Part shown: positions 1 to 57,881 of the stretch, in pieces
Numbering within the stretch: the stretch's first letter is position 1
How the letters are laid out: every line of letters starts with the position of its first letter
Source of the DNA: a virus
DNA: 57,881 nucleotides
Virus record (IMG/VR): IMGVR_UViG_3300012002_000216
Location: 1-57,881 of that record
Direction: 5' to 3' (one strand)
The notes under the pieces: model-generated
Seen by the model: the letters and a program-made list of their open reading frames with translations, nothing else
What the model was told of the DNA's origin: nothing
The model's database searches: none
Program-made: the position numbers and the translations under genes

Positions 1-1926
1 GGCTTCGATGATATAGGTGATAACGGAGGCGGCGGAGGTCGCGTGAAGCTTCGACGCTCTGTTGCAGAGTCAAAGCGACGACGAGGAAGGCGTCGAGTAC
101 GAGAAGCTGATGATGAACAGGATCCTCAGCAAGATAACGCTAATTCAAGCGATCCTGCTGCTTTACGCTACCCAAGCGTTTCACCTGATCAGCAAAACGA
201 CGAAGAAGAGTCCTCTCGTGAAGCTGTTGATACAGAGGGACAATCATCTCTTCCGGTTTATCTAGATTACGATTCCTCAGAAGATACTGAATTCTCATCT
301 GGTCTTGACTCCTTTCAGCATACCAAAGGCGCTCCTGCACCCGAGATGACTACCGAAGCTGTTGGAAAGCGCGGTCACTCAAAACAAGACAAGCTTCTTC
401 GTGAGCGATTTGCGAAAGAACAAACACGGCTTAGAGAAGCGCGTGGGCAAAAGGCAGAGGTTGTAAATCAATATCTATCTCAAGCGTCTAATCCTGATTA
501 CGATGAATTTATTGAATGGGCACAGAATCAAGGTATTCAGGAAGTTCCTAACAAGTACTACTTCAATAATTTGCTTAAGAAGCGCGGTGGTACAGGATCT
601 GGTGGAGCAATAGAGGTAGAAGAACGAGAGCCATTTAACCCAGAAGACGCTCCAGAAGAATTGCAGCAACTAATGAATCTATACTCCCAGGCTTCAGACG
701 AGGATGCAAGCCTTGAGCCGTCTGTTGAAGATAAGTTCAAGGGTATTTACGCTATTGGATATAGAACAGCAAAGGGTCGCGCACTTAAACGACACGCATT
801 TATCTGTGGGTCACCTGGAATAGGAAAAACCTTTACTGTTGCTAAGGCCGTTGAAAAGGGTGCTACAGAAGGCAAGCAGATGTTTGCTAAGTTTCGTGGA
901 TCAATTGGAAAGTCACTTTCTGCTATTCTTGCTTTTCTCTGGATGCATAGAGAAAATTACGTTATCCTACTTGATGATGCTGACGGCTTTCTTACCGGCT
1001 CATCAGACGAAGTTATGAACACGCTAAAAGCAGCGATGGATACTGATGAACCAATGGTATCAACCTCATCTCCTCACATTCGTAAGAATGTTGCCAAGAT
1101 GGTTGGGTTGAATGAGAGCGAGCGATGGTCAGGAGCACTTAACTTTGATACATCGCGACTACATGAAGGTATCATTACAGCAGTTGATCGTGATGGTAAC
1201 GTTCTAGCAGAAGAAGTACTTGACGATAGTGAACAACGGTTTTGGGAGGAATTTACTAATGCTAATCAGCCCAAATCCGACACACAGTCCTTTTTAGAGA
1301 GCAGCCTATACAATGGTGATGTTCGCCCTCGTATACAAGAAGGCTTCTTTGATGATGACGAGGAAGAAGAGGGCAACGATCTAGGTCTTGAAGATGAAAT
1401 CGAAGAGGATGAAGAAGAGGGTGAAAAGATGCTTCCGGCACAGTTCGAATTCGGTTCACGCATTATCTTCATCTCAAACATGATGCAAGCAGATATTCCA
1501 GACGCCATTGCTGGTCGCTGTAACGTAAAGGAACTATATCTTACACGTCCAGAGATTATGCTACGCTTAGAGCAGATTCTGCCAGAGCTGCTGAAGAATG
1601 AGAGTGCATATGGCCCAGAAGAACTTACGTGGGCCAAAGCTAATGTATTTCGTTGGATGAAAGCAGTAGTATTAGCTGACGATATGGGAGCACCTCTCAC
1701 ACTGGCATCAGGCAAGACGGTAAACGTAAACATCAACGTACCGATTACCTTTAGGATGTTTAATGATTTTGTTGATGCTTGGATGCAGCTTGCTGATGAA
1801 CATGCAATGGAAGCTGACGAGAGCAATTTTGACGAGATAGAAGAAGAAATTGCTCTGAAGTTTGTGTCACAGATGATTCTTCCTACATTCCGCGGTGATC
1901 TTCGGAAGAAGAAGAAAAAGAGATAA
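1..1926 (+). CDS. AAA+ family ATPase, 5' end probably outside window
   Basis: The reading frame is open from base 1, so the gene probably starts upstream; a GTG at 43 is an alternative start but its GGAGG lies only 4 nt away. A basic, then low-complexity acidic N-terminal third is followed by an ATPase domain: Walker A GSPGIGKT near codon 270 and Walker B VILLDDAD near codon 322. A sensor-like IFISN segment follows near codon 490 after a very acidic insertion. The C-terminus ends in a run of lysines. Known for the family: ATP-driven remodelling or loading of a partner. I cannot name the partner; a clamp loader or DNA-packaging/injection accessory role is possible but unsupported. A hairpin follows the gene. 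Confidence 0.7.
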   Translation, partial: GFDDIGDNGGGGGRVKLRRSVAESKRRRGRRRVREADDEQDPQQDNANSSDPAALRYPSVSPDQQNDEEESSREAVDTEGQSSLPVYLDYDSSEDTEFSSGLDSFQHTKGAPAPEMTTEAVGKRGHSKQDKLLRERFAKEQTRLREARGQKAEVVNQYLSQASNPDYDEFIEWAQNQGIQEVPNKYYFNNLLKKRGGTGSGGAIEVEEREPFNPEDAPEELQQLMNLYSQASDEDASLEPSVEDKFKGIYAIGYRTAKGRALKRHAFICGSPGIGKTFTVAKAVEKGATEGKQMFAKFRGSIGKSLSAILAFLWMHRENYVILLDDADGFLTGSSDEVMNTLKAAMDTDEPMVSTSSPHIRKNVAKMVGLNESERWSGALNFDTSRLHEGIITAVDRDGNVLAEEVLDDSEQRFWEEFTNANQPKSDTQSFLESSLYNGDVRPRIQEGFFDDDEEEEGNDLGLEDEIEEDEEEGEKMLPAQFEFGSRIIFISNMMQADIPDAIAGRCNVKELYLTRPEIMLRLEQILPELLKNESAYGPEELTWAKANVFRWMKAVVLADDMGAPLTLASGKTVNVNINVPITFRMFNDFVDAWMQLADEHAMEADESNFDEIEEEIALKFVSQMILPTFRGDLRKKKKKR

Positions 1927-1944
1927 TACATGCTATCATAATAA

Positions 1945-1968
1945 AAGAGGGGCCACAGTGCCCCTCTT
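1945..1968. terminator. Hairpin between genes, possible terminator
   Basis: Perfect 9-bp stem (AAGAGGGGC pairing with GCCCCTCTT) with a 6-nt loop. The downstream U-tract on the plus strand is poor (CTTCC); on the minus strand the stem is followed by TTTTATTATG, so it may act better in that direction. Confidence 0.5.
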
Positions 1969-1983
1969 CCTATGTTCGAGTAT

Positions 1984-1991
1984 ACTAATTG
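1984..1991 (+). promoter_or_regulatory. ACTAATTG element upstream of ligase-like gene
   Basis: Copy of the recurrent ACTAATT element, 25 nt before the start codon at 2017. Here it sits in a 16-nt palindrome (1983-1998), TACTAAT-TG-ATTAGTA. Confidence 0.6.
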
Positions 1992-2016
1992 ATTAGTACA
2001 GTCAAAGAGGACACAT

Positions 2017-4530
2017 ATGAAGTATAGAGAACAAATTGAAGCGCACCTATTACAGTTAGCCGAGTCAAACTTGACGAAGAAGGCCAATACGCATATGACT
2101 CACATAGAAGATCTTGTGATTCTGTCTGGTGCTGAGGGTATTGAACATGCGCTTGATACATTCAAGTCTCTATATGATGAGCTAAAGGGTGAAACTCCTA
2201 AATCACAGCGACGCGTATCCGTAAAGATTGATGGAGCGCCCGCTGTATTTGTTTGGAGCTCATTTCCAGGTATAGAAAGTCCTGGATTGGCTACAAAGGG
2301 TCTTTTTGCTAAAACACCAAAAATAGCATACAATCATGAACTAATCGATCAGTACTTTGGTCATGCCCCAGATCTTGCTAAAAAGATGCATGCAATGTTC
2401 GATCACATTCCTGCACTTGGTATTCCTGATGGGGAGATCTGGCAGGGAGACTTCTTATATGATAGAGATTCCGTTAAGCTAAAAACGATTGATGATGAAG
2501 CATATTATGTTTTTCATCCTAACACAATCGTGTACGCTGTTCCAGTGCATTCAGAGCTTGGGGCTCGGATGGAAGAGTCAGAGATTGGTGTTGTTTGGCA
2601 TACAGTTTACACAGGCGACTCTTTAGAGAATGTAACTCCTTCATTCTCGGCAAAAGCCGAAAATCTCAATCATGTACCTAGTGTTTTGTCTACTGACCCA
2701 TATGTGAAATCGATAGCTGGTGAAGTTACGTTAACCGCAGAAGAGTCTGATACAATTGCACAAAAGTTGACTGAAGCTGAGGCTCTTGCACAACAGCTTA
2801 CCTCACATCCTCAATATGAAGATGTGATTAACGATAAGGCCTTTATCTCATCCTTTTTTACTGTTTATCAAAATGCCACTATCAAAAGCGGTAAAAAGGT
2901 TCCAGACGCTGAGACGTTTATTTCTAATTTTACTCAATGGGCAACTGATAAGATACGTACAGCTGCTGAAAAGAAGATTGCAGGGCTAAAGACTGAACGA
3001 GGTAAGAATGCCGCACAGCAAAAAATGGAACAAGATCTACAAACCGTACAAGAGATGATTGAAGAGAATGAGGATGTTCTAATCCTTATTATTGAACTCA
3101 TCGGAGTGCTCACTGATATCAAAGAGATATTTACACGTAAAATGGATGCACTTGGTGATTTCCAGGCGTATCTACAGAAGAAGAGTGGAGAGTTCCAGCG
3201 CACAGGTCAAGAGGGGTTCGCTGTTTCTGACATAGCAGGCAACGTGGTTAAGTTTGTCGATCGTACAGAATTCAGCTACGCTAATTTTTCTCCAGATGTG
3301 AAGAAGGGGTGGGAGAGCGATAGGAGAGTACAAGAGTCTATAGACAAAGACATCAATCTCTCCCTTCTTGACGAAAAAGTACAAATAGAGTTGGATGGGA
3401 TTTTACAACAACTAGAAGAGAAAACAGCTGCGCCTGCTACTACTGCGTCAGATGTTGATACGCTTTTACAAGATATATTTTCAAGGCTTCAACAAGCGTC
3501 ACAAAAGCTAACACGACAGCAAATAACGACACTCAAGCACGAAGTGCTCACTCTCATAGGTGATGAAGTAAAGATCATGGAGCTCCTTGACCCAGTGCTT
3601 AACCTTTTCTCTACATTCAAAAAAGAACTCACTAACCAGCTATATTTAGCTTTCCGTGGTGTAGATGATGAAGTTCTTAAAATATTTTTAGAGTCACTAC
3701 ATACGCAAGGCCCGATTATCACTCCTGAAATCCTCAATGAAGGAAAGACCTCTAAAGTGATATGGAAGGATCACCTTCGAGAACGAATGAAAGGGATTGT
3801 TGACCAAGAAGACCTCGAAGCATTGCTCGATGCAATGGAAAAAACCTTTATGGTATACAAAGGTGGCAATGCTGGTATGGGTAAGGGTGAGCTGCAATAC
3901 GCTATTCTTTGTGGGGGAGCTAAGCCGGAGAAAGGTGATCTAGCTATTCCAGGCTTTGGTGAATTAGAATTGAAGGGTGCAACAGGACGATTAAAAGGAT
4001 TACGAGCTGCTATAGGTAGTCCAGCGTCCGCGTATCAGAAAATAGTTCAACGCTATACGCAAGAACCTGAGTTGGAAGCACTAGCGGATCAGATCAAAGA
4101 TCCTAACAACTTAACACTCAAGAAGCGAGCAAATCCGCTATATGAAGCGATAAATGCTGCGCTACCGCAGGATAGATTATTAACGCTATATGAGGATGTG
4201 TCTCGTATCTACATGGAGACGCTTTATCGTACGGCTGTAAGCAAGGGCTATCAGCTCGACCAATCCTTAATTACAAAAACGGCTGAGGCAATGGCTTCGG
4301 GTAATTTTGATCGAGCGATAGCCTATCAAGCTGCTACACAATATGCTATTTATAAACAAGCTGATGAATTCAGGGGAATTCTTGCAATTGATACTATTGG
4401 ATTCGTATTTATCGAAGAGCCAGAAGATTTGGTAGCAGCCGCAGAAACTGGAGCAATTATCATTACCCCAGCATCAATGAAGGATACGATAGGCTCTGCA
4501 GCTGGAATAACAGTTAGAAAGGGTCGGTAG
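2017..4530 (+). CDS. KxDG nucleotidyltransferase/ligase-like protein (DUF6267-like)
   Basis: The 837-residue product has a KIDGAPA motif near residues 70-76, which matches the KxDG motif of covalent nucleotidyltransferases (ATP ligases, capping enzymes). It is followed by GEIWQGDFLY near 140 and HPNTIVYAVP near 168, a layout I recall from a conserved protein of T4-like cyanophages. The middle is a long helical, coiled-coil-rich region (about 230-560); the C-terminal 250 residues are unrecognised. A ligase or nucleotide-binding role is inference; no substrate can be assigned. SD AAAGAGG precedes the ATG. The gene ends in TAG and the next in-frame stop is only two codons later. Confidence 0.6.
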   Translation: MKYREQIEAHLLQLAESNLTKKANTHMTHIEDLVILSGAEGIEHALDTFKSLYDELKGETPKSQRRVSVKIDGAPAVFVWSSFPGIESPGLATKGLFAKTPKIAYNHELIDQYFGHAPDLAKKMHAMFDHIPALGIPDGEIWQGDFLYDRDSVKLKTIDDEAYYVFHPNTIVYAVPVHSELGARMEESEIGVVWHTVYTGDSLENVTPSFSAKAENLNHVPSVLSTDPYVKSIAGEVTLTAEESDTIAQKLTEAEALAQQLTSHPQYEDVINDKAFISSFFTVYQNATIKSGKKVPDAETFISNFTQWATDKIRTAAEKKIAGLKTERGKNAAQQKMEQDLQTVQEMIEENEDVLILIIELIGVLTDIKEIFTRKMDALGDFQAYLQKKSGEFQRTGQEGFAVSDIAGNVVKFVDRTEFSYANFSPDVKKGWESDRRVQESIDKDINLSLLDEKVQIELDGILQQLEEKTAAPATTASDVDTLLQDIFSRLQQASQKLTRQQITTLKHEVLTLIGDEVKIMELLDPVLNLFSTFKKELTNQLYLAFRGVDDEVLKIFLESLHTQGPIITPEILNEGKTSKVIWKDHLRERMKGIVDQEDLEALLDAMEKTFMVYKGGNAGMGKGELQYAILCGGAKPEKGDLAIPGFGELELKGATGRLKGLRAAIGSPASAYQKIVQRYTQEPELEALADQIKDPNNLTLKKRANPLYEAINAALPQDRLLTLYEDVSRIYMETLYRTAVSKGYQLDQSLITKTAEAMASGNFDRAIAYQAATQYAIYKQADEFRGILAIDTIGFVFIEEPEDLVAAAETGAIIITPASMKDTIGSAAGITVRKGR

Positions 4531-4531
4531 G

Positions 4532-4539
4532 ACTAATTA
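4532..4539 (+). promoter_or_regulatory. ACTAATTA element
   Basis: Copy of the recurrent element, directly after the TAG stop of the preceding gene and 13 nt before the ATG at 4553. Confidence 0.6.
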
Positions 4540-4552
4540 AGTGGAGGCAGCA

Positions 4553-5986
4553 ATGCATACCGAATCTTGGCTATATAGAAATTATCAGAAGCCGCTCGAT
4601 GAGAGCGACACAAATGGTCTCATTGTGGCTTTTGACCCATCACGTAAAAACGCGCTACTTCATCAGCAAGTTACCGCTCTTCAAGAAGACACGCAATTCG
4701 ACCGCCGCGTTATGGCTAAAGCGGATACGCGCACGGCTTTACAAAGGGTAGCAGAACAAGCCTGGGCTGATGGATATGAGCATCTAACGGTGCTAACAGC
4801 TCCAGAACGTATCTCTGAAGTAGACGGCTTCTTACAGCGATATTGTAGCCAGTCATTTGAAAGCGTACAGGTAGTACCAGAAAATAGCCCTCGTCTGCAT
4901 GAAGCTGAGCTTGATGATATGTTAGGACCAGCGACACAGCAAGCTCCTCAACAACAGAATCAACAAGCTGCTTTCCAGCAGAATCAGCAACAAAATCAGC
5001 AGGGGCAGGCACAACCTCAACAGCAACAAGACCCTCAACAACAAGAGGAACCCCAAGAAGAAGAGCAGGCCGGTAAACCCATATCCCTTTTTCTGGTTTC
5101 AGCAAATCCACCAGTGACAGGTACCGATAAGATCTTAGAGCAGGGACAAAAGCTATTAGCACAACAGAAAGCTACCAACGCTCATTATGCCTTTCATAAT
5201 ACCGGGATCGATCCTAAATATCGATTCTCTGTTGGTCTACGGTCAAGCTTAGTAAAGGGTGATGATAGAGAAAGTATGCCATCTCTATATGGAAAGAATG
5301 GTATTAAAGCTATTAACGATTTGATGAAAATGAACGGTCGATCTGCTATTCATTTAGAGGGCGGTGATATAGCGACAGTCCTTCAGCAGCATCCAGATCT
5401 ACAAAAAATGCAGATACAGTATATAGCAGTACCAGAAGACGTGTTACCTAATATCAATCTTGGTGACTTTGACCAAAACCGAGTCATTACGGTTCCTGGT
5501 AAGGGAGACATGTTCACACCTCAGCATAAGGCGCTCATCGACCTAGGGCGTCAAATAGCGAAGGAAAGTGAGAAGCCTAAGAAAGAGAATAAAGACGATG
5601 ATAAAGAAGAAGCACCTACTTTCGCGAAGGAAGAAATAACACAAGAAGATAAAATTGCTCTTCACATTATCAATGCCTGCGTTTTAGCAGAGAGTATGTC
5701 GGGAGAGCAAATGACTAAACAACTTCGTCTCTCTTGGGGTGAATTAGATGCAGGTACAAAAGAATTTGCACAAGAGTTTGGAAAGTCAACTGGTATCGGC
5801 GATATGGTTAGCGGTGCTAAGGGAATGGCTGATCTCGTTACCAAGTCAGTAAAATCTGAAGAGGTCAATAAGGGCGCTGCAATGCAGGCGCAATTGAATA
5901 GCCTCCAAGCTCTATCTTTTGACGGTATGAAAGCAGTGAACCACCCACAATACAAGAAGTTTTTTGATGGGTTGGATCTAGCCTAA
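4553..5986 (+). CDS. Nucleotidylyltransferase-like protein with Gln-rich linker
   Basis: I start at ATG 4553 because GTGGAGG lies 6 nt upstream; a GTG at 4541 would place the SD inside the gene. The N-terminal about 110 residues include GYEHLTVLTAPERI, reminiscent of the second half of the cytidylyltransferase-like proteins of T4-like cyanophages. A glutamine-rich linker (about 125-165) follows, then SANPPVTGTDKIL near residue 185, which looks like the nucleotide-binding FGRFNPPTxGHEK motif with the HE changed to TD. The C-terminal third is charged then helical. Loss of the catalytic His suggests a non-enzymatic or altered role (inference). The 3' end overlaps the convergent sigma-like gene by 4 nt. 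Confidence 0.5.
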   Translation: MHTESWLYRNYQKPLDESDTNGLIVAFDPSRKNALLHQQVTALQEDTQFDRRVMAKADTRTALQRVAEQAWADGYEHLTVLTAPERISEVDGFLQRYCSQSFESVQVVPENSPRLHEAELDDMLGPATQQAPQQQNQQAAFQQNQQQNQQGQAQPQQQQDPQQQEEPQEEEQAGKPISLFLVSANPPVTGTDKILEQGQKLLAQQKATNAHYAFHNTGIDPKYRFSVGLRSSLVKGDDRESMPSLYGKNGIKAINDLMKMNGRSAIHLEGGDIATVLQQHPDLQKMQIQYIAVPEDVLPNINLGDFDQNRVITVPGKGDMFTPQHKALIDLGRQIAKESEKPKKENKDDDKEEAPTFAKEEITQEDKIALHIINACVLAESMSGEQMTKQLRLSWGELDAGTKEFAQEFGKSTGIGDMVSGAKGMADLVTKSVKSEEVNKGAAMQAQLNSLQALSFDGMKAVNHPQYKKFFDGLDLA

Positions 5987-6666
5987 CTCGCAGTAGTCAC
6001 TGTTAATCGATTTCGTATTTCAAGTAAGAGGAGGTCGAGGACCTCCTCTTCTTTTGTGCTTAGCTGAAGATGTCGTCGGAATATATTCAGCGAATGTCGT
6101 ATTTTAGACTTTCTCACGAAAAGCAAAATGTAGAGTCGTGCTAATAGTGAGAGTCTATAGCTGTCAACAGCTGTGTCAAACTCCGACAGTGTTGATTGCA
6201 CTATCGCATGCATCTCATCAGCAAGAATTTTATCTAAAATAGGTTCATCAGATGTAGCACCGGTTGTAGTATGGAATCCAATAGACGATTGTAGGTCACC
6301 CAGTTCTGTTACATGACCGCCCTCTTCTGAGACAATATGATTCAAAGAGAGATGGGTCTCTTCTTGACGATCGCCGTATAGTGATTCAACGACCTTCCAA
6401 CGAAGTAACCCACCAAACGAGCGGTCTATAATAAAATCTGGGTCTTCATACCGACGCATAATTTTGATCGCCGCATCAGTAGCTACTCCAATCACGTGAT
6501 CAGGGTCTAAAAACACCTTTCCCTTTGTAGCTTTAAGGACCAACGAACGAGCGTAGTTAATCATGATATCGAACATTTCTTGCCACACAGCGTCGTCGCG
6601 TGTAGCAAGATATTGTTCCTGGAGCTCTCCGAGCTTTATCTCTGTTGCTGGTTTCTTCTTTGCCAT
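5983..6666 (-). CDS. Sigma factor-like protein
   Basis: 227 residues. The segment from about residue 30 to 100 (MINYARSLVLKATKG, then LDPDHVIGVATDAAIKIM, then GGLLRWKVVESLYG) has the pattern of sigma-70 region 2, including helices for core binding and -10 recognition. The C-terminal half is helical with a possible but unclear HTH, so a gp55-like, -10-only late sigma is plausible. Its ATG overlaps the TAA of the clamp-like gene by one base, so the two are translationally coupled. In T4 the late sigma works with the sliding clamp; the coupling here fits that (inference). Stop is TAG. Confidence 0.5.
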   Translation of the reverse strand: MAKKKPATEIKLGELQEQYLATRDDAVWQEMFDIMINYARSLVLKATKGKVFLDPDHVIGVATDAAIKIMRRYEDPDFIIDRSFGGLLRWKVVESLYGDRQEETHLSLNHIVSEEGGHVTELGDLQSSIGFHTTTGATSDEPILDKILADEMHAIVQSTLSEFDTAVDSYRLSLLARLYILLFVRKSKIRHSLNIFRRHLQLSTKEEEVLDLLLLEIRNRLTVTTAS

Positions 6667-7892
6667 TAGTTATCCTGTAGTTTCGCTAGTACTGCTGAAT
6701 ATTTTTCGATACCAGCTTCATCGGTATATGTCACCAATACACCCGCCCCGTGAGCTTGATCTGATGGCTTTTCGTTGAAGTACAGACGCACAAGTCCATT
6801 AGGACCTAGTCGAGACAAAAGAGTACGAATCGAGTCGCTAATCAAGATAAAAGAGGCTGTCTCTGATACCTTTTCGAGCTCTCCCTGGAACTCTTCTACA
6901 ACCAAGTCCTTTTCGACCTCGGTAGATGGGTGCTGATAAGAAAGCTTGATCTTTTGACTACCACTATTGTAGTTCCAGAAAAAGGTAATAGGTTTCCAGA
7001 CCGACGCTTCAAAGAGGCCATTGAAGAAGTCAATAGCTTCAGTAAAGCGACTCGGTTTTATAAGAGCTACCTGCTGTGAGTCCTCTTCTGGTATAATTGC
7101 TTCGATATCAGATTGCTCTGGTATCGCAATATTACATGGATCAATAGAGATGATAGCCCAGAAGTTATCATCCTCCCCGGACTTCCAGAGTATTGATTGC
7201 CGAGCTTCATCAACGATGAAGCTAGGGGTATCACTTGCTACAAACTCTAGGAATCCTAGGACGAATTTATGAATGAGAATTGGCTCATCTGTTATTTGCG
7301 CCTCAAGCACCTCTGTATTGAGGGTTAGAACGATAGTTCTGTCAGCATATACAAGATGATCGTTATAAAGAGCGATGCTGTTGTTCTTGTTGATTGTTGA
7401 CATATATGTTGATGATATATGGACAAAATCTAGTAAGTCTTGAGTGATGGATACGGATGATCCTGACTCAAATTCTTGCTCGTGATCAGCATAAAACGTT
7501 GCTAATGATGTTACCTCTGAATTGTCCTCTTCATAATATGAGACCGATAGTGTGATCTTATCATTCGTTGAATTAGACGACAGCCTAAGTGTTGGAGGTG
7601 TTTGAACGAACGTAAGGATCAGATCATTATTGCCAGCCACCTTCTTAGCAGCACTGAGAAACTTCTGAACATCAACAGAAATCCACTGGGTTTCCGGGAT
7701 TGAAGCCGCGAGCGGGATACTAATTGAAAGTACAGATTTGTTTCCCTTGAAGTAGAAGATCGCAGAGTCTTCTTCAAACTTGATATACGTCTTTGTGAAT
7801 GATGACATCAAAAACGAATACATACGCGAATATCGCGTTAGCTTTTCTACACCTTCTTGCGCGATCGTAGTTTTGATCGTCTGGTTGGACAT
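6666..7892 (-). CDS. Candidate DNA sliding clamp-like protein
   Basis: 408 residues, mostly predicted beta strands with repeating strand-turn segments and no cysteine-rich or membrane regions. Length and texture fit a three-domain beta-clamp, and the C-terminal part (VEEFQGELEKV, SFILISDSIRTLLSRL, VRLYFNEKPSDQ) resembles clamp domain patterns. There is no short diagnostic motif, so the call rests on overall shape and on coupling to a sigma-like gene. SD GGAGG lies 10 nt before the ATG. It is the first gene after a divergent promoter at 7950-7979. Confidence 0.4.
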   Translation of the reverse strand: MSNQTIKTTIAQEGVEKLTRYSRMYSFLMSSFTKTYIKFEEDSAIFYFKGNKSVLSISIPLAASIPETQWISVDVQKFLSAAKKVAGNNDLILTFVQTPPTLRLSSNSTNDKITLSVSYYEEDNSEVTSLATFYADHEQEFESGSSVSITQDLLDFVHISSTYMSTINKNNSIALYNDHLVYADRTIVLTLNTEVLEAQITDEPILIHKFVLGFLEFVASDTPSFIVDEARQSILWKSGEDDNFWAIISIDPCNIAIPEQSDIEAIIPEEDSQQVALIKPSRFTEAIDFFNGLFEASVWKPITFFWNYNSGSQKIKLSYQHPSTEVEKDLVVEEFQGELEKVSETASFILISDSIRTLLSRLGPNGLVRLYFNEKPSDQAHGAGVLVTYTDEAGIEKYSAVLAKLQDN

Positions 7893-7949
7893 TTTGCTTT
7901 ACCCTCCTGGTTAGGCGTTACTTATGGTAATATACAGCAGTACGAATGC

Positions 7950-7979
7950 GTAATAACTTTTTGTCTTGCATAGTGTCAA
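7950..7979 (-). promoter_or_regulatory. Host-like promoter for the clamp/sigma operon
   Basis: On the minus strand TTGACA, 18 nt, TATTAC. It is back to back with the promoter for the second sigma-like gene. Confidence 0.55.
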
Positions 7980-7995
7980 TTTGATATATTATAAT
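7966..7995 (+). promoter_or_regulatory. Host-like promoter for second sigma-like gene
   Basis: TTGCAT, 18 nt, TATAAT; GGAGG and a TTG start follow at 8010 and 8023. Perfect -10 hexamer. Confidence 0.65.
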
Positions 7996-8022
7996 ATACG
8001 AATCATATAGGAGGATTGCGCA

Positions 8023-8697
8023 TTGGCAGCAAAAGAAAAATCAGAACTCGAGCAAATGAGTGATAGGGCCCTTGTTACGCTTATTAAGACAAGCGAAAAC
8101 AAAGAAGAGGAACGAAATGCACGTCATGTCTTGTACCATCGCTATGAACGTTTTGTTCATAAGCACTGGCATTCACTTAACGGGAGACTTAATCGTTCTC
8201 CTATCGCACTAGAACTTAAAAACGATTTCTATGCTGAATCGTATATTGTTTTTGAGAAAGCTCTCAAAGCAACCAAGCTTAGCAAAATTCGAGATGACAA
8301 GTGGAAGTTTCTTGGCTATTATGGATTCTATCTTTCGACGTTGAAGAATAACTTCGTAAAGAGAGCGGTGCAAAAATATCATAACGAAACATCCATCGAA
8401 GCACCTGTAGAGTCGGCGTCACGACCTGTATTACTATCAGATATGGCAGAAGCTGGCGTCATTCCATCGGCTGAAGATCAGGTTATTCAAAAAGATCAAC
8501 AGCGTCGGTTTTGGAAGGCATTAACGCAATGTCAGTCTACTGTATGGGATGGTACGAGGCGTACTATATGGGAACGTCGAGCTGCAGGTGTATCTATCAA
8601 GGATACATGCGAGGAACTAGGAATATCTGCTTGGCGATTCAATAAGATCCTATCTGAGATGAAAGAGCAGCTTAACTCAGCTATCGCTAGGGCCTAG
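8023..8697 (+). CDS. Sigma-70-like (ECF-size) transcription factor
   Basis: 224 residues, start TTG chosen because GGAGG is 8 nt upstream. N-terminal helices (RHVLYHRYERFVHKHW, then DFYAESYIVFEKAL, then GYYGFYLSTLKNNF) match the order of sigma region 2. The C-terminus has a helix-turn-helix in the region 4 position (WERRAAGVSIKDTCEELGIS, then AWRFNKILSEMK). This two-domain layout is that of small alternative sigma factors. Driven by a strong host-like promoter, so it is probably made early and could switch host RNA polymerase to phage promoters (inference). Its TAG-ended 3' end overlaps the convergent HNH-like gene by 21 nt. Confidence 0.6.
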   Translation: MAAKEKSELEQMSDRALVTLIKTSENKEEERNARHVLYHRYERFVHKHWHSLNGRLNRSPIALELKNDFYAESYIVFEKALKATKLSKIRDDKWKFLGYYGFYLSTLKNNFVKRAVQKYHNETSIEAPVESASRPVLLSDMAEAGVIPSAEDQVIQKDQQRRFWKALTQCQSTVWDGTRRTIWERRAAGVSIKDTCEELGISAWRFNKILSEMKEQLNSAIARA

Positions 8698-9063
8698 AGT
8701 GTCTACATAGCCGGCAAGTGATTCCCATTGTTCTTGACCAGCTATTCTCTTCCACCACTCTTGGCGCTCCTCATATGATATAGCGTCTCCTGTAATAGGA
8801 TGACGTAAGTTATCTAATGCCTCATGACTGTACCGGTTGAGTATAACCATATTGGTGTCATTATACATTATATCAGGGTACAGAGATACGGGAAAAATGT
8901 GAGCTACATCTAGCTTTTTGAGAAGAACAGCTGGGGCTTTCTTTTGCAGTGACAGCGCTTCTTTCATAGTAAGAACGCGTAGTAAGCGGTCTCGATTTCC
9001 ATCGCGCTTGCGTACACGCTCTTTTACCTCTTGCCACTGCTTATCTGAAGAATCCCGACGCAT
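8677..9063 (-). CDS. HNH-like domain protein
   Basis: 128 residues. The core DVAHIFPVSLYPDI, NMVILNRYSHEALDN has the His...Asn...His spacing of an HNH/treble-clef nuclease, although the first His is not doubled and no zinc CxxC pairs flank it. The N-terminal 35 residues are basic. Could be a DNA endonuclease or a fold relative with another role. Its ATG overlaps the end of the upstream 9065-9637 gene; no clear SD, so it is probably translated by coupling. Confidence 0.5.
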   Translation of the reverse strand: MRRDSSDKQWQEVKERVRKRDGNRDRLLRVLTMKEALSLQKKAPAVLLKKLDVAHIFPVSLYPDIMYNDTNMVILNRYSHEALDNLRHPITGDAISYEERQEWWKRIAGQEQWESLAGYVDTLGPSDS

Positions 9064-9064
9064 A

Positions 9065-9637
9065 TTAGTTTGCTTCTGCAGGGCTCTTTGGTTCCATTTT
9101 GTTGAGTAGCTCGCTATTGCGAAAGAAATAGTCGGCAGCTGACTCTAATGTATACTTACCACTACGATAGTTCTTGAGGAAGAATACACATGATTTGTGC
9201 ATCTTATAGCGATATTGTTCTTCAGTTTCCTCATCAATCAAAATAAATACATCACGCCACACAATAACGCGATCGATGCGCCACATCTTTTTATGTTGCT
9301 CGACCTTGGTAGTAGGTAGTTCATCTGCTGGGGTTCCTCGCTCAAGTAAAGCAGCTTGTTCTTCAGGTGTAAGTGGAACTTCTTCTTCAATCACTTGGAC
9401 AAGTCTCGGATAATGATTCTGTACAAGAACTTGCTTTATATTATGAATAAAGGACTTTACTGGTATAGTGAAGTCCCATGGGAAATCATATGATTGTCCA
9501 CTATTGGTATGAACTACTGTGACGCCATTGTCTGATGTCACAAAGGAAAGTAATACTGGTGCTTTCTCACAGAAATTAGAAAGCTTTTTGATTAGTTCTG
9601 CTTTATATCGTTCACTGTCAATTTTTTCATGTAGCAT
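9065..9637 (-). CDS. Hypothetical protein
   Basis: 190 residues, soluble, unrecognised. N-terminal helix, then beta-rich VVHTNSGQSYDFPWDF, a Glu-rich linker (about 97-125) and a basic beta segment ending in helices. SD AGGAG precedes the ATG. Upstream neighbour in the minus-strand run of small genes. Confidence 0.6.
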   Translation of the reverse strand: MLHEKIDSERYKAELIKKLSNFCEKAPVLLSFVTSDNGVTVVHTNSGQSYDFPWDFTIPVKSFIHNIKQVLVQNHYPRLVQVIEEEVPLTPEEQAALLERGTPADELPTTKVEQHKKMWRIDRVIVWRDVFILIDEETEEQYRYKMHKSCVFFLKNYRSGKYTLESAADYFFRNSELLNKMEPKSPAEAN

Positions 9638-9661
9638 TTTATGCTCCTTGATTGCTATAGC

Positions 9662-9988
9662 TTAGCTGTTGATAATTGGAAACGGAAACGCATCTTCCAT
9701 ACCTTGTAGATATGCATGCGCAAATGCGTCGACAAGTTCGTAGAATGCATCCATTTCGCGGATATAGTCGTCGACGTCCATATCCTCTTCGCGCGCTTCT
9801 GCTTCTACGTCAATGTTCATAGAGCGAAGCTTTGTTCGAATGACATGCTCAGCAGTATCCATGAATCTATCAGTAATAGAATCGCCTTGCTGTCGACCAG
9901 TTGTTTCGAAACGTTCGCGTGCTTGAACGGTGTCTTCAGGTGTAAGTCTTAACATCTGATCTGGGTCAAATAGTTCGTTTTGTGCCAT
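9662..9988 (-). CDS. Small acidic hypothetical protein
   Basis: 108 residues, strongly acidic and helical (AEAREEDMDVDDYIREMDAF), no known motif. SD AGGAT before the ATG. One of four small acidic genes in a row (9662-10778) after the primase. Confidence 0.6.
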   Translation of the reverse strand: MAQNELFDPDQMLRLTPEDTVQARERFETTGRQQGDSITDRFMDTAEHVIRTKLRSMNIDVEAEAREEDMDVDDYIREMDAFYELVDAFAHAYLQGMEDAFPFPIINS

Positions 9989-10000
9989 TGGTTATATCCT

Positions 10001-10180
10001 CTACTCCATTATTTCTGGGAATCGACTGAGTAGATCTTCGGCAAGTTCATCAAATGCCTCATTTCCTTCGTCTCTATCCCATTCGTAATCATCAAGAAAT
10101 TCTACAACCCATTCAACGAGGGTATCCTCTTTGGATTTTAGGAATCGTCTCCAGTCATCGTTCCGTATGACATCATCCAT
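10001..10180 (-). CDS. Small acidic hypothetical protein
   Basis: 59 residues starting at the ATG at 10180, supported by AAGGAAAA upstream; a longer form would overlap the neighbouring gene. Sequence is Trp/Asp/Glu rich (TLVEWVVEFLDDYEWDRDEG). Function unknown. TAG stop. Confidence 0.55.
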   Translation of the reverse strand: MDDVIRNDDWRRFLKSKEDTLVEWVVEFLDDYEWDRDEGNEAFDELAEDLLSRFPEIME

Positions 10181-10190
10181 AATATTTTCC

Positions 10191-10487
10191 TTAAAACGGT
10201 AAAAGCATAAAGTGAAGAGCATCCTCATCACCAGACTGCGCTGCTTCACGTATTTTACTGACCCACGCATGAGTTACATCACTAACAGTCTCCATCAGTA
10301 AATCTTGCGCATCATCATCTTCTGGGTCATCTAGATTTACACCTTGCTCTTTTGCATCCTTGATAACGGCCTCTGTGAGGTGGTTAAAAATCTCATCTGG
10401 TAGTTTTCGTTGAACTTGCTCAACAATATCATCTACCTGCGGAACGTAGCCTGTTCCGTATCCAAAAAGATCGTCTTGCTCTGGCAT
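10191..10487 (-). CDS. Small acidic hypothetical protein
   Basis: 98 residues, helical, with an Asp-rich stretch (LDDPEDDDAQDLL). SD AGGAAT. An ACTAATTA element lies 47 nt upstream, inside the preceding gene. Confidence 0.6.
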   Translation of the reverse strand: MPEQDDLFGYGTGYVPQVDDIVEQVQRKLPDEIFNHLTEAVIKDAKEQGVNLDDPEDDDAQDLLMETVSDVTHAWVSKIREAAQSGDEDALHFMLLPF

Positions 10488-10490
10488 ACT

Positions 10491-10778
10491 CTATTCCTCG
10501 CTATCCTCGGCTTGAAAATGTTCATCTACTGCTGTAATTAGTGTGTAGTAATCCTCATCTTCAGCATTGAGTGTTTGTTGACGAAGAGCTTTGTACCGTC
10601 GGTACGCTTCTGATATCTGTGTCTTTGTCGTCTCGAGATCATCAGCAAACTCTTTCAAGCGCGCCTTAGCGTCTTTCGATATTTCATTTGCTTGAGAGCG
10701 AAGATCAGCTGCCTGCTGTTCCGACTCATATACCGATTCAAAATTACCAATCACTTCTTCTTGTGTGATCTGTCGCAT
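10491..10778 (-). CDS. Small helical hypothetical protein
   Basis: 95 residues from the ATG at 10778, chosen because AAAGGAGA lies just upstream. Predicted coiled coil over most of its length (RLKEFADDLETTKTQISEAY), acidic C-terminus. Function unknown. TAG stop. Confidence 0.6.
   Translation of the reverse strand: MRQITQEEVIGNFESVYESEQQAADLRSQANEISKDAKARLKEFADDLETTKTQISEAYRRYKALRQQTLNAEDEDYYTLITAVDEHFQAEDSEE
10535..10542 (-). promoter_or_regulatory. ACTAATTA element inside a coding region
   Basis: Minus-strand copy inside the 10491-10778 gene, 47 nt before the next start codon at 10487. The least certain copy because it lies in coding sequence. Confidence 0.4.
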
Positions 10779-10819
10779 ATTATCTCCTTTGCATATTATC
10801 GGGCCGTAGCCCATTACGT

Positions 10820-10827
10820 CTAATTAG
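10820..10827 (-). promoter_or_regulatory. ACTAATTA element overlapping primase stop
   Basis: Minus-strand copy; the TAA of the element is the primase stop codon. The next start (10778) is 41 nt downstream. Confidence 0.6.
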
Positions 10828-11858
10828 TGGAATACTCGTCTTGAACTAGGAACTGGATTTCTTCCCCAGCCTCTGCGTCGTAAGTTTTCAACAGTTGTAC
10901 GTAGCACGGTCGGTATGTCCCCAATATCTTTTATATCTTGTAGACGCGGTACGTCCAATATTTCGAAGGGTCTGTCTAACTCTTCTATCAATTTGCGCGT
11001 GGTATTACGTCCTGCTTTATCATTATCTGGTATTAGAACAAGATGGTCGTATTGGTTCAAAAGCCACAGTTGTCTACGTGTTACTTGAGCACCAAAGATC
11101 GCAGTACTGTTAGCAAAGTAAGGATCAGTCCGCAATACTGCTAGATCAAATAATCCTTCTACTACATAGAGTGGTTTTTCTGGATTTATATTATCTAGAT
11201 CATAAAGCGTATTGACCGAAGAGTCTTTCGGGTATAAAACCTTTCTCGATTGATTCCCGGTAACGTCTCGACCCTCTACTGATATTAGATTACCGTTATC
11301 GTAGATAGGTATAAGAAGCCTCTTGCGATAAACAGTCCCGTTTATGCGACCAGATTCCATATAGGCCATTTGCATACTATCTGCTACATCAAACGTAACA
11401 CCTCTACGTCGTAGGTAGCGAACGGCATCTGCCGATTCACGAACATTGACGACAGGACTTTGAATGGTGATGGATATCTCACGATCTAACTTAGAGTGGT
11501 CTTCTGCTTCAGGCGCATACGCAGTATGCTTAGCAAATCGAGAAAATTCATCAGTAGGAATATTAAGATCTTTATAGAGACTATTACCTGTAAGATCATG
11601 ATATAGAGATGCAATGGTACCCTTAGCACCACACGAGAAGCAATTATATACTCCTTTCTCTACATGTACAAACATTGAGGGGTTTTTATCTTCATGAAAT
11701 GGGCAATGACATGGAACATCCCCAGACCAGTTACCCTCACTCCACGCTGATCTGATCTGCAGTCGCTTCATTGCTTCTCGTGTCATTTCTTCTGTAGACA
11801 GTTCAGGGGAAGCAAGAGGTGCAGCCATAAGGATATTGCCAAACTTAAATGCGTCCAT
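10824..11858 (-). CDS. DnaG-type DNA primase
   Basis: 344 residues. N-terminal CHC2 zinc-binding domain with ligands C52, H55, C73 and C76 (CPFH...CFSC), then the primase core with a Toprim domain: catalytic Glu in YVVEGLFDL near 232 and the DND metal motif in LIPDNDKAG near 280. It synthesises RNA primers for lagging-strand replication. The protein is about half the length of cellular DnaG and lacks the C-terminal helicase-binding domain, as in many phage primases; no helicase is visible in the window. SD AAGGAG before the ATG at 11858. Confidence 0.9.
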   Translation of the reverse strand: MDAFKFGNILMAAPLASPELSTEEMTREAMKRLQIRSAWSEGNWSGDVPCHCPFHEDKNPSMFVHVEKGVYNCFSCGAKGTIASLYHDLTGNSLYKDLNIPTDEFSRFAKHTAYAPEAEDHSKLDREISITIQSPVVNVRESADAVRYLRRRGVTFDVADSMQMAYMESGRINGTVYRKRLLIPIYDNGNLISVEGRDVTGNQSRKVLYPKDSSVNTLYDLDNINPEKPLYVVEGLFDLAVLRTDPYFANSTAIFGAQVTRRQLWLLNQYDHLVLIPDNDKAGRNTTRKLIEELDRPFEILDVPRLQDIKDIGDIPTVLRTTVENLRRRGWGRNPVPSSRRVFH

Positions 11859-11886
11859 TTTACGCGCTCCTTAGATTGACAATATA

Positions 11887-12363
11887 CTATCTCTTTCTAT
11901 GCTTCTTCCCGTTCGGAAAAATCGAGACACCGCGGCGCTTATCGCGTGAGATATCCTCTTCTTGTGGATCTTCAAAAAACGGAAGGTCAAGTTCAGCATG
12001 CGCAAGATGCTCGGCTGGATTTACTGTATCTCCCTCGCGTTCACGTTCCTTTTGTGGTGTATGATATTGTGAGTCACGATTCATGATCTCTCTAATATTT
12101 CGAATATCGTCATCACCAGATATCGCGACTCGTGAGATTGCAGAATTTTGTCTATCTAACACCCAGAATGTACCATATGTACTGAGCGTCTCTCGCACTG
12201 CATACTCTATTTGATACCCAACAGTCTCTACGATAAGATCTATAAATGCTTGGTGCTTCATTACCACCAACGAATTATCACCATCGATATATAGTCGCAC
12301 ATTCTCTCGTTGTGGATTAGATGCATATATAAGAAAATAAAAATGCTTGTAAGCCTGATCCAT
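11887..12363 (-). CDS. Hypothetical protein
   Basis: 158 residues. The first about 90 residues look like a compact alpha/beta domain (YFLIYASNPQRENVRLYIDG); the rest is charged and probably disordered, ending in basic GKKHRKR. Not recognised. It is the first gene of the minus-strand primase group, behind a 130-nt leader with a strong inverted repeat (12443-12459). TAG stop. Confidence 0.6.
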   Translation of the reverse strand: MDQAYKHFYFLIYASNPQRENVRLYIDGDNSLVVMKHQAFIDLIVETVGYQIEYAVRETLSTYGTFWVLDRQNSAISRVAISGDDDIRNIREIMNRDSQYHTPQKEREREGDTVNPAEHLAHAELDLPFFEDPQEEDISRDKRRGVSIFPNGKKHRKR

Positions 12364-12442
12364 GATATCCCCTGTAGTGAGTGGCGAAGCCTATTCTTCC
12401 ATATTCTTATATTAAAGTAGTAGTCTTGTATACCGTACGACA

Positions 12443-12459
12443 TTCTCAGTATCTGAGAA
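12443..12459. repeat. Inverted repeat in a long leader
   Basis: TTCTCAG-TAT-CTGAGAA, a perfect 7-bp inverted repeat with a 3-nt loop, between the ACTAATTA element at 12499 and the gene starting at 12363. Could be an operator or an RNA hairpin. Confidence 0.5.
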
Positions 12460-12498
12460 ACTCACAAACTGGTAGAATACGCACTAAGCTTCTTTGAA

Positions 12499-12506
12499 TA
12501 ATTAGT
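12499..12506 (-). promoter_or_regulatory. ACTAATTA element, distant from its gene
   Basis: Minus-strand copy, 135 nt upstream of the start at 12363, the longest spacing seen. Confidence 0.5.
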
Positions 12507-12555
12507 GTGGATATGTAGTAGCTAGCGTTATATTGAGGGTATGGAGGTGTGATAC

Positions 12556-14649
12556 ATGGGATTCGCATTTGGTGGCTTGAGTGTTCAAGCTTCAAAAAAG
12601 ACACTTCAAGCAGACTTGATAGATGAGCCGTTGCTTATCGAACATACGACGGATAGCTCTAAGCATCCATACTTTCTAATCTTGCTTGATGAATACTACT
12701 CTCCCCAGAAGCTCAAGAAAATAGAGAAACTTCTTAAATTGAATGGTATTGCAAACTACCGTGCAGTTGTCTCTGTCAATGTCAATATCAAAAAAGATGA
12801 TCTAAAGGACGGAATCGGTCAGCATTATCGAACGAATCAATCGCGATGGAAGCAGTATGTAGAAGGAGCGAAAGCAGTGATCGCGGTGGGTCCAGCCTTG
12901 TACTCGATCAACCAATCGACCGACATACTAGTGGATCATTTTCGTGATATTGTCTTTAACAAATCGTACTATTGGTCGCCAGATACGGGAACCTACGTGT
13001 TTCCGGTTGATAGCTTTAACGATATTTTTGTGCCATTAGCACAAAAGAATACAGGAATGTTCCAGCCATCGCAACCTGCTCCAGTTACTGACGCCCCAGC
13101 GAATACATATCGTACGCATTTCACGGAGTATCAATTGGGGTTGGCACAGAAGCTTCAGCTTACTAAGCAGCGTAAAATTGAGCCTGAGCTTGTCAAGATT
13201 GAAACCACTGAAGACTTCCTGATTGTTTGTAGAAATCATCATGGGGCAGAGAAGATGGCTTGGGACTTAGAGACTAGTGGCTTCGATTTTATGACCGATC
13301 GCATTGGCTGTATTACGATGTCCTTTGATGGTAGAACAGGGTATTATGTTCCTTGGGAAATTGTAGATAGAGCGGCATTGAACGATTTATTGGCATCAGT
13401 GGGAACGCAAATTGGAGCGAACCTAAAGTTTGATGTTCGCTTTCTGTGGCGTAACGGAATACCAGCAGCGCATATTGATACCGATACAGTTCAGCTTGGC
13501 CATGTGCTGAATGAGCAACGATCCAACAGTCTAAAAGCACATGCATTCTTCTATACGCAATATGGTGGGTATGACAGAGACCTAGATCGTTACATCGAAA
13601 AAACTGGTATCGATGACTATACAGCGATCCCTGAGCATATAATGATTCATTATGCAGCGATGGATGCGGTAGTCACATGGCTGGTGCATGAAGCATTACA
13701 GCGTCAACTAGATTGGGTGGATACGCAATATCCGAACGAGAAGATGCTAGATTGGACTATGCGTCGGTATTATGAAGAAGTGATGATGCCAGCGGTAAAT
13801 ACGTTTGCTGAAATTGAGTATCGTGGGGTATATACCGATAAAGAGCATCTTGCAAATTCACGTGAGTATATCCAATCTGAAATCAGTCGTATTGAAAATG
13901 AATTGCGCGCCCTTTGGGGTGTGGATGATTCGTTCGATTTTAACTCTACTAAGCGTTTGGGTGAACTATTTGAGCAACTGGGTTGGGAGGATCTGGGGCG
14001 ATCCAAGACAGATGTATACCAGACCTCTGACGCGCATCTCTCTAAGTGGGCAAAGATGGGCCATGAGGGTGTAGCTGAGTTTCAGCGACTACGATCCCTT
14101 AAAACAATTCTTGGAACATTCATTTCAGCTACTGAAGATTCAAAGAAGGGGTGGGCTCAATATCTACGAGAGCATGAAGAAGATGAATCGCACAGGATGC
14201 ATCCAACCTTCAATGTGATGAGAACTGAGTCGGGAAGATGTAGGTGTTCGAACCCGAATATGCAAAATGTCCCGTCTCATGGAGAGTTTGCAAAGCTTGT
14301 GAAGTCATGTATTACGACTCCTGATCCGTCTGACTACTACCTCTCAACTGTTGACTATGCATCGCTACAGATTCGGCTTGCAGCTATTGATACTAATCTG
14401 AATGAAGACGGTCGCGATCAAGCGTTATATAACGTCTATACAGACCCTAAGATGGGCGGAGACATGCATAGTCGAACAGCGTATGGGGTATTTGCTCATG
14501 GTCGGGACTTCAGCTTAGATGTGGTAGAAGTGGAAGACAGCAAAACTGGGAAACAGCACACATTCTATGCAGACGAGTGGATACAGACAGAGCGAGGCAG
14601 TATTCAAGCCAAAGCTCTAATGGAAGATGACGTACTACTAATTGAATGA
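12556..14649 (+). CDS. polA: Family A DNA polymerase, N-terminal part only
   Basis: 697 residues. Residues about 1-180 resemble the UDG-fold leader of some phage polymerases. The 3'-5' exonuclease motifs are intact: DLET near 237, NLKFD near 289 and YAAMD near 365. The polymerase domain begins near 400 and reaches motif A (DYASLQIRLA near 600) and the DMHSRTA segment near 637. It then stops after 55 more residues, before motif B (KxxNFGxxYG) and motif C (HDE), neither of which occurs elsewhere in the window. The final 30 residues are a small beta-type segment ending DDVLLIE. Either the rest is a separate gene outside the window or the polymerase is inactive. SD GGAGG before the ATG. An ACTAATTG element covers codons near the end. 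Confidence 0.85.
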   Translation: MGFAFGGLSVQASKKTLQADLIDEPLLIEHTTDSSKHPYFLILLDEYYSPQKLKKIEKLLKLNGIANYRAVVSVNVNIKKDDLKDGIGQHYRTNQSRWKQYVEGAKAVIAVGPALYSINQSTDILVDHFRDIVFNKSYYWSPDTGTYVFPVDSFNDIFVPLAQKNTGMFQPSQPAPVTDAPANTYRTHFTEYQLGLAQKLQLTKQRKIEPELVKIETTEDFLIVCRNHHGAEKMAWDLETSGFDFMTDRIGCITMSFDGRTGYYVPWEIVDRAALNDLLASVGTQIGANLKFDVRFLWRNGIPAAHIDTDTVQLGHVLNEQRSNSLKAHAFFYTQYGGYDRDLDRYIEKTGIDDYTAIPEHIMIHYAAMDAVVTWLVHEALQRQLDWVDTQYPNEKMLDWTMRRYYEEVMMPAVNTFAEIEYRGVYTDKEHLANSREYIQSEISRIENELRALWGVDDSFDFNSTKRLGELFEQLGWEDLGRSKTDVYQTSDAHLSKWAKMGHEGVAEFQRLRSLKTILGTFISATEDSKKGWAQYLREHEEDESHRMHPTFNVMRTESGRCRCSNPNMQNVPSHGEFAKLVKSCITTPDPSDYYLSTVDYASLQIRLAAIDTNLNEDGRDQALYNVYTDPKMGGDMHSRTAYGVFAHGRDFSLDVVEVEDSKTGKQHTFYADEWIQTERGSIQAKALMEDDVLLIE
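14637..14644 (+). promoter_or_regulatory. ACTAATTG element in the polymerase 3' end
   Basis: Copy of the recurrent element 20 nt before the receiver-domain gene at 14665; it encodes part of the last residues of the polymerase. Confidence 0.55.
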
Positions 14650-14664
14650 GGTATAAATTGTATA

Positions 14665-15060
14665 ATGGAAGAAAAACAAGTTCTACTTGTAGATGACTCC
14701 ATCTCTCTTCATACGATGATTGAGATGTTTCTACGACAAAATGACAATCCTCATTACCAGCTATTCTCTGTTGTATCTGCACATGAGATGTTCTCGTACC
14801 TAGATCAACAAGCGATTAGTATAGTCTTGCTCGATATCGGATTATCAGACGGAAATGGGCTGCTATTGACCAAAACGATCAAGCAAACACATCCAGAGAT
14901 TGCGGTTGTTATTATAACGGCGAAGCTGGGAGATGAGCACGCGCAAGCGGCGCTTGAAGCTGGAGCCACAGACTTTCTTTCGAAGCCGTTTGATGGACAG
15001 AGTCTGCTTCAATGCCTTAATAGAATATCCTCATCACATAATACACCATCGAGGATATAA
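14665..15060 (+). CDS. CheY-like single-domain response regulator
   Basis: 131 residues, the length of a lone receiver domain. Key residues are all present: acidic pair D10-D11, phospho-acceptor D57 in VLLDIGLSDGNG, T85 in VIITA and K107 in LSKPF. No output domain. It overlaps the diguanylate cyclase by one base (TAATG), so the two are coupled and probably work together: phosphorylation by a host kinase could control the cyclase (inference). No histidine kinase is in the window. Such genes are rarely seen in phages. Confidence 0.9.
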   Translation: MEEKQVLLVDDSISLHTMIEMFLRQNDNPHYQLFSVVSAHEMFSYLDQQAISIVLLDIGLSDGNGLLLTKTIKQTHPEIAVVIITAKLGDEHAQAALEAGATDFLSKPFDGQSLLQCLNRISSSHNTPSRI

Positions 15061-16232
15061 TGGGTGTGTCATCCTTACATGAGTCCTCTTCGATAAAACT
15101 AGAACAACATCTGTTTTTAGTTGGCGCACTGTTTTACCCATTGTGGAGTCTTTTTCTAGCGATAGCAGTACCTACAGCGTATGATATAGCTAGCGGTAGA
15201 ATCGCAGTGGGGGTTTTTGGTCTTTGTTTATTACTATTAACCTATCGATTTGAGTGGGCACACCAAAGAACAGCTCTACTCAAATATCTATATGTATACG
15301 TAGGTACTGCGCAATTTGCTTCGCTCATCTATTTATCAAATGGATCAACAATCTACGCAATAGGAAACATTATTTTTAGCGCTGCGGTTTCAATGCTCTT
15401 CACGAAACCTCGCCCGTATGCTATATTTACTACGTATTGGATCCTCTTAAACATACTTGCAATCAGCCATACACCGATGTCACCTGATCATGTAGCGATG
15501 GTGTTTGGTGGTATACTTACGACACACTTTGTTATAGGCTATCTGCTTTATTCTAGAACAAAAGCCTTAATGCAGGTGGTAGAGCAACAAACTCGTGCAG
15601 ATGCACTACAGCGACAGATTTTAACACAAGAGTTGGAAAAGGCGAAAGAGTCCGCCGAAATGCTACGCAAAAGAGCCTATTACGATTTTCTGACTGGTCT
15701 AGCGAATCGCGCGATGTTTAGGGATACACTAAATCGTCAATTCGCAGCTGCTAGACGTACAGGATCTACCCTTGGCATTTTATTTATTGATCTAGATGGT
15801 TTCAAAGCTATAAACGATTCTCGAGGTCACGATGTTGGTGATTCATTATTGAAAGAGTTCGCCGTGCGTCTTGATCGATCATTAAGACAAGAAGATCTAG
15901 CAGCCCGAATTGGCGGTGATGAGTTTGCAGCGATACTATCAGAAATAAGTGACCCTCAGGATCCTGAGGTTATATGTAATCGCATTCTTGAAGAGGTGAG
16001 TACTCCGATCAAAGTTGGTGTGTATGAGTGTAAGATTGGAGCGAGCATTGGTCTTGCAATAACTCCACGTGCAGGTCAAGACCCAACAGAACAAATTCAT
16101 GATCCAGTAGATCTCATAAAGCAGGCTGATATCGCAATGTATGTTGCAAAGGAATCTGGAAAAAATGGATGGGTAAGCTACTCAGAAGAGCTAGCTTACT
16201 TGAATGCAAAGTCTTTCAGAAAGACTATCTAA
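15060..16232 (+). CDS. Membrane-anchored diguanylate cyclase (GGDEF)
   Basis: 390 residues. The N-terminal about 170 residues hold five to six hydrophobic segments, then a short coiled-coil signalling helix (about 178-205), then a complete GGDEF domain: DFLTGLANR, IDLDGFKAINDSRGHDVGD and the active-site GGDEF at 285-289. The inhibitory I-site RxxD (276-279) is kept with the usual 5-residue spacing. It should make cyclic di-GMP from two GTP at the inner membrane, with product feedback. No EAL domain. Raising host c-di-GMP would favour sessile, biofilm growth; the benefit to the phage is inference. Convergent overlap with the next gene at its stop. Confidence 0.92.
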   Translation: MGVSSLHESSSIKLEQHLFLVGALFYPLWSLFLAIAVPTAYDIASGRIAVGVFGLCLLLLTYRFEWAHQRTALLKYLYVYVGTAQFASLIYLSNGSTIYAIGNIIFSAAVSMLFTKPRPYAIFTTYWILLNILAISHTPMSPDHVAMVFGGILTTHFVIGYLLYSRTKALMQVVEQQTRADALQRQILTQELEKAKESAEMLRKRAYYDFLTGLANRAMFRDTLNRQFAAARRTGSTLGILFIDLDGFKAINDSRGHDVGDSLLKEFAVRLDRSLRQEDLAARIGGDEFAAILSEISDPQDPEVICNRILEEVSTPIKVGVYECKIGASIGLAITPRAGQDPTEQIHDPVDLIKQADIAMYVAKESGKNGWVSYSEELAYLNAKSFRKTI

Positions 16233-16711
16233 GCCTGAACATCGTTCAACGTCGGCGATCCATATAATCCATTCATACTTTGATCATCGATAGTCTGGCT
16301 AAGGAATACGAGAAGCTGGGACGCCTCATCTGTCATAGTAGCTATTGAGGTGTTCACATCCCCTAACAACTTACGCATTTGAGTTTGAATGAGTTCTTTT
16401 TGATCTTCCATTTCAGAGATAAGAGTACCTAGTTCAGACAGCTGGTTAGAATCTACACTCATATCTTTATTCGAGTATGCAGGAGTTGGGGAGGCTACTC
16501 CTGGAAACGTTGAAACTGCCATAGCTGGCGCTTGGTCCGAATATTTTGCCACTATATCAGCATATTTTGATTTAGCTTGTGTCAGGTCAGTAACTACTGA
16601 TTTGTATTGCTTGAGGAATTGAGAGAGGGACTCAAGTGCTTGTACTGATTCAGTATACTTGGAATCAATCTCTCCTCCAAGCTGTTGCACGATTTGTTGC
16701 GCACGATCCAT
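16229..16711 (-). CDS. Coiled-coil hypothetical protein
   Basis: 160 residues from the ATG at 16711, chosen because GGAGGG lies upstream; it follows the 16714-17271 gene by 2 nt. Largely helical with predicted coiled coils at about 15-55 and 100-140 around a Pro/Ala linker. No motif recognised. TAG stop. Confidence 0.6.
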   Translation of the reverse strand: MDRAQQIVQQLGGEIDSKYTESVQALESLSQFLKQYKSVVTDLTQAKSKYADIVAKYSDQAPAMAVSTFPGVASPTPAYSNKDMSVDSNQLSELGTLISEMEDQKELIQTQMRKLLGDVNTSIATMTDEASQLLVFLSQTIDDQSMNGLYGSPTLNDVQA

Positions 16712-16713
16712 GA

Positions 16714-17271
16714 TTATCCCTCCTTCCAATAAAGGCGTGTACCAGCAGGGTACACCTTACCTTCTATCATAGTAGGACGCTCTAATTCAACCTCATTATT
16801 TTCATCCTCATCCGTATTGAAAGCAGCTGATGGTTCCATCATCGAGCGAACTCCTGTATGCTGAGGAAAATCACCATCAGTAGACCCTTGAGGCGCTAAG
16901 GACGATGTAGTGCGGGTATGCTGTGGAAACTCCCCTGCATCCTGCTCTAAGTCTGTATGATGAACATCGCTAAATGAGTGTGTAGTTTCGGGGTCCTTAT
17001 TAGAGTATGTTTTACCAAGCTTATTAGCTAATTGAGATTTTGGATTTCCGAATCCACCATGCCGCGCAACTGGATCTGTAAACATATAGTAATCTGTGTA
17101 TACAACCGGATCGGGATGATCCGTATGATCCTGTGTAGTTGGATCAGCTTGAGTAAACTCATCAGTTTCTTCATCTTCTGGTTGGTTGATGAACTCGCGC
17201 GGATCTCTATTATTCGGTGGCATGAACTCTATGTCTTTGAAAAAACTCAAGAGATCTTTATCTTGTATCAT
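16714..17271 (-). CDS. Low-complexity acidic hypothetical protein
   Basis: 185 residues, rich in Asp, Thr, His and Pro, probably disordered, with an imperfect internal repeat (GEFPQHTRTTSS and GDFPQHTGVRSM). The last 25 residues may form a small beta motif (MIEGKVYPAGTRLYWKEG). Function unknown. Preceded by an ACTAATTA element inside a long inverted repeat. Confidence 0.6.
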   Translation of the reverse strand: MIQDKDLLSFFKDIEFMPPNNRDPREFINQPEDEETDEFTQADPTTQDHTDHPDPVVYTDYYMFTDPVARHGGFGNPKSQLANKLGKTYSNKDPETTHSFSDVHHTDLEQDAGEFPQHTRTTSSLAPQGSTDGDFPQHTGVRSMMEPSAAFNTDEDENNEVELERPTMIEGKVYPAGTRLYWKEG

Positions 17272-17281
17272 GCAGTAATCC

Positions 17282-17318
17282 CCTTTTGAACGTTATCTAA
17301 TTAGTATCGTTCAAAAGG
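17282..17318. repeat. Inverted repeat centred on an ACTAATTA element
   Basis: CCTTTTGAACG (17282-17292) and CGTTCAAAAGG (17308-17318) are perfect 11-bp inverted copies; the palindromic CTAATTAG at 17297-17304 sits exactly in the middle. Confidence 0.7.
17297..17304 (-). promoter_or_regulatory. ACTAATTA element
   Basis: Minus-strand ACTAATTAG, 25 nt before the start at 17271, flanked symmetrically by 11-bp inverted repeats. Confidence 0.6.
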
Positions 17319-17342
17319 AAAGGGTGCCGAAGCACCCTTTTT
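17319..17342 (-). terminator. Intrinsic terminator
   Basis: Perfect 9-bp stem AAAGGGTGC/GCACCCTTT with a CGAA loop. On the minus strand it lies upstream of the inverted repeat and just before the end of the 17348-18235 gene's transcript, followed by TTTCCTTTT; on the plus strand it ends in TTTTT, so it may work both ways. Confidence 0.65.
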
Positions 17343-17347
17343 GGATA

Positions 17348-18235
17348 TTATTCATCAGGAACAGGAATTGGTCCCTCTCCTCTTGCCCATTGCTCTAGTT
17401 CCTCTACCGTATACCATCCAAAGTTGTTTCTACGCTGTTCCATTGGGTTGAGCCAAAACACAATATCAGGGAGTCTCGATTCACGTTGTCGTTCTTTAAG
17501 AGTCTTCTTCTCCTCTGTATCAGAGACGTGAGCCTCGAACTGCATTTGCTTTGGGCTGCATGCAAAATATCTACATTCAGCTTTCTTGAGCTTCTCGAAA
17601 ATCTTTGTCTTATATATGCGCTTCCACATTTTGCGGTACGCTTTCTGATCCTCAATAAGAGCCTTTTCGGCACCTTCCGGATACGCAGTTTCCATAGCAA
17701 AGAGAAGGCCGCTACCAGCGAATGGATTGTCCTGGTGATGCATGCCAAGAAGCATATTTTTTGATTTGAAAGCCCGGTAAATTGTTTCTAGTTTTTCTTT
17801 GACCGATTCTGGGCCCCAGATCATGAATTCCTTTTCATCCCAGGCAGCGTTGAATTCTGATCTTTCAAAATCATACGTATGATTATCGATAAAACTTCTA
17901 TTACGAGCTAGTATATCCTCTGCAGCTCGCCATGGGGATTCTCGAATAAGCGCAACTGCATATATCTTCCCCTTAGACGGACGCTTATTTCCGGGTTTGA
18001 GGTACTTCGTTTCATGCTCGATAAAATGAACATTATCAGCATTCGTAACACGAACTCGATCGAAGCCCCATACACGTTTTTCAGTCTGAGGATCGCCAGT
18101 CCAAATACCCAATACTCGCTTTATGTCCTTCACACCCCACTCGTGCTCAGCACAGTAATCGTACCCTAGACACACCCCAGCAAGATTCTCATTATCATCA
18201 TAGATGAATTCTTTGTCTTGATACGCAAGTCTCAT
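17348..18235 (-). CDS. Hypothetical protein
   Basis: 295 residues, Trp- and charge-rich, unrecognised. N-terminal beta-rich part (GICxGYDYCAEHEWG type segment, IWTGDP), a helical middle and a C-terminal ACSPKQMQFEAHVSDTEEK then PDIVFWLNPMEQRR segment. Its ATG overlaps the stop of the upstream 58-residue membrane protein (ATGA), with the SD inside that gene. Confidence 0.6.
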   Translation of the reverse strand: MRLAYQDKEFIYDDNENLAGVCLGYDYCAEHEWGVKDIKRVLGIWTGDPQTEKRVWGFDRVRVTNADNVHFIEHETKYLKPGNKRPSKGKIYAVALIRESPWRAAEDILARNRSFIDNHTYDFERSEFNAAWDEKEFMIWGPESVKEKLETIYRAFKSKNMLLGMHHQDNPFAGSGLLFAMETAYPEGAEKALIEDQKAYRKMWKRIYKTKIFEKLKKAECRYFACSPKQMQFEAHVSDTEEKKTLKERQRESRLPDIVFWLNPMEQRRNNFGWYTVEELEQWARGEGPIPVPDE

Positions 18236-18408
18236 TGTACAACTCCCTTAAAACCATCGACGATTCTACCGAAAAAAGCTCCAATTGCTTCTGGGCTTGT
18301 TACGACGAATACAGCAATTGCAACTACAGCAATTACTTGAACTACAATCAGTAGAACTGAAATTGTAACTCCCATTCTAAAGTGCCTATCAACCTTGTCT
18401 TTATACAT
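18232..18408 (-). CDS. Small single-span membrane protein
   Basis: A 58-residue reading frame with GGGGAGG 4 nt before its ATG and a 4-nt ATGA overlap with the next gene, both good signs of a real gene. A charged N-terminus (MYKDKVDRHFRMG) is followed by one hydrophobic helix (VTISVLLIVVQVIAVVAIAV) and an amphipathic tail. Role unknown; it could be an inner-membrane early effector. It is first in an operon with the 17348-18235 gene behind a host-like promoter. Confidence 0.7.
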   Translation of the reverse strand: MYKDKVDRHFRMGVTISVLLIVVQVIAVVAIAVFVVTSPEAIGAFFGRIVDGFKGVVQ

Positions 18409-18436
18409 TTTCCTCCCCTAAAGTCTTTGTCTATAT

Positions 18437-18466
18437 ATTATATACGAGAAGCTGCATTGAAGGCAA
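18437..18466 (-). promoter_or_regulatory. Host-like promoter
   Basis: Minus strand: TTGCCT, 18 nt, TATAAT; drives the small membrane protein gene starting at 18408. Confidence 0.65.
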
Positions 18467-18473
18467 ACAACTC

Positions 18474-18481
18474 ACTAATTA
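18474..18481 (+). promoter_or_regulatory. ACTAATTA element
   Basis: 16 nt before the TTG start at 18498, which has AAGGAG just upstream. Confidence 0.6.
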
Positions 18482-18497
18482 TTGTAAGGAGTATCTT

Positions 18498-18899
18498 TTG
18501 AAAAGCCTTCCTTGCAAGATTCACTACATTCGGGCTAAAAAACAAGATCATATTGTTATTGTAGGAGTAACACAGCAGAAGATTCCAAAAGCTATTTTCG
18601 CAGATATTAAACGAGACAGGAACCTACTCAACGCTCAATCTGGAACATTGTCTTTTTCCAAAAATAAGGCCTCGCTAACTTGTGACAATGGTATTGAAAT
18701 CGATAATTTGTTCACAGACTTCAATGGAGTAGCTGGGCTAGTGTGTAGGCTTCTTACAGTCGCATTGGAGCATGGGGCTCCATTGAATCAGCTAATTCAT
18801 ATACTTCGTAAGTCTCATGCGCAAATAAATCTAGAAGCCGCAATAATTCGAGTGCTACGATACTATGAATCATTGACACAGAATAGTGAAGAAGAGTAA
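18498..18899 (+). CDS. Hypothetical protein, possibly TSCP-repeat-like
   Basis: 133 residues, TTG start supported by AAGGAG. The segment FNGVAGLVCRLLTVALEHGAPLNQLIHIL resembles the small C-terminal domain found on B12-dependent ribonucleotide reductases (pattern of a helix followed by AL..G...e.ii..L). As a stand-alone gene its role is unclear; the similarity is weak and from memory. Confidence 0.5.
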   Translation: MKSLPCKIHYIRAKKQDHIVIVGVTQQKIPKAIFADIKRDRNLLNAQSGTLSFSKNKASLTCDNGIEIDNLFTDFNGVAGLVCRLLTVALEHGAPLNQLIHILRKSHAQINLEAAIIRVLRYYESLTQNSEEE

Positions 18900-18902
18900 T
18901 AT
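18873..18902 (+). promoter_or_regulatory. Host-like promoter
   Basis: TTGACA, 18 nt, TAATAT, overlapping the end of the 18498-18899 gene; upstream of the gene at 18935 with GGAGG at 18923. Confidence 0.5.
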
Positions 18903-18934
18903 ATCTTTGTATATTACAATATAGGAGGACTGAT

Positions 18935-19228
18935 ATGAAGTTCGAAGTAACGTTTGAGGTTAGTAAAGACGACCAAATAATTGTGCTAACAACTGAAGAG
19001 GCACAGGAGCTTTATAATAGGTTGAAACAGCACTTTGGAAACGACCCGCCTGTGAATCCAATTCCAATTATTTACCCGCAAGGTCCTCAACCGCCATATA
19101 CGCCTATGCCTAATACGCCATATGTACCGTGGACAGAGCCTAGTACAGATACGCCACCAGGTCCACCTCCGTGGACTATTACCTGTACATATGGGGACAC
19201 GTACGGGGAATCGAGTGTAACAAATTAA
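18935..19228 (+). CDS. Proline-rich hypothetical protein
   Basis: 97 residues: a short beta/helix unit (TFEVSKDDQIIVLTTEEAQE) followed by a Pro-rich tail (about 38-80) and a C-terminal TCTYGDTYGE. SD GGAGG. Function unknown. Confidence 0.6.
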   Translation: MKFEVTFEVSKDDQIIVLTTEEAQELYNRLKQHFGNDPPVNPIPIIYPQGPQPPYTPMPNTPYVPWTEPSTDTPPGPPPWTITCTYGDTYGESSVTN

Positions 19229-19238
19229 GGAGAATGCT

Positions 19239-19409
19239 GTGGAAGAGCAAAAGGATCTACAAGAAAAAACTCAACGTTTGGTTGAGGTAGATGGTCGTAA
19301 GATGTCTGAGAAAGAGCTTGCAGAAAAGCAAAGGAATCTTCCTAAAGATGAACGTCTTACAGAGGTTGAGCCAGGTAAGTTTCGAACGCTAAAGCGTATG
19401 CAGGAGTAA
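19239..19409 (+). CDS. Small charged hypothetical protein
   Basis: A 56-residue frame starting at GTG with AAGGAG 6 nt upstream and ending 2 nt before the exonuclease gene. Highly charged and helical (EEQKDLQEKTQRLVEVDGRK). The fit between neighbours and the SD supports it. Function unknown. Confidence 0.6.
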   Translation: MEEQKDLQEKTQRLVEVDGRKMSEKELAEKQRNLPKDERLTEVEPGKFRTLKRMQE

Positions 19410-19411
19410 TT

Positions 19412-20350
19412 GTGAAGTATAGAGCAATTCTTATAGATGCCCTCAATCTGCTCTATCGATTGCGTGAGCAACATAATGAAGCAAGCAAAGTGTCCTCTAA
19501 GTATGTGTATCGTGATTTGGTAGTGCGATTTATTGCATTTATGGATGCTCTGCAAGATAATTATTTAGCTGCAGACGGGCAGGTGTTTTTTCTTTTCGAC
19601 CATTCACCATCTGGTCATGATCACAATCGTTCGTATAGGCATATTGGGCGCAAAGCTATCGACTCTCGATACAAAGAGAATAGACAACGAGACACCAAAG
19701 AATTCTATAATACGTTTGATCTGATTAAGTACTATTATCTTACCAACAAATCACACTATGTATCGCTTCAAGCACAAGGGTATGAGGCTGATGATCTGGT
19801 GAAGCCAGTCTTGACGTACATGGTACCTCATGATCAGCGCGCACTTTTGGTAACAAACGATCACGATTGGGCACGATACCTTAGTGAACGCGTGGATTGG
19901 CTTCCTAAGCTAGCACAAAAGCCAGCTACGATTCAAAACTATATAGAGGATAAAGGGTATAAACCGACCGAGCAATCCGTTCTGGTGTATAAGGCCGTTT
20001 TTGGGGATAGATCGGATAATATTCCTAACCTCTTATCAGAAAGCCCAAAACATGTAGCTGAGATGATAAACATCCTAGCCGAGCCCAACATCACTTCAGA
20101 TATGCTTCTTGAACGGAGCTTTCAATCGAAAAATATTGCTGAGTCTCCGATCTATCAAGCTATTCACGAAAACGAAAAGCAGTTTCGTATAAATGTTCAG
20201 CTCATACAACCAGTTCCTCTAGAAGAGAAACATCTTCGAGCGATCACATGTACAGGAAGAGATAGTGAGGTAGCTGTATCTGCAGTTCAAACAGCGCTAG
20301 GGATGCGCAAAGAGGAGCGAGTGTTTGTCTTTGGTAACATAAAGACATGA
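19412..20350 (+). CDS. 5'-3' exonuclease / flap endonuclease
   Basis: 312 residues, GTG start with AGGAG upstream. Motifs of the FEN/T4 RNase H family appear in order: LIDALNLLYR (metal Asp near 8), FLFDHSPSGHDHN, GYEADDLV near 128, LLVTNDHDWARYL and KAVFGDRSDNIP near 195. It should remove RNA primers and 5' flaps during phage DNA replication. The stand-alone gene complements the polymerase, which has no 5' nuclease domain. Convergent with the next gene. Confidence 0.88.
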   Translation: MKYRAILIDALNLLYRLREQHNEASKVSSKYVYRDLVVRFIAFMDALQDNYLAADGQVFFLFDHSPSGHDHNRSYRHIGRKAIDSRYKENRQRDTKEFYNTFDLIKYYYLTNKSHYVSLQAQGYEADDLVKPVLTYMVPHDQRALLVTNDHDWARYLSERVDWLPKLAQKPATIQNYIEDKGYKPTEQSVLVYKAVFGDRSDNIPNLLSESPKHVAEMINILAEPNITSDMLLERSFQSKNIAESPIYQAIHENEKQFRINVQLIQPVPLEEKHLRAITCTGRDSEVAVSAVQTALGMRKEERVFVFGNIKT

Positions 20351-20351
20351 T

Positions 20352-20720
20352 TTATGTTTTGGTGTTTTCTACCAGGATGGTATCAAGGAGCCCTTCTTTA
20401 AGCTTGTTGATATAAGCATGAATATAGCAGAATTGACCCCATGTCAACTCATTTTGGTCACTACACATAGAATAGTATGCAACAGTAGCTATTTTAAGGG
20501 TGTTTAAGTACGAGCGAAATGCTTGACCATTTTCTGCGATCCAATGTAGCGCTTCTTGTGCGTCATAGCTATCAGACTGGTACCTTTGAAGATGGGCCTG
20601 TATTTCCATGGTTGTAATATAGCGATCCATTGCGGTTATATCATCACTAGAGTTCCATGCTTTTATATACATATCCAAATATTGAAACGTCTTTTCGTCT
20701 AACTCTAACTTACAGAACAT
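20352..20720 (-). CDS. Hypothetical protein
   Basis: 122 residues from the ATG at 20720, chosen for the GGGTGGGA SD just upstream. All-helical, Tyr-rich (YITTMEIQAHLQRYQSDSYD). Not recognised. Divergent from the Mre11-like gene. Confidence 0.6.
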   Translation of the reverse strand: MFCKLELDEKTFQYLDMYIKAWNSSDDITAMDRYITTMEIQAHLQRYQSDSYDAQEALHWIAENGQAFRSYLNTLKIATVAYYSMCSDQNELTWGQFCYIHAYINKLKEGLLDTILVENTKT

Positions 20721-20739
20721 TGTCCCACCCCGTATACTA

Positions 20740-20747
20740 GAATTAGT
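20740..20747 (-). promoter_or_regulatory. ACTAATTC variant element
   Basis: Minus-strand ACTAATT core with C at position 8, 19 nt before the start at 20720. Confidence 0.5.
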
Positions 20748-20768
20748 CTGACTGAGAGAGAATGAACT

Positions 20769-21800
20769 ATGAAGCAATCGATATATTTACTAGGTGATCT
20801 GCATCTATCTGCGTCACAACCCTGGTCATTACCGACAGGAGACGCATTTTTAGAATGGTTTGAGCGCTTTGAGCCAGACCCTGACTCCATATTTATTGCA
20901 TTAGGGGATCTAACAAATGATGCGGTTAACCCAGGTGCTGTCATTCGGCAGTTAGAGCGCTTTATCAATATTGCTCAAAGCAAGTTTTCTCATTCGTATT
21001 TACTGGTAGGTAATCATGATCTCAAGCTGTTCAAAAACAGACCCCAACTAGCCTTCGACTATGCGCGCGAGAAAAAGGGAGTCACTATTCTTGAGGAACC
21101 TGCCGAGATACTTGAGATTGCAGGACTCAACGTGCTCTCATTACCACACTATAATTATAGAGATGATATTCCGTCAATGGGAGAGTATTATGAGAACCTC
21201 CCTGATGAGATCGCCAAACAATCTTTTGATTTGCTAATTGGGCATTTTGCAGATACATCTGCTTTCACGTTTGCGCATAACATTGACCTTACCTATCTAG
21301 ACACCAAACTCACATGTCTAGGAGATATTCACGCTAGAATCTCCGACCATTATATTGGCTCGGTGTATGCATGCAAGATCTCAGAAAATGAGACGCCACG
21401 GCCGCGGGCAGTTTGGAAGGTGTGGAAGGAGCAAGATGAAGTCTATAAAGAAGAAATTGAGCTACCACATTTTTGCGACTATCGGGTAGTAGAATACCCT
21501 AACGCGCTCCCGCCAACTACATCACCAGTCACTGTATGGACGGTACTGGGAGCCGAGAATGAGGTCATCGCTAAGAACTTCTACAAAGATATCTATATTC
21601 GCGGTGTTCATCTATCTCGTAAAAAGAAGGATAAACGAACTGCATCCTCTACTGAGAATTTCGTTATTCAAGACCCTATTGAAGTATTCAATGACTGGCT
21701 AAAAGAGGTACAAGAGCCAGTTGCGAGACCGGTTGCTAAAATAATACGAGATCTCCTGAAACCCCAAGCCAGCCAGACTGAAGTAACAAAGAACGACTGA
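20769..21800 (+). CDS. Mre11/SbcD-like metallophosphoesterase (gp47-like)
   Basis: 343 residues. Calcineurin-type motifs in order: GDLHL (9-13), GDLTND near 46, GNHDLK near 84, GHFAD near 160 and GDIHAR near 185. These form the two-metal centre of the Mre11/SbcD/T4 gp47 nuclease. It should pair with the Rad50-like protein at 53530-55596 to process DNA ends for recombination-dependent replication. Unusually the two genes are 32 kb apart. The C-terminal third (capping and partner-binding region) is less conserved. Confidence 0.85.
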   Translation: MKQSIYLLGDLHLSASQPWSLPTGDAFLEWFERFEPDPDSIFIALGDLTNDAVNPGAVIRQLERFINIAQSKFSHSYLLVGNHDLKLFKNRPQLAFDYAREKKGVTILEEPAEILEIAGLNVLSLPHYNYRDDIPSMGEYYENLPDEIAKQSFDLLIGHFADTSAFTFAHNIDLTYLDTKLTCLGDIHARISDHYIGSVYACKISENETPRPRAVWKVWKEQDEVYKEEIELPHFCDYRVVEYPNALPPTTSPVTVWTVLGAENEVIAKNFYKDIYIRGVHLSRKKKDKRTASSTENFVIQDPIEVFNDWLKEVQEPVARPVAKIIRDLLKPQASQTEVTKND

Positions 21801-21814
21801 TTCCCCAGCTCGGG

Positions 21815-21822
21815 ACTAATTA
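21815..21822 (+). promoter_or_regulatory. ACTAATTA element abutting a start codon
   Basis: Only 3 nt before the ATG at 21826, with no SD between; transcription starting downstream of it would give a leaderless or truncated message. Confidence 0.5.
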
Positions 21823-21825
21823 TGT

Positions 21826-23073
21826 ATGGCCCGAGAATTCGTACAGCAAAAGTTTTTTGATCACAGTCTCTTTACTAATACCTACTACGCATCTCTCATT
21901 CCTCTAGAATACTTTGTATCTAACGTATTGATGAGGGGTGAGCTCTCACGGGTACTTTGGGCCTCTGATGATATGGCGTTCTATCGTCGCTTTCTAACAG
22001 TGGGAGCTGAGAATGGAGCTAATGTAACAGAGATTAAACCCGCTAACTTGGAGCTTCCATTCGTAAACTATTGGTATAGTGGGGGCTGGGCCCCAGATGA
22101 CAGAGCATACGCGGTACAGCCTAAGCAAATGATCAACGGCGTTTGGCATGAAGGATTACCTGGATATTTACGCGCCATGGCTGTTCGAGGGGATTTTTCT
22201 TTTACAGCCTTCTACAGTAGAGATGACGATTCACGGCTCGCATACGAGCTGTTACTTTGGGAGCAGACTCCTAAAGGTCCAGCTCAATTCGCTACATATC
22301 TGAAATGGAACGATACAGATATAGCCATACCTACATTCTTTACGATAGAAGATCCTCAGTTTAACCCCGATTTCCAAGAGTCCGAATGGCTGAAAGCTCA
22401 ACGTATCTTTCCTATAAAGTTTCGTATTGTGGCACGAACATACAGTATCCATATGAGAGCTCAAGAGTCGTATGACGGCATCAATAGGGAAACAGCCACA
22501 TACGCTACTGGAATTCCAAACTCTTGGGGTGGGCTATCTCTCACAGAAGAATCAATTCTTAGTTTCGCTGCAGCTAAGGGATGGGGCGATGCAAACGGTA
22601 CAGATCTTTCAACAGACATAGTATTAGAAACTGAAGAAGCTAGCGATGAGAGTGATTCAGAAAGTGGTGCTGAGAACGATCCGCGTGCAATTACTACAGA
22701 TATCGTAACCGGGTATTTCCAGGGTTCAAAGGATCTCGAAGTCAACTATTGTAAGATTGTTGAAGAGTCAATCACTTCGACATCCTTTACATTAGAGTGG
22801 CAGATCAAACCTTCAGATAGAGAACGCTTCTCTCATATAAAAATTCTCGTGCCTGGTCAAGCTCCTGCATGGATACCTGACGCGTTTGAAACATCATATG
22901 AAATGTCTGGGTTATATCCTAGCTCTGACTATCATGTAATCGTATTGTTCTATGCTACATCTGGAATTGTAACTGATGTTCATCTACAGGTACAAACTGC
23001 GCCCGATCCCGCTGATCCAATACAACGACCGTTAACACGAAGAATGGGTAACCTACGGGGTATGGAATGGTAA
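21826..23073 (+). CDS. Virion protein with C-terminal FN3-like domain
   Basis: 415 residues, first gene of the tail block, directly before the sheath. Beta-rich N-terminal 230 residues of unknown fold, an acidic linker (about 265-295) and a C-terminal fibronectin type III-like domain (about 310-400: TSTSFTLEWQI, YEMSGLYPSSDYHVIVLFY). Position suggests a tail terminator, sheath-stabilising or neck component (inference). No SD; the start follows an ACTAATTA element by 3 nt. Confidence 0.6.
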   Translation: MAREFVQQKFFDHSLFTNTYYASLIPLEYFVSNVLMRGELSRVLWASDDMAFYRRFLTVGAENGANVTEIKPANLELPFVNYWYSGGWAPDDRAYAVQPKQMINGVWHEGLPGYLRAMAVRGDFSFTAFYSRDDDSRLAYELLLWEQTPKGPAQFATYLKWNDTDIAIPTFFTIEDPQFNPDFQESEWLKAQRIFPIKFRIVARTYSIHMRAQESYDGINRETATYATGIPNSWGGLSLTEESILSFAAAKGWGDANGTDLSTDIVLETEEASDESDSESGAENDPRAITTDIVTGYFQGSKDLEVNYCKIVEESITSTSFTLEWQIKPSDRERFSHIKILVPGQAPAWIPDAFETSYEMSGLYPSSDYHVIVLFYATSGIVTDVHLQVQTAPDPADPIQRPLTRRMGNLRGMEW

Positions 23074-23099
23074 ACACTAAAGATCTCAAGCTACAACCT

Positions 23100-23107
23100 A
23101 CTAATTA
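23100..23107 (+). promoter_or_regulatory. ACTAATTA element before the sheath gene
   Basis: 36 nt before the sheath ATG; GAGGAG SD follows at 23129. Confidence 0.65.
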
Positions 23108-23143
23108 GCTAACAGAGCGATAACGAAAGAGGAGTGTTAACTC

Positions 23144-25690
23144 ATGGATACATTTAGGCTGAATTTTATCGATATTGATCAATCGTTCAATATCCCAGTT
23201 GCAGACACCAGCGCTACCGGATACATGGTTTGCCGCGCACCGAAAGGCAGAACAGAAGCTATGTACTTCCCACGCGGGCAAACAACGCAGATCCACTCGA
23301 TGCTAGGTGCTCCAACCGCGCACTGGCCAGATCTACAGGATGCAATTGATTTCAATAATCAATTCGGGCTTTGGATCTCTGCGCCAGCTGGTTCAAGTGC
23401 AGATTACCAATCCTTTTATGGTGGTACATACATTACATCACGAGGCACTTTTCCATTCCTGGAAGTGACAGACCCAGAAGAGCCGAATTTCCGAACTCTT
23501 GTAGGGGTAGAGGATGAGGCAGGTACATATCTTCATGATACGCAAAGTTCAGTATCTCAGATATCTGTATCAATGTCCAATTCTAAAGACAAAATCTATA
23601 TCACAGATATCGATGGGCAGGTTCGCGCAAATAATCAAGGAATACGATTCCATTATTGGGGCAATCCCAACTATGCTGCACATCCTGGCCCAAAGGTGTA
23701 TGATCTGCATATGCGCGGGTCTACAGTATATACATATGATTCTGATGATAATGAGGTTGAAGTAGGATCATTTGCAGGTAATACCATTACTCTTACAGGT
23801 ACCCCTGGTGATAACAGCCTCATGGCTATCGACTTTGCAGAACTCGTAGATCCAGCACCTTACCTTACTGATAGTGCTGACTTTAAGCTTCCTCAAGAAG
23901 ATCCAGAGTACAATGAAACCACATACAAAGAAGAAGTTGCTGCACAGATCAGAGGTACCATGGATTGGATCATCAATCTTGAAAGCGACACCTACGCAGT
24001 TATTGCTCAGAAATCGCCCACTGAAACTCAGACACATGTAACTATCACTCATATAGGATACGACAAGTATCTATATGACTTGTCGTTGAACGCATACGTA
24101 AATGAGCATATGGTAGAGGGTCGCGGATTTCCATATCCTACTGTTGATGATACTGGAAACCCAGAGGGGCTCTTCTTCCTTTGGAATGAAGATCCTTTTC
24201 ATGGTGAGTCAGGTATTTACAAGTCTCAAGGCGACAGCATTCCGCCAGAAAATGTAACTGATAAGTATCGCACTCGTTATATTCGTATACATGGCGCTGG
24301 ATGGCTTCGAAATGCAGACGGAGATAGAATCGAGGATAATGACGGGAATAACCCTGAATTACAGCGTGTACTAGACTATGACCTTATTGCATCGCTACAA
24401 TACATTACCGCTGTTGGTAACCTCGTAGAGGCAACAGAAGATGGGCAGATTAAGCCACGTCTGAACCCTCGATATAATACAATTACGTTCCGTCTTGAAG
24501 AAGAGATCTATCCAGGTGAACTAACGCCAGGCGGTGAATTCCATGGATCGCTAGATCCAGCAGGCAGAGACAGCTTTGGTGCTAAGATTTACTTCCCAGA
24601 AGTACTACCAGACAATGCACTATCATTTGCACAAATTGATGTAATTCGAACTTTCGATAATGAAGTTGGCGATCATGGATTTTACGAAGGCTATCGTATT
24701 GTAGATCCTTTTGCTACCTCATCTCCTAATATTCGAACGCTTCGACTGGCAGGACAGCGATTTATCACTAAGATCAATAACGATCTACGCGCTAGAGGTA
24801 TTCTTGGTGGTGCATCAGTACCAGACTATGAGGACATTGTCCGCGAAGGTTGGACTGAAGCAAGTCACAGCGACTACGATCCGGTTCGTGTTTTTATGGA
24901 ACCAACTGGTATAGAGAGTCTCAAAGAGAACATTTACGCTCTTCGTTCTCAAGCGCATAAGATGAGCACATTTATCTCTGCTAAGAAGATTTCAGAAGCC
25001 GAGAAGAATGACCTCGAATCAGTAGTAGTAGTTGGTCGGCTCACAGGTACTGCACAATATGTGAACGAATTCCTACGACGTGACTCAACAACAGGACGTA
25101 AGTATTGGACATCCCTTATCGGAGCTATTGGTACTAAGCTTTGCGCCATTATTCAGCGTCGCATGGGTGGATGGGCGCCGATGTTCACCGATACTGGAGG
25201 TGTTGGTGGTCAGCTCGCTGTTAGTGTTGAAAGGGCGCGTTTCGAGTTCAATGCTGAAGAGAGTCGTATCTTAGACGAAAGAGGACTTAATCCTGTAATT
25301 CTTGATCCTTCATATGGCTTGATGATTATCAGTCAAAAGACCACACAAGATCCTGATAACCTATCGGATTGGTCCTATTTAGGTCATAGTATGGCTTTTG
25401 ACCTCTTTAAGAGAGAGGTTCGTGATAACGTCATGATTCCTCAGATCGGTAAACCAAACGATCCATACTATCAGTCAATGCGGCAGCAGCAAACTGATGC
25501 TATTCTTGGCCGTCGTACTGGTGGAGGAGCGCCGATTTGGGCTGGTGGTCGAATAGAGGTTGCTAACGTCAACACAGATGAGATCAGAGCTCAAAGAAAG
25601 TTCAAGATCAGGGCTACCGTCAAGGTAAACGTCTTCTCAGAGTACGTAGAGCTTGTATTTGTTAACGTTGGTCAAACAGTATCGCTCTAA
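23144..25690 (+). CDS. Contractile tail sheath protein
   Basis: 848 residues. The C-terminal region carries the sheath signature: a GLNPVILDPSYGLMI core, SYLGHSMAFDLFKREVRDNV and a final beta strand pair ending VELVFVNVGQTVSL, as in T4 gp18-type sheaths. The N-terminal GYMVCRAPKGRTEAMYFPRG and a large variable insertion (about 60-470) would be surface exposed. It forms the contractile outer tube. Own ACTAATTA element upstream and a strong terminator downstream, so it can be made as a single-gene message at high level. Confidence 0.9.
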   Translation: MDTFRLNFIDIDQSFNIPVADTSATGYMVCRAPKGRTEAMYFPRGQTTQIHSMLGAPTAHWPDLQDAIDFNNQFGLWISAPAGSSADYQSFYGGTYITSRGTFPFLEVTDPEEPNFRTLVGVEDEAGTYLHDTQSSVSQISVSMSNSKDKIYITDIDGQVRANNQGIRFHYWGNPNYAAHPGPKVYDLHMRGSTVYTYDSDDNEVEVGSFAGNTITLTGTPGDNSLMAIDFAELVDPAPYLTDSADFKLPQEDPEYNETTYKEEVAAQIRGTMDWIINLESDTYAVIAQKSPTETQTHVTITHIGYDKYLYDLSLNAYVNEHMVEGRGFPYPTVDDTGNPEGLFFLWNEDPFHGESGIYKSQGDSIPPENVTDKYRTRYIRIHGAGWLRNADGDRIEDNDGNNPELQRVLDYDLIASLQYITAVGNLVEATEDGQIKPRLNPRYNTITFRLEEEIYPGELTPGGEFHGSLDPAGRDSFGAKIYFPEVLPDNALSFAQIDVIRTFDNEVGDHGFYEGYRIVDPFATSSPNIRTLRLAGQRFITKINNDLRARGILGGASVPDYEDIVREGWTEASHSDYDPVRVFMEPTGIESLKENIYALRSQAHKMSTFISAKKISEAEKNDLESVVVVGRLTGTAQYVNEFLRRDSTTGRKYWTSLIGAIGTKLCAIIQRRMGGWAPMFTDTGGVGGQLAVSVERARFEFNAEESRILDERGLNPVILDPSYGLMIISQKTTQDPDNLSDWSYLGHSMAFDLFKREVRDNVMIPQIGKPNDPYYQSMRQQQTDAILGRRTGGGAPIWAGGRIEVANVNTDEIRAQRKFKIRATVKVNVFSEYVELVFVNVGQTVSL

Positions 25691-25710
25691 CTCATATAAA
25701 AAGTACAGAA

Positions 25711-25736
25711 GCCCTCCTTCGGGAGGGCTTTTTTAT
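25711..25736 (+). terminator. Intrinsic terminator after the sheath gene
   Basis: AAGCCCTCC-TTCG-GGAGGGCTT followed by a T run; UUCG tetraloop, perfect stem. Confidence 0.9.
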
Positions 25737-25791
25737 TGCTAGATGCTATTTCTGTCAAAATAGGCGAAAGCAAAACAATATTTTCCAGCCC

Positions 25792-25799
25792 ACTAATTA
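25792..25799 (+). promoter_or_regulatory. ACTAATTA element before the tube gene
   Basis: 44 nt before the tube ATG. The leader carries a 6-bp hairpin, CGTGAT-CAC-ATCACG (25812-25826), ahead of the AAGGAG SD; it could stabilise the mRNA. Confidence 0.65.
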
Positions 25800-25843
25800 T
25801 GTAAGATAGTTCGTGATCACATCACGTTTAAGGAGAGAATACG

Positions 25844-26605
25844 ATGGGAAATCTATCCAGTAACAACGTAGCTTCATTGCTTAATCTTGGCGCAGATGCA
25901 ATGGACAATATGTTTGACGTAACCATTGAGCCACCTGCCGGATTGACGTCTTTTGCAGGAGCAGAAATGGATTCAGTTGAATTTGATTCTGCACGATTTA
26001 AGCACGACATTACTATTCGTGCAGAAGGATTCAAGCCACCGGAGTTCAATGTCAAAACATATAAGGTAGCGTACAAGACGGTCGAAATCGATCGGCCTGC
26101 AACTCGTATTGAAGGTGACCGTCAATTTGAAATGACGTTTCGACTTGATGCTAACTATATGGCGTATCGATTCCTTGGGGCTTGGAGAGGTATTATCATG
26201 AATGCCTCTAGTGGATATGCCACAAATGCATTGTACGGAACTGATGGCGGCGGACTTAGCGAAATAAGTGGTGACCGCGACCTCTTTGATCAAATCGGGT
26301 CTAGTAACAGCGTATTTGGCGCTGTTCGTGTTGCAGCACTTAGTCGCCCAATTTACCAGATGGAAAGTGATCCATTCCAAGCACACGGTGTTTCAGCTGG
26401 TAAGTTTGAGGATGGTGCGAATACAGTTGTGGTACCTGGAAAGCCCAAAGACGATCAGCTTGCAAAGTGGGAGTTTACAGAGGTATGGATCTCTAATCTT
26501 ACTACACCAGATTACAAAGTTGATGGTGGTGATCCTATCACTGTAACAGCAACGTTTAAGTTTGGTAACTTCAAGGATCCGATCTACATGACGTACGGTG
26601 AGTAA
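25844..26605 (+). CDS. Tail tube protein 1
   Basis: 253 residues, beta-rich, gp19-like in size and position just after the sheath. Opens with LNLGADAMDNMFDVTIEPP and has the repeated FRLDANYMAYRFLGAWR segment near 100; ends in a beta strand pair (VTATFKFGNFKDP). Hexamers of such proteins form the inner tube. Paralogous to the next gene. Own promoter element and leader hairpin suggest high expression. Confidence 0.8.
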   Translation: MGNLSSNNVASLLNLGADAMDNMFDVTIEPPAGLTSFAGAEMDSVEFDSARFKHDITIRAEGFKPPEFNVKTYKVAYKTVEIDRPATRIEGDRQFEMTFRLDANYMAYRFLGAWRGIIMNASSGYATNALYGTDGGGLSEISGDRDLFDQIGSSNSVFGAVRVAALSRPIYQMESDPFQAHGVSAGKFEDGANTVVVPGKPKDDQLAKWEFTEVWISNLTTPDYKVDGGDPITVTATFKFGNFKDPIYMTYGE

Positions 26606-26632
26606 TATTACTCAGCGGAAGAAGGATAGATT

Positions 26633-27349
26633 ATGACTCTAAATAGCCAAATCACTGCGCTCCATAGCATTGGCGCCGATGCTATGGACAATCTCTATGA
26701 TGTATACATCACGTTACCCGAGGTACTAACAGATGAAAGTGCTAACAATATACCAGGAAATATTGCAGATCACTTTAGACTGCGTGCCGAGGGGTTTACG
26801 CCGCCGCAGTTTACGCAAAAGAAGTACGAAGTACGATACAAAACAGTAAAAATGAATCGACCTGCTGCACTCGTAGAAGGGGATCGTACATTTGAGCTAA
26901 CGTTCCGCATGGATGCGTACTATCGGGTATATCATGCACTTCTAGCATGGCGCTCCCTGCTTTTCGAACCTACTGTTGGTTATGCAAATCAGTCATTACC
27001 AGATGTAGATGAAGAGGGAGATCATTATGGTACTGTAGCTGTATACACGATGGTTCGTCCTCCTGCCCGTGTTAGGGGCGAAGGGTATACCTCTCGAGGT
27101 ATAACAGCGAACGGATTTGGTCCTGAAGAAAGTGGTGAAGCCACAAATCCCATCACTACAGGGGATTTTTGGGACAATGATGAAAGCGGAAACGCAACAG
27201 TACACAAAGCCTGGGAGTTCAGACAGGTCTGGATTTCAGAGCTAACCGAACCAGAGTTCAGCAATAGCGGTGGTGAAACACAAAAAATCAAAGCTACTTT
27301 TGAATTTGGAGAATACCGATCACCAGCAGCTGACTTCACAGCTCGCTAA
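26633..27349 (+). CDS. Tail tube protein 2 (paralogue)
   Basis: 238 residues, clearly related to the upstream tube protein: HSIGADAMDNLYDVYITLP, RFKTVKMNRPAALVEGD-type core, FRMDAYYRVYHALLAWR and an ATFEFGEY end align along the whole length. It may form part of the tube or a tube-baseplate adapter such as gp54/gp48 (inference). Separated from the first tube gene by 27 nt with its own SD, followed by a hairpin. Confidence 0.75.
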   Translation: MTLNSQITALHSIGADAMDNLYDVYITLPEVLTDESANNIPGNIADHFRLRAEGFTPPQFTQKKYEVRYKTVKMNRPAALVEGDRTFELTFRMDAYYRVYHALLAWRSLLFEPTVGYANQSLPDVDEEGDHYGTVAVYTMVRPPARVRGEGYTSRGITANGFGPEESGEATNPITTGDFWDNDESGNATVHKAWEFRQVWISELTEPEFSNSGGETQKIKATFEFGEYRSPAADFTAR

Positions 27350-27376
27350 TTTCCCCTACAAGTCCTATAAAAAGCA

Positions 27377-27399
27377 ACACGAAGAGCCGCTCTTCGTGT
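27377..27399. terminator. Strong hairpin after tube genes
   Basis: ACACGAAGAG-CCG-CTCTTCGTGT, 10-bp perfect stem without a T run; more likely an RNA-stabilising or processing hairpin than a classical terminator. Confidence 0.45.
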
Positions 27400-27413
27400 G
27401 TGCCTAGAGCTAC

Positions 27414-27421
27414 ACTAATTA
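27414..27421 (+). promoter_or_regulatory. ACTAATTA element
   Basis: 15 nt before the ATG at 27437. Confidence 0.6.
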
Positions 27422-27436
27422 CGTGGGAGACATGTA

Positions 27437-28111
27437 ATGAGTAGTGTGCTAATAACAGAGCTTCTTCAACGTGGACGCATACAGCCATTTGTAGGCAACA
27501 TGTTCAATGTAGGGATCTTTGGTCGAGATCAATCTACACAATCAGAAGAGCTAGAGTTTGAACGAGCCAATCTTCGTTGTTCATCAATTTCAATTGGATC
27601 TCCAGAGCTCCAATTTGGTGATCGTCATCCTCTAACCAAGCAACATTTAATAGAGGGAATGTCCCTCATAGATACTATCTCTATTACGTGGTTAGAGGAC
27701 CAGCTGTTGAATGTTTGGAATTATCATCGCACCTGGATGTCGTATTTTTATGATCGTGAACGAGACCAATTTCGGTCAGGTGCACGCGGGAAGAGACGTG
27801 TAGCTGAGGTTTTTCTACAAGAGATGCTAGATAAACAATCAACAGATACTCCTAATGCACGGGAGGGACAAGCTGGTGCTACCCAGCACTTCCTTATCCT
27901 AGATGGGCTCATTCCTACAAAGTTGCCAGATTTTTCCCTCGGTTGGAGTAACGATGACAGTAGTTCGATGGAAATAGAGCTCACATATAGGGTAGACTCT
28001 ATACGATATCAAATTACTGATCAACGAGCTTTGTCTGCTGGAGAAGAGTCGCAGTTTCGGTCTCGTCCAGGTGGTCAATATCCAACTTCGTTTGAAGGAG
28101 TAGAGATCTAA
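27437..28111 (+). CDS. Tube-like or baseplate hub tail protein
   Basis: 224 residues. The start (GRIQPFVGNMFNVGIFG) and the middle (SITWLEDQLLNVWNYHRTWM) follow the same plan as the two tube proteins, so this is a third, diverged tube-fold protein, perhaps the tube initiator at the baseplate. Its stop overlaps the next gene by one base. Confidence 0.6.
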   Translation: MSSVLITELLQRGRIQPFVGNMFNVGIFGRDQSTQSEELEFERANLRCSSISIGSPELQFGDRHPLTKQHLIEGMSLIDTISITWLEDQLLNVWNYHRTWMSYFYDRERDQFRSGARGKRRVAEVFLQEMLDKQSTDTPNAREGQAGATQHFLILDGLIPTKLPDFSLGWSNDDSSSMEIELTYRVDSIRYQITDQRALSAGEESQFRSRPGGQYPTSFEGVEI

Positions 28112-28542
28112 TGCCTAGTATCATCGAACGTAATATAGCTAAGTTAGGAAATCAATTTCTAGAGAATATCGAGTATGAAGACATAGACTACCGTGGAATA
28201 GGGGTTCCTGGAGATAACATTACCTTGAAATCCGGAGCAGTTCTGGTAAATGACTTGAAGCTCTGGTTACAAGCCTCTAAAGGAGACTATTATCGTCGTT
28301 GGGATATGGGCGGGTATTTTGATACAAAGGTGCGCACCTTCCCTCTAAATGCAGAAGGTGCTGAGCGACTGAAAGAGGATCTTCGTGCAACTATTGAAAA
28401 GCAATTTCCATCTGTGGAAGTCCTAGATATGACGGTCGAAGCATTATTTGCTAGACGAGCGTGGAAAATTCGAATAGTAGCACGCGATAGGTACACCGGT
28501 GTGCTTGGTCCTCTTGAAGCAGGAATTCCGGTACCAGAGTAG
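28111..28542 (+). CDS. Baseplate wedge protein, gp25-like
   Basis: 143 residues. Size, position before a gp6-like gene and the pattern KLWLQASKGDYYRRWDMGGYF (the LLT.KGERP-like segment) then a helix LKEDLRATIEKQFPSVEV and beta strands WKIRIVARDRYTG fit gp25. It would join wedges around the hub. TAG stop, next in-frame stop two codons on. Start overlaps the preceding stop (TAATG). Confidence 0.6.
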   Translation: MPSIIERNIAKLGNQFLENIEYEDIDYRGIGVPGDNITLKSGAVLVNDLKLWLQASKGDYYRRWDMGGYFDTKVRTFPLNAEGAERLKEDLRATIEKQFPSVEVLDMTVEALFARRAWKIRIVARDRYTGVLGPLEAGIPVPE

Positions 28543-28546
28543 ATAT

Positions 28547-28554
28547 ACTAATTA
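28547..28554 (+). promoter_or_regulatory. ACTAATTA element
   Basis: 18 nt before the ATG at 28573. Confidence 0.6.
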
Positions 28555-28572
28555 GGAAAGAGGATAGTACGA

Positions 28573-31167
28573 ATGAAAAGATTTGATCCAGAAGCAATAA
28601 AGAGCCGCCTATTAGATCGGTTACGTGTACGTCTTGATTGGGCTTTAGTATCAGAGAACGGCACGCTATCGGCGTTACTAGACGCGTTTGCGGATGGACA
28701 TGCGGAAATTGCGAGATACGGGGAGTATCTACTAGGAGAGAAGAAATGGACGACAGCACAAAACATCACCTCTCTCACAACACAGGTTGGCCTGATAGGT
28801 CGTAAACCTCAACGTCGACGTTCAGCAATTTCATACGTTATCGTTTCTCATACTGATGAAGAAGGAACTAATCGACTACGTAATCTTGGCCGCTCATTCT
28901 TTAATCTTGATGATGCGTCAAACTATGATAACATCTCTCGCGACCCAGATCCGCAAAGCCCGTTTCGTACTCAAACGCTCGTACCTTGGACGTATGATAC
29001 ACCATATGTTGTTCCTAAGCGTACACGCTTTATCTCAGGCGATGGAACTGAATATGTTTCTACCACGTCTGTAGCTAGCCGCTCACTCAAAGAGCCATGG
29101 AATATCATCAGAGATGATCCGGAGCGACGAAGGGCATTTTTAGAAGCTGGTGGTTGGGCAGGTATCAAGTACCTTAAAGTTCCAGTCATTCAAGGAAAAA
29201 CGCGTACATACACTCTAGGAAGAGCAACGGGCGAACGGTTTGAAACGCGGCTATTGCCGGTACAGAATTGTGAGGATGCTTCCAATAACGTATCTAAGGA
29301 TTTTCTTAAAGTATACGTAAATCAAACCCCAGCAATGCCAGATGCGGCGAAAGAGTGGGTACAGGTACGCAGTCTATTACTTGCAGGTCCATATGATCGC
29401 GTATTCGAAGTCAACAATGTTCCAGATTACTCTGGTGTACTGTTTAAGTTTGGTGATGATGTCAATGGCAAGCGCCTCCCGCAAGGAGCGCAACTAACAG
29501 TTGAGTATCTTGAAAGCGCCGGTGAAAACGGCAATCTAGATCGTCGGTATCAAATAGAAGAGATGGTCTTTCCGGAAGGGTACGATATGATCGATCCTCG
29601 TACTCAAAATCTAGCGACATTTCTTTCAGCTACAAACATCGCTCCTATTTTAGGGGGCCAAAATCCAGAAAATGAGATTGATCTACGGAAAAACGCACCA
29701 CAAGACTATCTACAGTTCTACTCTATCGCTACTACAGGGGCATATGAGCGACAGATCTTACAATACGCCCAGCTTGGGTTAGATAAGGTCAAAGTTTTCA
29801 GTGGTGATCGATTTACTCGCACCAACCCCGCATTTGCGCAGGCAAGACAGGGCCTCAATTCATCAAATCTAGAGATAGGGTTGTCACAGAGTGTCTTATA
29901 TGTCACTGCTATCGCATCTAACGGAGAACGAATTGAGAATGCACAAACCACTTTGATAGACCCAGTAACAAAGGCGATCGGCGATTTGAAAGCACCGTCA
30001 GACACTCTTGCCTATATTGACCCAAACTTTATAAAATTGCGTCTCAGCACAGTCGTCTATTCGTCTAGTACGGATATGTCTGATGAAGACATTATCGATC
30101 TTGAGACCCAGGCCTTAGCAGATGAATACTCAATCTTTAATCGTGATTTTCGCCAACCATTTTACGAATCCGAATATGTACGACTAGTTTCATCTTTTCC
30201 TTTTGTGGATTATGTTGATACTCATATTGAGACAGCAGCTCATCTTCCATTAGAGGAAGACGGGATCGCCCATATTCCATCCGAATCTGAGGATGTTGAT
30301 GCTCAAGGTACTGAGACTATTACCTATCCTACGCTATATAAGTTTCCGTTCCGATTTGATAGGCTCTTCAGTCAGAATCCATTTTCACGAGGATTTAGGA
30401 ATTATCTACAAAACGTTCCAGCGCTTCTTCGAGTAGATCTGAAAATTCAGAACGATCCACGTAAAGCATCTCAGCTTAATAGAACGTTTTTCTTATATGA
30501 TCAGCGCAACAGGTATCAAGGTCCAGAAGTCCCAACACTAGCACAAGGTAAGTTTCTAATGCTCAATGATACAGCTGTTATTACTAACAACACTGGTCTA
30601 CCAGAGTGGAGACGCCCTGAAGAGACTCTAGAGAACTATAATGATCGTACTGTACGTGTTGCCCAATTCCCTCTTTTAGACGAAATAACAAACGATCAAA
30701 CAATGCTTGCACGTATCAAAGCTACAGATAAGTCACCAAGAGAAATTCGGCCATATCGTACTGATAGTCAGGGTCGTAATCGCATTTATCAAATGGATGA
30801 GGTAACGTGGCCAGCAAACGAGCCGGATCCACGCGTTCCTCTTCCCGGTGGTACCCAGGCATATCTTCGAGATTGGCGGTATATTAACTACTTTGATATT
30901 GAATTTAGCGAAAACTACGATTCACCACAATCAGCTGAATACGCTTTTGGATATATTGTTTTTCCTGCATCGTACTTTCAGTTCAATAACGTAGATATAA
31001 ACAATAAAGCCCAATTTGTAGGAGCCGCTCGAAACTTCATTTCCTTGAAGGTATACGCTCAGCCGCTTCTAGACGACATCAATCCAACTCAATGGAACGA
31101 CATCCTATTTTGCGATATGGAAGATATAGTCGTCGAGCGCGTGCGCCCTGGACAGCGACAGCAATAA
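28573..31167 (+). CDS. Baseplate wedge protein, gp6/baseplate J-like
   Basis: 864 residues. N-terminal helix with LARYG-like EIARYGEYLLGEKKW, a beta-domain insertion (about 100-270), a central AYERQILQYAQLGLDKVKVF segment typical of baseplate J family cores, then LSTVVYSSSTDMSDEDIIDL near 497. The C-terminal 300 residues are unrecognised. Expected to form the wedge ring controlling sheath contraction. Position after gp25-like agrees with T4-type order. Confidence 0.65.
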   Translation: MKRFDPEAIKSRLLDRLRVRLDWALVSENGTLSALLDAFADGHAEIARYGEYLLGEKKWTTAQNITSLTTQVGLIGRKPQRRRSAISYVIVSHTDEEGTNRLRNLGRSFFNLDDASNYDNISRDPDPQSPFRTQTLVPWTYDTPYVVPKRTRFISGDGTEYVSTTSVASRSLKEPWNIIRDDPERRRAFLEAGGWAGIKYLKVPVIQGKTRTYTLGRATGERFETRLLPVQNCEDASNNVSKDFLKVYVNQTPAMPDAAKEWVQVRSLLLAGPYDRVFEVNNVPDYSGVLFKFGDDVNGKRLPQGAQLTVEYLESAGENGNLDRRYQIEEMVFPEGYDMIDPRTQNLATFLSATNIAPILGGQNPENEIDLRKNAPQDYLQFYSIATTGAYERQILQYAQLGLDKVKVFSGDRFTRTNPAFAQARQGLNSSNLEIGLSQSVLYVTAIASNGERIENAQTTLIDPVTKAIGDLKAPSDTLAYIDPNFIKLRLSTVVYSSSTDMSDEDIIDLETQALADEYSIFNRDFRQPFYESEYVRLVSSFPFVDYVDTHIETAAHLPLEEDGIAHIPSESEDVDAQGTETITYPTLYKFPFRFDRLFSQNPFSRGFRNYLQNVPALLRVDLKIQNDPRKASQLNRTFFLYDQRNRYQGPEVPTLAQGKFLMLNDTAVITNNTGLPEWRRPEETLENYNDRTVRVAQFPLLDEITNDQTMLARIKATDKSPREIRPYRTDSQGRNRIYQMDEVTWPANEPDPRVPLPGGTQAYLRDWRYINYFDIEFSENYDSPQSAEYAFGYIVFPASYFQFNNVDINNKAQFVGAARNFISLKVYAQPLLDDINPTQWNDILFCDMEDIVVERVRPGQRQQ

Positions 31168-31182
31168 AGAGAGTGAATATAT

Positions 31183-34100
31183 ATGGCATATACATCTAGT
31201 TCTGAATTCGATCATGTAAAACGAATTCAAATAACAAATGAAGTTCCTCCTGTATCCTTGTTCTATCTGCTCCCGCAAGGTCTCCAAAATGAATTTTGGA
31301 AATATGTGATAGGCACAGCAGATACTCAACATAACATACCAGTCATAGATAACGAGAATCGACCCAAGAAAATTGTGAACGGGGATGAGTCCCCTATCTA
31401 TGGTCCGGTAGTACCTGAAACGCCCCCTACTTTTGAAGACGCAGAGGAATATCATAACATCACCATTGAAGGCACTATTGAGCCTGAGCTCGACTTCATG
31501 CTTCATGAAATGTACCGATATCTGGATACTATGTACCCAGATCATCCAGACTATCTTGAGCTTTTAACGAGCTTGGAAATGAATGAGATGTTTCGAGCAG
31601 CTGCAGCTGTGATAGGGTATGAACCAAACTATACGTTTATAGAAGACTGGAGCCGCTCTATCAATGGGCAGCGAATGCAGACTGAGGAAGTGAAATGGAA
31701 GATTCGTGATCTACGCTCTCTAGCGTTTCGTCGTAAGTTTTTTGGAGCATATCTAGGCTATAAGATGATCTGTAGCTCGTTGCTTCGACATGGATCCATT
31801 TATATCACAGGTAAGTATCGTCCATTGATTAACGGCGATGAAGCCACCATTGATTATGAAGATTTTCGTGCGAATCGTAGATTTCGTTTAATAGACTTCT
31901 TCAACACAAACGATACAGTCTATCAAGAAAACACACGAGTCACATTCAAAGGTCTTATAACTCCCAATTATCGTACACATGTGTACCATTACGCGTATCA
32001 AGACACATCAATAGTAGCTGACGGGGCCCTTGGGCGGGTCTCTGTAAACACTTTTCTTTCAAACGATACGATCAATCTTCCTACACCAAACGTTACGGTT
32101 ACGTCTAAGAAGGTAGGGAGCACAGCTTCTAATCAATACCACTTTTTAGAGATGTCGGGAAGTCAATACCCTACATTACGAACATATTCAATTCGAGATC
32201 TCAGTGATCCACAAGATGAAAGCCTAGAACGAAGAAAAATAGAACTGACACCATCTCCGTTTGCAGATGGAATTTTTGATTTTCCTCTACATGAAGCCTT
32301 ATCCGTCTATCCTGATCAGACTATTATACGCGACAATATCGATCTTATTGGTTTTAGTGGTAGCCTAGATGTTAATACAGCTGCTCTTTGTGATACGTAC
32401 AATGAGGGTGTCCGCACCTATACCGATTGTGCCAATATACTCCACCTAACTCGTGGGGAAATAACACTCAATATAAACGCAGATCGGTCTCCAATTCTCA
32501 ACGCTCTACCAGATCCAGATTATCCTCTATATGGGATTGAGTTTCAAGTTCGTCGCTTTGAGCAAAATCTTGATGGCACTATGCAACCCATAACGTCATC
32601 TATTTTTATTCAGTGTACTCTTACCTTTACTAGAGATAGACGTAATCGACCAACTAGTGCAACTGCACGTATTGTCACAATTCCTCATATCCATCCGCTT
32701 ACCGGCGAATCAAACGATCGTGAGTACCTTCTTGATCCAGATCAGATTGCACGCGTGACATCGGGCACACAGGCTTACTTCCTATCATATAGCGAGCAGA
32801 ATGCAGAATGGAGCTATATGATTGGATATGAAGGGTGGACCCAAAGTGTCAGCTGGGCCTGTATTCATACAGAAGAGCTAATGTATCAAGATGTACCTGT
32901 AAATGCTGCTTTTACAGTAGAGTCGTTTGAACGTTGGAAGCTACGAGCCGCTCATGACTTCTCTTCTGAAGCTGTGGTTCTAGACGAATTGCAAATATAC
33001 GGTCGAATAGAGAGTCAGCTACCTGGTACTATTTTGGTTCCGAATGAGGAAGAGAGCAAGAAGCTTCCATTGCTTACTCCAGGAGATGAAATTCGAGGTC
33101 CAGGACTTCCCCTCAATACCATGGTTACATATGTAGCTACAGATTATTTTGAGGTCTCACAAGACGCTCTTTTGTTCGGGCTCTCTGAATTTTCAATCGT
33201 GTTACGACAGTCGCAAGTGGTAGAAGATACGTTACTAGATGATTTCAAGCGCCAGGTGTATAATTTACATCCTGATACAGATCATTCTATTTATACTGCT
33301 ATGTGGCCTTCCCCTAAGTGGCCCCGAGTTAGCTCAGCATACCTTGAAGGTCTTAAAGATGCCTCGCTCTTTCAACCGCTAGCTGTTGAAAAAGTCACCA
33401 ATGATCCAGCAGCTATTGAATTTGATAAGACAGTCTTTTTAGAGCTTTCGTTAGACAGAGTATTACGACATGTCAATAGCGTTAAGTTTAAGATGGGACC
33501 ACGATACGTTTCTCTTATGGATAAAGCGTGGCTGGATTATGTAGAGAATTTTCTCTCACACGCTGCACGTGCTACCGAAATTGTACAGCTAGGAACGCAG
33601 CTCACATTAACAACTGATGAATCAGGACTATATACCATCATCCCGGAAAACCAGTATTCTGATCCTGACATTAACGCTCGCTTTACTATACTTCCAAACC
33701 CGTATGAAAATGATGAAACACCCACTCACCTCCAGTTAGGGACAGGCGGGCATACGGCCGAGCGCGAACGGCTCTTTACATCAATCTCTGACTTGAATCG
33801 TCCTCCTCTTTATGGTGTTACGACATTTGACTCAAATAGAGATCTATCCTCAGATTTAGAGAGGATTGAGCCTGTTCGTCGTGGTACATATGCTTCTGCA
33901 AAGAACATAGGGGACGGGTATGATGATAATATTGCCTCTATTGCCAATCTTGATAGCCCACTTTTTGAAGTACCACTCGGTGAGCATGAGTATGCTGTAG
34001 ATGTTGCGTCAGAAGAGCGTCCAGGGAATCGTTATAAGATTGTAACAACATCCGTATATGAAGAAGAGTTTAACGATATTGAAAAAGAAGACACGTTAAT

Positions 34101-37100
34101 TGTAAACTCACCATATATTGCAACTGGAGAGCAACTACCTAGAGAACTATACAGATTCAGAGGACGTTGGAACCCCGCACCTCAAGCAGAGAATCGCTTC
34201 ATACCTATTTGGCCTAAGGAAGACCCTAATAATCCGTTTGTCAATCGAGATTACTTTCTCGTCTCTGCAACTAACACAGTGGGGACCTACGAGTACGAAG
34301 AGGGCGACTGGTTAGTATACAATGACGGGGAATGGACTCGTCGACAATGGCTATTGCTAGGAACGTGGCCGCCCGACGGTGAACCCGAACCGGATAACGG
34401 TATTTATCTATCACCTTCCAAAACACAGCTCCAAACTGACATTGCACCTCTAGGGCTTACGATCTCTGAAGCTTTAGATAAGTACTTTATGTATTATATT
34501 GCTTCTAAGGATCTCGAGCTTAGGGACAAAACACCGGAAGGTGAACCTACAAAAACTATTGATGTAGCTATAGATGACTGGATTATTCTGACTAAAGAAA
34601 CATATGTTGATGAGAGTGCAAACAGGTTTATAGTGAGAGATGAAACAGGAGATGAGTATTACTTAATCTCGTTGCCACCTGGTCAACAGCAAGGAAACTG
34701 GACACCAGTTGAAGATTCAAATAATCCTTCGCAACCTGACTATCCAGATACTACTGGTCTCAGTCATAATGACTATTTTTATATAACAGAAGATAAAACT
34801 ATCGGAGGAGACACATTCCGAGAAGGCGATTATATACAAGTTGTCATTGATAGTCAAAATAACATAACCTGGCGTATTGCTGAAGCGTTCTTTTTGACTT
34901 GGACGGAGTACCAACCCTGGCTCGTAGCGGGTGGTCGAACATATGAAATTATTCGTCAATCTTTCCAACGGACCAATCTTTTAGATAATACTACGTTTCA
35001 AAAGTTCGTAGACCAACGAGAGCTTCTAATAGATAATACACAGCAGATTCTCGATCTACCTAGAGAATTTTTGGCACGTGGGTCCTGCAATTTTGAGCTC
35101 AAAATCGATCCAGAGTTTTATGCTACAGATGCAAATGGTGTACGATTCTCCTTAACTGCAAGTCCTATTTACCGTGATCAAACGGCTAATCGCTTCTATG
35201 TACACAATCAAACCGCAGATGGATCTACAACACGGCACGATATTGAGTTTAAGGATCCCACATACTTCAAAAATCTATATTCGCTTGTAGGAACAGTTTT
35301 TGCTGACACCCCAACAGAAATACACACTTACCCAGATTATGAGTTTAACGCTCAAGCACTATCGTTAACAGATAGCGTGAAATCTGGAAACTATATTTTC
35401 ATACGAAATGAGTATGAAGAAGCTCTAGAAAATCGGTACTACTCCCACTACATAACTATAGAGGGAGAAGTCAATCCCGATAATCTTTATCAAATTCGAC
35501 CAATAACCGACAGTCCTCGCGCTGACGATCGTGTCGAAGACTTTCGATTAAGTGTCTTAGGTATCCAACCCGTCGAAGCAGACGATGGGTCGATAGCAGC
35601 TAGATCAACAGTAAAAACCGCCTCTCCTGCGATCATTAGATCATACGAAGATCGATTTGAAAACAGATTCTTTCGTAATCTTCTTATGGTAGCTGGTACA
35701 GTAAAGAGAGATACTCCGAACATGATACTTCCATGGGGAGATGATCAAGAATCTCTACGAGCTTTTGCAGAAGCATTAGCTGAACTAAACCCTGGAGATT
35801 ATATTCAAGGAGTCTATCTTACAAATGGAACTACATATAGGTTATCGCAAAATGTTCTAACTCAAAATGATCAGCAAATCAATGTTATTCGGTGGGGCCC
35901 AGGCTCTTGGCTAGCAGCGGGTACTGAAGGCACATTGTTGATGAATTATTCAGATACTGTCGATGAGCCTTGGGAAACAAAGTCATTACCAACTGGTAGT
36001 AACCCCTCTATTGATGATACCTGGGATCCCATTGATGCAGTTAATGATGCTGTTTATTCACAAAATATCCAATCGTGGTGGATAGTGGGTGAAAGTGGCA
36101 ATATTGCACGATCGTATGACGATGGTGAGAACTGGCACATGGTTGCAGGACCTGAAGAATGGAACGGTATAGACCCATCAATAACTTGTATCGAATACTC
36201 TAACCCGCTCAACGATACTAACGTTGCCAATCGTCTTCTTATTGGTACAGATGATGGTCGCATAGCATATTTTGATGAAGATGCAGACGAGAACGATCTT
36301 ACTGCAGCCCAAGAGTGGACACCATTGCCTTTGCCAATTGAAGGGCAACTTGACACAGAAGGATTCGATCCAAATGCTGACGGTACAGGACAAAACGAAG
36401 ATGACGAAGAAGGCTCATTTGACGACGCCCCACCCGTGACTGAGGGTTGGGGTAATAATGCTGTTCAAGCTATTGGGTATAACGACATAACCGATACATG
36501 GATGATAGGTGGAAGTAATGGTAAACTAGCTGTTACAGATACATTACTAGATCCTGTACAAGATTCAGACCCCGATACTGACGATGACGATCTACCGAAA
36601 TCTCAATGGACTATGCTAGGTTTGCCAGATGGGTTAACCTTATATAATATTACCGCAATACGTTGTGTTGATGGTATGTGGGTGGTCGCCGGGGAGTATC
36701 AGCAACTAGGAGCTATTATATACTCTGATGATGATGGTGTCTCATGGTCGATTGCCCAGTTAAAAGACCAAAACGATGACGACGATGATTTCGGTCCAAT
36801 TTTTGAAATAGAGTGGAAGCCAGGAGAGTGGATAGCTACTTCAGAGGATGGAGTTGTATATACATCAGCATATAATGAAACCAACGCAGGTCGACCCTTT
36901 TCGGAGGCATTGCCGGAATGGACATATAAAGACATTCCTAGCATTCCTGACATGAAGATTCTTGGTGTAGGAGTAGCAGCTGATACGGTTCTTCTTGGTG
37001 GCGATGATGCAAATATCTATATAATATCTAATAATTCTCGTCCTGCTGATGCTCTGCAAATTCAGGAAGTCAATGAAGATGAGAGTATTTTCAATATTGT

Positions 37101-39555
37101 GACTGAAGCACCTGTTGTAGTGCCTGATGACTGGGAGGAATCGCTTGAGCTTCGTTGTCTGCTTCAAATCTATACGCTTAGATCTATTGAAGATAGCTAT
37201 GCAGGAGTTCCTGCAGACGCCATATCGACACTTACGAATCCGCGAACTCGTGAATTATATCTTCCAAGTACGTCAGAAGTAGAAGATGCCGACATAGCTA
37301 ATCGTGTATATATGCCACGAATGAACCCATTTCTACTAGAGCCTACGATAGGGAATGGAGATGAGAACCCAGATTATATCGGAGGAAATGGATATCCAAC
37401 CTTTGAGGAATCTGAAGATGCTTACGTCACTGGTGGAGCAGGAAATCCAGAACTCTGGACGAACGACAGCGGTTTGACACTTCATCATTGTGATATTGCT
37501 GGTAATTATATTGATGCGCGAGGAGTAGCTCTAGGAACAAATAGCTTCACCGAGCAAGTAGTAGTTGAAGACGAAGACACTGATCAAGATACGCGAACAG
37601 ATAGGGTCGATCCAAGGGAAGTCGCTTGGCAACCACTTTACACAACATATCTAGAGTGGTTAGAAGATGGTAATGATATTGAGATCTCAGATGATGTTAT
37701 TGACCTAACTGGGCTAGGTCCTATAGAAGTTGCTAATACGTATAATGAACAAAATGAAACTCCTTGGATTGAGACTACACTCTCTGTCACCTTAGATCCT
37801 CCGTACAATGGTATTAGTCTCAACATCCTACCAGCAAGTCCAGTAGCGATACCTCTACGAGGTATACCACGGTACCGAACAGACATGTCTGGAACAAACA
37901 TGGGTATAGTAGCTCAGATTCAAAATAATGAAGTACTATACTCAATCGAACCACTTGAAAACAACACAGCTTTAATTGAGACACGAGGGGATAATGAAGG
38001 TGTTGAATTTGAGAGCGGGCTTCCTGACGGGCTATATTCGATAGAGCCTGTCGCAGCATTGCCAGACTCCTTTGTTACTGACGAAGGGTTGGTAATTGAG
38101 GAAACGAGGGATGGTAAAACGTACTATACCGTTGATGACCCGGAGCTAACTGGTGTTTATTATCATCCTAATGGGTACGGTTCTTGGGCTGATCGACCCG
38201 CTACTAATGGTCTATGGCCATGGGAAAACGACCCCAATGCGTTTGTAGGTGAAGACACGGATAACGATGGCTTAAATGATCAGTTCTACTATCTACAAAA
38301 TAAACGGCACGATGTTATATATGTAGTAGATAGAATGGGCGAACGCGTAGTAGATGAGAACGGTGATTTTATACCATCTCCTGCGCCAAAGCACTTGTCA
38401 TATGCAGATCTGCTAGCCGTAGAGGGCGATTTTGCTGAGAAAGAGAATATTACGTTTTCACCAGATCAAGAGATCTCCATTACAGGTGTACGACAAAACG
38501 GGCGAGCTTTTGAAGTATCAAATCCCATTCCTATGGAAGAAGGAGCATTTGTACGACAGGTACGGTTGAACTTACTTACATTAGCATCAATCCCAACTAC
38601 CGAACGCTCGAAAACAGATGAACGTCTTGTATATAAGCTCACTCCACAAGATCTATTACGGTATGAACCAGATAGAGTGTATTATGGGGATTCAGCATAT
38701 CCTTCTCAAATAGAAGATCCAACACTCTATCAGGGTGGATTGTTCACAAATCGAAATGGAGCGCCAGTATTCCGAGCAAATTCTGAAGGAAGCTATCTTG
38801 ATGTAAATGACGAAGCTACATTAGATCTTTCTGCACGAACACGTACAGCTCAGCCTCTTTATTATCTGTGTCAAGACTGGTTTCAAGAAGAGTATTTCGT
38901 AGAAGGTGATGAAGATAATCCATACTGGCAATACATCATCTTTGAAGACTACTTAGATAATCGCTCCAAAGAATGGCGCCAGCGCTATACGACATATCGT
39001 CGGGTAAAGGGAGATGCTGGTCAAGAGATGGTACTACAAAAGGTGCCAGACGAAGATGCATATGTAACTCTATATCCAGGGTTAGAGTATTCGAGTGATA
39101 GAGAGTCACTAATCGTTCGCCAAACAGACTATATTCAATATCGTCGTGGGCGCATTGCTGCAGTTATGGTATCTAATCGACGGTATTCACGTGAAGAATA
39201 CCCTAATGTTGATCAAGAGAATGCACAATATGGTCTTTACTATGATTCTGTCTTTCATGAAGCTACCGACCTAGAGGGCAATGACATTGACATGTTTGAT
39301 CTGGATGAGGTAGTACAGACTGAGCTTAAGGGTAATTGGAAGCTCAACTATTCCGTCAATACAACGAAGAATTTCGCTAATCCACTAGACTCGCAATCAT
39401 CCATTGTAGCTATTACAGAACTTGGTCTCTTTAACGCAGCTCATGAAATGATTGCATATGCAAACTTTCCACCAGTTATCTATGACTCTGCTAAACATCA
39501 TATGTCAGTGAACTTGCTTATTAAGCAAGGAGAGTTTACACCTGTCAATGACTAA
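31183..39555 (+). CDS. Giant baseplate/fibre protein with beta-propeller
   Basis: 2790 residues (8.4 kb), the largest gene here. Residues about 1-870 are unrecognised, gp7 position. From about 1000 to 1250 there are repeated small beta modules of the type DYFLV...T.GTYEYEEGDWLVYNDGEW. Residues about 1560-1955 form a probable beta-propeller of Asp-box/BNR repeats (SYDDGENW, SDDDGVSW with VAGE or IGGSNG-like blade strands). A DTDNDGLND calcium-loop-like sequence is near 2357. The end (ITELGLFNAAHEMIAYANFPP) resembles phage fibre domains. Likely a peripheral baseplate protein that binds the host surface or other fibres (inference). No ACTAATT element; co-transcribed with the gp6-like gene. Confidence 0.65.
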   Translation: MAYTSSSEFDHVKRIQITNEVPPVSLFYLLPQGLQNEFWKYVIGTADTQHNIPVIDNENRPKKIVNGDESPIYGPVVPETPPTFEDAEEYHNITIEGTIEPELDFMLHEMYRYLDTMYPDHPDYLELLTSLEMNEMFRAAAAVIGYEPNYTFIEDWSRSINGQRMQTEEVKWKIRDLRSLAFRRKFFGAYLGYKMICSSLLRHGSIYITGKYRPLINGDEATIDYEDFRANRRFRLIDFFNTNDTVYQENTRVTFKGLITPNYRTHVYHYAYQDTSIVADGALGRVSVNTFLSNDTINLPTPNVTVTSKKVGSTASNQYHFLEMSGSQYPTLRTYSIRDLSDPQDESLERRKIELTPSPFADGIFDFPLHEALSVYPDQTIIRDNIDLIGFSGSLDVNTAALCDTYNEGVRTYTDCANILHLTRGEITLNINADRSPILNALPDPDYPLYGIEFQVRRFEQNLDGTMQPITSSIFIQCTLTFTRDRRNRPTSATARIVTIPHIHPLTGESNDREYLLDPDQIARVTSGTQAYFLSYSEQNAEWSYMIGYEGWTQSVSWACIHTEELMYQDVPVNAAFTVESFERWKLRAAHDFSSEAVVLDELQIYGRIESQLPGTILVPNEEESKKLPLLTPGDEIRGPGLPLNTMVTYVATDYFEVSQDALLFGLSEFSIVLRQSQVVEDTLLDDFKRQVYNLHPDTDHSIYTAMWPSPKWPRVSSAYLEGLKDASLFQPLAVEKVTNDPAAIEFDKTVFLELSLDRVLRHVNSVKFKMGPRYVSLMDKAWLDYVENFLSHAARATEIVQLGTQLTLTTDESGLYTIIPENQYSDPDINARFTILPNPYENDETPTHLQLGTGGHTAERERLFTSISDLNRPPLYGVTTFDSNRDLSSDLERIEPVRRGTYASAKNIGDGYDDNIASIANLDSPLFEVPLGEHEYAVDVASEERPGNRYKIVTTSVYEEEFNDIEKEDTLIVNSPYIATGEQLPRELYRFRGRWNPAPQAENRFIPIWPKEDPNNPFVNRDYFLVSATNTVGTYEYEEGDWLVYNDGEWTRRQWLLLGTWPPDGEPEPDNGIYLSPSKTQLQTDIAPLGLTISEALDKYFMYYIASKDLELRDKTPEGEPTKTIDVAIDDWIILTKETYVDESANRFIVRDETGDEYYLISLPPGQQQGNWTPVEDSNNPSQPDYPDTTGLSHNDYFYITEDKTIGGDTFREGDYIQVVIDSQNNITWRIAEAFFLTWTEYQPWLVAGGRTYEIIRQSFQRTNLLDNTTFQKFVDQRELLIDNTQQILDLPREFLARGSCNFELKIDPEFYATDANGVRFSLTASPIYRDQTANRFYVHNQTADGSTTRHDIEFKDPTYFKNLYSLVGTVFADTPTEIHTYPDYEFNAQALSLTDSVKSGNYIFIRNEYEEALENRYYSHYITIEGEVNPDNLYQIRPITDSPRADDRVEDFRLSVLGIQPVEADDGSIAARSTVKTASPAIIRSYEDRFENRFFRNLLMVAGTVKRDTPNMILPWGDDQESLRAFAEALAELNPGDYIQGVYLTNGTTYRLSQNVLTQNDQQINVIRWGPGSWLAAGTEGTLLMNYSDTVDEPWETKSLPTGSNPSIDDTWDPIDAVNDAVYSQNIQSWWIVGESGNIARSYDDGENWHMVAGPEEWNGIDPSITCIEYSNPLNDTNVANRLLIGTDDGRIAYFDEDADENDLTAAQEWTPLPLPIEGQLDTEGFDPNADGTGQNEDDEEGSFDDAPPVTEGWGNNAVQAIGYNDITDTWMIGGSNGKLAVTDTLLDPVQDSDPDTDDDDLPKSQWTMLGLPDGLTLYNITAIRCVDGMWVVAGEYQQLGAIIYSDDDGVSWSIAQLKDQNDDDDDFGPIFEIEWKPGEWIATSEDGVVYTSAYNETNAGRPFSEALPEWTYKDIPSIPDMKILGVGVAADTVLLGGDDANIYIISNNSRPADALQIQEVNEDESIFNIVTEAPVVVPDDWEESLELRCLLQIYTLRSIEDSYAGVPADAISTLTNPRTRELYLPSTSEVEDADIANRVYMPRMNPFLLEPTIGNGDENPDYIGGNGYPTFEESEDAYVTGGAGNPELWTNDSGLTLHHCDIAGNYIDARGVALGTNSFTEQVVVEDEDTDQDTRTDRVDPREVAWQPLYTTYLEWLEDGNDIEISDDVIDLTGLGPIEVANTYNEQNETPWIETTLSVTLDPPYNGISLNILPASPVAIPLRGIPRYRTDMSGTNMGIVAQIQNNEVLYSIEPLENNTALIETRGDNEGVEFESGLPDGLYSIEPVAALPDSFVTDEGLVIEETRDGKTYYTVDDPELTGVYYHPNGYGSWADRPATNGLWPWENDPNAFVGEDTDNDGLNDQFYYLQNKRHDVIYVVDRMGERVVDENGDFIPSPAPKHLSYADLLAVEGDFAEKENITFSPDQEISITGVRQNGRAFEVSNPIPMEEGAFVRQVRLNLLTLASIPTTERSKTDERLVYKLTPQDLLRYEPDRVYYGDSAYPSQIEDPTLYQGGLFTNRNGAPVFRANSEGSYLDVNDEATLDLSARTRTAQPLYYLCQDWFQEEYFVEGDEDNPYWQYIIFEDYLDNRSKEWRQRYTTYRRVKGDAGQEMVLQKVPDEDAYVTLYPGLEYSSDRESLIVRQTDYIQYRRGRIAAVMVSNRRYSREEYPNVDQENAQYGLYYDSVFHEATDLEGNDIDMFDLDEVVQTELKGNWKLNYSVNTTKNFANPLDSQSSIVAITELGLFNAAHEMIAYANFPPVIYDSAKHHMSVNLLIKQGEFTPVND

Positions 39556-39558
39556 TTG
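39551..39558 (+). promoter_or_regulatory. ACTAATTG element
   Basis: Contains the TAA stop of the giant gene and lies 28 nt before the ATG at 39587. Confidence 0.6.
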
Positions 39559-39586
39559 AAGAGATGATCACGAGGAGAATAGACAG

Positions 39587-41524
39587 ATGTCAGTGAAACC
39601 AATACAAATAGCCCCCTGGAAAATCCCGTTTGATGTTAGTGGAAACGGGCCCTATGCCGTGCGTGTAAAACTTTCTGATTTAATGTTCGATAAGGAACGC
39701 CATGGGACACCTGAGGACCCAAGTACATGGGTTCCATGGGATTCGGGTGGCATAAAACTTCCTCATGATGTTATTGTATATGACCCTTCGATCTATGTCG
39801 AAGGGGAATTAAACGAAGAGAGTCCACAACGGCGTAGGCAGAAAAATGCTATCTTTCTATCAGTAGTCACATATGATGATCGTGCTACGCAGACTTTCAT
39901 ATCGCATGCTGATTATGAGAATCAAACACCTGGGGATCCAAGTACGGCAGGCTATTATAAAATACATGATCCAGATGCTGCTCTAGCCCCTTTAGACGAG
40001 TATGAATACAGACAGACAGATCTGACGTTTCAGCTTGCGATACCACCAAACGGGTCAAGTGCGCACACCGCGAACGACTACTACCGAGCCTCTGCCACCG
40101 TCGCTATCCAAGGTTCAGATGTAGAAGATAGCTCTTTAGTGATATTATCTGGTCGAGATAATGCTTTAGAAGCCACTATTCCAGGATCCGATCTAATCCC
40201 ATACACACGTATTCGACTCAATGCAGATCCTACTCTTGAGGAAGCATATGATGTAGTTCGATTCTTTACCGGATACAATGTAGGTGCTAATGGACTAGAT
40301 GATACGATACGACCTAATACGATTATCACTGATGAAGACCATTTTGATCCTACCAAAAATGTCTATCTACAAGATGTAGAGGTTTGGGTTCGTTGTGCCT
40401 TCTTCGCTGATTATGTGGATCCATCATCATATAATCAAGAGCTACATAGTGAATCAGACGTACAGCATCAAAATCTAATTCTAGGAACAGGTGATTTTAA
40501 TAAGTTTGAGCGAACAGCAGTTGATGCACGTCCATATCTACCGCTTACTCCCCCACGAGCTGATGTACTATCAGCTATGCTTCAAAGTTCCAACAATGTA
40601 GGATTCTTCCCTATTCCTCAACGTAATGGAACATATGATAATCCAATTGAGGAGGCTAGTGCGCCAGCTGGATGGTACACACCCGATATAGCAACGGTGA
40701 ATGACGGAGATGAGCACATTGTATCTCCATCAGGTAACATACATACGTCAGGACGCATTTTCTCTCCATCAATTGATGAGCTGTGGGTATACATCAAGAA
40801 AGCAGTTTCAGGACGTATGCCAGATGACGATCCTCTTTCAGACGGAACTCCTCGCTCCACTGATTCATCAAACTATAGTATTTTTTCAGACACGCGGCCC
40901 GATCCAGAACCATCATTCACTTTAGAGAATGGAAAGAAGGGAGATCCACTTAATAGAGATGGAAATGAGTTCGTAAATACTGGAGAGGGCATCTCATATG
41001 TAATGAATGCAGGTATTCGGCGTACTGCTGATCTAATTCAACCAGGTATCACAGAATTTAAGTATCGACCATACGTTGCACCAGAAGATAGCAATAATAA
41101 CGATCGAGCGGCATTCACAAACATACAGAGAGATGCTCGCTGGGGGCTACGATCACAACCGATGTCCTTACGCGAATTAGAAGCAGCTATTAAAAACGTA
41201 CAATTCAACGCAGAAGTGTCATTCAATTTTCTTACAACCAATATGGTCCCTGGTGGGCAGGTCGAGGCTGGAGAAGAGGGTACGTTACATCGGCTTCATA
41301 GGGACTTTAATCCAGACGCTCCGTCAATGTCGCGATGGAGTGCTGCAAATCAAACAAAAGTGCCGATGGAAATCGAATATGGCGAGACCCTTCCTGGATC
41401 TGCTAATTTTGAGTACGATCAGCTTAGTGATATGGATCAAGGTGATGTATATCTGTCAGCTGAGGGTGAGTGGCGATATTTGTTTGATCATATACGTACG
41501 CCTGTGATTTACGAACAGTACTAA
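39587..41524 (+). CDS. Virion structural protein
   Basis: 645 residues, beta-rich, no recognised domain. Located between the giant protein and the fibre, so a baseplate or fibre-connector role is likely. Sequence texture (acidic, many Asp-Pro turns) matches its neighbours. SD GAGGAG. Confidence 0.5.
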   Translation: MSVKPIQIAPWKIPFDVSGNGPYAVRVKLSDLMFDKERHGTPEDPSTWVPWDSGGIKLPHDVIVYDPSIYVEGELNEESPQRRRQKNAIFLSVVTYDDRATQTFISHADYENQTPGDPSTAGYYKIHDPDAALAPLDEYEYRQTDLTFQLAIPPNGSSAHTANDYYRASATVAIQGSDVEDSSLVILSGRDNALEATIPGSDLIPYTRIRLNADPTLEEAYDVVRFFTGYNVGANGLDDTIRPNTIITDEDHFDPTKNVYLQDVEVWVRCAFFADYVDPSSYNQELHSESDVQHQNLILGTGDFNKFERTAVDARPYLPLTPPRADVLSAMLQSSNNVGFFPIPQRNGTYDNPIEEASAPAGWYTPDIATVNDGDEHIVSPSGNIHTSGRIFSPSIDELWVYIKKAVSGRMPDDDPLSDGTPRSTDSSNYSIFSDTRPDPEPSFTLENGKKGDPLNRDGNEFVNTGEGISYVMNAGIRRTADLIQPGITEFKYRPYVAPEDSNNNDRAAFTNIQRDARWGLRSQPMSLRELEAAIKNVQFNAEVSFNFLTTNMVPGGQVEAGEEGTLHRLHRDFNPDAPSMSRWSAANQTKVPMEIEYGETLPGSANFEYDQLSDMDQGDVYLSAEGEWRYLFDHIRTPVIYEQY

Positions 41525-41527
41525 TTG
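41520..41527 (+). promoter_or_regulatory. ACTAATTG element
   Basis: Overlaps the stop codon of the preceding gene; 13 nt before the fibre ATG. Confidence 0.6.
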
Positions 41528-41540
41528 ATAAGAGGATATA

Positions 41541-44500
41541 ATGAAAAAAGAAGGACTTACATGGATAAGCAGGCGCACCAGCGAGTACCGGTATAGCGTT
41601 AACGGAACAGACCAATGGGTGCACCCTCTCAGTGTCTATACAGCTGGAGAGAAAATACAGCGAGGGCAAATAGTATCAATTGCTACCGCTCTCGATCTTA
41701 ACAGTCAAAATGTTACTCGTGTAGTCGATTCATCTATTCCTAATGGGAATAATGTAGTTGTTAAAACACGAACTGATCGACACGCTATGGCATCTGGTAT
41801 AGCACTAGAGACAGCAGAAGTTGGAGAGCCAGTTCATTTGCTTGAGAATGGACATTTTGAATATGAAGTTAACCTCACAGATGAATACAACCCAGGGTTT
41901 ACTGACGACGATCGCGGTAAAGTCGTTTATGCTGGTCCAGTCCCGGGAGAGCTTACATTAGATGAAAAGCAAGCTGTTTTAGGTTCTCGTAATCTCATTC
42001 AAGTTGGTGTTATTTCATATACGGATCAAACGTTACCAGATGATGGTATTTTAGCCATTGAGCTTCAATTTGAAAGAGATGGACGTGGTCCTCTAGAGAC
42101 GACACAGTTTGAAATTGCGTTTGGTGAGCCTTTCTCTTATACAGAAGAAAATGGGAATCTCACTCCTCGTGTTTTTTCTTTAGGACAAGATGACGCCCAG
42201 CCATTTTCGTACCAATTCACGATCCCTCGACCCTCTGCTCCGCTTCCGCCAGATGGAGGCCTTCCTCTAAATCTGTGGTTTGCAATTTACTCTACATGGG
42301 CTGCTCATGTTTTTATCTTTGGTCCAGCCTCTACACCCCATGCATCTACAATACAAGATGAAGACAATATCCAGTATCTACTTCAGCAGTCTGAGCAAAA
42401 CTTTGCCCATCCATTATACACTACTAATGTGCCGCCAGCTTCATGGGGCGATCCATACAACACTCAAGTTCCTCTTCTGAATCAAGGTGCTGGACAAGAG
42501 TATTTTCTAAATACGTTATTTAATGCAATCAACTCCGCTGATACAACAAACCTGTTTGGAGTAGGGCAAAATGTTGAGCTAGCGACAGGTATACGTAGTA
42601 TTGAAACGGATGGCTCAGGCACTCAAACGCGCGTAAATGGCGCAATTTACGGAACCGCATCTGGAGGTCCTATATTCGTAACGTGGGACTCTGGATTAGA
42701 CTACTTGTTTAATGAAACAGCGTACGAGGATTTAGGAACGTATCAAAACGCAGGACGTGCTGTTCTAGCAGATCGACGATTCCAGCAACGAGCCAGAACT
42801 CCACTCGGTCTTCTACTTCAAGACGAACAAAAAGATTTTGAAGCAGGGGATCTGGCACTCTTTATTCGAAAGGGAACGTACGTTGCTCCAGAGAGTAACA
42901 CCTTTACCCCCGGTGAGAATTACTATATGGGAACAGAGGGTCGTCTTACTCCTTTCAACGAAGCCTTTCAATTCCCAGAGTCTATTGTATATGTAGGCAC
43001 AGCTAAAACAACACGTCGACTAATGGTTGATATCCATCAACCTACTACCTCACGCGTAGCAGGCATGCCAATCGGAGGTATTAAGCCAACCCCCGAAGGC
43101 GTTAATGCTCCTGAGTATGGCTTCTTACTCGCCGACGGAACTACTCAGCATTTATCAGCAGACTACCCACAGCTTCTACAAGAGCTTGAAGCCCGATATG
43201 ACCCAGCTGATATTTATGTAGATACCTCGCAAAATACCTTTCGTATACCTGAGCTAAAGAGCTCATTATTGAGCAATATGTACTATCAGATAAAGGCTAC
43301 GGAGTACGGGTATGAGCCTTACTCTTCCTCTTCTATCATGAAAAGAGAGAGAGGTCACATAGCTAGCCATCAAGTAGCCCCGATAGACGTATCAGAGCTA
43401 ACATTGGTAGGTCCGCAAGGAGCCTTTGAGAATCTGACAGTTGATAGGATCTTTCCTCGGCTATTTGTAGAGGTTCCTACACTAGGATGGAGGGAGATTC
43501 CATCTGGGTTTACGAATGCACCTAATGGTAACACTTACGGCTTTGCATGGGCGATACAGCATCAAAGCGGTCAAAGTGAGTACACACTCTGGATGGACAC
43601 AGGATCTGGCGAGGGTCTTTATTATCTAGGGGACATGAATAACCCAGTCTCATTAGAGGGAGCACGCTATCGATTGCTTATAATGAAGCCACATCAATTT
43701 GCTCGATACTCCGATTTTGATCTTGATATTCAGGCTCTCTCCCTTAGCACTATTGACCCCGTTGATCGTCACCCTGTTAACAGTGAAGCTGTAGCTTCTT
43801 ATATAGACGCTCAAGTCGATACACAATCGCTTACAGTTCATAACAATACTACACTCGGAGATGGTCACCCCGGTGACGATGATACGGTAGTTGTGAATGC
43901 TGATATGGTTGTCAATGACAACACATCCTCTGGTGGCGTATCTACTATTGAAGTGCATAGTGAGTCCGGGTTAATTGAAACAACTGCTCCAATGAGCCCC
44001 TTGGGCGGAGCCACAAACACAGCTACCAGTACCTCTCTCGTAACAAAAAACTATGTTGATGATCATAGACAAGAGCAAATTACTGCTTCATATGAAGTAC
44101 ACGGTATTCGACAGGGGCACACCAATGGCTTTAACGCCGACCTGATTGATGGATTACACGCCTCTGCTACTGCAGGCGCTGGAATGGTACCAGCAATAGA
44201 TTCTAACGGTGATCTTCATCTACGAAAGGAGATAGTACTTCATCGCCAGGAGAACGGTAATGCGACGTCATTTATTGAGACTGCAAGTCCTGTGCAGATA
44301 AATCTGTTCGGTACAAGCAACGCCGCCTTCTTACTTGGTCTTGGTAGTGGAAACAATCGTCGATATATTGGTAATAATTCTGGTACATTAGAGATTCTAG
44401 AGAACAATATTCTAGGAGAAAGCTATGGTACCATTAAAGCTGGTCAGTATAAAACGGCGTCATCTAGGTCTCTAAAAGCAAATATAGAAGACTTTGATTC

Positions 44501-44747
44501 CGCACTTGACATAGTCAAGAATGTGCGGGTTGTATCTTACACGTATATTGATCAGACAGAGCCTCAAGTTGGATTTATTGCTGAAGATACAGATCCATTG
44601 CTGTCTGGATCTGAACAGGATGCAATGAACATCCCATCAACGGTCGGGGTACTGTTACGTGCTGTACAGGAGCTTTCTCAGCAAAACGAGGAGCTTCAAG
44701 ACCGGGTCAGGACGTTAGAGCGACAGCTTTCAGGAGATATGAAATGA
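41541..44747 (+). CDS. Tail fibre with collar domain and S74 chaperone
   Basis: 1068 residues. A phage tail-collar domain lies near 510-575 (GFLLADGTTQHLSADYPQLL ... FRIPELKS). The last about 95 residues form a Peptidase_S74/intramolecular chaperone domain: SSRSLKANIEDFDSALDIV, then VSYTYID, GFIAEDTDPLLSG and a terminal coiled coil. In the family, this domain trimerises the fibre and cuts itself off at the Ser before the RxLK motif, so the mature fibre probably ends near 970. Likely receptor-binding fibre. The Nudix gene starts inside its last codons (ATGA). Confidence 0.85.
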   Translation: MKKEGLTWISRRTSEYRYSVNGTDQWVHPLSVYTAGEKIQRGQIVSIATALDLNSQNVTRVVDSSIPNGNNVVVKTRTDRHAMASGIALETAEVGEPVHLLENGHFEYEVNLTDEYNPGFTDDDRGKVVYAGPVPGELTLDEKQAVLGSRNLIQVGVISYTDQTLPDDGILAIELQFERDGRGPLETTQFEIAFGEPFSYTEENGNLTPRVFSLGQDDAQPFSYQFTIPRPSAPLPPDGGLPLNLWFAIYSTWAAHVFIFGPASTPHASTIQDEDNIQYLLQQSEQNFAHPLYTTNVPPASWGDPYNTQVPLLNQGAGQEYFLNTLFNAINSADTTNLFGVGQNVELATGIRSIETDGSGTQTRVNGAIYGTASGGPIFVTWDSGLDYLFNETAYEDLGTYQNAGRAVLADRRFQQRARTPLGLLLQDEQKDFEAGDLALFIRKGTYVAPESNTFTPGENYYMGTEGRLTPFNEAFQFPESIVYVGTAKTTRRLMVDIHQPTTSRVAGMPIGGIKPTPEGVNAPEYGFLLADGTTQHLSADYPQLLQELEARYDPADIYVDTSQNTFRIPELKSSLLSNMYYQIKATEYGYEPYSSSSIMKRERGHIASHQVAPIDVSELTLVGPQGAFENLTVDRIFPRLFVEVPTLGWREIPSGFTNAPNGNTYGFAWAIQHQSGQSEYTLWMDTGSGEGLYYLGDMNNPVSLEGARYRLLIMKPHQFARYSDFDLDIQALSLSTIDPVDRHPVNSEAVASYIDAQVDTQSLTVHNNTTLGDGHPGDDDTVVVNADMVVNDNTSSGGVSTIEVHSESGLIETTAPMSPLGGATNTATSTSLVTKNYVDDHRQEQITASYEVHGIRQGHTNGFNADLIDGLHASATAGAGMVPAIDSNGDLHLRKEIVLHRQENGNATSFIETASPVQINLFGTSNAAFLLGLGSGNNRRYIGNNSGTLEILENNILGESYGTIKAGQYKTASSRSLKANIEDFDSALDIVKNVRVVSYTYIDQTEPQVGFIAEDTDPLLSGSEQDAMNIPSTVGVLLRAVQELSQQNEELQDRVRTLERQLSGDMK

Positions 44748-45301
44748 AGGATTTTTCAGTACTATGGACCGGTGATCACCTAAGTGTGATTTCCCCAGAA
44801 GATCAACCATATGAGGCGATTCATGAACAGGATGCTGTACATGTATTGCCTATAGATGTACAAACCTCTGAACTCATTATTAGACGAGAGGTATGCCCGC
44901 CGTATACTGTACGCGACTCACAAGAGCATCCAGACTTTCAGACTATTGTATCCGGTGGTATTGAAGATGGGGAATCTGCAGAAGAGGCAGTCAAGCGAGA
45001 GGTAGCAGAAGAACTTGGAATTGACCTTGAAAAAGCAGAGTATGAAATCATCGCAATGACTCCACCAAGTATTCCATTCATGAAAGCTACAGTAAGTCGT
45101 GTGTCTCTTTTTGCTCTAATGCTCTTTTCCTATGAGATAAATGAGCCTGAAGGAGATGGTTCCTCATACGAGGATATGAGCACATTTGAGTTCGTACCTC
45201 TGCAACAGATTGATAAAGTATTGCTTTCTGATCAAGCAGACCTTCTATTGCATGCAGCGGTTGCAAAGCTTAAGTGTTTTCTTCTTCTGGAGGAGAGCTA
45301 G
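44744..45301 (+). CDS. Nudix hydrolase
   Basis: 185 residues with a perfect Nudix box near 77-99: G, five residues, E, seven residues, REVAEELGI. It would hydrolyse a nucleoside diphosphate derivative; size and the ADP-sugar pyrophosphatase-like flanks (GGIEDGESAEEAVK) are compatible with ADP-ribose or ADP-sugar substrates, but this is inference. Translationally coupled to the fibre gene by a 4-nt overlap, an odd partner. TAG stop; 32-nt convergent overlap with the next gene. Confidence 0.88.
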   Translation: MKDFSVLWTGDHLSVISPEDQPYEAIHEQDAVHVLPIDVQTSELIIRREVCPPYTVRDSQEHPDFQTIVSGGIEDGESAEEAVKREVAEELGIDLEKAEYEIIAMTPPSIPFMKATVSRVSLFALMLFSYEINEPEGDGSSYEDMSTFEFVPLQQIDKVLLSDQADLLLHAAVAKLKCFLLLEES

Positions 45302-45797
45302 ACTCGTCTGTGTCATCCTTTTTTGTATCTTCTGATGAGTCCGATTTTGAGATCGATGTCGCCGTTTCTAGAAGCTGGTTAAGTGCTGTGAGTCCTTGCA
45401 ATATCTCTTTGTTAGCCGAATCATACACCTTTTGCGATGTTGATGCGCCATCCCGTTGGGCCTGTGCGTCAGCTTCATGTTTAGCTACAGCCGCTTGAGC
45501 GAACGGATTTATTAAGTTCGCTGTATCAACCGCATTTCCTTGAGATGTAACTTCAAGTAGTTTGATCAGTTGAGAAAAATTAGCTTCGGGAAGACGTGTT
45601 TGAATCGTTTCCTGAATAGATTGTTCAAATGTACGGTTTTCCTCCACGCACTTAAAGCTATGCTGTACAAAGTCTGACAAAGAGTCTTCAATAGCATTGA
45701 TTGGGTCGTCTATTTGTACGTTCTCTACAGCGGCTGACTCCTCTTTGGTAAGCTTTTGCTGTATCTTTTTGAGTGTCTCTACGCTTTTATCGTCCAT
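45270..45797 (-). CDS. Hypothetical protein
   Basis: 175 residues, helical, acidic, with a Ser/Asp/Glu-rich disordered tail (about 140-175). Unrecognised. Starts within the end of the upstream 45787-46227 gene, SD GGAG inside it. Confidence 0.6.
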   Translation of the reverse strand: MDDKSVETLKKIQQKLTKEESAAVENVQIDDPINAIEDSLSDFVQHSFKCVEENRTFEQSIQETIQTRLPEANFSQLIKLLEVTSQGNAVDTANLINPFAQAAVAKHEADAQAQRDGASTSQKVYDSANKEILQGLTALNQLLETATSISKSDSSEDTKKDDTDESSSPPEEENT

Positions 45798-46227
45798 CTT
45801 TTTGCTCCAATCCCCGCTTCGTTCGAATCTTATCTACAATATAGTCCAGGAATGTCTGTAATTGCTGCATACGAATACCATATTTTATAGTTGGTAGCTC
45901 AGGGTCACCAAGAATCTCTTTTATAGTACTCCACTCCTTGCCTTCGATATTTCGGTAATAGTAGCAAATAGCTAATTGAACTGTATCTTTGATATCTTCT
46001 CGTTCGGGAAACGTAACCGTTTGACCGTTTAGAAGACTCAATAAGTCCATGAATTTATCTAATCCTAAAAGATCGTATATTTCGACCAAGACCAATAGGC
46101 TCTCATCTTTCTCGGCATTCTTGAATAGGTGTAAGCGAATAAGGTCTTCAATCACGTCTTTAGAAGCATCAGTTTTTAGAGTGTCTTGCAAGCGCTGTTG
46201 AAAGACTGATTTTGCATCTTTGAACAT
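45787..46227 (-). CDS. Hypothetical protein
   Basis: 146 residues, all-helical, basic C-terminus (IRTKRGLEQKDGR). First gene of a two-gene minus-strand operon in the middle of plus-strand genes; SD AGGAGA and an ACTAATTA element upstream. The pattern of short helices could be a late regulator or scaffold but nothing is diagnostic. Confidence 0.6.
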   Translation of the reverse strand: MFKDAKSVFQQRLQDTLKTDASKDVIEDLIRLHLFKNAEKDESLLVLVEIYDLLGLDKFMDLLSLLNGQTVTFPEREDIKDTVQLAICYYYRNIEGKEWSTIKEILGDPELPTIKYGIRMQQLQTFLDYIVDKIRTKRGLEQKDGR

Positions 46228-46252
46228 TGTGTCTCTCCTACATTTACGTATA

Positions 46253-46260
46253 TAATTAGT
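46253..46260 (-). promoter_or_regulatory. ACTAATTA element
   Basis: Minus strand, 25 nt before the start at 46227. Confidence 0.6.
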
Positions 46261-46280
46261 GTGCGTTTAATTTGTCCAAC

Positions 46281-46736
46281 ATGTATATTATCACTATGAT
46301 ATCATCTAAGCACTTTGTGATAAATGATGGCCCGAATGCTGGTATTTATTGCAGCTATTGCGGAGAGAAACTCACTCCCCAAAAAGACGAAGAAACTGGC
46401 GCCTTCTATTATCAATGCACATGCGCAGACGCTAAAGCAGAGATTCATCTTCTCACTCAAAAAGAAGAGCTAGACGCAAAGGTAGAGAAGTTCTACGCAC
46501 AGCGTGAGAAAAAGATGAAGAGAATTCAACTTCTTGCACATCGTGCTAATATGGAGCTACAGATGCATGAGCTGTCCGAGGCTCTGGCTGAACTGAACGA
46601 CGATGAATCAGATCAAGAAGAATCAGATGAAATACCAGCTCCAAAACATTCCCCTCGACAACAGGTAGAGGAAATGGAAGGCAACTCTCTTAAGATGGAT
46701 GGACCGAAACTTCCTAAGTTCGAAAAGGAAGAGTAG
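46281..46736 (+). CDS. Zinc-ribbon and coiled-coil protein
   Basis: About 151 residues; the start is uncertain (TTG 46272, ATG 46281 or ATG 46296; none has a clear SD). An N-terminal zinc ribbon, CSYCGEKL and YQCTCADAK, is followed by a long coiled coil (about 55-110) and a charged tail. TAG stop; the frame continues through two more TAG codons (46764, 46788) to a TAA at 46809. Confidence 0.55.
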   Translation: MYIITMISSKHFVINDGPNAGIYCSYCGEKLTPQKDEETGAFYYQCTCADAKAEIHLLTQKEELDAKVEKFYAQREKKMKRIQLLAHRANMELQMHELSEALAELNDDESDQEESDEIPAPKHSPRQQVEEMEGNSLKMDGPKLPKFEKEE

Positions 46737-46757
46737 GATAGTTATAGAGCAATTAGC

Positions 46758-46765
46758 ACTAATTA
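46758..46765 (+). promoter_or_regulatory. ACTAATTA element
   Basis: 16 nt before the ATG of a 2-codon mini-frame at 46782, which has a near-perfect AAAGGAGG SD. Confidence 0.6.
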
Positions 46766-46781
46766 GAAAAGGAGGTACATT

Positions 46782-46790
46782 ATGACCTAG
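46782..46790 (+). other. Mini reading frame ATG ACC TAG with a strong SD
   Basis: AAAGGAGG (46769-46775 region) followed by ATG ACC TAG. If the TAG is read by the phage amber tRNA, translation continues for six more codons to TAA at 46809-46811. The next gene starts at 46860 with its own SD, so this may be a leader that senses amber suppression (inference). Confidence 0.35.
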
Positions 46791-46859
46791 GTACGCATAC
46801 GCCCACCATAACCACATTCTATACTTCACCCACCTAAACAAAATTCAAGGAGTATTAGA

Positions 46860-47147
46860 ATGGAATTACAAGCAATGAAAGAAAGTCTGAAGCACACCGC
46901 TGTAAGACTTCGCACTATCAAACAAGAAATTAAAGCCAAACAACGCGCTGGAATTGATTCCTTCCATCCGCAGCATAATTTACCCGCACTTAAAGCCCAA
47001 TACCGCTATATGCATATTGCGTACTGCGAAATGCGCGGAACACCGTATGAGCGGATTGAACCCTATGTTCGAGAAGGTAACGAACCATCTCGTGTGTACA
47101 TTGATGCATACAAGAAAAAGTACAGTGAGGAAGTAGCAAATGTCTAA
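46860..47147 (+). CDS. Basic helical hypothetical protein
   Basis: 95 residues, Lys/Arg/His rich with helices (HTAVRLRTIKQEIKAKQRAG). SD AAGGAG. Overlaps the Pth2-like gene by 8 nt, so the two are co-expressed. Nucleic-acid binding is possible from charge only. Confidence 0.65.
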   Translation: MELQAMKESLKHTAVRLRTIKQEIKAKQRAGIDSFHPQHNLPALKAQYRYMHIAYCEMRGTPYERIEPYVREGNEPSRVYIDAYKKKYSEEVANV

Positions 47148-47499
47148 ACAAGTGATTATCCTCAACATGGAGGCTGCTATGGGGGTGGGCCGTCTTGCGG
47201 CCCATGCCGCACATGCATCTATCGCTGTGCTACTGGATATGGGGGATTGGACTGATCACGATGCGTTTGAAATTGGTAATATCCCACATGCTATGAGTCG
47301 TTGGATGAAAGAAGCGTTCACAAAGGTTGTTGTTAAGTCCTGGGGGAACGAGGCTCTCAAAGAGTATCACTTTCAAGCACTTGACCAAGACATTCCCACC
47401 TCTCTTATCGAAGAAGATGGGTACGTGACTGCGGTTGCAATTGGACCCGCTGATGTAAGGGATATCGATCCAATTACTCGCACTCTTCCGCTATTGTAA
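47140..47499 (+). CDS. Peptidyl-tRNA hydrolase, Pth2 family
   Basis: 119 residues, the size of a whole Pth2 enzyme. Signature KQVIIL...MGVGRLAAHAAHASIAVL at the N-terminus, KVVVKSWGNEALKEYHFQAL in the middle and TAVAIGPADVRDID near the end match the archaeal/eukaryotic-type family, not bacterial Pth1. It frees tRNAs from abortive peptidyl-tRNA. Its place directly before tRNA genes suggests a role in tRNA recycling during infection. Confidence 0.8.
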   Translation: MSKQVIILNMEAAMGVGRLAAHAAHASIAVLLDMGDWTDHDAFEIGNIPHAMSRWMKEAFTKVVVKSWGNEALKEYHFQALDQDIPTSLIEEDGYVTAVAIGPADVRDIDPITRTLPLL

Positions 47500-47510
47500 G
47501 TATATTGATT

Positions 47511-47528
47511 GGTGATCGAAAGGTCACC
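47511..47528 (+). other. GAAA-capped hairpin before the tRNA
   Basis: GGTGATC-GAAA-GGTCACC, 7-bp stem with one G-U pair and a GNRA tetraloop, just upstream of the tRNA; possibly an RNA-processing signal. Similar GGTCACC/GGTGATC arms recur at 47818-47840. Confidence 0.5.
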
Positions 47529-47531
47529 AGT

Positions 47532-47604
47532 GCTCCTATAGCTCAGAGGTCAGAGCAGGGTACTCTAAATACTCTGGTCCTGGGTTCGAATCCCAGTAGG
47601 GGCA
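47532..47604 (+). tRNA. tRNA with anticodon CUA (amber-reading, suppressor type)
   Basis: Complete 73-nt cloverleaf. Acceptor GCTCCTA/TAGGGGC (one G-U), D arm GCTC/GAGC, anticodon stem GGGTA/TACTC with loop CTCTAAA, 5-nt variable loop, T arm CTGGG-TTCGAAT-CCCAG, discriminator A. Loop positions 34-36 read CTA, which pairs with UAG. No CCA is encoded. The amino acid cannot be told from the sequence. Confidence 0.88.
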
Positions 47605-47610
47605 GCAGAC

Positions 47611-47728
47611 AGCATTGTGGCGAAACGGTAAACGCTACAGAGCCAGAAACCGTTAAAATCGGCGAGTGGGCGGAGATGGAAAGTTGTTGGGGTGTTCCAT
47701 CATGCAGGTTCGAATCCTGCCAATGCTA
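47611..47728 (+). ncRNA. tRNA-like element, atypical middle
   Basis: Acceptor AGCATTG (47611-47617) pairs perfectly with CAATGCT (47721-47727); a normal T arm GCAGG-TTCGAAT-CCTGC precedes it and a D-like arm GCG...CGC follows the 5' strand. Between them are 67 nt instead of about 22, including a 7-bp stem GATGGAA/TTCCATC next to the T arm. No standard anticodon arm could be placed. Could be a tRNA with a giant variable arm or small intron, or a tRNA-like domain of a larger RNA. Confidence 0.5.
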
Positions 47729-47729
47729 G

Positions 47730-48118
47730 TGAGTCAACTGACAGCTACATGACTCAGGGGAACGATGCGTACTGCAGCAATGCGATCGTTTGCGACCGAA
47801 AAACCCTAGCTGGATCGGGTCACCGGAGGAACAGGTGATCGTCTGCTCATACGATAGTTGAGATACACAAGTAGGGAGAATAGCCCTACTACCGAGTCAC
47901 CGGGGAATCAGGTGGAATGGATGCGGCATTGCGAGGTTAGACAACGGAGGCTATTGCGCTCCCGAAGGGTCTGCCGAAACACCTCGCACATAGCTCTGAG
48001 GCGAGAGGCACACGCGGTAAGCGAAGTGAAGGCCGAGACAGTACCATGTAGCAATAGCGAAGGGTATAAGGCGCTACACTGACTTCACTCTTCGTAGGTT
48101 CGAATCCTACCAGTGCTA
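47730..48118 (+). ncRNA. Structured non-coding RNA ending in a T arm
   Basis: About 390 nt without a credible gene. Strong stems: TGAGTCA/TGACTCA (47730/47750), AACGAT/ATCGTT (47761/47785), GGTCACC/GGTGATC (47818/47834), AGTAGGG/CCCTACT (47870/47884), CACC/GGTG (47898/47911), TGCGAGGT/ACCTCGCA (47930/47981), AGTGAAG/CTTCACT (48025/48083), TGTAGC/GCTACA (48048/48073). It ends with a tRNA-type T arm GTAGG-TTCGAAT-CCTAC and CAGTGCTA, which can pair with AGCATTG at 47611 or GGCATTG at 47924. No match to tmRNA or RNase P cores. Possibly of the large ornate phage RNA type (GOLLD/ROOL-like); unproven. Confidence 0.6.
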
Positions 48119-48148
48119 TATTCTAGAAGACGGGAGGAAAATTCGCTA

Positions 48149-48376
48149 GTGTGGATTCGGTTTGAAGATCAAAAGCCAAAGTCCGGACAACATGTCTACT
48201 ATTACTTTGATGTTTTGGGGGTATTTGACGGCTACTATGAAGAAGCTTTTAGCGAAGAGTTAGGTACTATTGAAGAAATGTTTTATGGCAAACATGGTTT
48301 TCTCAGTGGTGGTGAAGTGACCCACTGGATGCCATACACACACGAACGACCGTCTAAACCAGAAATAGAGGATTGA
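48149..48376 (+). CDS. DUF551-like protein
   Basis: 75 residues from GTG 48149, chosen because GGGAGG lies 11 nt upstream and an earlier start would overlap the structured RNA. Begins WIRFEDQKPKSGQHVYYYF and ends VTHWMPYTHERPS, the typical DUF551 ends. Common in phages, function unknown. Confidence 0.75.
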   Translation: MWIRFEDQKPKSGQHVYYYFDVLGVFDGYYEEAFSEELGTIEEMFYGKHGFLSGGEVTHWMPYTHERPSKPEIED

Positions 48377-48377
48377 A

Positions 48378-48620
48378 ATGAAACTTGGAGCAAAGTGTAA
48401 AGATAAAGTTTCGGGATTTGTAGGTGTCGCAGTAGCGCGTCATACGTACCTAAACGGATGTGATCGAATCACGATTCAGCCAAAGATTGACAAGAGTGGT
48501 CAACTTCCTGAACCCCAGACGTTCGATGAACCGCAGCTGGAGGTTTTAGAACAGGTTCTTGTTGAAGGGGATCGAACTGTAGGTGGTCCTGAGAAGTTCT
48601 CAGATAACCGTTCATATTGA
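48378..48620 (+). CDS. Small conserved phage protein
   Basis: 80 residues, beta-rich. The pattern KLGAKCKDKVSGFVGVAVARHTYL then NGCDRITIQP is one I recall from many phages; it is without known function. One nt after the DUF551-like gene. Confidence 0.65.
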   Translation: MKLGAKCKDKVSGFVGVAVARHTYLNGCDRITIQPKIDKSGQLPEPQTFDEPQLEVLEQVLVEGDRTVGGPEKFSDNRSY

Positions 48621-48622
48621 GT

Positions 48623-48652
48623 TTGCCTAATGTAATTCAAATCGTATATTAT
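48623..48652 (+). promoter_or_regulatory. Host-like promoter
   Basis: TTGCCT, 18 nt, TATTAT. Expected start near 48659; a terminator follows within 80 nt. Confidence 0.6.
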
Positions 48653-48658
48653 AGGTGT

Positions 48659-48735
48659 AGACAGAATAGCAAATATTCATCTACCTCTCCTCCTCCCTCT
48701 AGTCTCTAGCGAACGTTGTTCCTAGAGACTTTTTT
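48659..48735 (+). ncRNA. Candidate small RNA with anti-SD tract
   Basis: Short unit between a promoter and an intrinsic terminator, about 77 nt, with no gene. It contains the pyrimidine tract CCTCTCCTCCTCCCTCT (48684-48700), complementary to GGAGG-type ribosome binding sites. Alternatively it is an attenuated leader of groEL. Confidence 0.5.
48701..48735 (+). terminator. Intrinsic terminator
   Basis: AGTCTCTAG / CTAGAGACT, perfect 9-bp stem with a 12-nt loop, followed by six T. Confidence 0.85.
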
Positions 48736-48764
48736 ATGTTTACATTCACGAATCGTAACAGTAT

Positions 48765-48773
48765 ACTAATAAG
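48765..48773 (+). promoter_or_regulatory. ACTAATAAG variant element before groEL
   Basis: Differs from the recurrent element at position 7; 30 nt before the groEL ATG. Confidence 0.35.
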
Positions 48774-48803
48774 GCATATACATCTAGGAACATGAGGAGC
48801 TAT

Positions 48804-50432
48804 ATGAAAGAGTTGAAATATTCATCCGATGTGCGGCGACGGCTTTTCGTCGGTGTTGAAAAACTATCACAAGCGGTAGCCGTTACGCTCGGACCGAAGG
48901 GACGTAATGTGCTTATTGAGCGCGGGTTCGGCTCACCGTTGATGACCAAGGATGGGGTCACTGTTGCGAAAGAAGTGAAACTGTCCGATAAATATGAAAA
49001 TCTTGGTGTGCAGACAATCAAGGAAGCCGCTACCCGTACAAATGAGACTGCTGGTGATGGAACTACTACCGCTACAGTTCTTGCACATGGTATCATTGCC
49101 GAAGGGCTTAAGCTGGTAGAGGCTGGTCATGACCCTATGGAGCTTCGTCGCGGTATCGATGCTGCCATGTCCTATGCAATTGATAGTCTAGATACTATCA
49201 CACGTCCTGTTCGTGATCGTGATGACCTATTGCACATTGCTACTATCTCAGCTAACAGTGATACTGAAATAGGAGAGCACATTGCTGACGCATTTACAGC
49301 AATCGGTAAAGACGGTGTTGTAACTGTTGAAGAGTCGCGAGGGTTTGATACATATATAAATTACCTTGAAGGTATGCAGTTTGATAAGGGGTATCTTTCT
49401 CCGTACTTTGCTAACACAGATACCTTTACTGTTGAATATGATAATCCATATATTCTTCTTTCAGATCAACCCATTGTAAACGCTCAAGCCCTAGCAGGGT
49501 TATTAGAAACCGTACGACGACAGCAGAGAGGTCTTGTTCTTATTGCCCGTGATGTATCAGGAGATGCACTTACAGCTCTTGTTGTAAACAACTCACGAGG
49601 AATCATTCAAGCAGCAGCTGTTCGTGCCCCGTCCTTTGGTGATCGTCAGCGATTGATGCTAGAAGACTTGGCAATTTTGCTCGGTGGAGAAATTATCGGG
49701 CAGCATACTGGTCTTGAGTTGAGTGATGTAAAGATTGAAAATCTTGGTTCATGTGATAAGATTAAGATCACTTCACAAGAAACGATTATCATCAATGGTC
49801 ATGGAGAGAAAGAAGCGATTGATGAACGTATTGCTCTTCTACGTACAAACATCGAAGAAGAACGATCGCCCTTTCTCAAAGAACAGCATCAAGAGCGCCT
49901 TTCAAAGCTTTCAGGTGGTGTAGCAATATTACATGTTGGTGGGTCTACTGAGGTAGAGCTCATGGAACGAAAATATAGGGTTGAGGACGCTCTATCCGCT
50001 ACACGAGCAGCTATTGAAACTGGTGTTGTGCCCGGTGGTGGAGTAGCACTGTTGCGAATTGCTGAAGAGCTAGCTGCTGCCGATATAAATGGCTACTCAA
50101 GCACATATCAAGCCGGGTTTGATATTGTGCAACTTGCCATGAAGTACCCATTGCGACGAATTGCGTCCAACGCAGGTACCTCAGCGGATGTTATCATTGA
50201 TAAGATCTTAACCAAAGAAGAGTTCGGGTATGGATGGGACGCTAAAAATGGCGTCTTTGGTTATATGTATGATATGGGTATTATTGACCCAGCTAAGGTC
50301 GCTGTATCAGCAATTCGTAATGCTTGTTCTGTTGCAGGAACGTTTCTAACTACAGAGTGCGCTATTGTAGACGTATCTAATATCACAGTCACGTCTAACA
50401 ACGAACTTCCGTTGTCAGATATGGGAATGTAG
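48804..50432 (+). CDS. groEL: Phage chaperonin GroEL
   Basis: 542 residues. Start at ATG 48804, because GAGGAG lies between it and an upstream in-frame ATG. Typical group I chaperonin features: TLGPKGRNVLIERGFGSP, ATP-binding GDGTTTATVLAHG near 84, NSDTEIGEHIADA and the late VVPGGGVALLRIAEEL. The C-terminus ends LPLSDMGM, without the GGM repeats of cellular GroEL. No groES is visible. It may fold capsid or other virion proteins. The TAG stop is followed in frame, one codon later, by the ATG of the next gene. Confidence 0.95.
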   Translation: MKELKYSSDVRRRLFVGVEKLSQAVAVTLGPKGRNVLIERGFGSPLMTKDGVTVAKEVKLSDKYENLGVQTIKEAATRTNETAGDGTTTATVLAHGIIAEGLKLVEAGHDPMELRRGIDAAMSYAIDSLDTITRPVRDRDDLLHIATISANSDTEIGEHIADAFTAIGKDGVVTVEESRGFDTYINYLEGMQFDKGYLSPYFANTDTFTVEYDNPYILLSDQPIVNAQALAGLLETVRRQQRGLVLIARDVSGDALTALVVNNSRGIIQAAAVRAPSFGDRQRLMLEDLAILLGGEIIGQHTGLELSDVKIENLGSCDKIKITSQETIIINGHGEKEAIDERIALLRTNIEEERSPFLKEQHQERLSKLSGGVAILHVGGSTEVELMERKYRVEDALSATRAAIETGVVPGGGVALLRIAEELAAADINGYSSTYQAGFDIVQLAMKYPLRRIASNAGTSADVIIDKILTKEEFGYGWDAKNGVFGYMYDMGIIDPAKVAVSAIRNACSVAGTFLTTECAIVDVSNITVTSNNELPLSDMGM

Positions 50433-50435
50433 TAT

Positions 50436-50723
50436 ATGGTTACCAATACTGAGAGTCGAGGGAAGTCAGCAGTACCTACTTCTTTTTTCCAATGCCGGGT
50501 ATCACCCTACATAAAACGAATAACGAAGAAGTATCCTATCAACTATGATTCGGCGCTAATCTTTCCAACGCGAGAGATGGCGTCAACGTATATGCCTATG
50601 TTTATTAAAAAGCTGTATGAGGATGGTTTTCTTGAAGAAAAGCAAGACTATGAGACTAAAATCATTCAGCTAGCAACGTATATTCCAGAAATGCAAGAAT
50701 CAGGAGGAGTCCAACATGAGTGA
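50436..50723 (+). CDS. Hypothetical protein, in frame with groEL
   Basis: 95 residues, basic N-terminal half with Lys-rich YIKRITKKYPINYDSALIF, then a helix and an acidic end. Only a weak SD (GGGA). In frame with groEL, separated by TAG TAT, so amber readthrough would fuse it to GroEL. Function unknown; a co-chaperonin is possible but there is no GroES motif. Confidence 0.6.
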   Translation: MVTNTESRGKSAVPTSFFQCRVSPYIKRITKKYPINYDSALIFPTREMASTYMPMFIKKLYEDGFLEEKQDYETKIIQLATYIPEMQESGGVQHE

Positions 50724-51141
50724 CAATCCAAATGCGGATTATGATACTCTACTAGACGAAAAGAAAGCCGTCTTTCCGAGTATGTATGAAGAAGCGATGG
50801 CACAACTTGCCGACGATTATGATTTCCCGCACGCTCTCCAGGAGCGCCTAATTGCTAAGAGAGCGTTTGGTCTTAAGAAGTACGGTGAACGAGCATTTCA
50901 AGCTTCAATTGAGAATGCGGTAGCGTCCCCGGTAGCAGCCCATCTTGGGGATGAGCTAGTGGATGCTTTCAACTATGCACTACATGGGTACTATATAGCG
51001 AATATGACAATGGATGATCCGCTCCGTAAGTCATACGACAAGATGATAGGAGCTCTTCTAGATGTATTAGCAGTTCTTACCGAAGTTCGCGGCGTTGTTC
51101 AGAGTGCGGATGAGAAGGAAGCTCTTGCATGGACGGAGTAG
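50716..51141 (+). CDS. Putative nucleotide pyrophosphohydrolase-like protein
   Basis: 141 residues, helical. The combination KRAFGLKKYGERAFQ and HLGDELVDAFNYA resembles phage MazG-like/dNTP pyrophosphohydrolases (KYG followed by E...DxxNY), but the full metal-binding EExxE motif is not obvious. Good SD GGAGGAG inside the previous gene. Confidence 0.4.
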   Translation: MSDNPNADYDTLLDEKKAVFPSMYEEAMAQLADDYDFPHALQERLIAKRAFGLKKYGERAFQASIENAVASPVAAHLGDELVDAFNYALHGYYIANMTMDDPLRKSYDKMIGALLDVLAVLTEVRGVVQSADEKEALAWTE

Positions 51142-51449
51142 CTGCCACACCGACAAGTATAGTGCACCCGCTTATCTTTGGTCTACGTAACCCTGAGTTT
51201 GCTTCTACCATAGAACATATGCATAAGCTAAACCCCGGGTATGTTGTTGATGCTACAGACCCACAAGCTCCTGCATTGTTACGTCATTGTTTATGTGGCG
51301 AAAAAGAGTTCATTTATTTAGAGGAATGGTTAGACGGAGATCAACCACCTCAATATCGGTACAAATGCGCGACATGTGGTGCCGCTACAGAGTGGACCCC
51401 TTCACGAGCCAATGCGCAGCAACTCTGGAACACGCTTCAGACTAATTGA
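51129..51449 (+). CDS. Lar-like zinc-ribbon protein
   Basis: 106 residues. The C-terminal half has a Lar/restriction-alleviation pattern: CLCGEKEFIYLEEW, YKCATCGAATEWTPS and AQQLWNTLQ, that is two cysteine pairs followed by a Trp-Asn. Lar proteins are small phage proteins linked to protection against type I restriction; this link is by similarity only. Overlaps the upstream gene by 13 nt. Confidence 0.6.
   Translation: MDGVAATPTSIVHPLIFGLRNPEFASTIEHMHKLNPGYVVDATDPQAPALLRHCLCGEKEFIYLEEWLDGDQPPQYRYKCATCGAATEWTPSRANAQQLWNTLQTN
51441..51448 (+). promoter_or_regulatory. ACTAATTG element
   Basis: Overlaps the stop of the Lar-like gene; 18 nt before ATG 51467. Confidence 0.6.
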
Positions 51450-51466
51450 AAAGGAAAGCGTATAAA

Positions 51467-51709
51467 ATGGTTCGGTATAAAATAGAGCATTCCTTCGAGA
51501 AAGAGGATCATGTATATATAGAAAAAGCCTCTTCAGTGACAATGCTGTATTATGCTTCAAATCGTGGTAAGTTTCAATGTCCTTGCCTTTGGAAGAAGGA
51601 ATACGGTACTGTTATCGACACGCACGGAAATTACATCTATTGCAAGCATGATGAGAATCCTACGCGCATCTCAGCGTTCTATTATCGAGATGTCCAACTA
51701 GTGGAGTAG
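51467..51709 (+). CDS. Hypothetical protein with Cys pair
   Basis: 80 residues from ATG 51467, supported by AAGGAAA. Beta-rich with KFQCPCLWKKEYG and IYCKHDE, a possible small metal site. Function unknown. TAG stop. Confidence 0.6.
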   Translation: MVRYKIEHSFEKEDHVYIEKASSVTMLYYASNRGKFQCPCLWKKEYGTVIDTHGNYIYCKHDENPTRISAFYYRDVQLVE

Positions 51710-51713
51710 TTTG

Positions 51714-52169
51714 ATGCCCAAAGAAAAAGAGCTTTCGGTTGGGACTATCTTGACCGATGGAATATCGATGCTAGCCTGTCAACCATTCAGTCGTAAGGGG
51801 CGCCCTGGTAACTACGATATTCCTAAAGGGCATTTAGAGAAAGGAGAGTCACCTCTTGAAACTGCTCTTCGCGAGATGCAAGAAGAGACGGGGTTTTATA
51901 TTACACATCCCGAGCAAATGATTGATCTAGGTGAATATAGCTACATTCCCACCAAAAACCTCCATGTGTTCTTTTATGACATAGATGCTGTTCCAGAGCC
52001 TGACACCCTAAAATGTTCAACGTACTTTACGTATAGAGGCCGTGAGGTGCCTGAAGTCATTGGGTACCGACATGTTGCTATAGATGACTTGCAATGGTTC
52101 TTTCCATCGTTACAATCTGTATTATCAGAAGCATTCGATAATCTAATAACCATATTAGAAGAGGAGTAA
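51714..52169 (+). CDS. Nudix hydrolase
   Basis: 151 residues from ATG 51714 (GGAG 7 nt upstream). Complete Nudix box near 40-62: GHLEKGESPLETALREMQEETGF. The preceding RKGRPGNYDIPKGHLEKGE is typical of (di)nucleoside polyphosphate or dNTP hydrolases of the MutT type. Second Nudix enzyme in the window. Likely cleans up nucleotide pools or alters host nucleotide signals. Confidence 0.88.
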   Translation: MPKEKELSVGTILTDGISMLACQPFSRKGRPGNYDIPKGHLEKGESPLETALREMQEETGFYITHPEQMIDLGEYSYIPTKNLHVFFYDIDAVPEPDTLKCSTYFTYRGREVPEVIGYRHVAIDDLQWFFPSLQSVLSEAFDNLITILEEE

Positions 52170-52174
52170 GAGGT

Positions 52175-53260
52175 ATGTTTGAAATTATTAAGCGTCTGGC
52201 ACGACAAAAGCGAGAGCGATCGCTTGTTAAGACTAGGGAAAAGACGGATTCTAAGTCTACGCAACAAGCGAACAAGAGTAAGCCTCGTAAAGAGACTGCG
52301 GAGAAGAAGCCTACAGAGGCTAAGACAGAGGTGAAACGTCGTAAAGAAGCGGCTACGCAGAAGCCAAAAAAGGAAACTACCGAGCGCAAGCCGACAGAAA
52401 ATGATACAGTCGAGAAGCCTCCTTCTATTGAAGATGAGCCTCATGTCATTTCCAAAGGAAAAGAGCCAGTTCGCTCTTCTGTATTAGATAAGTTCTTAGA
52501 CACATATGACCCCGAGGGCAACCTTGAGTTTAACAGTCTGCAATTTCGTAAAGGCGCACGAATCACAGTTCCTTTTGGCCTAGAGAATGGGTTCAAGATG
52601 ATAGACGGGCAAATGGTTTGGGGCTACGTTAGACTACATGCTGGTGTTGATCGCGCTGGTGGTGGTACCGCAGAGTATCCTCAAGGGGATATTCCTGATG
52701 TTGTTCAAGTTCCTTTTCATGCTCATCGTTCTTATATATATGAATATGGTGATACATCGTATGGAACGCTCGTTGTCTTATATAATGACACATATAAGTT
52801 TGAATTTCGTATCGCTCACATGAACCCAAACCAAGATACTCGCAAACACAATGAAAAAGGACCGCTTACTAGTTGGTCTTATAATCGTCTAAAACAACGT
52901 CGCCCTTTTGAACGAAATACGTCACTAGGTTCTGCTGGCTCCTGGGGGCACTCTACCGGTGCGCATACACACACCGAGATCAAATCATATGAACCGAAGT
53001 GTGAAGTACTTGAGCAATTACTTCATGAACTCTATGGTTCTGCGGGAACTGAAGAGTATACTAAAGAAGACGTAATCGCTGCCTATCGGCGACAGCGCAA
53101 CTATACCAATGCATCTTCGGATACGATCTTGCGCGACTACGCCCAGCTTCGAGAAGATAAGAAGACCATTCTTCTCAACCCATATAAGTGTGAGTACGTT
53201 GACTGGGATGGCTCACTAAAGACACGCTACTCTACCGAATTGCTATTCAATGGGCTATAG
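52175..53260 (+). CDS. M23-family peptidase, probable endolysin
   Basis: 361 residues. Residues 1-95 are Lys/Glu/Thr rich and probably disordered. The catalytic domain follows: zinc ligands in LHAGVD (H155, D159) and the HTH pair in GAHTHTEI near 264, with the intervening VQVPFHAHRSYIYEYGD and GTLVVLYND strands of the LytM fold. M23 enzymes cut peptide cross-links in peptidoglycan. No signal peptide, so release needs a holin; the next gene fits that. A virion-associated lytic role is the alternative. Confidence 0.8.
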   Translation: MFEIIKRLARQKRERSLVKTREKTDSKSTQQANKSKPRKETAEKKPTEAKTEVKRRKEAATQKPKKETTERKPTENDTVEKPPSIEDEPHVISKGKEPVRSSVLDKFLDTYDPEGNLEFNSLQFRKGARITVPFGLENGFKMIDGQMVWGYVRLHAGVDRAGGGTAEYPQGDIPDVVQVPFHAHRSYIYEYGDTSYGTLVVLYNDTYKFEFRIAHMNPNQDTRKHNEKGPLTSWSYNRLKQRRPFERNTSLGSAGSWGHSTGAHTHTEIKSYEPKCEVLEQLLHELYGSAGTEEYTKEDVIAAYRRQRNYTNASSDTILRDYAQLREDKKTILLNPYKCEYVDWDGSLKTRYSTELLFNGL

Positions 53261-53262
53261 AC

Positions 53263-53490
53263 ATGCTTGAAATTATATGGACGATAGTCCAATGGTATGC
53301 CGCCATTGGACTACTTCTTTCTATCGCTACATTCATTGGTTCTGCTGAGCCCTCCTTCCACCTCTCGCTAACAGAGCGAGTACTTATTGCCTTACGAGCT
53401 ATATATCTATGGCCATTGGCGATCTTCTCTATTCTTTATGATATGATAGCCGATCGTGCAGCAGCCTCTAGAAAGCTCCAAAAGAAGTGA
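53263..53490 (+). CDS. Small membrane protein, holin candidate
   Basis: 75 residues with two hydrophobic segments (WTIVQWYAAIGLLLSIATFI and ALRAIYLWPLAIFSILYDMI) and a basic tail (RAAASRKLQKK). Starts 3 nt after the endolysin-like gene. Size, topology and position fit a class II holin. Confidence 0.6.
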   Translation: MLEIIWTIVQWYAAIGLLLSIATFIGSAEPSFHLSLTERVLIALRAIYLWPLAIFSILYDMIADRAAASRKLQKK

Positions 53491-53529
53491 TTGGCTATCT
53501 CCATTCTTAGTAAGGTATATTAACCATAC

Positions 53530-55596
53530 ATGATTACGCTACAACGATTGACACTTGAGAATTTCATGAACATTGAGTCTGCGGACCTAGACCTAGCTTC
53601 CTCTTATCTGAATATTTTTACAGGTCCCAATGGAGCAGGTAAATCCTCTTTGATAGAGGCAATTGCTACATGCTTTACCGAACGACGTCGAGGTGACTCG
53701 TTTAAGGATTTTATCAAGCATGGTAGCACGAATGCTAAAATACATCTTGAAGCGATGTACAATCAGAATCCCGTTACGTTCGATGTTGAGCTAATCAATA
53801 AGTCAGGATACCCGCCAACAAAACGTCAGATCACCTATAAGGGTATAACGTACAAAAATTCGGAGTGCTCCCCTCTGTTGGAGTCCTTTGGGCTAGATTA
53901 TTTACAGCATATCATGTTCTCTCTTCAAGGGGAGAATAACGTTGTGGATCTCAAGCCTGCAGAACGTACGAAAGTACTAAAGCGTATTTTCGACTTTGAA
54001 TTGAAGCCGCAAGTAGACGCTCTAGAAAACCGCATGAGCCAGGACGAACAGGCACTACTAGTAGCACAGACTCAATTCGATACCTTGTCTGCTCGTGAAT
54101 TCACCCCACAGCAAGAAAAGAAAGAGCTTTCACCTACTCAAATCAAGCGCTACGAAATGGGGCTTGAAGAGGTTGAGAGAAAGCTCAAAGAAGTGGAGCA
54201 GCGGGCATTTCAGGCCTCTACAGTACAGAAGGACATTGACAATGTTGATGGACGAATAGCCTCATTAGAAGACCAGATTACTTCTGCTCAACAAACTATT
54301 GAAAAGCTCACGTCAGACATCGCAGCTCTTCAAACTGATATTACAACGTATACCACCAATGTTGATGAGCTCGAATTAGACGAAACGATTCAGACTCAAA
54401 TCGACGAAAAGACAGAGAACATCGCCTCTCTTACTGCTCTCGTAGAGCAAAATGAGCGGTTGATCGCTGAAAAGCAAGACGCTCTTGATTCAGTTTATCC
54501 AAAGATAGTCGAACTGACAACGCATATTGAAGCACATAAGAAAGGCTCCTGTCCAACATGCGGGCAGGCGACGCAACCAGAGTCAGTACCTGAAATGGAG
54601 AAGGATAAGGAACAACTAGCTACTGAACGAGCTGCGCTTCAAACTGAGCAAACACAACTACAACAATCACGAGAAGACTCCCGACGTACTGTTACGCGAT
54701 TAGAGAACGAAATTGCTAATCATAAACAAGCTCTCATTAGCAACAAGCGCACTAGAGAACAATATGATCAGTTTATCTCTCGTATGCAAAACGATATTGT
54801 AACGCATAACCAGCGTATAGCTGATCTGCAAAACAATATCGTATCGTTAGAAGCTACGCTTGCCAATACTCGGCAAGAACGGTCTGACCTTGTTCAATCC
54901 CAGCAAGAGGTTGAGGTTGATATTGACCAGCTATATACCGATCGTACGCGTCTAAGAAAGGCTCTAGAAGATGATAAAGTTACTAAAGCACTTAATGCAT
55001 CCATTCGACAGCAAAATGCTGAGTTAGAGACAGAGAAAGTTCAAGTTGAAGAACAACTGCAAGAGCTTATTGATCTTCAAAATAAGCTGTCTGCTAGTCT
55101 TAATCATTGTCGTGATGCAAAACGAATTCTATCAGTGGATCTTCCTAATTACATCATCGTGAAGGCGTGCTCAAAGCTCGAAAAGCACATCAATAGCTTC
55201 ATAGCAAATGTGAAGCCAGGAATGGTAGTACGACTACTTCAGAATAAACGAGGTGTTGATTTCTTCTATTCTCCAAAAGGGGAGGACACTGATGTCAATG
55301 AATGGATGTCTACGAAGATGGCATCGGGGTTTGAACGCGAGCTGCTATCAGCCGCGTGGAGGGTGGCTCTTGCGAAAGCATATAGCCTCGATATCCTAGT
55401 ATTAGATGAAATAGATAGTGCTGCATCGGTACAGGCATCGGAGAAGATGTTCCGTGAAATCGCTACTCTAGAAGGCTTTGAGCAGTTGATTATCATATCG
55501 CATAAACCAGAGGTGGTCGATGCTGTAAGAATGGAGACCGATCGTATTTCCGCCTATACAGTAGAAGGTGGAACCTTCACTCTCCAAGATTACTAA
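53530..55596 (+). CDS. Rad50/SbcC-like ATPase (gp46-like)
   Basis: 688 residues. Walker A GPNGAGKSS near 32, a Q-loop in SLQGENNV, two long coiled coils (about 165-330 and 350-520) around a zinc hook CPTCG near 341, an ABC signature-like GFERELLS near 600 and Walker B ILVLDEID near 625. Partner of the Mre11-like protein at 20769-21800; together they resect DNA ends for recombination and replication. No clear SD. Confidence 0.9.
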   Translation: MITLQRLTLENFMNIESADLDLASSYLNIFTGPNGAGKSSLIEAIATCFTERRRGDSFKDFIKHGSTNAKIHLEAMYNQNPVTFDVELINKSGYPPTKRQITYKGITYKNSECSPLLESFGLDYLQHIMFSLQGENNVVDLKPAERTKVLKRIFDFELKPQVDALENRMSQDEQALLVAQTQFDTLSAREFTPQQEKKELSPTQIKRYEMGLEEVERKLKEVEQRAFQASTVQKDIDNVDGRIASLEDQITSAQQTIEKLTSDIAALQTDITTYTTNVDELELDETIQTQIDEKTENIASLTALVEQNERLIAEKQDALDSVYPKIVELTTHIEAHKKGSCPTCGQATQPESVPEMEKDKEQLATERAALQTEQTQLQQSREDSRRTVTRLENEIANHKQALISNKRTREQYDQFISRMQNDIVTHNQRIADLQNNIVSLEATLANTRQERSDLVQSQQEVEVDIDQLYTDRTRLRKALEDDKVTKALNASIRQQNAELETEKVQVEEQLQELIDLQNKLSASLNHCRDAKRILSVDLPNYIIVKACSKLEKHINSFIANVKPGMVVRLLQNKRGVDFFYSPKGEDTDVNEWMSTKMASGFERELLSAAWRVALAKAYSLDILVLDEIDSAASVQASEKMFREIATLEGFEQLIIISHKPEVVDAVRMETDRISAYTVEGGTFTLQDY

Positions 55597-55599
55597 TTA
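55592..55599 (+). promoter_or_regulatory. ACTAATTA element
   Basis: Contains the TAA stop of the Rad50-like gene; 15 nt before ATG 55615. Confidence 0.6.
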
Positions 55600-55614
55600 G
55601 AGAGGGAGTAGTGA

Positions 55615-56322
55615 ATGGCACAACTATTTTATGAAGGGCGTAATCTCCAGGACGATGTTGAGGAGTTTATTGAAACTCTTCTCAATCAAGGATATGATCG
55701 AAAAGAAATTGTTGATCGAATCACCCAGCTCTTTCCGGGCTTCGATATTGCGCTTGCGTCTGAGGCATATGAAGAATACGAGAAGGATAATGATCCAGCG
55801 AACGAAGAAGCAACATCTGGGGATATTGAACGTTTTATAGATGACCTAGAAGCGGATGGATTTCCTCATGACGAAGCAGTTGAGAAAGCAATGAAGCGCT
55901 ACAAACTAACAGCGCAGGAGATTGAAAGTATGACAGAGAGTAATAAGCGTAAACCACGCACCACCGAACGAGCAGCAGCTCTTAGCTATCTTGATAAGCT
56001 AGAGTCAGCAGTTAATCAGTTTCAGGAAGCATACCCGGAAATGGGAGCTCTTAGTGACGACGATGTTGACGATGAAGATATCGTCGACCTCGACGATGAG
56101 ACCCCAGCGCTTAATGATACTGAAGATGACTTTGATATGGAGAGTGCAGCTCGACGCTTAAACGATCTTGTACAGGATGAAGAGTGGGACGAAGAAGATG
56201 CTGCTATATACATTATTGAAACAGAAGCAGCTCACCTTTTTGATACCGAAGAAGAAGAAACTGCCTTGATCGGCGAACTTCTCGACACTGCATATGAGGT
56301 GAATTTGACTGAAGGAGAGTAG
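55615..56322 (+). CDS. Acidic helical hypothetical protein
   Basis: 235 residues, very acidic. Looks like repeated short helical hairpins (FIETLLNQGYDRKEIVDRI and FIDDLEADGFPHDEAVEKAM are similar units at about 18-40 and 78-100). No known domain; DNA mimicry is possible from charge only. TAG stop. Confidence 0.6.
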   Translation: MAQLFYEGRNLQDDVEEFIETLLNQGYDRKEIVDRITQLFPGFDIALASEAYEEYEKDNDPANEEATSGDIERFIDDLEADGFPHDEAVEKAMKRYKLTAQEIESMTESNKRKPRTTERAAALSYLDKLESAVNQFQEAYPEMGALSDDDVDDEDIVDLDDETPALNDTEDDFDMESAARRLNDLVQDEEWDEEDAAIYIIETEAAHLFDTEEEETALIGELLDTAYEVNLTEGE

Positions 56323-56324
56323 AC

Positions 56325-56540
56325 TCACTCATCCTCATCAGGTTCAGCGAACATAACATCTTGACACGTCTGGCAAAGACCAGTGATCGAGTATTCACGA
56401 CGAGATATCTCGTCTACAAAATCCTTTTCATATACAGGGTTCTGACACATAGGACAGAGCCCTAGTTGTGTATACATTGCCTCTACGCGGAAGTCTGGAT
56501 GTTGGAATAATGGTCTGCTAATGTCGGGTTTTGGCAACAT
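56325..56540 (-). CDS. Small zinc-ribbon protein
   Basis: 71 residues with CPMC and CQTC pairs 26 residues apart, a classic zinc ribbon, and an acidic tail. SD AGGAGG. Role unknown. Confidence 0.7.
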   Translation of the reverse strand: MLPKPDISRPLFQHPDFRVEAMYTQLGLCPMCQNPVYEKDFVDEISRREYSITGLCQTCQDVMFAEPDEDE

Positions 56541-56552
56541 ATATGCCTCCTA

Positions 56553-56735
56553 TCAGTACTGTGCTTCGTCTGCCTCTTCATCAATATCTTGTTCATAGTA
56601 ATCAAAAAGTGCAGACTCTACCATATCATATGTCAAGTCATCAATAGCAACTCCACGCCACATCTGGAGCACCGCCGCTCCTACTATTGTGATAGCTATG
56701 TCATGCTCTTTAGCTACTTGAGCTATTGCACTCAT
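56553..56735 (-). CDS. Small acidic hypothetical protein
   Basis: 60 residues, hydrophobic N-terminal half (AITIVGAAVLQMW) and acidic C-terminus. Two nt after the upstream gene. Unrecognised. Confidence 0.55.
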   Translation of the reverse strand: MSAIAQVAKEHDIAITIVGAAVLQMWRGVAIDDLTYDMVESALFDYYEQDIDEEADEAQY

Positions 56736-56737
56736 TG

Positions 56738-57472
56738 TTAAATTCCATGTACGTCTGAGTCTTGATATGGTACGTTCTCTACCGAAAATATCTCGCCTTG
56801 GATATCAATTGAACCACTTACGTTATGTGATCGTACTGACGCGCGATTACTCATTGAGATGTATTCACTATCGTCTGTTTCATAGTCGAGGTTGGTGAAG
56901 TCGAAATCCCGTAATTGATCGTATGTAAAGTCATATTTTTCAAGGAGGGCCTCTGTAAGAGCGTAGACTTCAGGTCCTTCCTGCTGTGCTTCATCGATAA
57001 TAGCCTTAGTAAGTTGCATTTTCTTGGCTCTTTGTTTCTGGTCTATGGCGTCTTCCGCTGAAAGTTTCTTGACAGTAAAGTTGTCACCAAAGCGACGCTG
57101 CTCGGCATCTCGCTCTTTACGCTTGCGCATTGCGTATGCTTTTGCCTTCTCTTTATCATCGAATATCTTTATAACGTCCTTCAATACAGGCTTACGTGTC
57201 TCTTGATCCCGACGAGTTGAGTATACAGCGTATGTGATCTCTGTTTCTTCCCCATACCATGCTTTAGGAGATCGATTGCTAGATGTTTCTCTGACACGAC
57301 GACGTTGCCGTACTGCACGTTCAAGATCGGCCTTAGTTACATTGCGGTTGGCTACGCGCAGGTCAACGGCAATTTCTGCAACATCTTCATATAGAAGACC
57401 AAACTTTTCAGAAACATCTGCAGCCGCTGTGGCTAACGCCTCGTACTCTTTCAAATCATCATATCCACTCAT
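56738..57472 (-). CDS. Hypothetical protein
   Basis: 244 residues, charged, helical N- and C-terminal parts with a basic centre (MRKRKERDAEQRRFG). N-terminal LYEDVAEIAVDLRVANRNVT hints at an HTH-like helix pair. Unknown function. SD AGGAGA; ACTAATTA element upstream. Confidence 0.6.
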   Translation of the reverse strand: MSGYDDLKEYEALATAAADVSEKFGLLYEDVAEIAVDLRVANRNVTKADLERAVRQRRRVRETSSNRSPKAWYGEETEITYAVYSTRRDQETRKPVLKDVIKIFDDKEKAKAYAMRKRKERDAEQRRFGDNFTVKKLSAEDAIDQKQRAKKMQLTKAIIDEAQQEGPEVYALTEALLEKYDFTYDQLRDFDFTNLDYETDDSEYISMSNRASVRSHNVSGSIDIQGEIFSVENVPYQDSDVHGI

Positions 57473-57488
57473 TCGTATCTCCTATGTT

Positions 57489-57496
57489 TAATTAGT
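57489..57496 (-). promoter_or_regulatory. ACTAATTA element
   Basis: Minus strand; its TAA is the stop of the 57492-57881 gene, 16 nt before ATG 57472. Confidence 0.6.
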
Positions 57497-57881
57497 ACGC
57501 CACTGATCCTACTCTGGTGAAGGAGTTGCCATTAAGAATGAGCGTAGTGTCGGTGACAGTGAACGAAGTCGGACTCGAGCTGCCGCCGCCTTCAATTGTT
57601 ATTATAAGGTCATTATCTTCATTGATACTCCAGGTAAGGGGAGTGGAACTTTCTCCGTTAATGATTTCTCCTGTAGTATCAGTATTGAATATATATGTGT
57701 GCCCATTCTCCCACGTACCAACCAGCATAGCAGTTCGCCAGGCGTGAACCGTGACGGTAGTCTTGACAGTGATTTCAGCATCGATGTTACCCTTACTATG
57801 TCTTATGGCTATGTCTTCTCCAAGTTCGTCTTCCGCAAAGATATAAACATGATCCTCTGTGGTTGTCGTACTATCACTCCA
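57492..57881 (-). CDS. C-terminal part of a beta-rich protein, truncated by window end
   Basis: The frame stays open to the last base of the window, so this is the 3' end of a longer gene; 129 residues are visible. Strongly beta: VYIFAEDELGEDIAIRH, then a lipocalin-like segment MLVGTWENGHTYIFNTDTTG, LTWSINEDNDLIITI and TLILNGNSFTRVG. Could be a virion or surface-binding protein. Confidence 0.6.
   Translation of the reverse strand, partial: WSDSTTTTEDHVYIFAEDELGEDIAIRHSKGNIDAEITVKTTVTVHAWRTAMLVGTWENGHTYIFNTDTTGEIINGESSTPLTWSINEDNDLIITIEGGGSSSPTSFTVTDTTLILNGNSFTRVGSVAY

Follow-up and report, generated by a model that had tools for sequence, protein, structure and literature searches.

Organization of the receiver and cyclase genes

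The window, by which we mean the whole stretch of DNA analysed, consists of one complete IMG/VR virus record of 57,881 bases, which is linear and therefore probably a genome fragment. It encodes a tail tube protein, a baseplate wedge protein and a tail protein with an S74 chaperone, as well as a primase, an exonuclease, SbcCD, a sigma-like protein and GroEL, and the phage is a tailed phage with a contractile tail. No close reference phage was found in searches for the window, and the GC content is uniform across it. Downstream of a DNA polymerase gene are two adjacent genes for a predicted stand-alone receiver and a predicted membrane diguanylate cyclase, followed by convergent phage genes (Table 1).

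Table 1. Features at the receiver-cyclase locus, with coordinates given as positions in the window.
Feature	Position	Strand	Basis or remark
Upstream gene, N-terminal part of a family A DNA polymerase	12556..14649	+	Exonuclease and profile positions 2-197 of 381
ACTAATT(G), promoter-like element	14637..14643	+	28 nt before the receiver start, within the final codons of the preceding polymerase ORF
Stand-alone CheY-like receiver, 131 aa, without output domain	14665..15060	+	PF00072, key residues, orthologue in the related phage (L315) by synteny
GAGG, ribosome-binding site of the cyclase gene	15051..15054	+	Within the last codons of the receiver gene, 5 nt before the cyclase start; read from the sequence
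Membrane diguanylate cyclase (predicted), 390 aa, with about six N-terminal membrane helices, a signalling helix and a C-terminal GGDEF domain	15060..16232	+	PF00990, motifs, model
Convergent phage gene, its stop overlapping the cyclase stop; right edge of the extra gene	16229..16729	-	Homologue in L315, 40% identity
Second convergent phage gene, carrying a ACTAATTA element of its own at -34	16714..17271	-	Homologue in L315, 35% identity

The receiver domain, which fills the entire first protein, matches the Pfam family Response_reg (PF00072) at 8e-23, far over the curated cut-off. The acidic pair (D10 and D11), the phosphoacceptor aspartate (D57), the Thr/Ser residue (T85) and the lysine (K107) of single-domain response regulators are all present, in agreement with a preliminary description of this DNA that had recognized a complete CheY-like receiver. 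The best match among solved structures is a REC-REC-GGDEF protein, and the REC-GGDEF chains 6zxb, 6zxc and 6zxm were also listed. The codon usage of the gene falls at the low end of the phage genes, within their range. CheY-like single-domain response regulators are phosphorylated by histidine kinases, and since no histidine kinase (HATPase) was identified in the window, which is a fragment, a host kinase would be needed for phosphorylation of the receiver. Nor was a PilZ effector identified in this fragment. Most of the receiver matches in the phage collection (Listeria, Salmonella and Acinetobacter "phage" records) were set aside as bacterial-looking sequences. The cREC receivers of jumbo phages are encoded by genes that are linked to genes for NAD/ADP-ribose enzymes and are never found in kinase systems (PMC7824862). 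In contrast, the window receiver adjoins the polymerase, the cyclase and two phage genes without known function, with NUDIX genes located about 30 kb away, and it was ruled out as a cREC on this gene linkage.

GGDEF diguanylate cyclases produce c-di-GMP from GTP as dimers, and an inhibitory RxxD site is common, although not universal, among them. The second protein matches the Pfam GGDEF family (PF00990) at 5e-45, far over the curated cut-off. It contains DLDGFKAINDSRGHDVGD at residue 244, which agrees with the motif D-x-D-x-FK-x-I-N-D-x-x-G-H, and RQED-LAARI-GGDEF at residue 276, where the RxxD site precedes the GGDEF motif by the canonical five residues. The GG(D/E)EF active loop is present, with the metal-binding aspartate and the guanine motifs. 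With these two sequences, both the active site and the I-site are intact; the cyclase looks catalytically intact, and enzymatic activity is predicted. The N-terminal 170 residues are membrane-like, with four strong hydropathy peaks, and the AlphaFold model has six helices, the last of which continues into a signalling helix. The model has low confidence in the membrane part, whereas pLDDT values mostly exceed 90 in the GGDEF domain. Motifs, hydropathy and model thus bear out the earlier assignment as a multi-span GGDEF protein with intact active site and I-site. Among solved chains, 5m3c was the closest match (2e-32), over the GGDEF domain only, and the putative sensor region (residues 1-186) had no Pfam match above noise, including to the MASE, MHYT and 7TMR families.

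The start codon of the cyclase gene overlaps the stop codon of the receiver gene by one nucleotide (TAATG), with the two genes in different reading frames. This layout, with ORF coordinates that are exact for both proteins, upholds the translational coupling originally proposed. The cyclase gene has a good ribosome-binding site, but that of the receiver gene, GAGG located 13 nt from the start, is poor, unlike that of the receiver gene in the related phage described below.

A related phage with the receiver and without the cyclase

A relative of the window phage was identified in a 73,815-base record from another metagenome (G118, of which L315 is a part). It was found only by an alignment scan with other phage receivers; single-sequence scans with the polymerase or the receiver recovered no relatives, and a last polymerase scan recovered no third member of the lineage. 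Most of the window is collinear with G118, at protein identities of about 27 to 70%. At the same place as in the window, L315 encodes a receiver of 131 aa (L315:4980-5375) that is 32% identical to the window receiver and has retained all five residues, i.e., the acidic pair, the phosphoacceptor, the threonine and the lysine. This gene is directly followed by the convergent gene, the stop of which overlaps the stop of the receiver gene. The window cyclase fills exactly this gap, with the 1 nt overlap to its left and a stop-to-stop overlap to its right, and no GGDEF domain was identified anywhere in the 73.8-kb record.

The two loci are thus similar in genome order, in the truncated polymerase and in the orthologous receiver, and they differ in that the relative has neither a cyclase in its record nor an ACTAATT element ahead of its receiver gene. 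As judged from synteny, the receiver is a conserved gene of the lineage, and the cyclase represents a one-gene difference, which in this comparison of two genomes would have been either gained in the window phage or lost in the relative. The cyclase looks like an add-on to the receiver locus. Since the relative keeps the receiver without a cyclase, the receiver cannot exist solely to control the cyclase, and the portrayal of the two genes as one signalling unit was overstated. A search for the pair in related phages, as the preliminary description had advised, recovered the receiver in L315 and no cyclase in its record. This weakens a simple reading of the genes as a dedicated pair and fits a lineage in which the receiver came first and an output enzyme was added later. 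The relative provides a natural control that separates the role of the receiver from the addition of the cyclase, and it makes the role of a phage receiver testable.

The collinearity also bears on whether the region is an assembly chimera with bacterial DNA, the condition under which the proposal was to be abandoned. Nothing beyond the bacterial-type domains themselves points to a chimera, while the receiver and its two flanks have collinear counterparts in a phage record of a separate metagenome, the stops overlap, the phage element is found on both sides and the GC content is uniform. We regard a chimera as extremely improbable, and it is excluded as far as sequence allows. The locus is taken to be phage DNA because of the collinear relative and the phage-wide ACTAATT element, and by these genomic signs the receiver and the cyclase are real phage genes.

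The family A polymerase lacks its second half in both phages (the profile ends at position 197 of 381), with the missing half identified in neither the window nor G118. The two truncated polymerases are 60% identical, including an unusual conserved tail of roughly 45 aa (RGxIQAxxLxxxDVL; window 12556-14649 and L315:2895-4967), and the split polymerase is conserved in both phages. Insertion of a cassette into the polymerase gene was ruled out, as the polymerase of the relative is equally truncated without a cyclase.

A promoter-like element ahead of the receiver gene

It had been suggested that the pair has its own sequence element and may be made late. The 8-mer ACTAATTG at positions 14637-14644 is only mildly enriched by itself (6 seen, 3.0 expected). 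The 7-mer ACTAATT, in contrast, is strongly enriched: 18 of its 22 copies in the window are located at most 60 nt upstream of a start on the same strand, as compared to 2.8% of positions (p ~1e-24), and a given slot of 21 positions would contain a copy by chance with a probability of about 0.002. It is the commonest upstream 7-mer both in the window (17 of 56 genes) and in G118 (21 of 66 genes). In the form ACTAATT(A/G), it is common to the whole window and to G118, and the conserved partner hexamer (-35) is absent, as in single-element late promoters. The sigma-like gene at 8023-8697 could encode the reader of the element.

ACTAATT is located ahead of the tail tube, baseplate, fibre and other genes of the virion block, and mostly ahead of virion genes in both phages, with the -28 spacing of the receiver gene also found at virion genes. 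It was not found ahead of the primase, polymerase, exonuclease, SbcD or SbcC genes in the window. Because the element precedes virion genes and not replication genes, late expression of the receiver-cyclase pair is likely, and both suggestions are supported, the first for the 7-mer. With this element, likely late genes could be recognized easily in a phage group that is so far uncharted.

Origin of the cyclase gene and its phage precedents

The GGDEF domain of the window cyclase shares no more than 47% identity with any of the bacterial sequences sampled and is placed on a long branch without supported neighbors in the GGDEF tree. Given this identity and branch length, the gene has not been copied recently from any host gene in the sample. 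The relatives align mostly to the linker and the GGDEF domain, and a search of 12 genomes, performed without a positive control, identified no bacterial source of the six-span sensor. These data are relevant to the idea that the cyclase is a neutral passenger, captured from a host, with little or no expression and without benefit to the phage. Its presence in one of the two known members of the lineage and the poor ribosome site of the first gene would agree with this. Yet the gene is free of frameshifts, has the full set of motifs and a codon usage equal to the phage median, and even its closest known relatives are distant from it over the domain, so that we consider a passenger unlikely.

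Phage genes that make c-di-GMP had been described as very unusual. Phage GGDEF genes are indeed uncommon, but precedents exist. Among the matches examined in 50,697 phage records there was one clear genuine phage case, gp350 of Bacillus phage G. Like the window cyclase, with which it shares 39.5% identity over residues 206-372, gp350 has an intact GGDEF domain and hydrophobic, apparently membrane-anchoring N-terminal segments, but it is a protein of 254 aa with about two membrane helices rather than six. The phage G genome has no match to the receiver family. An alignment scan of IMG/VR for GGDEF genes recovered matches in large records, in addition to phage G itself. These include a PAS-GGDEF gene in a 543-kb record (L284; the PAS label was read from the sequence), a GGDEF gene in a 293-kb record with a terminase (L302) and a protein of 377 aa in a 350-kb jumbo-phage record with terminase genes (L285). 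The latter resembles the window cyclase in having a multi-span N-terminus and a GGDEF domain (45% identity over the GGDEF part), but the N-terminal membrane parts are not alignable, and no receiver was identified in its record. In a 221-kb record, the GGDEF gene overlaps the end of a DNA polymerase gene (L293:7617-10504), which is a second case of a cyclase beside a phage polymerase.

No GGDEF domain was found in 45 GroEL-bearing and 45 DUF6267-bearing phage contigs, and the phages searched contained no further receiver-cyclase bicistron. Most of the first-pass IMG/VR matches to GGDEF (L002-L030) were rejected, with flanks that look like prophage or host DNA. The match in Microcystis phage MaAM05 (L116, MW495066.1) was also set aside; the gene is surrounded by queG, pgi, hemW and sufS, and the region looks like cellular DNA. 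In a search of the literature, viral cyclase genes were named only in passing (PMC11295528). The accompanying statement that most known phage effects lower or bind c-di-GMP does not stand as worded, as the phage proteins Eht1 and Eht2 raise c-di-GMP signalling (PMC11898732).

Proposed role of the receiver and the cyclase

We propose, with a confidence slightly on the favorable side, that a phage cyclase made late in infection raises the c-di-GMP level of the host and is encoded in an operon with a receiver of the lineage that acts in trans. According to this model, the lineage carries its own stand-alone receiver behind the polymerase gene, and the window phage has a complete membrane cyclase gene right behind it, the two forming a short operon under a late-type promoter element. 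Late in infection, the cyclase would reside in the host inner membrane and convert GTP to c-di-GMP, with product feedback through its I-site, and the still intact host would be shifted from motility to surface or exopolysaccharide programmes. A histidine kinase of the host would phosphorylate the receiver, which would act in trans, either on the cyclase or on the signalling of the host. A sessile state of infected cells and a block to superinfection, as suggested in the preliminary description, would be conjectural outcomes. If active, the cyclase would allow a phage to make the main motile-or-sessile signal itself rather than acting on the enzymes of the host, and a two-component input would be possible.

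Perhaps the receiver gates the cyclase. In PleD, WspR and DgcR, the REC and GGDEF domains are fused in one soluble protein. The window phage likewise combines a receiver with a diguanylate cyclase that has an I-site, but it has the two domains in separate ORFs and the cyclase in the membrane. A working analogy is provided by EpsW/EpsZ of Myxococcus xanthus, in which a single-domain regulator activates a membrane enzyme by promoting its dimer, although EpsZ is a chromosomal phosphoglycosyl transferase and not a cyclase (PMC12802240). By analogy, the receiver may directly control the cyclase dimer, or its action on host kinases may be older and independent of the cyclase; the original function may also be a different one, as the relative has a receiver without a cyclase. 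A stronger version is a virus-encoded relay, in which the receiver taps a host kinase and switches the cyclase, so that the phage would decide late on c-di-GMP from a cue sensed by the host, with the receiver present first and the enzyme added later. This version we consider doubtful.

The two genes may also be unrelated neighbors, such that the receiver works alone on the histidine kinases of the host, as a decoy, phosphate sink or adaptor, and the cyclase, captured separately, has only the transcript in common with it. The solitary receiver at the same locus in the relative is consistent with this, and among some 80 bacterial relatives of the cyclase that were sampled, none was adjacent to a stand-alone receiver. 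Similarly, the 543-kb jumbo-phage record with L284 (G105) encodes three stand-alone CheY-like receivers (L310, L313 and L314) that are not adjacent to its GGDEF protein; interference with chemotaxis is possible for these receivers. The TAATG coupling, the single common promoter element that is missing at the receiver gene of the relative and the resemblance of the receiver to the REC domains of REC-GGDEF proteins speak against such independence, which we hold to be quite possible, if short of probable.

A role in counter-defence was also considered, in which a flood of cyclic dinucleotide competes with or mimics defence signals, or alters GTP pools, and host behavior is not the target. Enzymes with a predicted action on defence nucleotides are numerous in jumbo phages (PMC7824862), and a conflict over nucleotide signals is therefore a plausible setting. 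But the phage tools in that study are phosphodiesterases, the I-site predicts a self-limiting output of the signalling type, and no defence-related neighbor was found in the window. These features make a counter-defence role decidedly unlikely, and we retain the effect on host c-di-GMP signalling as the preferred interpretation.

Other features of the two genomes

In G118, a putative intein interrupts the SbcC gene after GSGK (58393-61987; L331 and L332). Several scattered genes that by eye resemble homing endonucleases of the GIY-YIG type are present in G118 and missing in the window. At 47611-48110 in the window, a tRNA-like gene with an unusual length of 118 nt precedes a GC-rich stretch of about 380 bases, which ends in a tRNA 3' half (GGTTCGAATCCTACCA); this tRNA is possibly intron-bearing or broken. 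Next to it, at 47531-47606, is an amber-reading tRNA gene with a CUA anticodon, called tRNA-Pyl by ARAGORN, in a phage with TAG as the stop codon in 15 of the 56 listed ORFs.

What the first reader, a model, noticed from the sequence alone, without database searches (positions are those of the whole stretch)
47532..47604. Amber-decoding tRNA in a phage that still ends genes with TAG
The tRNA is complete and its anticodon is CUA. In this window 15 genes end in TAG (for example 4530, 8697, 28542, 50432, 53260) and none of the large genes has an internal TAG. So this is not full recoding; rather partial readthrough late in infection, or a switch affecting early genes that end in TAG. Most large virion genes end in TAA or TGA.
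Basis: partly seen in the sequence, partly recalled or inferred. Interest (0 to 1): 0.75.

Follow-up and report, generated by a model that had tools for sequence, protein, structure and literature searches.

The report
Phage stop-reading tRNA beside peptidyl-tRNA hydrolase
This phage carries a tRNA that reads the stop codon TAG although TAG still ends about a quarter of its genes, and the tRNA sits just after a gene for an altered peptidyl-tRNA hydrolase, a pairing that recurs in many unrelated large phages and offers a testable lead on why such tRNAs exist.

Summary
The tRNA is real: a complete cloverleaf at 47532-47604, anticodon CUA (Rfam 65.6 bits). TAG is a genuine terminator in this phage: 15 of 56 genes end in TAG, no long gene has an internal TAG, and 10 of the 12 TAG-ended genes with an orthologue in a syntenic relative stop within 10 residues of that orthologue's TAA/TGA. 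The relative lacks the tRNA and uses TAG about as often. So there is no recoding and no detectable readthrough target. The paradox itself is published (XacN1, Summit, the TAA tRNA of Lak). What is new is the neighbour. The gene ending 32 nt upstream encodes PTH2, a peptidyl-tRNA hydrolase. Across large phages PTH2 genes and stop-anticodon tRNAs (CUA, sometimes UUA) are neighbours far more often than chance, including in cultured mycobacteriophages I3 and HyRo. Suppressor-linked PTH2s have mostly lost a near-invariant lysine (20 of 23; unlinked ones keep it in 40 of 45); here it is arginine. Best reading: a two-gene suppressor-tRNA/PTH2 module in phages that mostly keep the standard code. The linkage is shown; the function (coping with, or controlling, limited readthrough) is inferred.

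The parts
47140..47499 (+). PTH2-family (archaeal/eukaryotic type) peptidyl-tRNA hydrolase, 119 aa; the near-invariant Lys of the family's 'GK' motif is Arg here (VGRLAAHAAHA)
   Evidence: Pfam PF01981 E 6e-19; solved PTH2 2zv3 E 2e-9 with R opposite K; comparison with 70 PTH2 sequences
47511..47528 (+). Hairpin with GAAA loop just upstream of the tRNA
   Evidence: sequence; folding
47532..47604 (+). Amber-decoding tRNA, anticodon CUA (47565-47567), G1-C72, discriminator A73, no encoded CCA
47611..47728 (+). Class-II tRNA-like element of 118 nt: perfect acceptor, T arm and long variable arm, but about 34 extra nt in the anticodon region
   Evidence: Rfam tRNA 40.9 bits; ARAGORN with introns allowed
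47992..48118 (+). Second long tRNA-like element (T arm and acceptor clear, rest doubtful)
   Evidence: ARAGORN only at relaxed threshold with introns; T-arm repeat D6; Rfam partial, 14.4 bits
48792..50432 (+). GroEL-like chaperonin ending in TAG (50430-50432)
   Evidence: Pfam 1e-72
50436..50723 (+). 95-aa ORF in the same frame as GroEL, one codon after its TAG; the only sizeable readthrough fusion with homology, but a separate out-of-frame gene in the relative

Best explanation
47140-47604 is a two-gene module: a PTH2-type peptidyl-tRNA hydrolase with an altered active-site motif, then a stop-codon-decoding tRNA. The tRNA most likely lets a minority of ribosomes read UAG as an amino acid while host RF1 still terminates most of the time, so TAG stays a usable stop. 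PTH2 would deal with the consequence: ribosomes that run past a stop reach the end of the message and stall, leaving peptidyl-tRNA that must be cleaved so that tRNA, above all the scarce suppressor tRNA, is recycled; or it would directly control how much suppressor tRNA is active. Shown: the tRNA, TAG as true terminator, and PTH2/stop-tRNA linkage with a changed motif in several phage lineages. Inferred: charging, partial readthrough, and what this PTH2 does.
For: Real tRNA; its closest tRNAs, even with the anticodon masked, are other phage amber tRNAs. TAG is a true terminator. Linkage: in 30 contigs holding both PTH2 and this kind of CUA tRNA, 10 have them within 2.5 kb and 3 within about 100 nt (KS against uniform placement p = 6e-5). 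Approached from PTH2 instead, LR756500, LR756501, mycobacteriophages HyRo and I3 have CUA tRNAs, and LR745208 and Lak-B7 UUA tRNAs, within 3 kb; three loci from contigs chosen for tRNA-Lys also do. Stop anticodons are only 3 of 1507 tRNAs in tRNA-Lys-selected loci. The window's PTH2 is sister to that of a 306-kb phage contig (G073), where the amber tRNA likewise starts 33 nt after the PTH2 stop. Linked PTH2s lack the motif Lys in 20 of 23, unlinked keep it in 40 of 45, with at least three separate losses. Sampled linked phages use the standard code. Readthrough by suppressor tRNAs creating a need for ribosome rescue is established (Ueda et al. 2002, cited in PMC3985003).
Against: Many phages have PTH2 with no stop tRNA nearby (XacN1, RAS14, Astolliot, Atu_ph07) and some have the tRNA without PTH2 nearby, so neither strictly needs the other. 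Loss of the motif lysine could mean these proteins no longer hydrolyse peptidyl-tRNA, so recycling may be wrong. PTH2 enrichment in CUA-tRNA contigs is partly a size effect (100-260 kb: 8/17 against 4/15, p = 0.29). No expression, charging or readthrough data. In the window's own clade of relatives the module is absent, so conservation of this copy cannot be judged.
Confidence: 0.5

Rival explanations
1. Counter-defence: PTH2 and the tRNA belong to a kit that keeps translation running when the host cleaves tRNAs or jams ribosomes; the odd anticodon makes the tRNA invisible to host anticodon nucleases, and decoding UAG is incidental.
For: PTH2 in jumbo phages has been proposed as ribosome rescue after tRNA cleavage (PMC7824862); phages with PTH2 often carry many tRNAs.
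Against: Linkage is to stop anticodons, 0.2% of background tRNAs, not to tRNAs in general; a tRNA that decodes no sense codon cannot replace a cleaved one.
Confidence: 0.2
2. PTH2 is a dedicated controller: it no longer hydrolyses peptidyl-tRNA generally but binds or deacylates the suppressor tRNA, setting when stop codons are read (a timer).
For: Loss of the near-invariant lysine in linked PTH2s, in at least three separate branches; in G078 and LR756501 the PTH2 gene has in-frame TAG at the same position, so its own synthesis would depend on the tRNA.
Against: The window's PTH2 has no internal TAG; Lys to Arg is conservative and may preserve activity; only two contigs show the internal TAG.
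Confidence: 0.25
3. Programmed readthrough of one or a few phage genes, e.g. GroEL extended by the 95-aa ORF that follows its TAG in frame.
For: In-frame ORF one codon after the TAG of GroEL, the very test that failed in phage Summit (PMC9022506).
Against: In the syntenic relative GroEL ends in TAA and the next gene is in another frame; one in-frame pair among 15 TAG genes is unremarkable.
Confidence: 0.07
4. Selfish passenger or decaying tRNA with no present function.
For: The two following tRNA-like elements look irregular; close relatives lack the whole insert.
Against: The amber tRNA is intact; the pairing with PTH2 recurs in several lineages.
Confidence: 0.1

Closest known systems
Amber suppressor tRNAs of Xanthomonas phage XacN1 (PMC5852040)
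   Same: CUA tRNA in a phage whose genes also end in TAG; in silico readthrough found no target; closest tRNA by sequence (78%); the phage also encodes PTH2
   Different: Two tandem CUA tRNAs inside a large tRNA array; PTH2 is about 138 kb away and keeps the motif Lys
Suppressor tRNA of Stenotrophomonas phages Summit/DLP5 (PMC9022506)
   Same: CUA tRNA, 12 amber-ended genes, purpose unknown
   Different: PTH2 not found in it by my tblastn search; no in-frame downstream gene
TAA-decoding tRNA of Lak megaphages (PMC8346664)
   Same: Stop-anticodon tRNA for a codon not recoded; in Lak-B7 it lies 573 nt from a PTH2 gene
   Different: UUA rather than CUA; Lak also truly recodes TAG
Mycobacteriophage cluster C1 (I3, HyRo) PTH2 and tRNA-Pyl(cta)
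   Same: PTH2 followed on the same strand by a CUA tRNA about 300 nt downstream, in cultured phages
   Different: Within a large tRNA array; different PTH2 subclade
Recoded crAss-like/Lak phages (code 15) and theta-ribozyme-linked tRNA-Sup (PMC10879173)
   Same: Phage-encoded CUA tRNA
   Different: Here TAG is not sense and no Rfam HDV-like ribozyme was found beside the tRNA

Membership tests
Phage amber suppressor tRNA | Complete cloverleaf with CUA anticodon, U33 and A37 | tested here: met
Phage amber suppressor tRNA | Aminoacylated and active on UAG | not testable with these tools
   no expression data; isotype ambiguous
Code-15 recoded phage | In-frame TAG in many genes; coding density rises when TAG is sense | tested here: not met
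Code-15 recoded phage | Phage RF2 or suppressor-charging aaRS | tested here: not met
   none among the 50 window proteins scanned with Pfam; the contig may be incomplete
Pyrrolysine system | tRNA-Pyl anatomy (compact D loop, 3-nt variable loop) and PylRS | tested here: not met
   normal D arm with GG and 5-nt variable loop; no PylRS among the proteins scanned
Theta-ribozyme-associated tRNA-Sup | HDV-like ribozyme at the tRNA 3' end | tested here: not met
   no HDV-like Rfam match at E<=10; the published theta motif itself was not run
PTH2 peptidyl-tRNA hydrolase | PF01981 domain over the full length | tested here: met
PTH2 peptidyl-tRNA hydrolase | Conserved Lys of the GK motif (catalytic, from my own knowledge) | tested here: not met
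   Arg in the window

The most novel reading that the evidence does not exclude
A previously undescribed phage module in which an active-site-altered PTH2 is the dedicated partner of a stop-anticodon tRNA, used without genetic recoding, with PTH2 itself sometimes under amber control (G078, LR756501).
Probability: 0.35. Interest if true: 0.87.

Novelty: new variant of a known kind. Interest (0 to 1): 0.7.

Why it matters
Several papers report phage suppressor tRNAs with no visible target (XacN1, Summit, the TAA tRNA of Lak) and leave the purpose open. A recurring neighbour with a specific sequence change turns that into a testable question, and the pair exists in cultured mycobacteriophages (I3, HyRo) grown on Mycobacterium smegmatis. 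It would show that phages tune termination without changing the code, a possible early step towards recoding.

Tried and rejected
Recoding: no density gain. GroEL fusion as programmed readthrough: not conserved. Gene 16229-16729 seemed to align past its TAG, but the relative has TAA at the same place. Virion genes avoiding TAG: not significant. HDV-like ribozyme: none in Rfam. Region 47729-48122 as a structured RNA: folds no better than shuffles (z -0.40). Isotype: nearest sense tRNAs are Thr, His and Arg in one panel and Lys in blastn hits, so unresolved. The raw enrichment of PTH2 in CUA-tRNA contigs (29/55 against 6/40, p 2e-4) is partly size-driven and is not used as proof. Sequence relatives of the window with the same insert: none found.

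Full report
The observation. ARAGORN and the Rfam tRNA model agree on a full-length tRNA at 47532-47604 with anticodon CUA; by Rfam score (65.6 bits, E 4.5e-12) it is far from a chance match. U33 and A36-A37-A38 are as in efficient amber suppressors (own knowledge). It has G1-C72 and A73 and no encoded CCA. The label 'tRNA-Pyl' comes from the anticodon alone: the D arm and variable loop are ordinary, and no PylRS or other tRNA synthetase was found among the window proteins scanned.

TAG is a real stop here. Of 56 genes 29 end in TAA, 15 in TAG, 12 in TGA. Reading TAG as sense gives no longer coding set (coding density 0.92 to 0.91). The nearest relatives found (two IMG/VR contigs, baseplate 55% identical; G002 is the longer, G001 a shorter near-copy) are syntenic across the window but lack PTH2 and tRNAs. 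For 39 orthologous pairs, 12 window genes end in TAG and the partners end in TAA (9) or TGA (3), never TAG; 10 of the 12 end within 10 residues of the partner. TAG is no rarer here than in the relative without the tRNA (12 against 9 of 39). Of the 15 read-through extensions only that of GroEL matches anything, and that match is the next gene, which in the relative is separate and out of frame.

Precedents. XacN1 has CUA tRNAs, 18 amber-ended genes and no target (PMC5852040). Summit has one, 12 amber-ended genes and 'purpose unknown' (PMC9022506). Lak phages all carry a TAA-decoding tRNA although TAA is not recoded (PMC8346664). So the paradox is known; this window is another case. By sequence the closest tRNAs in my panel, even with the anticodon masked, are those of XacN1. 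A pattern for this tRNA type finds 95 viral stretches, many on contigs above 100 kb; in about half of the 80 loci examined reading TAG as sense gives little or no gain.

The neighbour. The gene ending 32 nt upstream is a PTH2 peptidyl-tRNA hydrolase (Pfam 6e-19; solved archaeal PTH2 2zv3, E 2e-9). I tested whether this is coincidence. (a) In 30 contigs with both a CUA tRNA of this type and PTH2, the nearest PTH2 lies within 2.5 kb in 10 and within about 100 nt in 3; KS against uniform placement p = 6e-5. Four of the ten (G041, G054, G076, G088) are related. (b) Starting from PTH2 rather than the tRNA, LR756500 (second copy), LR756501, HyRo and I3 have CUA tRNAs within 3 kb, LR745208 and Lak-B7 a UUA tRNA; ten other PTH2 loci of phage records looked at the same way have none. 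(c) Three PTH2 loci in contigs chosen for tRNA-Lys (G128, G153, G154) also have CUA tRNAs within 0.5 kb; G153 has the length of mycobacteriophage Tonenili (160985) and is probably it. Stop anticodons are 3 of 1507 tRNAs in the tRNA-Lys-selected loci. The window's PTH2 is sister to that of G073, a 306-kb contig, where the amber tRNA also starts 33 nt after the PTH2 stop. On the PTH2 tree the linkage needs five changes, against a mean of 19.5 when labels are shuffled, so it is inherited within several PTH2 branches.

A sequence change goes with the linkage. The near-invariant Lys of the PTH2 'GK' motif is kept in 40 of 45 unlinked sequences and lost in 20 of 23 linked ones (Arg in the window, G073 and G154; Tyr, Leu, Val, Gln or Phe in a large 'FxEPD' subclade). 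Fisher p = 6e-9 ignores relatedness; at least three separate losses (window/G073, G154, FxEPD) carry the pattern. Exceptions: linked with Lys G082, G034, G029; unlinked without Lys G083b, G032, G089b, G025, LR756504. That this Lys is catalytic is my own knowledge, not tested here.

Two further hints. In G078 (which sparingly uses TAG as stop) and in the 735-kb phage LR756501 (no TAG stop in 47 genes of 50 kb, and no gain from code 15) the PTH2 frame has an in-frame TAG at the same place, the 11th residue after the conserved His; LR756501 has a second near the start. Such a PTH2 can be made only if the tRNA works. The window's PTH2 has none.

Mechanism. Shown: the tRNA, TAG as terminator, linkage, motif change. 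Inferred: modest UAG readthrough in competition with RF1; PTH2 either clears the peptidyl-tRNA that readthrough and non-stop stalling produce (suppressor tRNAs do create such a load, Ueda et al. 2002, cited in PMC3985003), or directly restrains the suppressor tRNA. The lost lysine favours the second a little, PTH2's known activity the first. A counter-defence reading in which PTH2 rescues ribosomes after tRNA cleavage has been published for jumbo phages (PMC7824862); it does not explain the preference for stop anticodons.

Limits. The record is one linear 57.9-kb virus contig and may be incomplete. Most comparative contigs are metagenomic. ARAGORN calls at the neighbours were not all checked with a covariance model. 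The linkage survey is not exhaustive, and contigs chosen for a CUA tRNA are enriched for it by design; the PTH2-led and tRNA-Lys-led samples are the cleaner evidence. My library search found no paper describing the PTH2/suppressor-tRNA pairing, but it covers open-access papers only.

Noticed in passing
47611-47728 and 47992-48118: Two class-II tRNA-like elements of 118 and 127 nt with extra sequence in the anticodon region; possibly intron-bearing or degenerate tRNAs, or stable RNAs of a tRNA cluster.
   Followed up: partly
48792-50723: GroEL ends in TAG and the next ORF follows in the same frame one codon later; a readthrough would fuse them. Not conserved in the relative.
   Followed up: yes
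14665-16232: Adjacent response-regulator and GGDEF (diguanylate cyclase) genes in a phage, unusual cargo; the GGDEF gene has no orthologue in the relative by my search.
   Followed up: no
44744-45301 and 51711-52169: Two NUDIX hydrolase genes flank the PTH2/tRNA/GroEL region.
   Followed up: no
L345:1381-1743 (G078) and L391:2989-3366 (LR756501): PTH2 genes with in-frame TAG at the same homologous position in two diverged phages, each with CUA tRNAs downstream.
   Followed up: partly
L436 (LR756501 300001-350000): In 50 kb of a 735-kb phage none of 47 ORFs ends in TAG and none contains TAG: the codon appears freed as a stop but hardly used as sense.
   Followed up: no
L395 (Lak-B7): A TAA-decoding tRNA lies 573 nt from a PTH2 gene, which may bear on why Lak phages universally keep a TAA tRNA without recoding TAA.
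   Followed up: partly

Follow-up and report, generated by a model that had tools for sequence, protein, structure and literature searches.

GOLLD and ROOL are large phage non-coding RNAs that are often encoded near tRNA islands, and the linkers of GOLLD sometimes hold tRNAs; the part of that account drawn on here (PMC12286853) names no tRNA-like closing ends among their features. The tmRNAs (RF00023 and the permuted forms) have a length of a few hundred nt and a closing domain made up of acceptor stem, reduced D arm and T arm, and also occur in phage tRNA clusters. Two tRNA-rich viral contigs encode tmRNAs, at L104:2636-3016 and L106:9426-9781, with a similar tag, AEDIMSIPTSLTRG... Atypical tRNA genes are a further relevant group, and T arms lying outside the genes called by ARAGORN are present in tRNA-rich phage contigs at L104:191, L104:3862 and L106:6760, where they possibly belong to divergent tRNAs missed by such finders. 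The locus described here resembles GOLLD and ROOL in its neighbourhood only, being phage-encoded beside a tRNA gene (47531-47606), and differs from them in its length of about 510 nt or less, in the lack of an Rfam match at E<=10, in its tRNA-like closing ends and in a fold that does not surpass that of shuffled sequences. It is closed in the manner of a tmRNA, but has no tmRNA match in Rfam, no tag frame and no G3-U70 alanine pair, and it carries an extra internal T arm. As in atypical phage tRNA genes, its 5' 118 nt score above the Rfam tRNA cut-off; however, these 118 nt have no normal anticodon arm and are followed by a second 3' half that shares the same 5' strand.

The window, meaning the whole stretch of DNA analysed, is a linear IMG/VR fragment of 57.9 kb from a large tailed phage, and encodes tail tube and baseplate genes, a DNA polymerase and a primase. 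Its longest non-coding gap, 649 nt without a protein gene, lies at 47500-48148, and the features of this region are all on the plus strand. A gene for a PTH2 peptidyl-tRNA hydrolase (47140-47499; Pfam PF01981, E 6e-19) is directly upstream of the tRNA block. Downstream, a protein gene with a GTG start (48149-48376) begins 31 nt past the RNA block, and its ribosome-binding site, GGGAGGAA, at 48132-48139, begins 14 nt past the end of that block. A coding explanation of the gap was rejected, since no stop-free frame of the RNA stretch has a credible Pfam match, and the earlier note was thus correct in placing no gene between the two T arms. The only tRNA that ARAGORN reports in the gap at default settings is an ordinary one at 47531-47606 with the anticodon CUA, for the amber codon TAG (Rfam tRNA, 65.6 bits at 47532-47604). 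Recoding of TAG, a possibility raised by this amber tRNA, was rejected, since TAG serves as the stop in 12 of the 50 ORFs of the window, and there is no sign of recoding within this part of the genome. Elsewhere in the window, the phage gene at 15060-16232 codes for a diguanylate cyclase domain of the GGDEF type (Pfam E 5e-45), for which a search of the closest relative gave no match.

In AT-rich genomes, RNA genes commonly stand out by raised GC content. The gap has 52% GC, compared with 35-46% in the other non-coding gaps of the window. In 60-nt bins, GC rises from about 43% to 47-62% across 47541-48080 and drops back after 48080, with the steps positioned close to the tRNA-like ends. Only the 360-nt windows that start at 47591-47781 reach at least 53% GC in the contig (mean 43.1%, sd 2.5%), and a value of 54% is over four sd above the contig mean. 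The longest and by far the most GC-rich gap is also the one with two T arms outside called genes, which argues for an RNA locus. Together with 52-54% GC in a 43% GC genome, the two T arms, their matching acceptor strands and the lack of a gene support a non-coding RNA locus with tRNA-like ends beside a tRNA gene.

The 5' end of the locus is the acceptor strand AGCATTG (47611-47617), and two separate 3' halves can pair with it. T arm 1, GCAGG-TTCGAAT-CCTGC (47704-47720), is followed by CAATGCT (47721-47727), which forms seven Watson-Crick pairs with AGCATTG, and by a discriminator A at 47728. T arm 2, GTAGG-TTCGAAT-CCTAC (48094-48110), is followed by CAGTGCT (48111-48117), which forms six Watson-Crick pairs and one G-U, and by a discriminator A at 48118, where the GC-rich block ends. 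Both TTCGAAT arms, the near-identity of their acceptor strands and the ability of each strand to pair with AGCATTG had been pointed out in the earlier note, and all are present in the sequence. By estimate, a 7-nt strand would pair with AGCATTG by chance, under standard rules, about once per thousand trials. The 3' halves (47706-47728 and 48096-48118) are identical at 21 of 23 positions, beating 1000 of 1000 shuffles, and of the two differences one stems from a C-G pair in T arm 1 that is T-A in T arm 2; this paired change implies that pairing has been kept in both copies. An orphan T arm was defined as one not inside an ARAGORN gene. In a scan of both strands of the window and other loci (2.47 Mb), 54 T arms were found, of which 44 lie within tRNA or tmRNA gene calls. 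Two of the ten orphans are the arms at 47704 and 48094, only 390 nt apart, and the other eight are distributed over about 2.4 Mb, both strands included; such a pair is far beyond chance.

The first 118 nt (47611-47728) constitute a tRNA-like gene in their own right, detected by Rfam and by ARAGORN with introns allowed. In addition to a good acceptor stem and a good T arm, this unit has a D arm, GCG-AAACGGTAAA-CGC (47620-47635), with a 3-bp stem and a loop containing GG, which is evident in the sequence, the Rfam alignment and the ARAGORN fit and by eye is of the class II, Leu-like type. Just before T arm 1 there is a 7-bp hairpin, GATGGAA/TTCCATC (47675-47701; pair probability about 0.57). With 40.9 bits, the unit passes the RF00005 cut-off of 29 bits. 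However, it has no 5-7-5 anticodon stem-loop with a readable anticodon, the spacing between its D arm and T arm is about 67 nt rather than the usual 25-40, and 47 nt in the anticodon arm are left unaligned by Rfam. ARAGORN does not call it by default and fits it, as Ser(GGA), only with a 34-nt 'intron'. The claim that the locus does not fit a normal tRNA consequently holds for the abnormal anticodon domain, but not for the unit as scored by Rfam.

Acceptance of 47611-47728 as a tRNA by Rfam is in keeping with a pair of tandem, divergent or decaying tRNA genes, in which 47611-47728 would be an aberrant class II-like tRNA with an insertion in the anticodon domain, 48094-48118 would be what is left, at the 3' end, of a duplicated paralogue that has lost its 5' half to degeneration, and the middle would be a spacer or an unrelated structured RNA. 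The 91% identity of the 3' halves is as expected from duplication, and T arms uncalled by ARAGORN are found in other tRNA-rich phage loci as well. Moreover, 48050-48118 has a degenerate tRNA-like reading (antisense, tRNA-like model, 17.6 bits), including a D-arm-like GCG...CGC at 48057-48074. Nevertheless, the likeness to a 5' half at 48057-48078 is not significant, as 26% of shuffles equal it, the 48050-48118 candidate is too tight for a 5-bp anticodon stem, and 54% GC is unexpected for a plain decayed spacer in a 43% GC phage. Tandem tRNA genes are the main rival, about as likely an origin of the locus as the single long RNA preferred below. Neither 48005-48118 nor 48050-48118 qualified as a third tRNA-like unit, since five acceptor pairs or two mismatches are not significant.

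Rfam searches of three overlapping stretches, at the gathering cut-off and at E<=10, returned tRNA matches, antisense tRNA echoes, one chance snoRNA match and nothing else. This check had been proposed in the earlier note, and the models for GOLLD, ROOL, tmRNA, RNase P and group I introns all went unmatched at E<=10, in agreement with its judgement that the locus does not fit tmRNA or RNase P RNA; group II introns likewise gave no match in the window at that threshold. A tmRNA was also rejected on its coding content: ARAGORN at a lowered threshold (40%) offered only EIHK, with 'tag not identified', and no frame closing with a hydrophobic degradation tag was found at the locus. The group I result is informative because the identical search gave 75.8 bits (RF00028) for an intron in a syntenic relative (L119:3300-4250), where it lies beside an apparent intein end within what seems to be a ribonucleotide reductase gene. 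The presence of that intron in a relative would be compatible with a single tRNA gene interrupted by an intron of roughly 430 nt, its 5' half extending from 47611 to about 47643 and its 3' half occupying about 48079-48118, and ARAGORN, with long introns allowed, does read 47611-48118 as tRNA-Val(GAC), the intron being 436 nt long. However, the anticodon stem of this fit has one mismatch and only three Watson-Crick pairs, no group I or II match appeared at E<=10 in a search that readily detects the intron of the relative, and a T arm that pairs with the same exon is unexpected inside an intron, making a split tRNA gene very unlikely.

Between the two 3' halves, the middle part (47729-48093, about 365 nt, 54% GC) contains several hairpins, and has no gene, homologue or Rfam family. 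A small hairpin motif, CGRGTCACCGGRGRAWCAGGTG, is present in two copies, at 47816-47837 and 47893-47914, which flank a strong hairpin at 47870-47890 and, according to the repeat search and pair probabilities, are able to pair locally or crosswise. The longest helix of the middle part, TGCGAGGT+TAGAC / GTCTG+ACCTCGCA (47930-47988), pairs 47930-47942 with 47969-47988 at a probability above 0.9. Excess folding stability was not found for the whole stretch against dinucleotide shuffles (z -0.31 and -0.65, in a test that excludes pseudoknots), nor did 100-nt windows inside 47601-48125 fold better than shuffles, whereas the controls, two phage tmRNAs and the amber tRNA, gave z -2.5 and z -2.1, respectively. 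Since the stretch as a whole has a folding energy normal for its composition, the listed stems are unusable as evidence; the 'at least eight strong stems' put forward as a special property of the locus amount to hairpins that are present but no more stable than those of shuffled sequences. In the predicted fold of 47611-48118, AGCATTG pairs with the distal 3' strand at a mean probability of about 0.9, and the constrained energies are -164.9 kcal/mol for distal pairing versus -158.0 kcal/mol for proximal pairing. The proximal half, with seven Watson-Crick pairs and transcribed first, is probably favoured by co-transcriptional folding.

The explanation preferred, with some hesitation, is an orphan phage non-coding RNA with a tRNA-like end domain that would be matured by tRNA enzymes; it may well be correct, although it falls short of being probable. 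The tRNA-like parts, their capacity to pair, the missing gene and the jump in GC are seen in the sequence; transcription, processing, a single long RNA and any function that it may have are inferred. The gap 47500-48148 would be an RNA-gene block transcribed together with its neighbours, in which the normal amber-reading tRNA comes first and a non-coding RNA with a maximum length of about 508 nt (47611-48118) second, the two ends of the latter folding into a tRNA-like domain. Its 5' part, made up of acceptor strand and D arm (47611-47635), could be closed by T arm 1, giving 118 nt, or by T arm 2, giving 508 nt. As in tRNA punctuation, RNase P would cut before 47611, with the acceptor/T-arm portion as its substrate, and tRNA 3' enzymes would trim after 48118 and possibly also after 47728, releasing an RNA of 118 nt and/or one of 390-508 nt, with tRNA-like ends that would protect it in the way known from tmRNA. 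The dominance of distal pairing in the whole-stretch fold, the paired change in the T stems, the rarity of orphan T arms elsewhere, the raised GC and the position among a tRNA gene, the PTH2 gene and a downstream gene with its ribosome-binding site all count in favour of this explanation. Against it are the folding z-scores, well short of the tmRNA controls, the ability of 47611-47728 to score alone as a tRNA with the same 5' strand, and the failure of every search to find a homologue, the closest syntenic relative having none of the block. A more specific version, in which a single RNA of about 508 nt with tmRNA-like ends and no tag frame has a 5' strand that switches between the two 3' halves to give a 118-nt or a long form, is rather unlikely. 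The earlier suggestion of one large RNA akin to the ornate phage RNAs is consequently upheld as regards an RNA locus with tRNA-like ends beside a tRNA gene, but neither a single large RNA nor kinship with those RNAs is backed by an Rfam match, by excess folding stability or by a homologue, and the 5' 118 nt score separately as a tRNA. A long RNA, if real, would be a phage product distinct from tmRNA that relies on the tRNA maturation machinery to make its ends, with a choice of two 3' ends built into it. If the locus is instead an aberrant tRNA pair, it would be further evidence of tRNA-like genes missed by finders in phage tRNA arrays.

Relatives were sought through the PTH2, GroEL, DUF6267 and baseplate proteins and the protein encoded at 45787-46227, and whole relative records were searched. 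The nearest are two viral contigs, G010 and G011, which are identical to each other where compared and are syntenic with most of the window (baseplate 55%, GroEL 51%, DNA polymerase 59%). At the matching place they have a homologue of the ORF at 46272-46736, one small ORF unmatched in the window and then GroEL; no tRNA is present there, and no sequence similar to the RNA block was found elsewhere in either contig. The segment 46860-48620, comprising a 95-aa ORF, PTH2, the tRNAs, the RNA and two small ORFs, is missing from the syntenic relative and is therefore accessory in this phage. The search for homologues in related phages that had been advised was likewise negative for phages and plasmids (blastn), viral contigs and species genomes, as was a search of viral and genome contigs for exact copies of the T-arm patterns. 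A search for the CGRGTCACCGGRGRAWCAGGTG hairpin repeat gave 10 matches, about the chance number estimated, none of them similar beyond the motif.

Absence of the larger block from a relative, together with foreign-looking GC, is also compatible with an inserted element or recombination, in which about 390 bp would have entered or been duplicated at the T arm, bringing their own tRNA 3' half and producing direct repeats like those at integrase sites within tRNA genes. The 23-nt direct repeat (21/23) of a tRNA 3' end, 390 nt apart, fits such an event. However, neither an integrase nor element ends were seen, a search of about 85,000 species genomes gave no exact 22-nt match to either 3' half, and a paired change has kept both T stems intact, which a dead att remnant would not show, so that an insertion is improbable. 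The locus is a real RNA locus with tRNA-like ends, seen once; the probability left over by the single long RNA and the tandem tRNA genes falls to an insertion, an intron or some other cause. In one of the nearest relatives (G011:58393-61984), an SbcC-like gene is apparently split, residues 1-38 lying about 1.4 kb upstream of the rest, which appears to reflect an insertion, an intron or a gene duplication.
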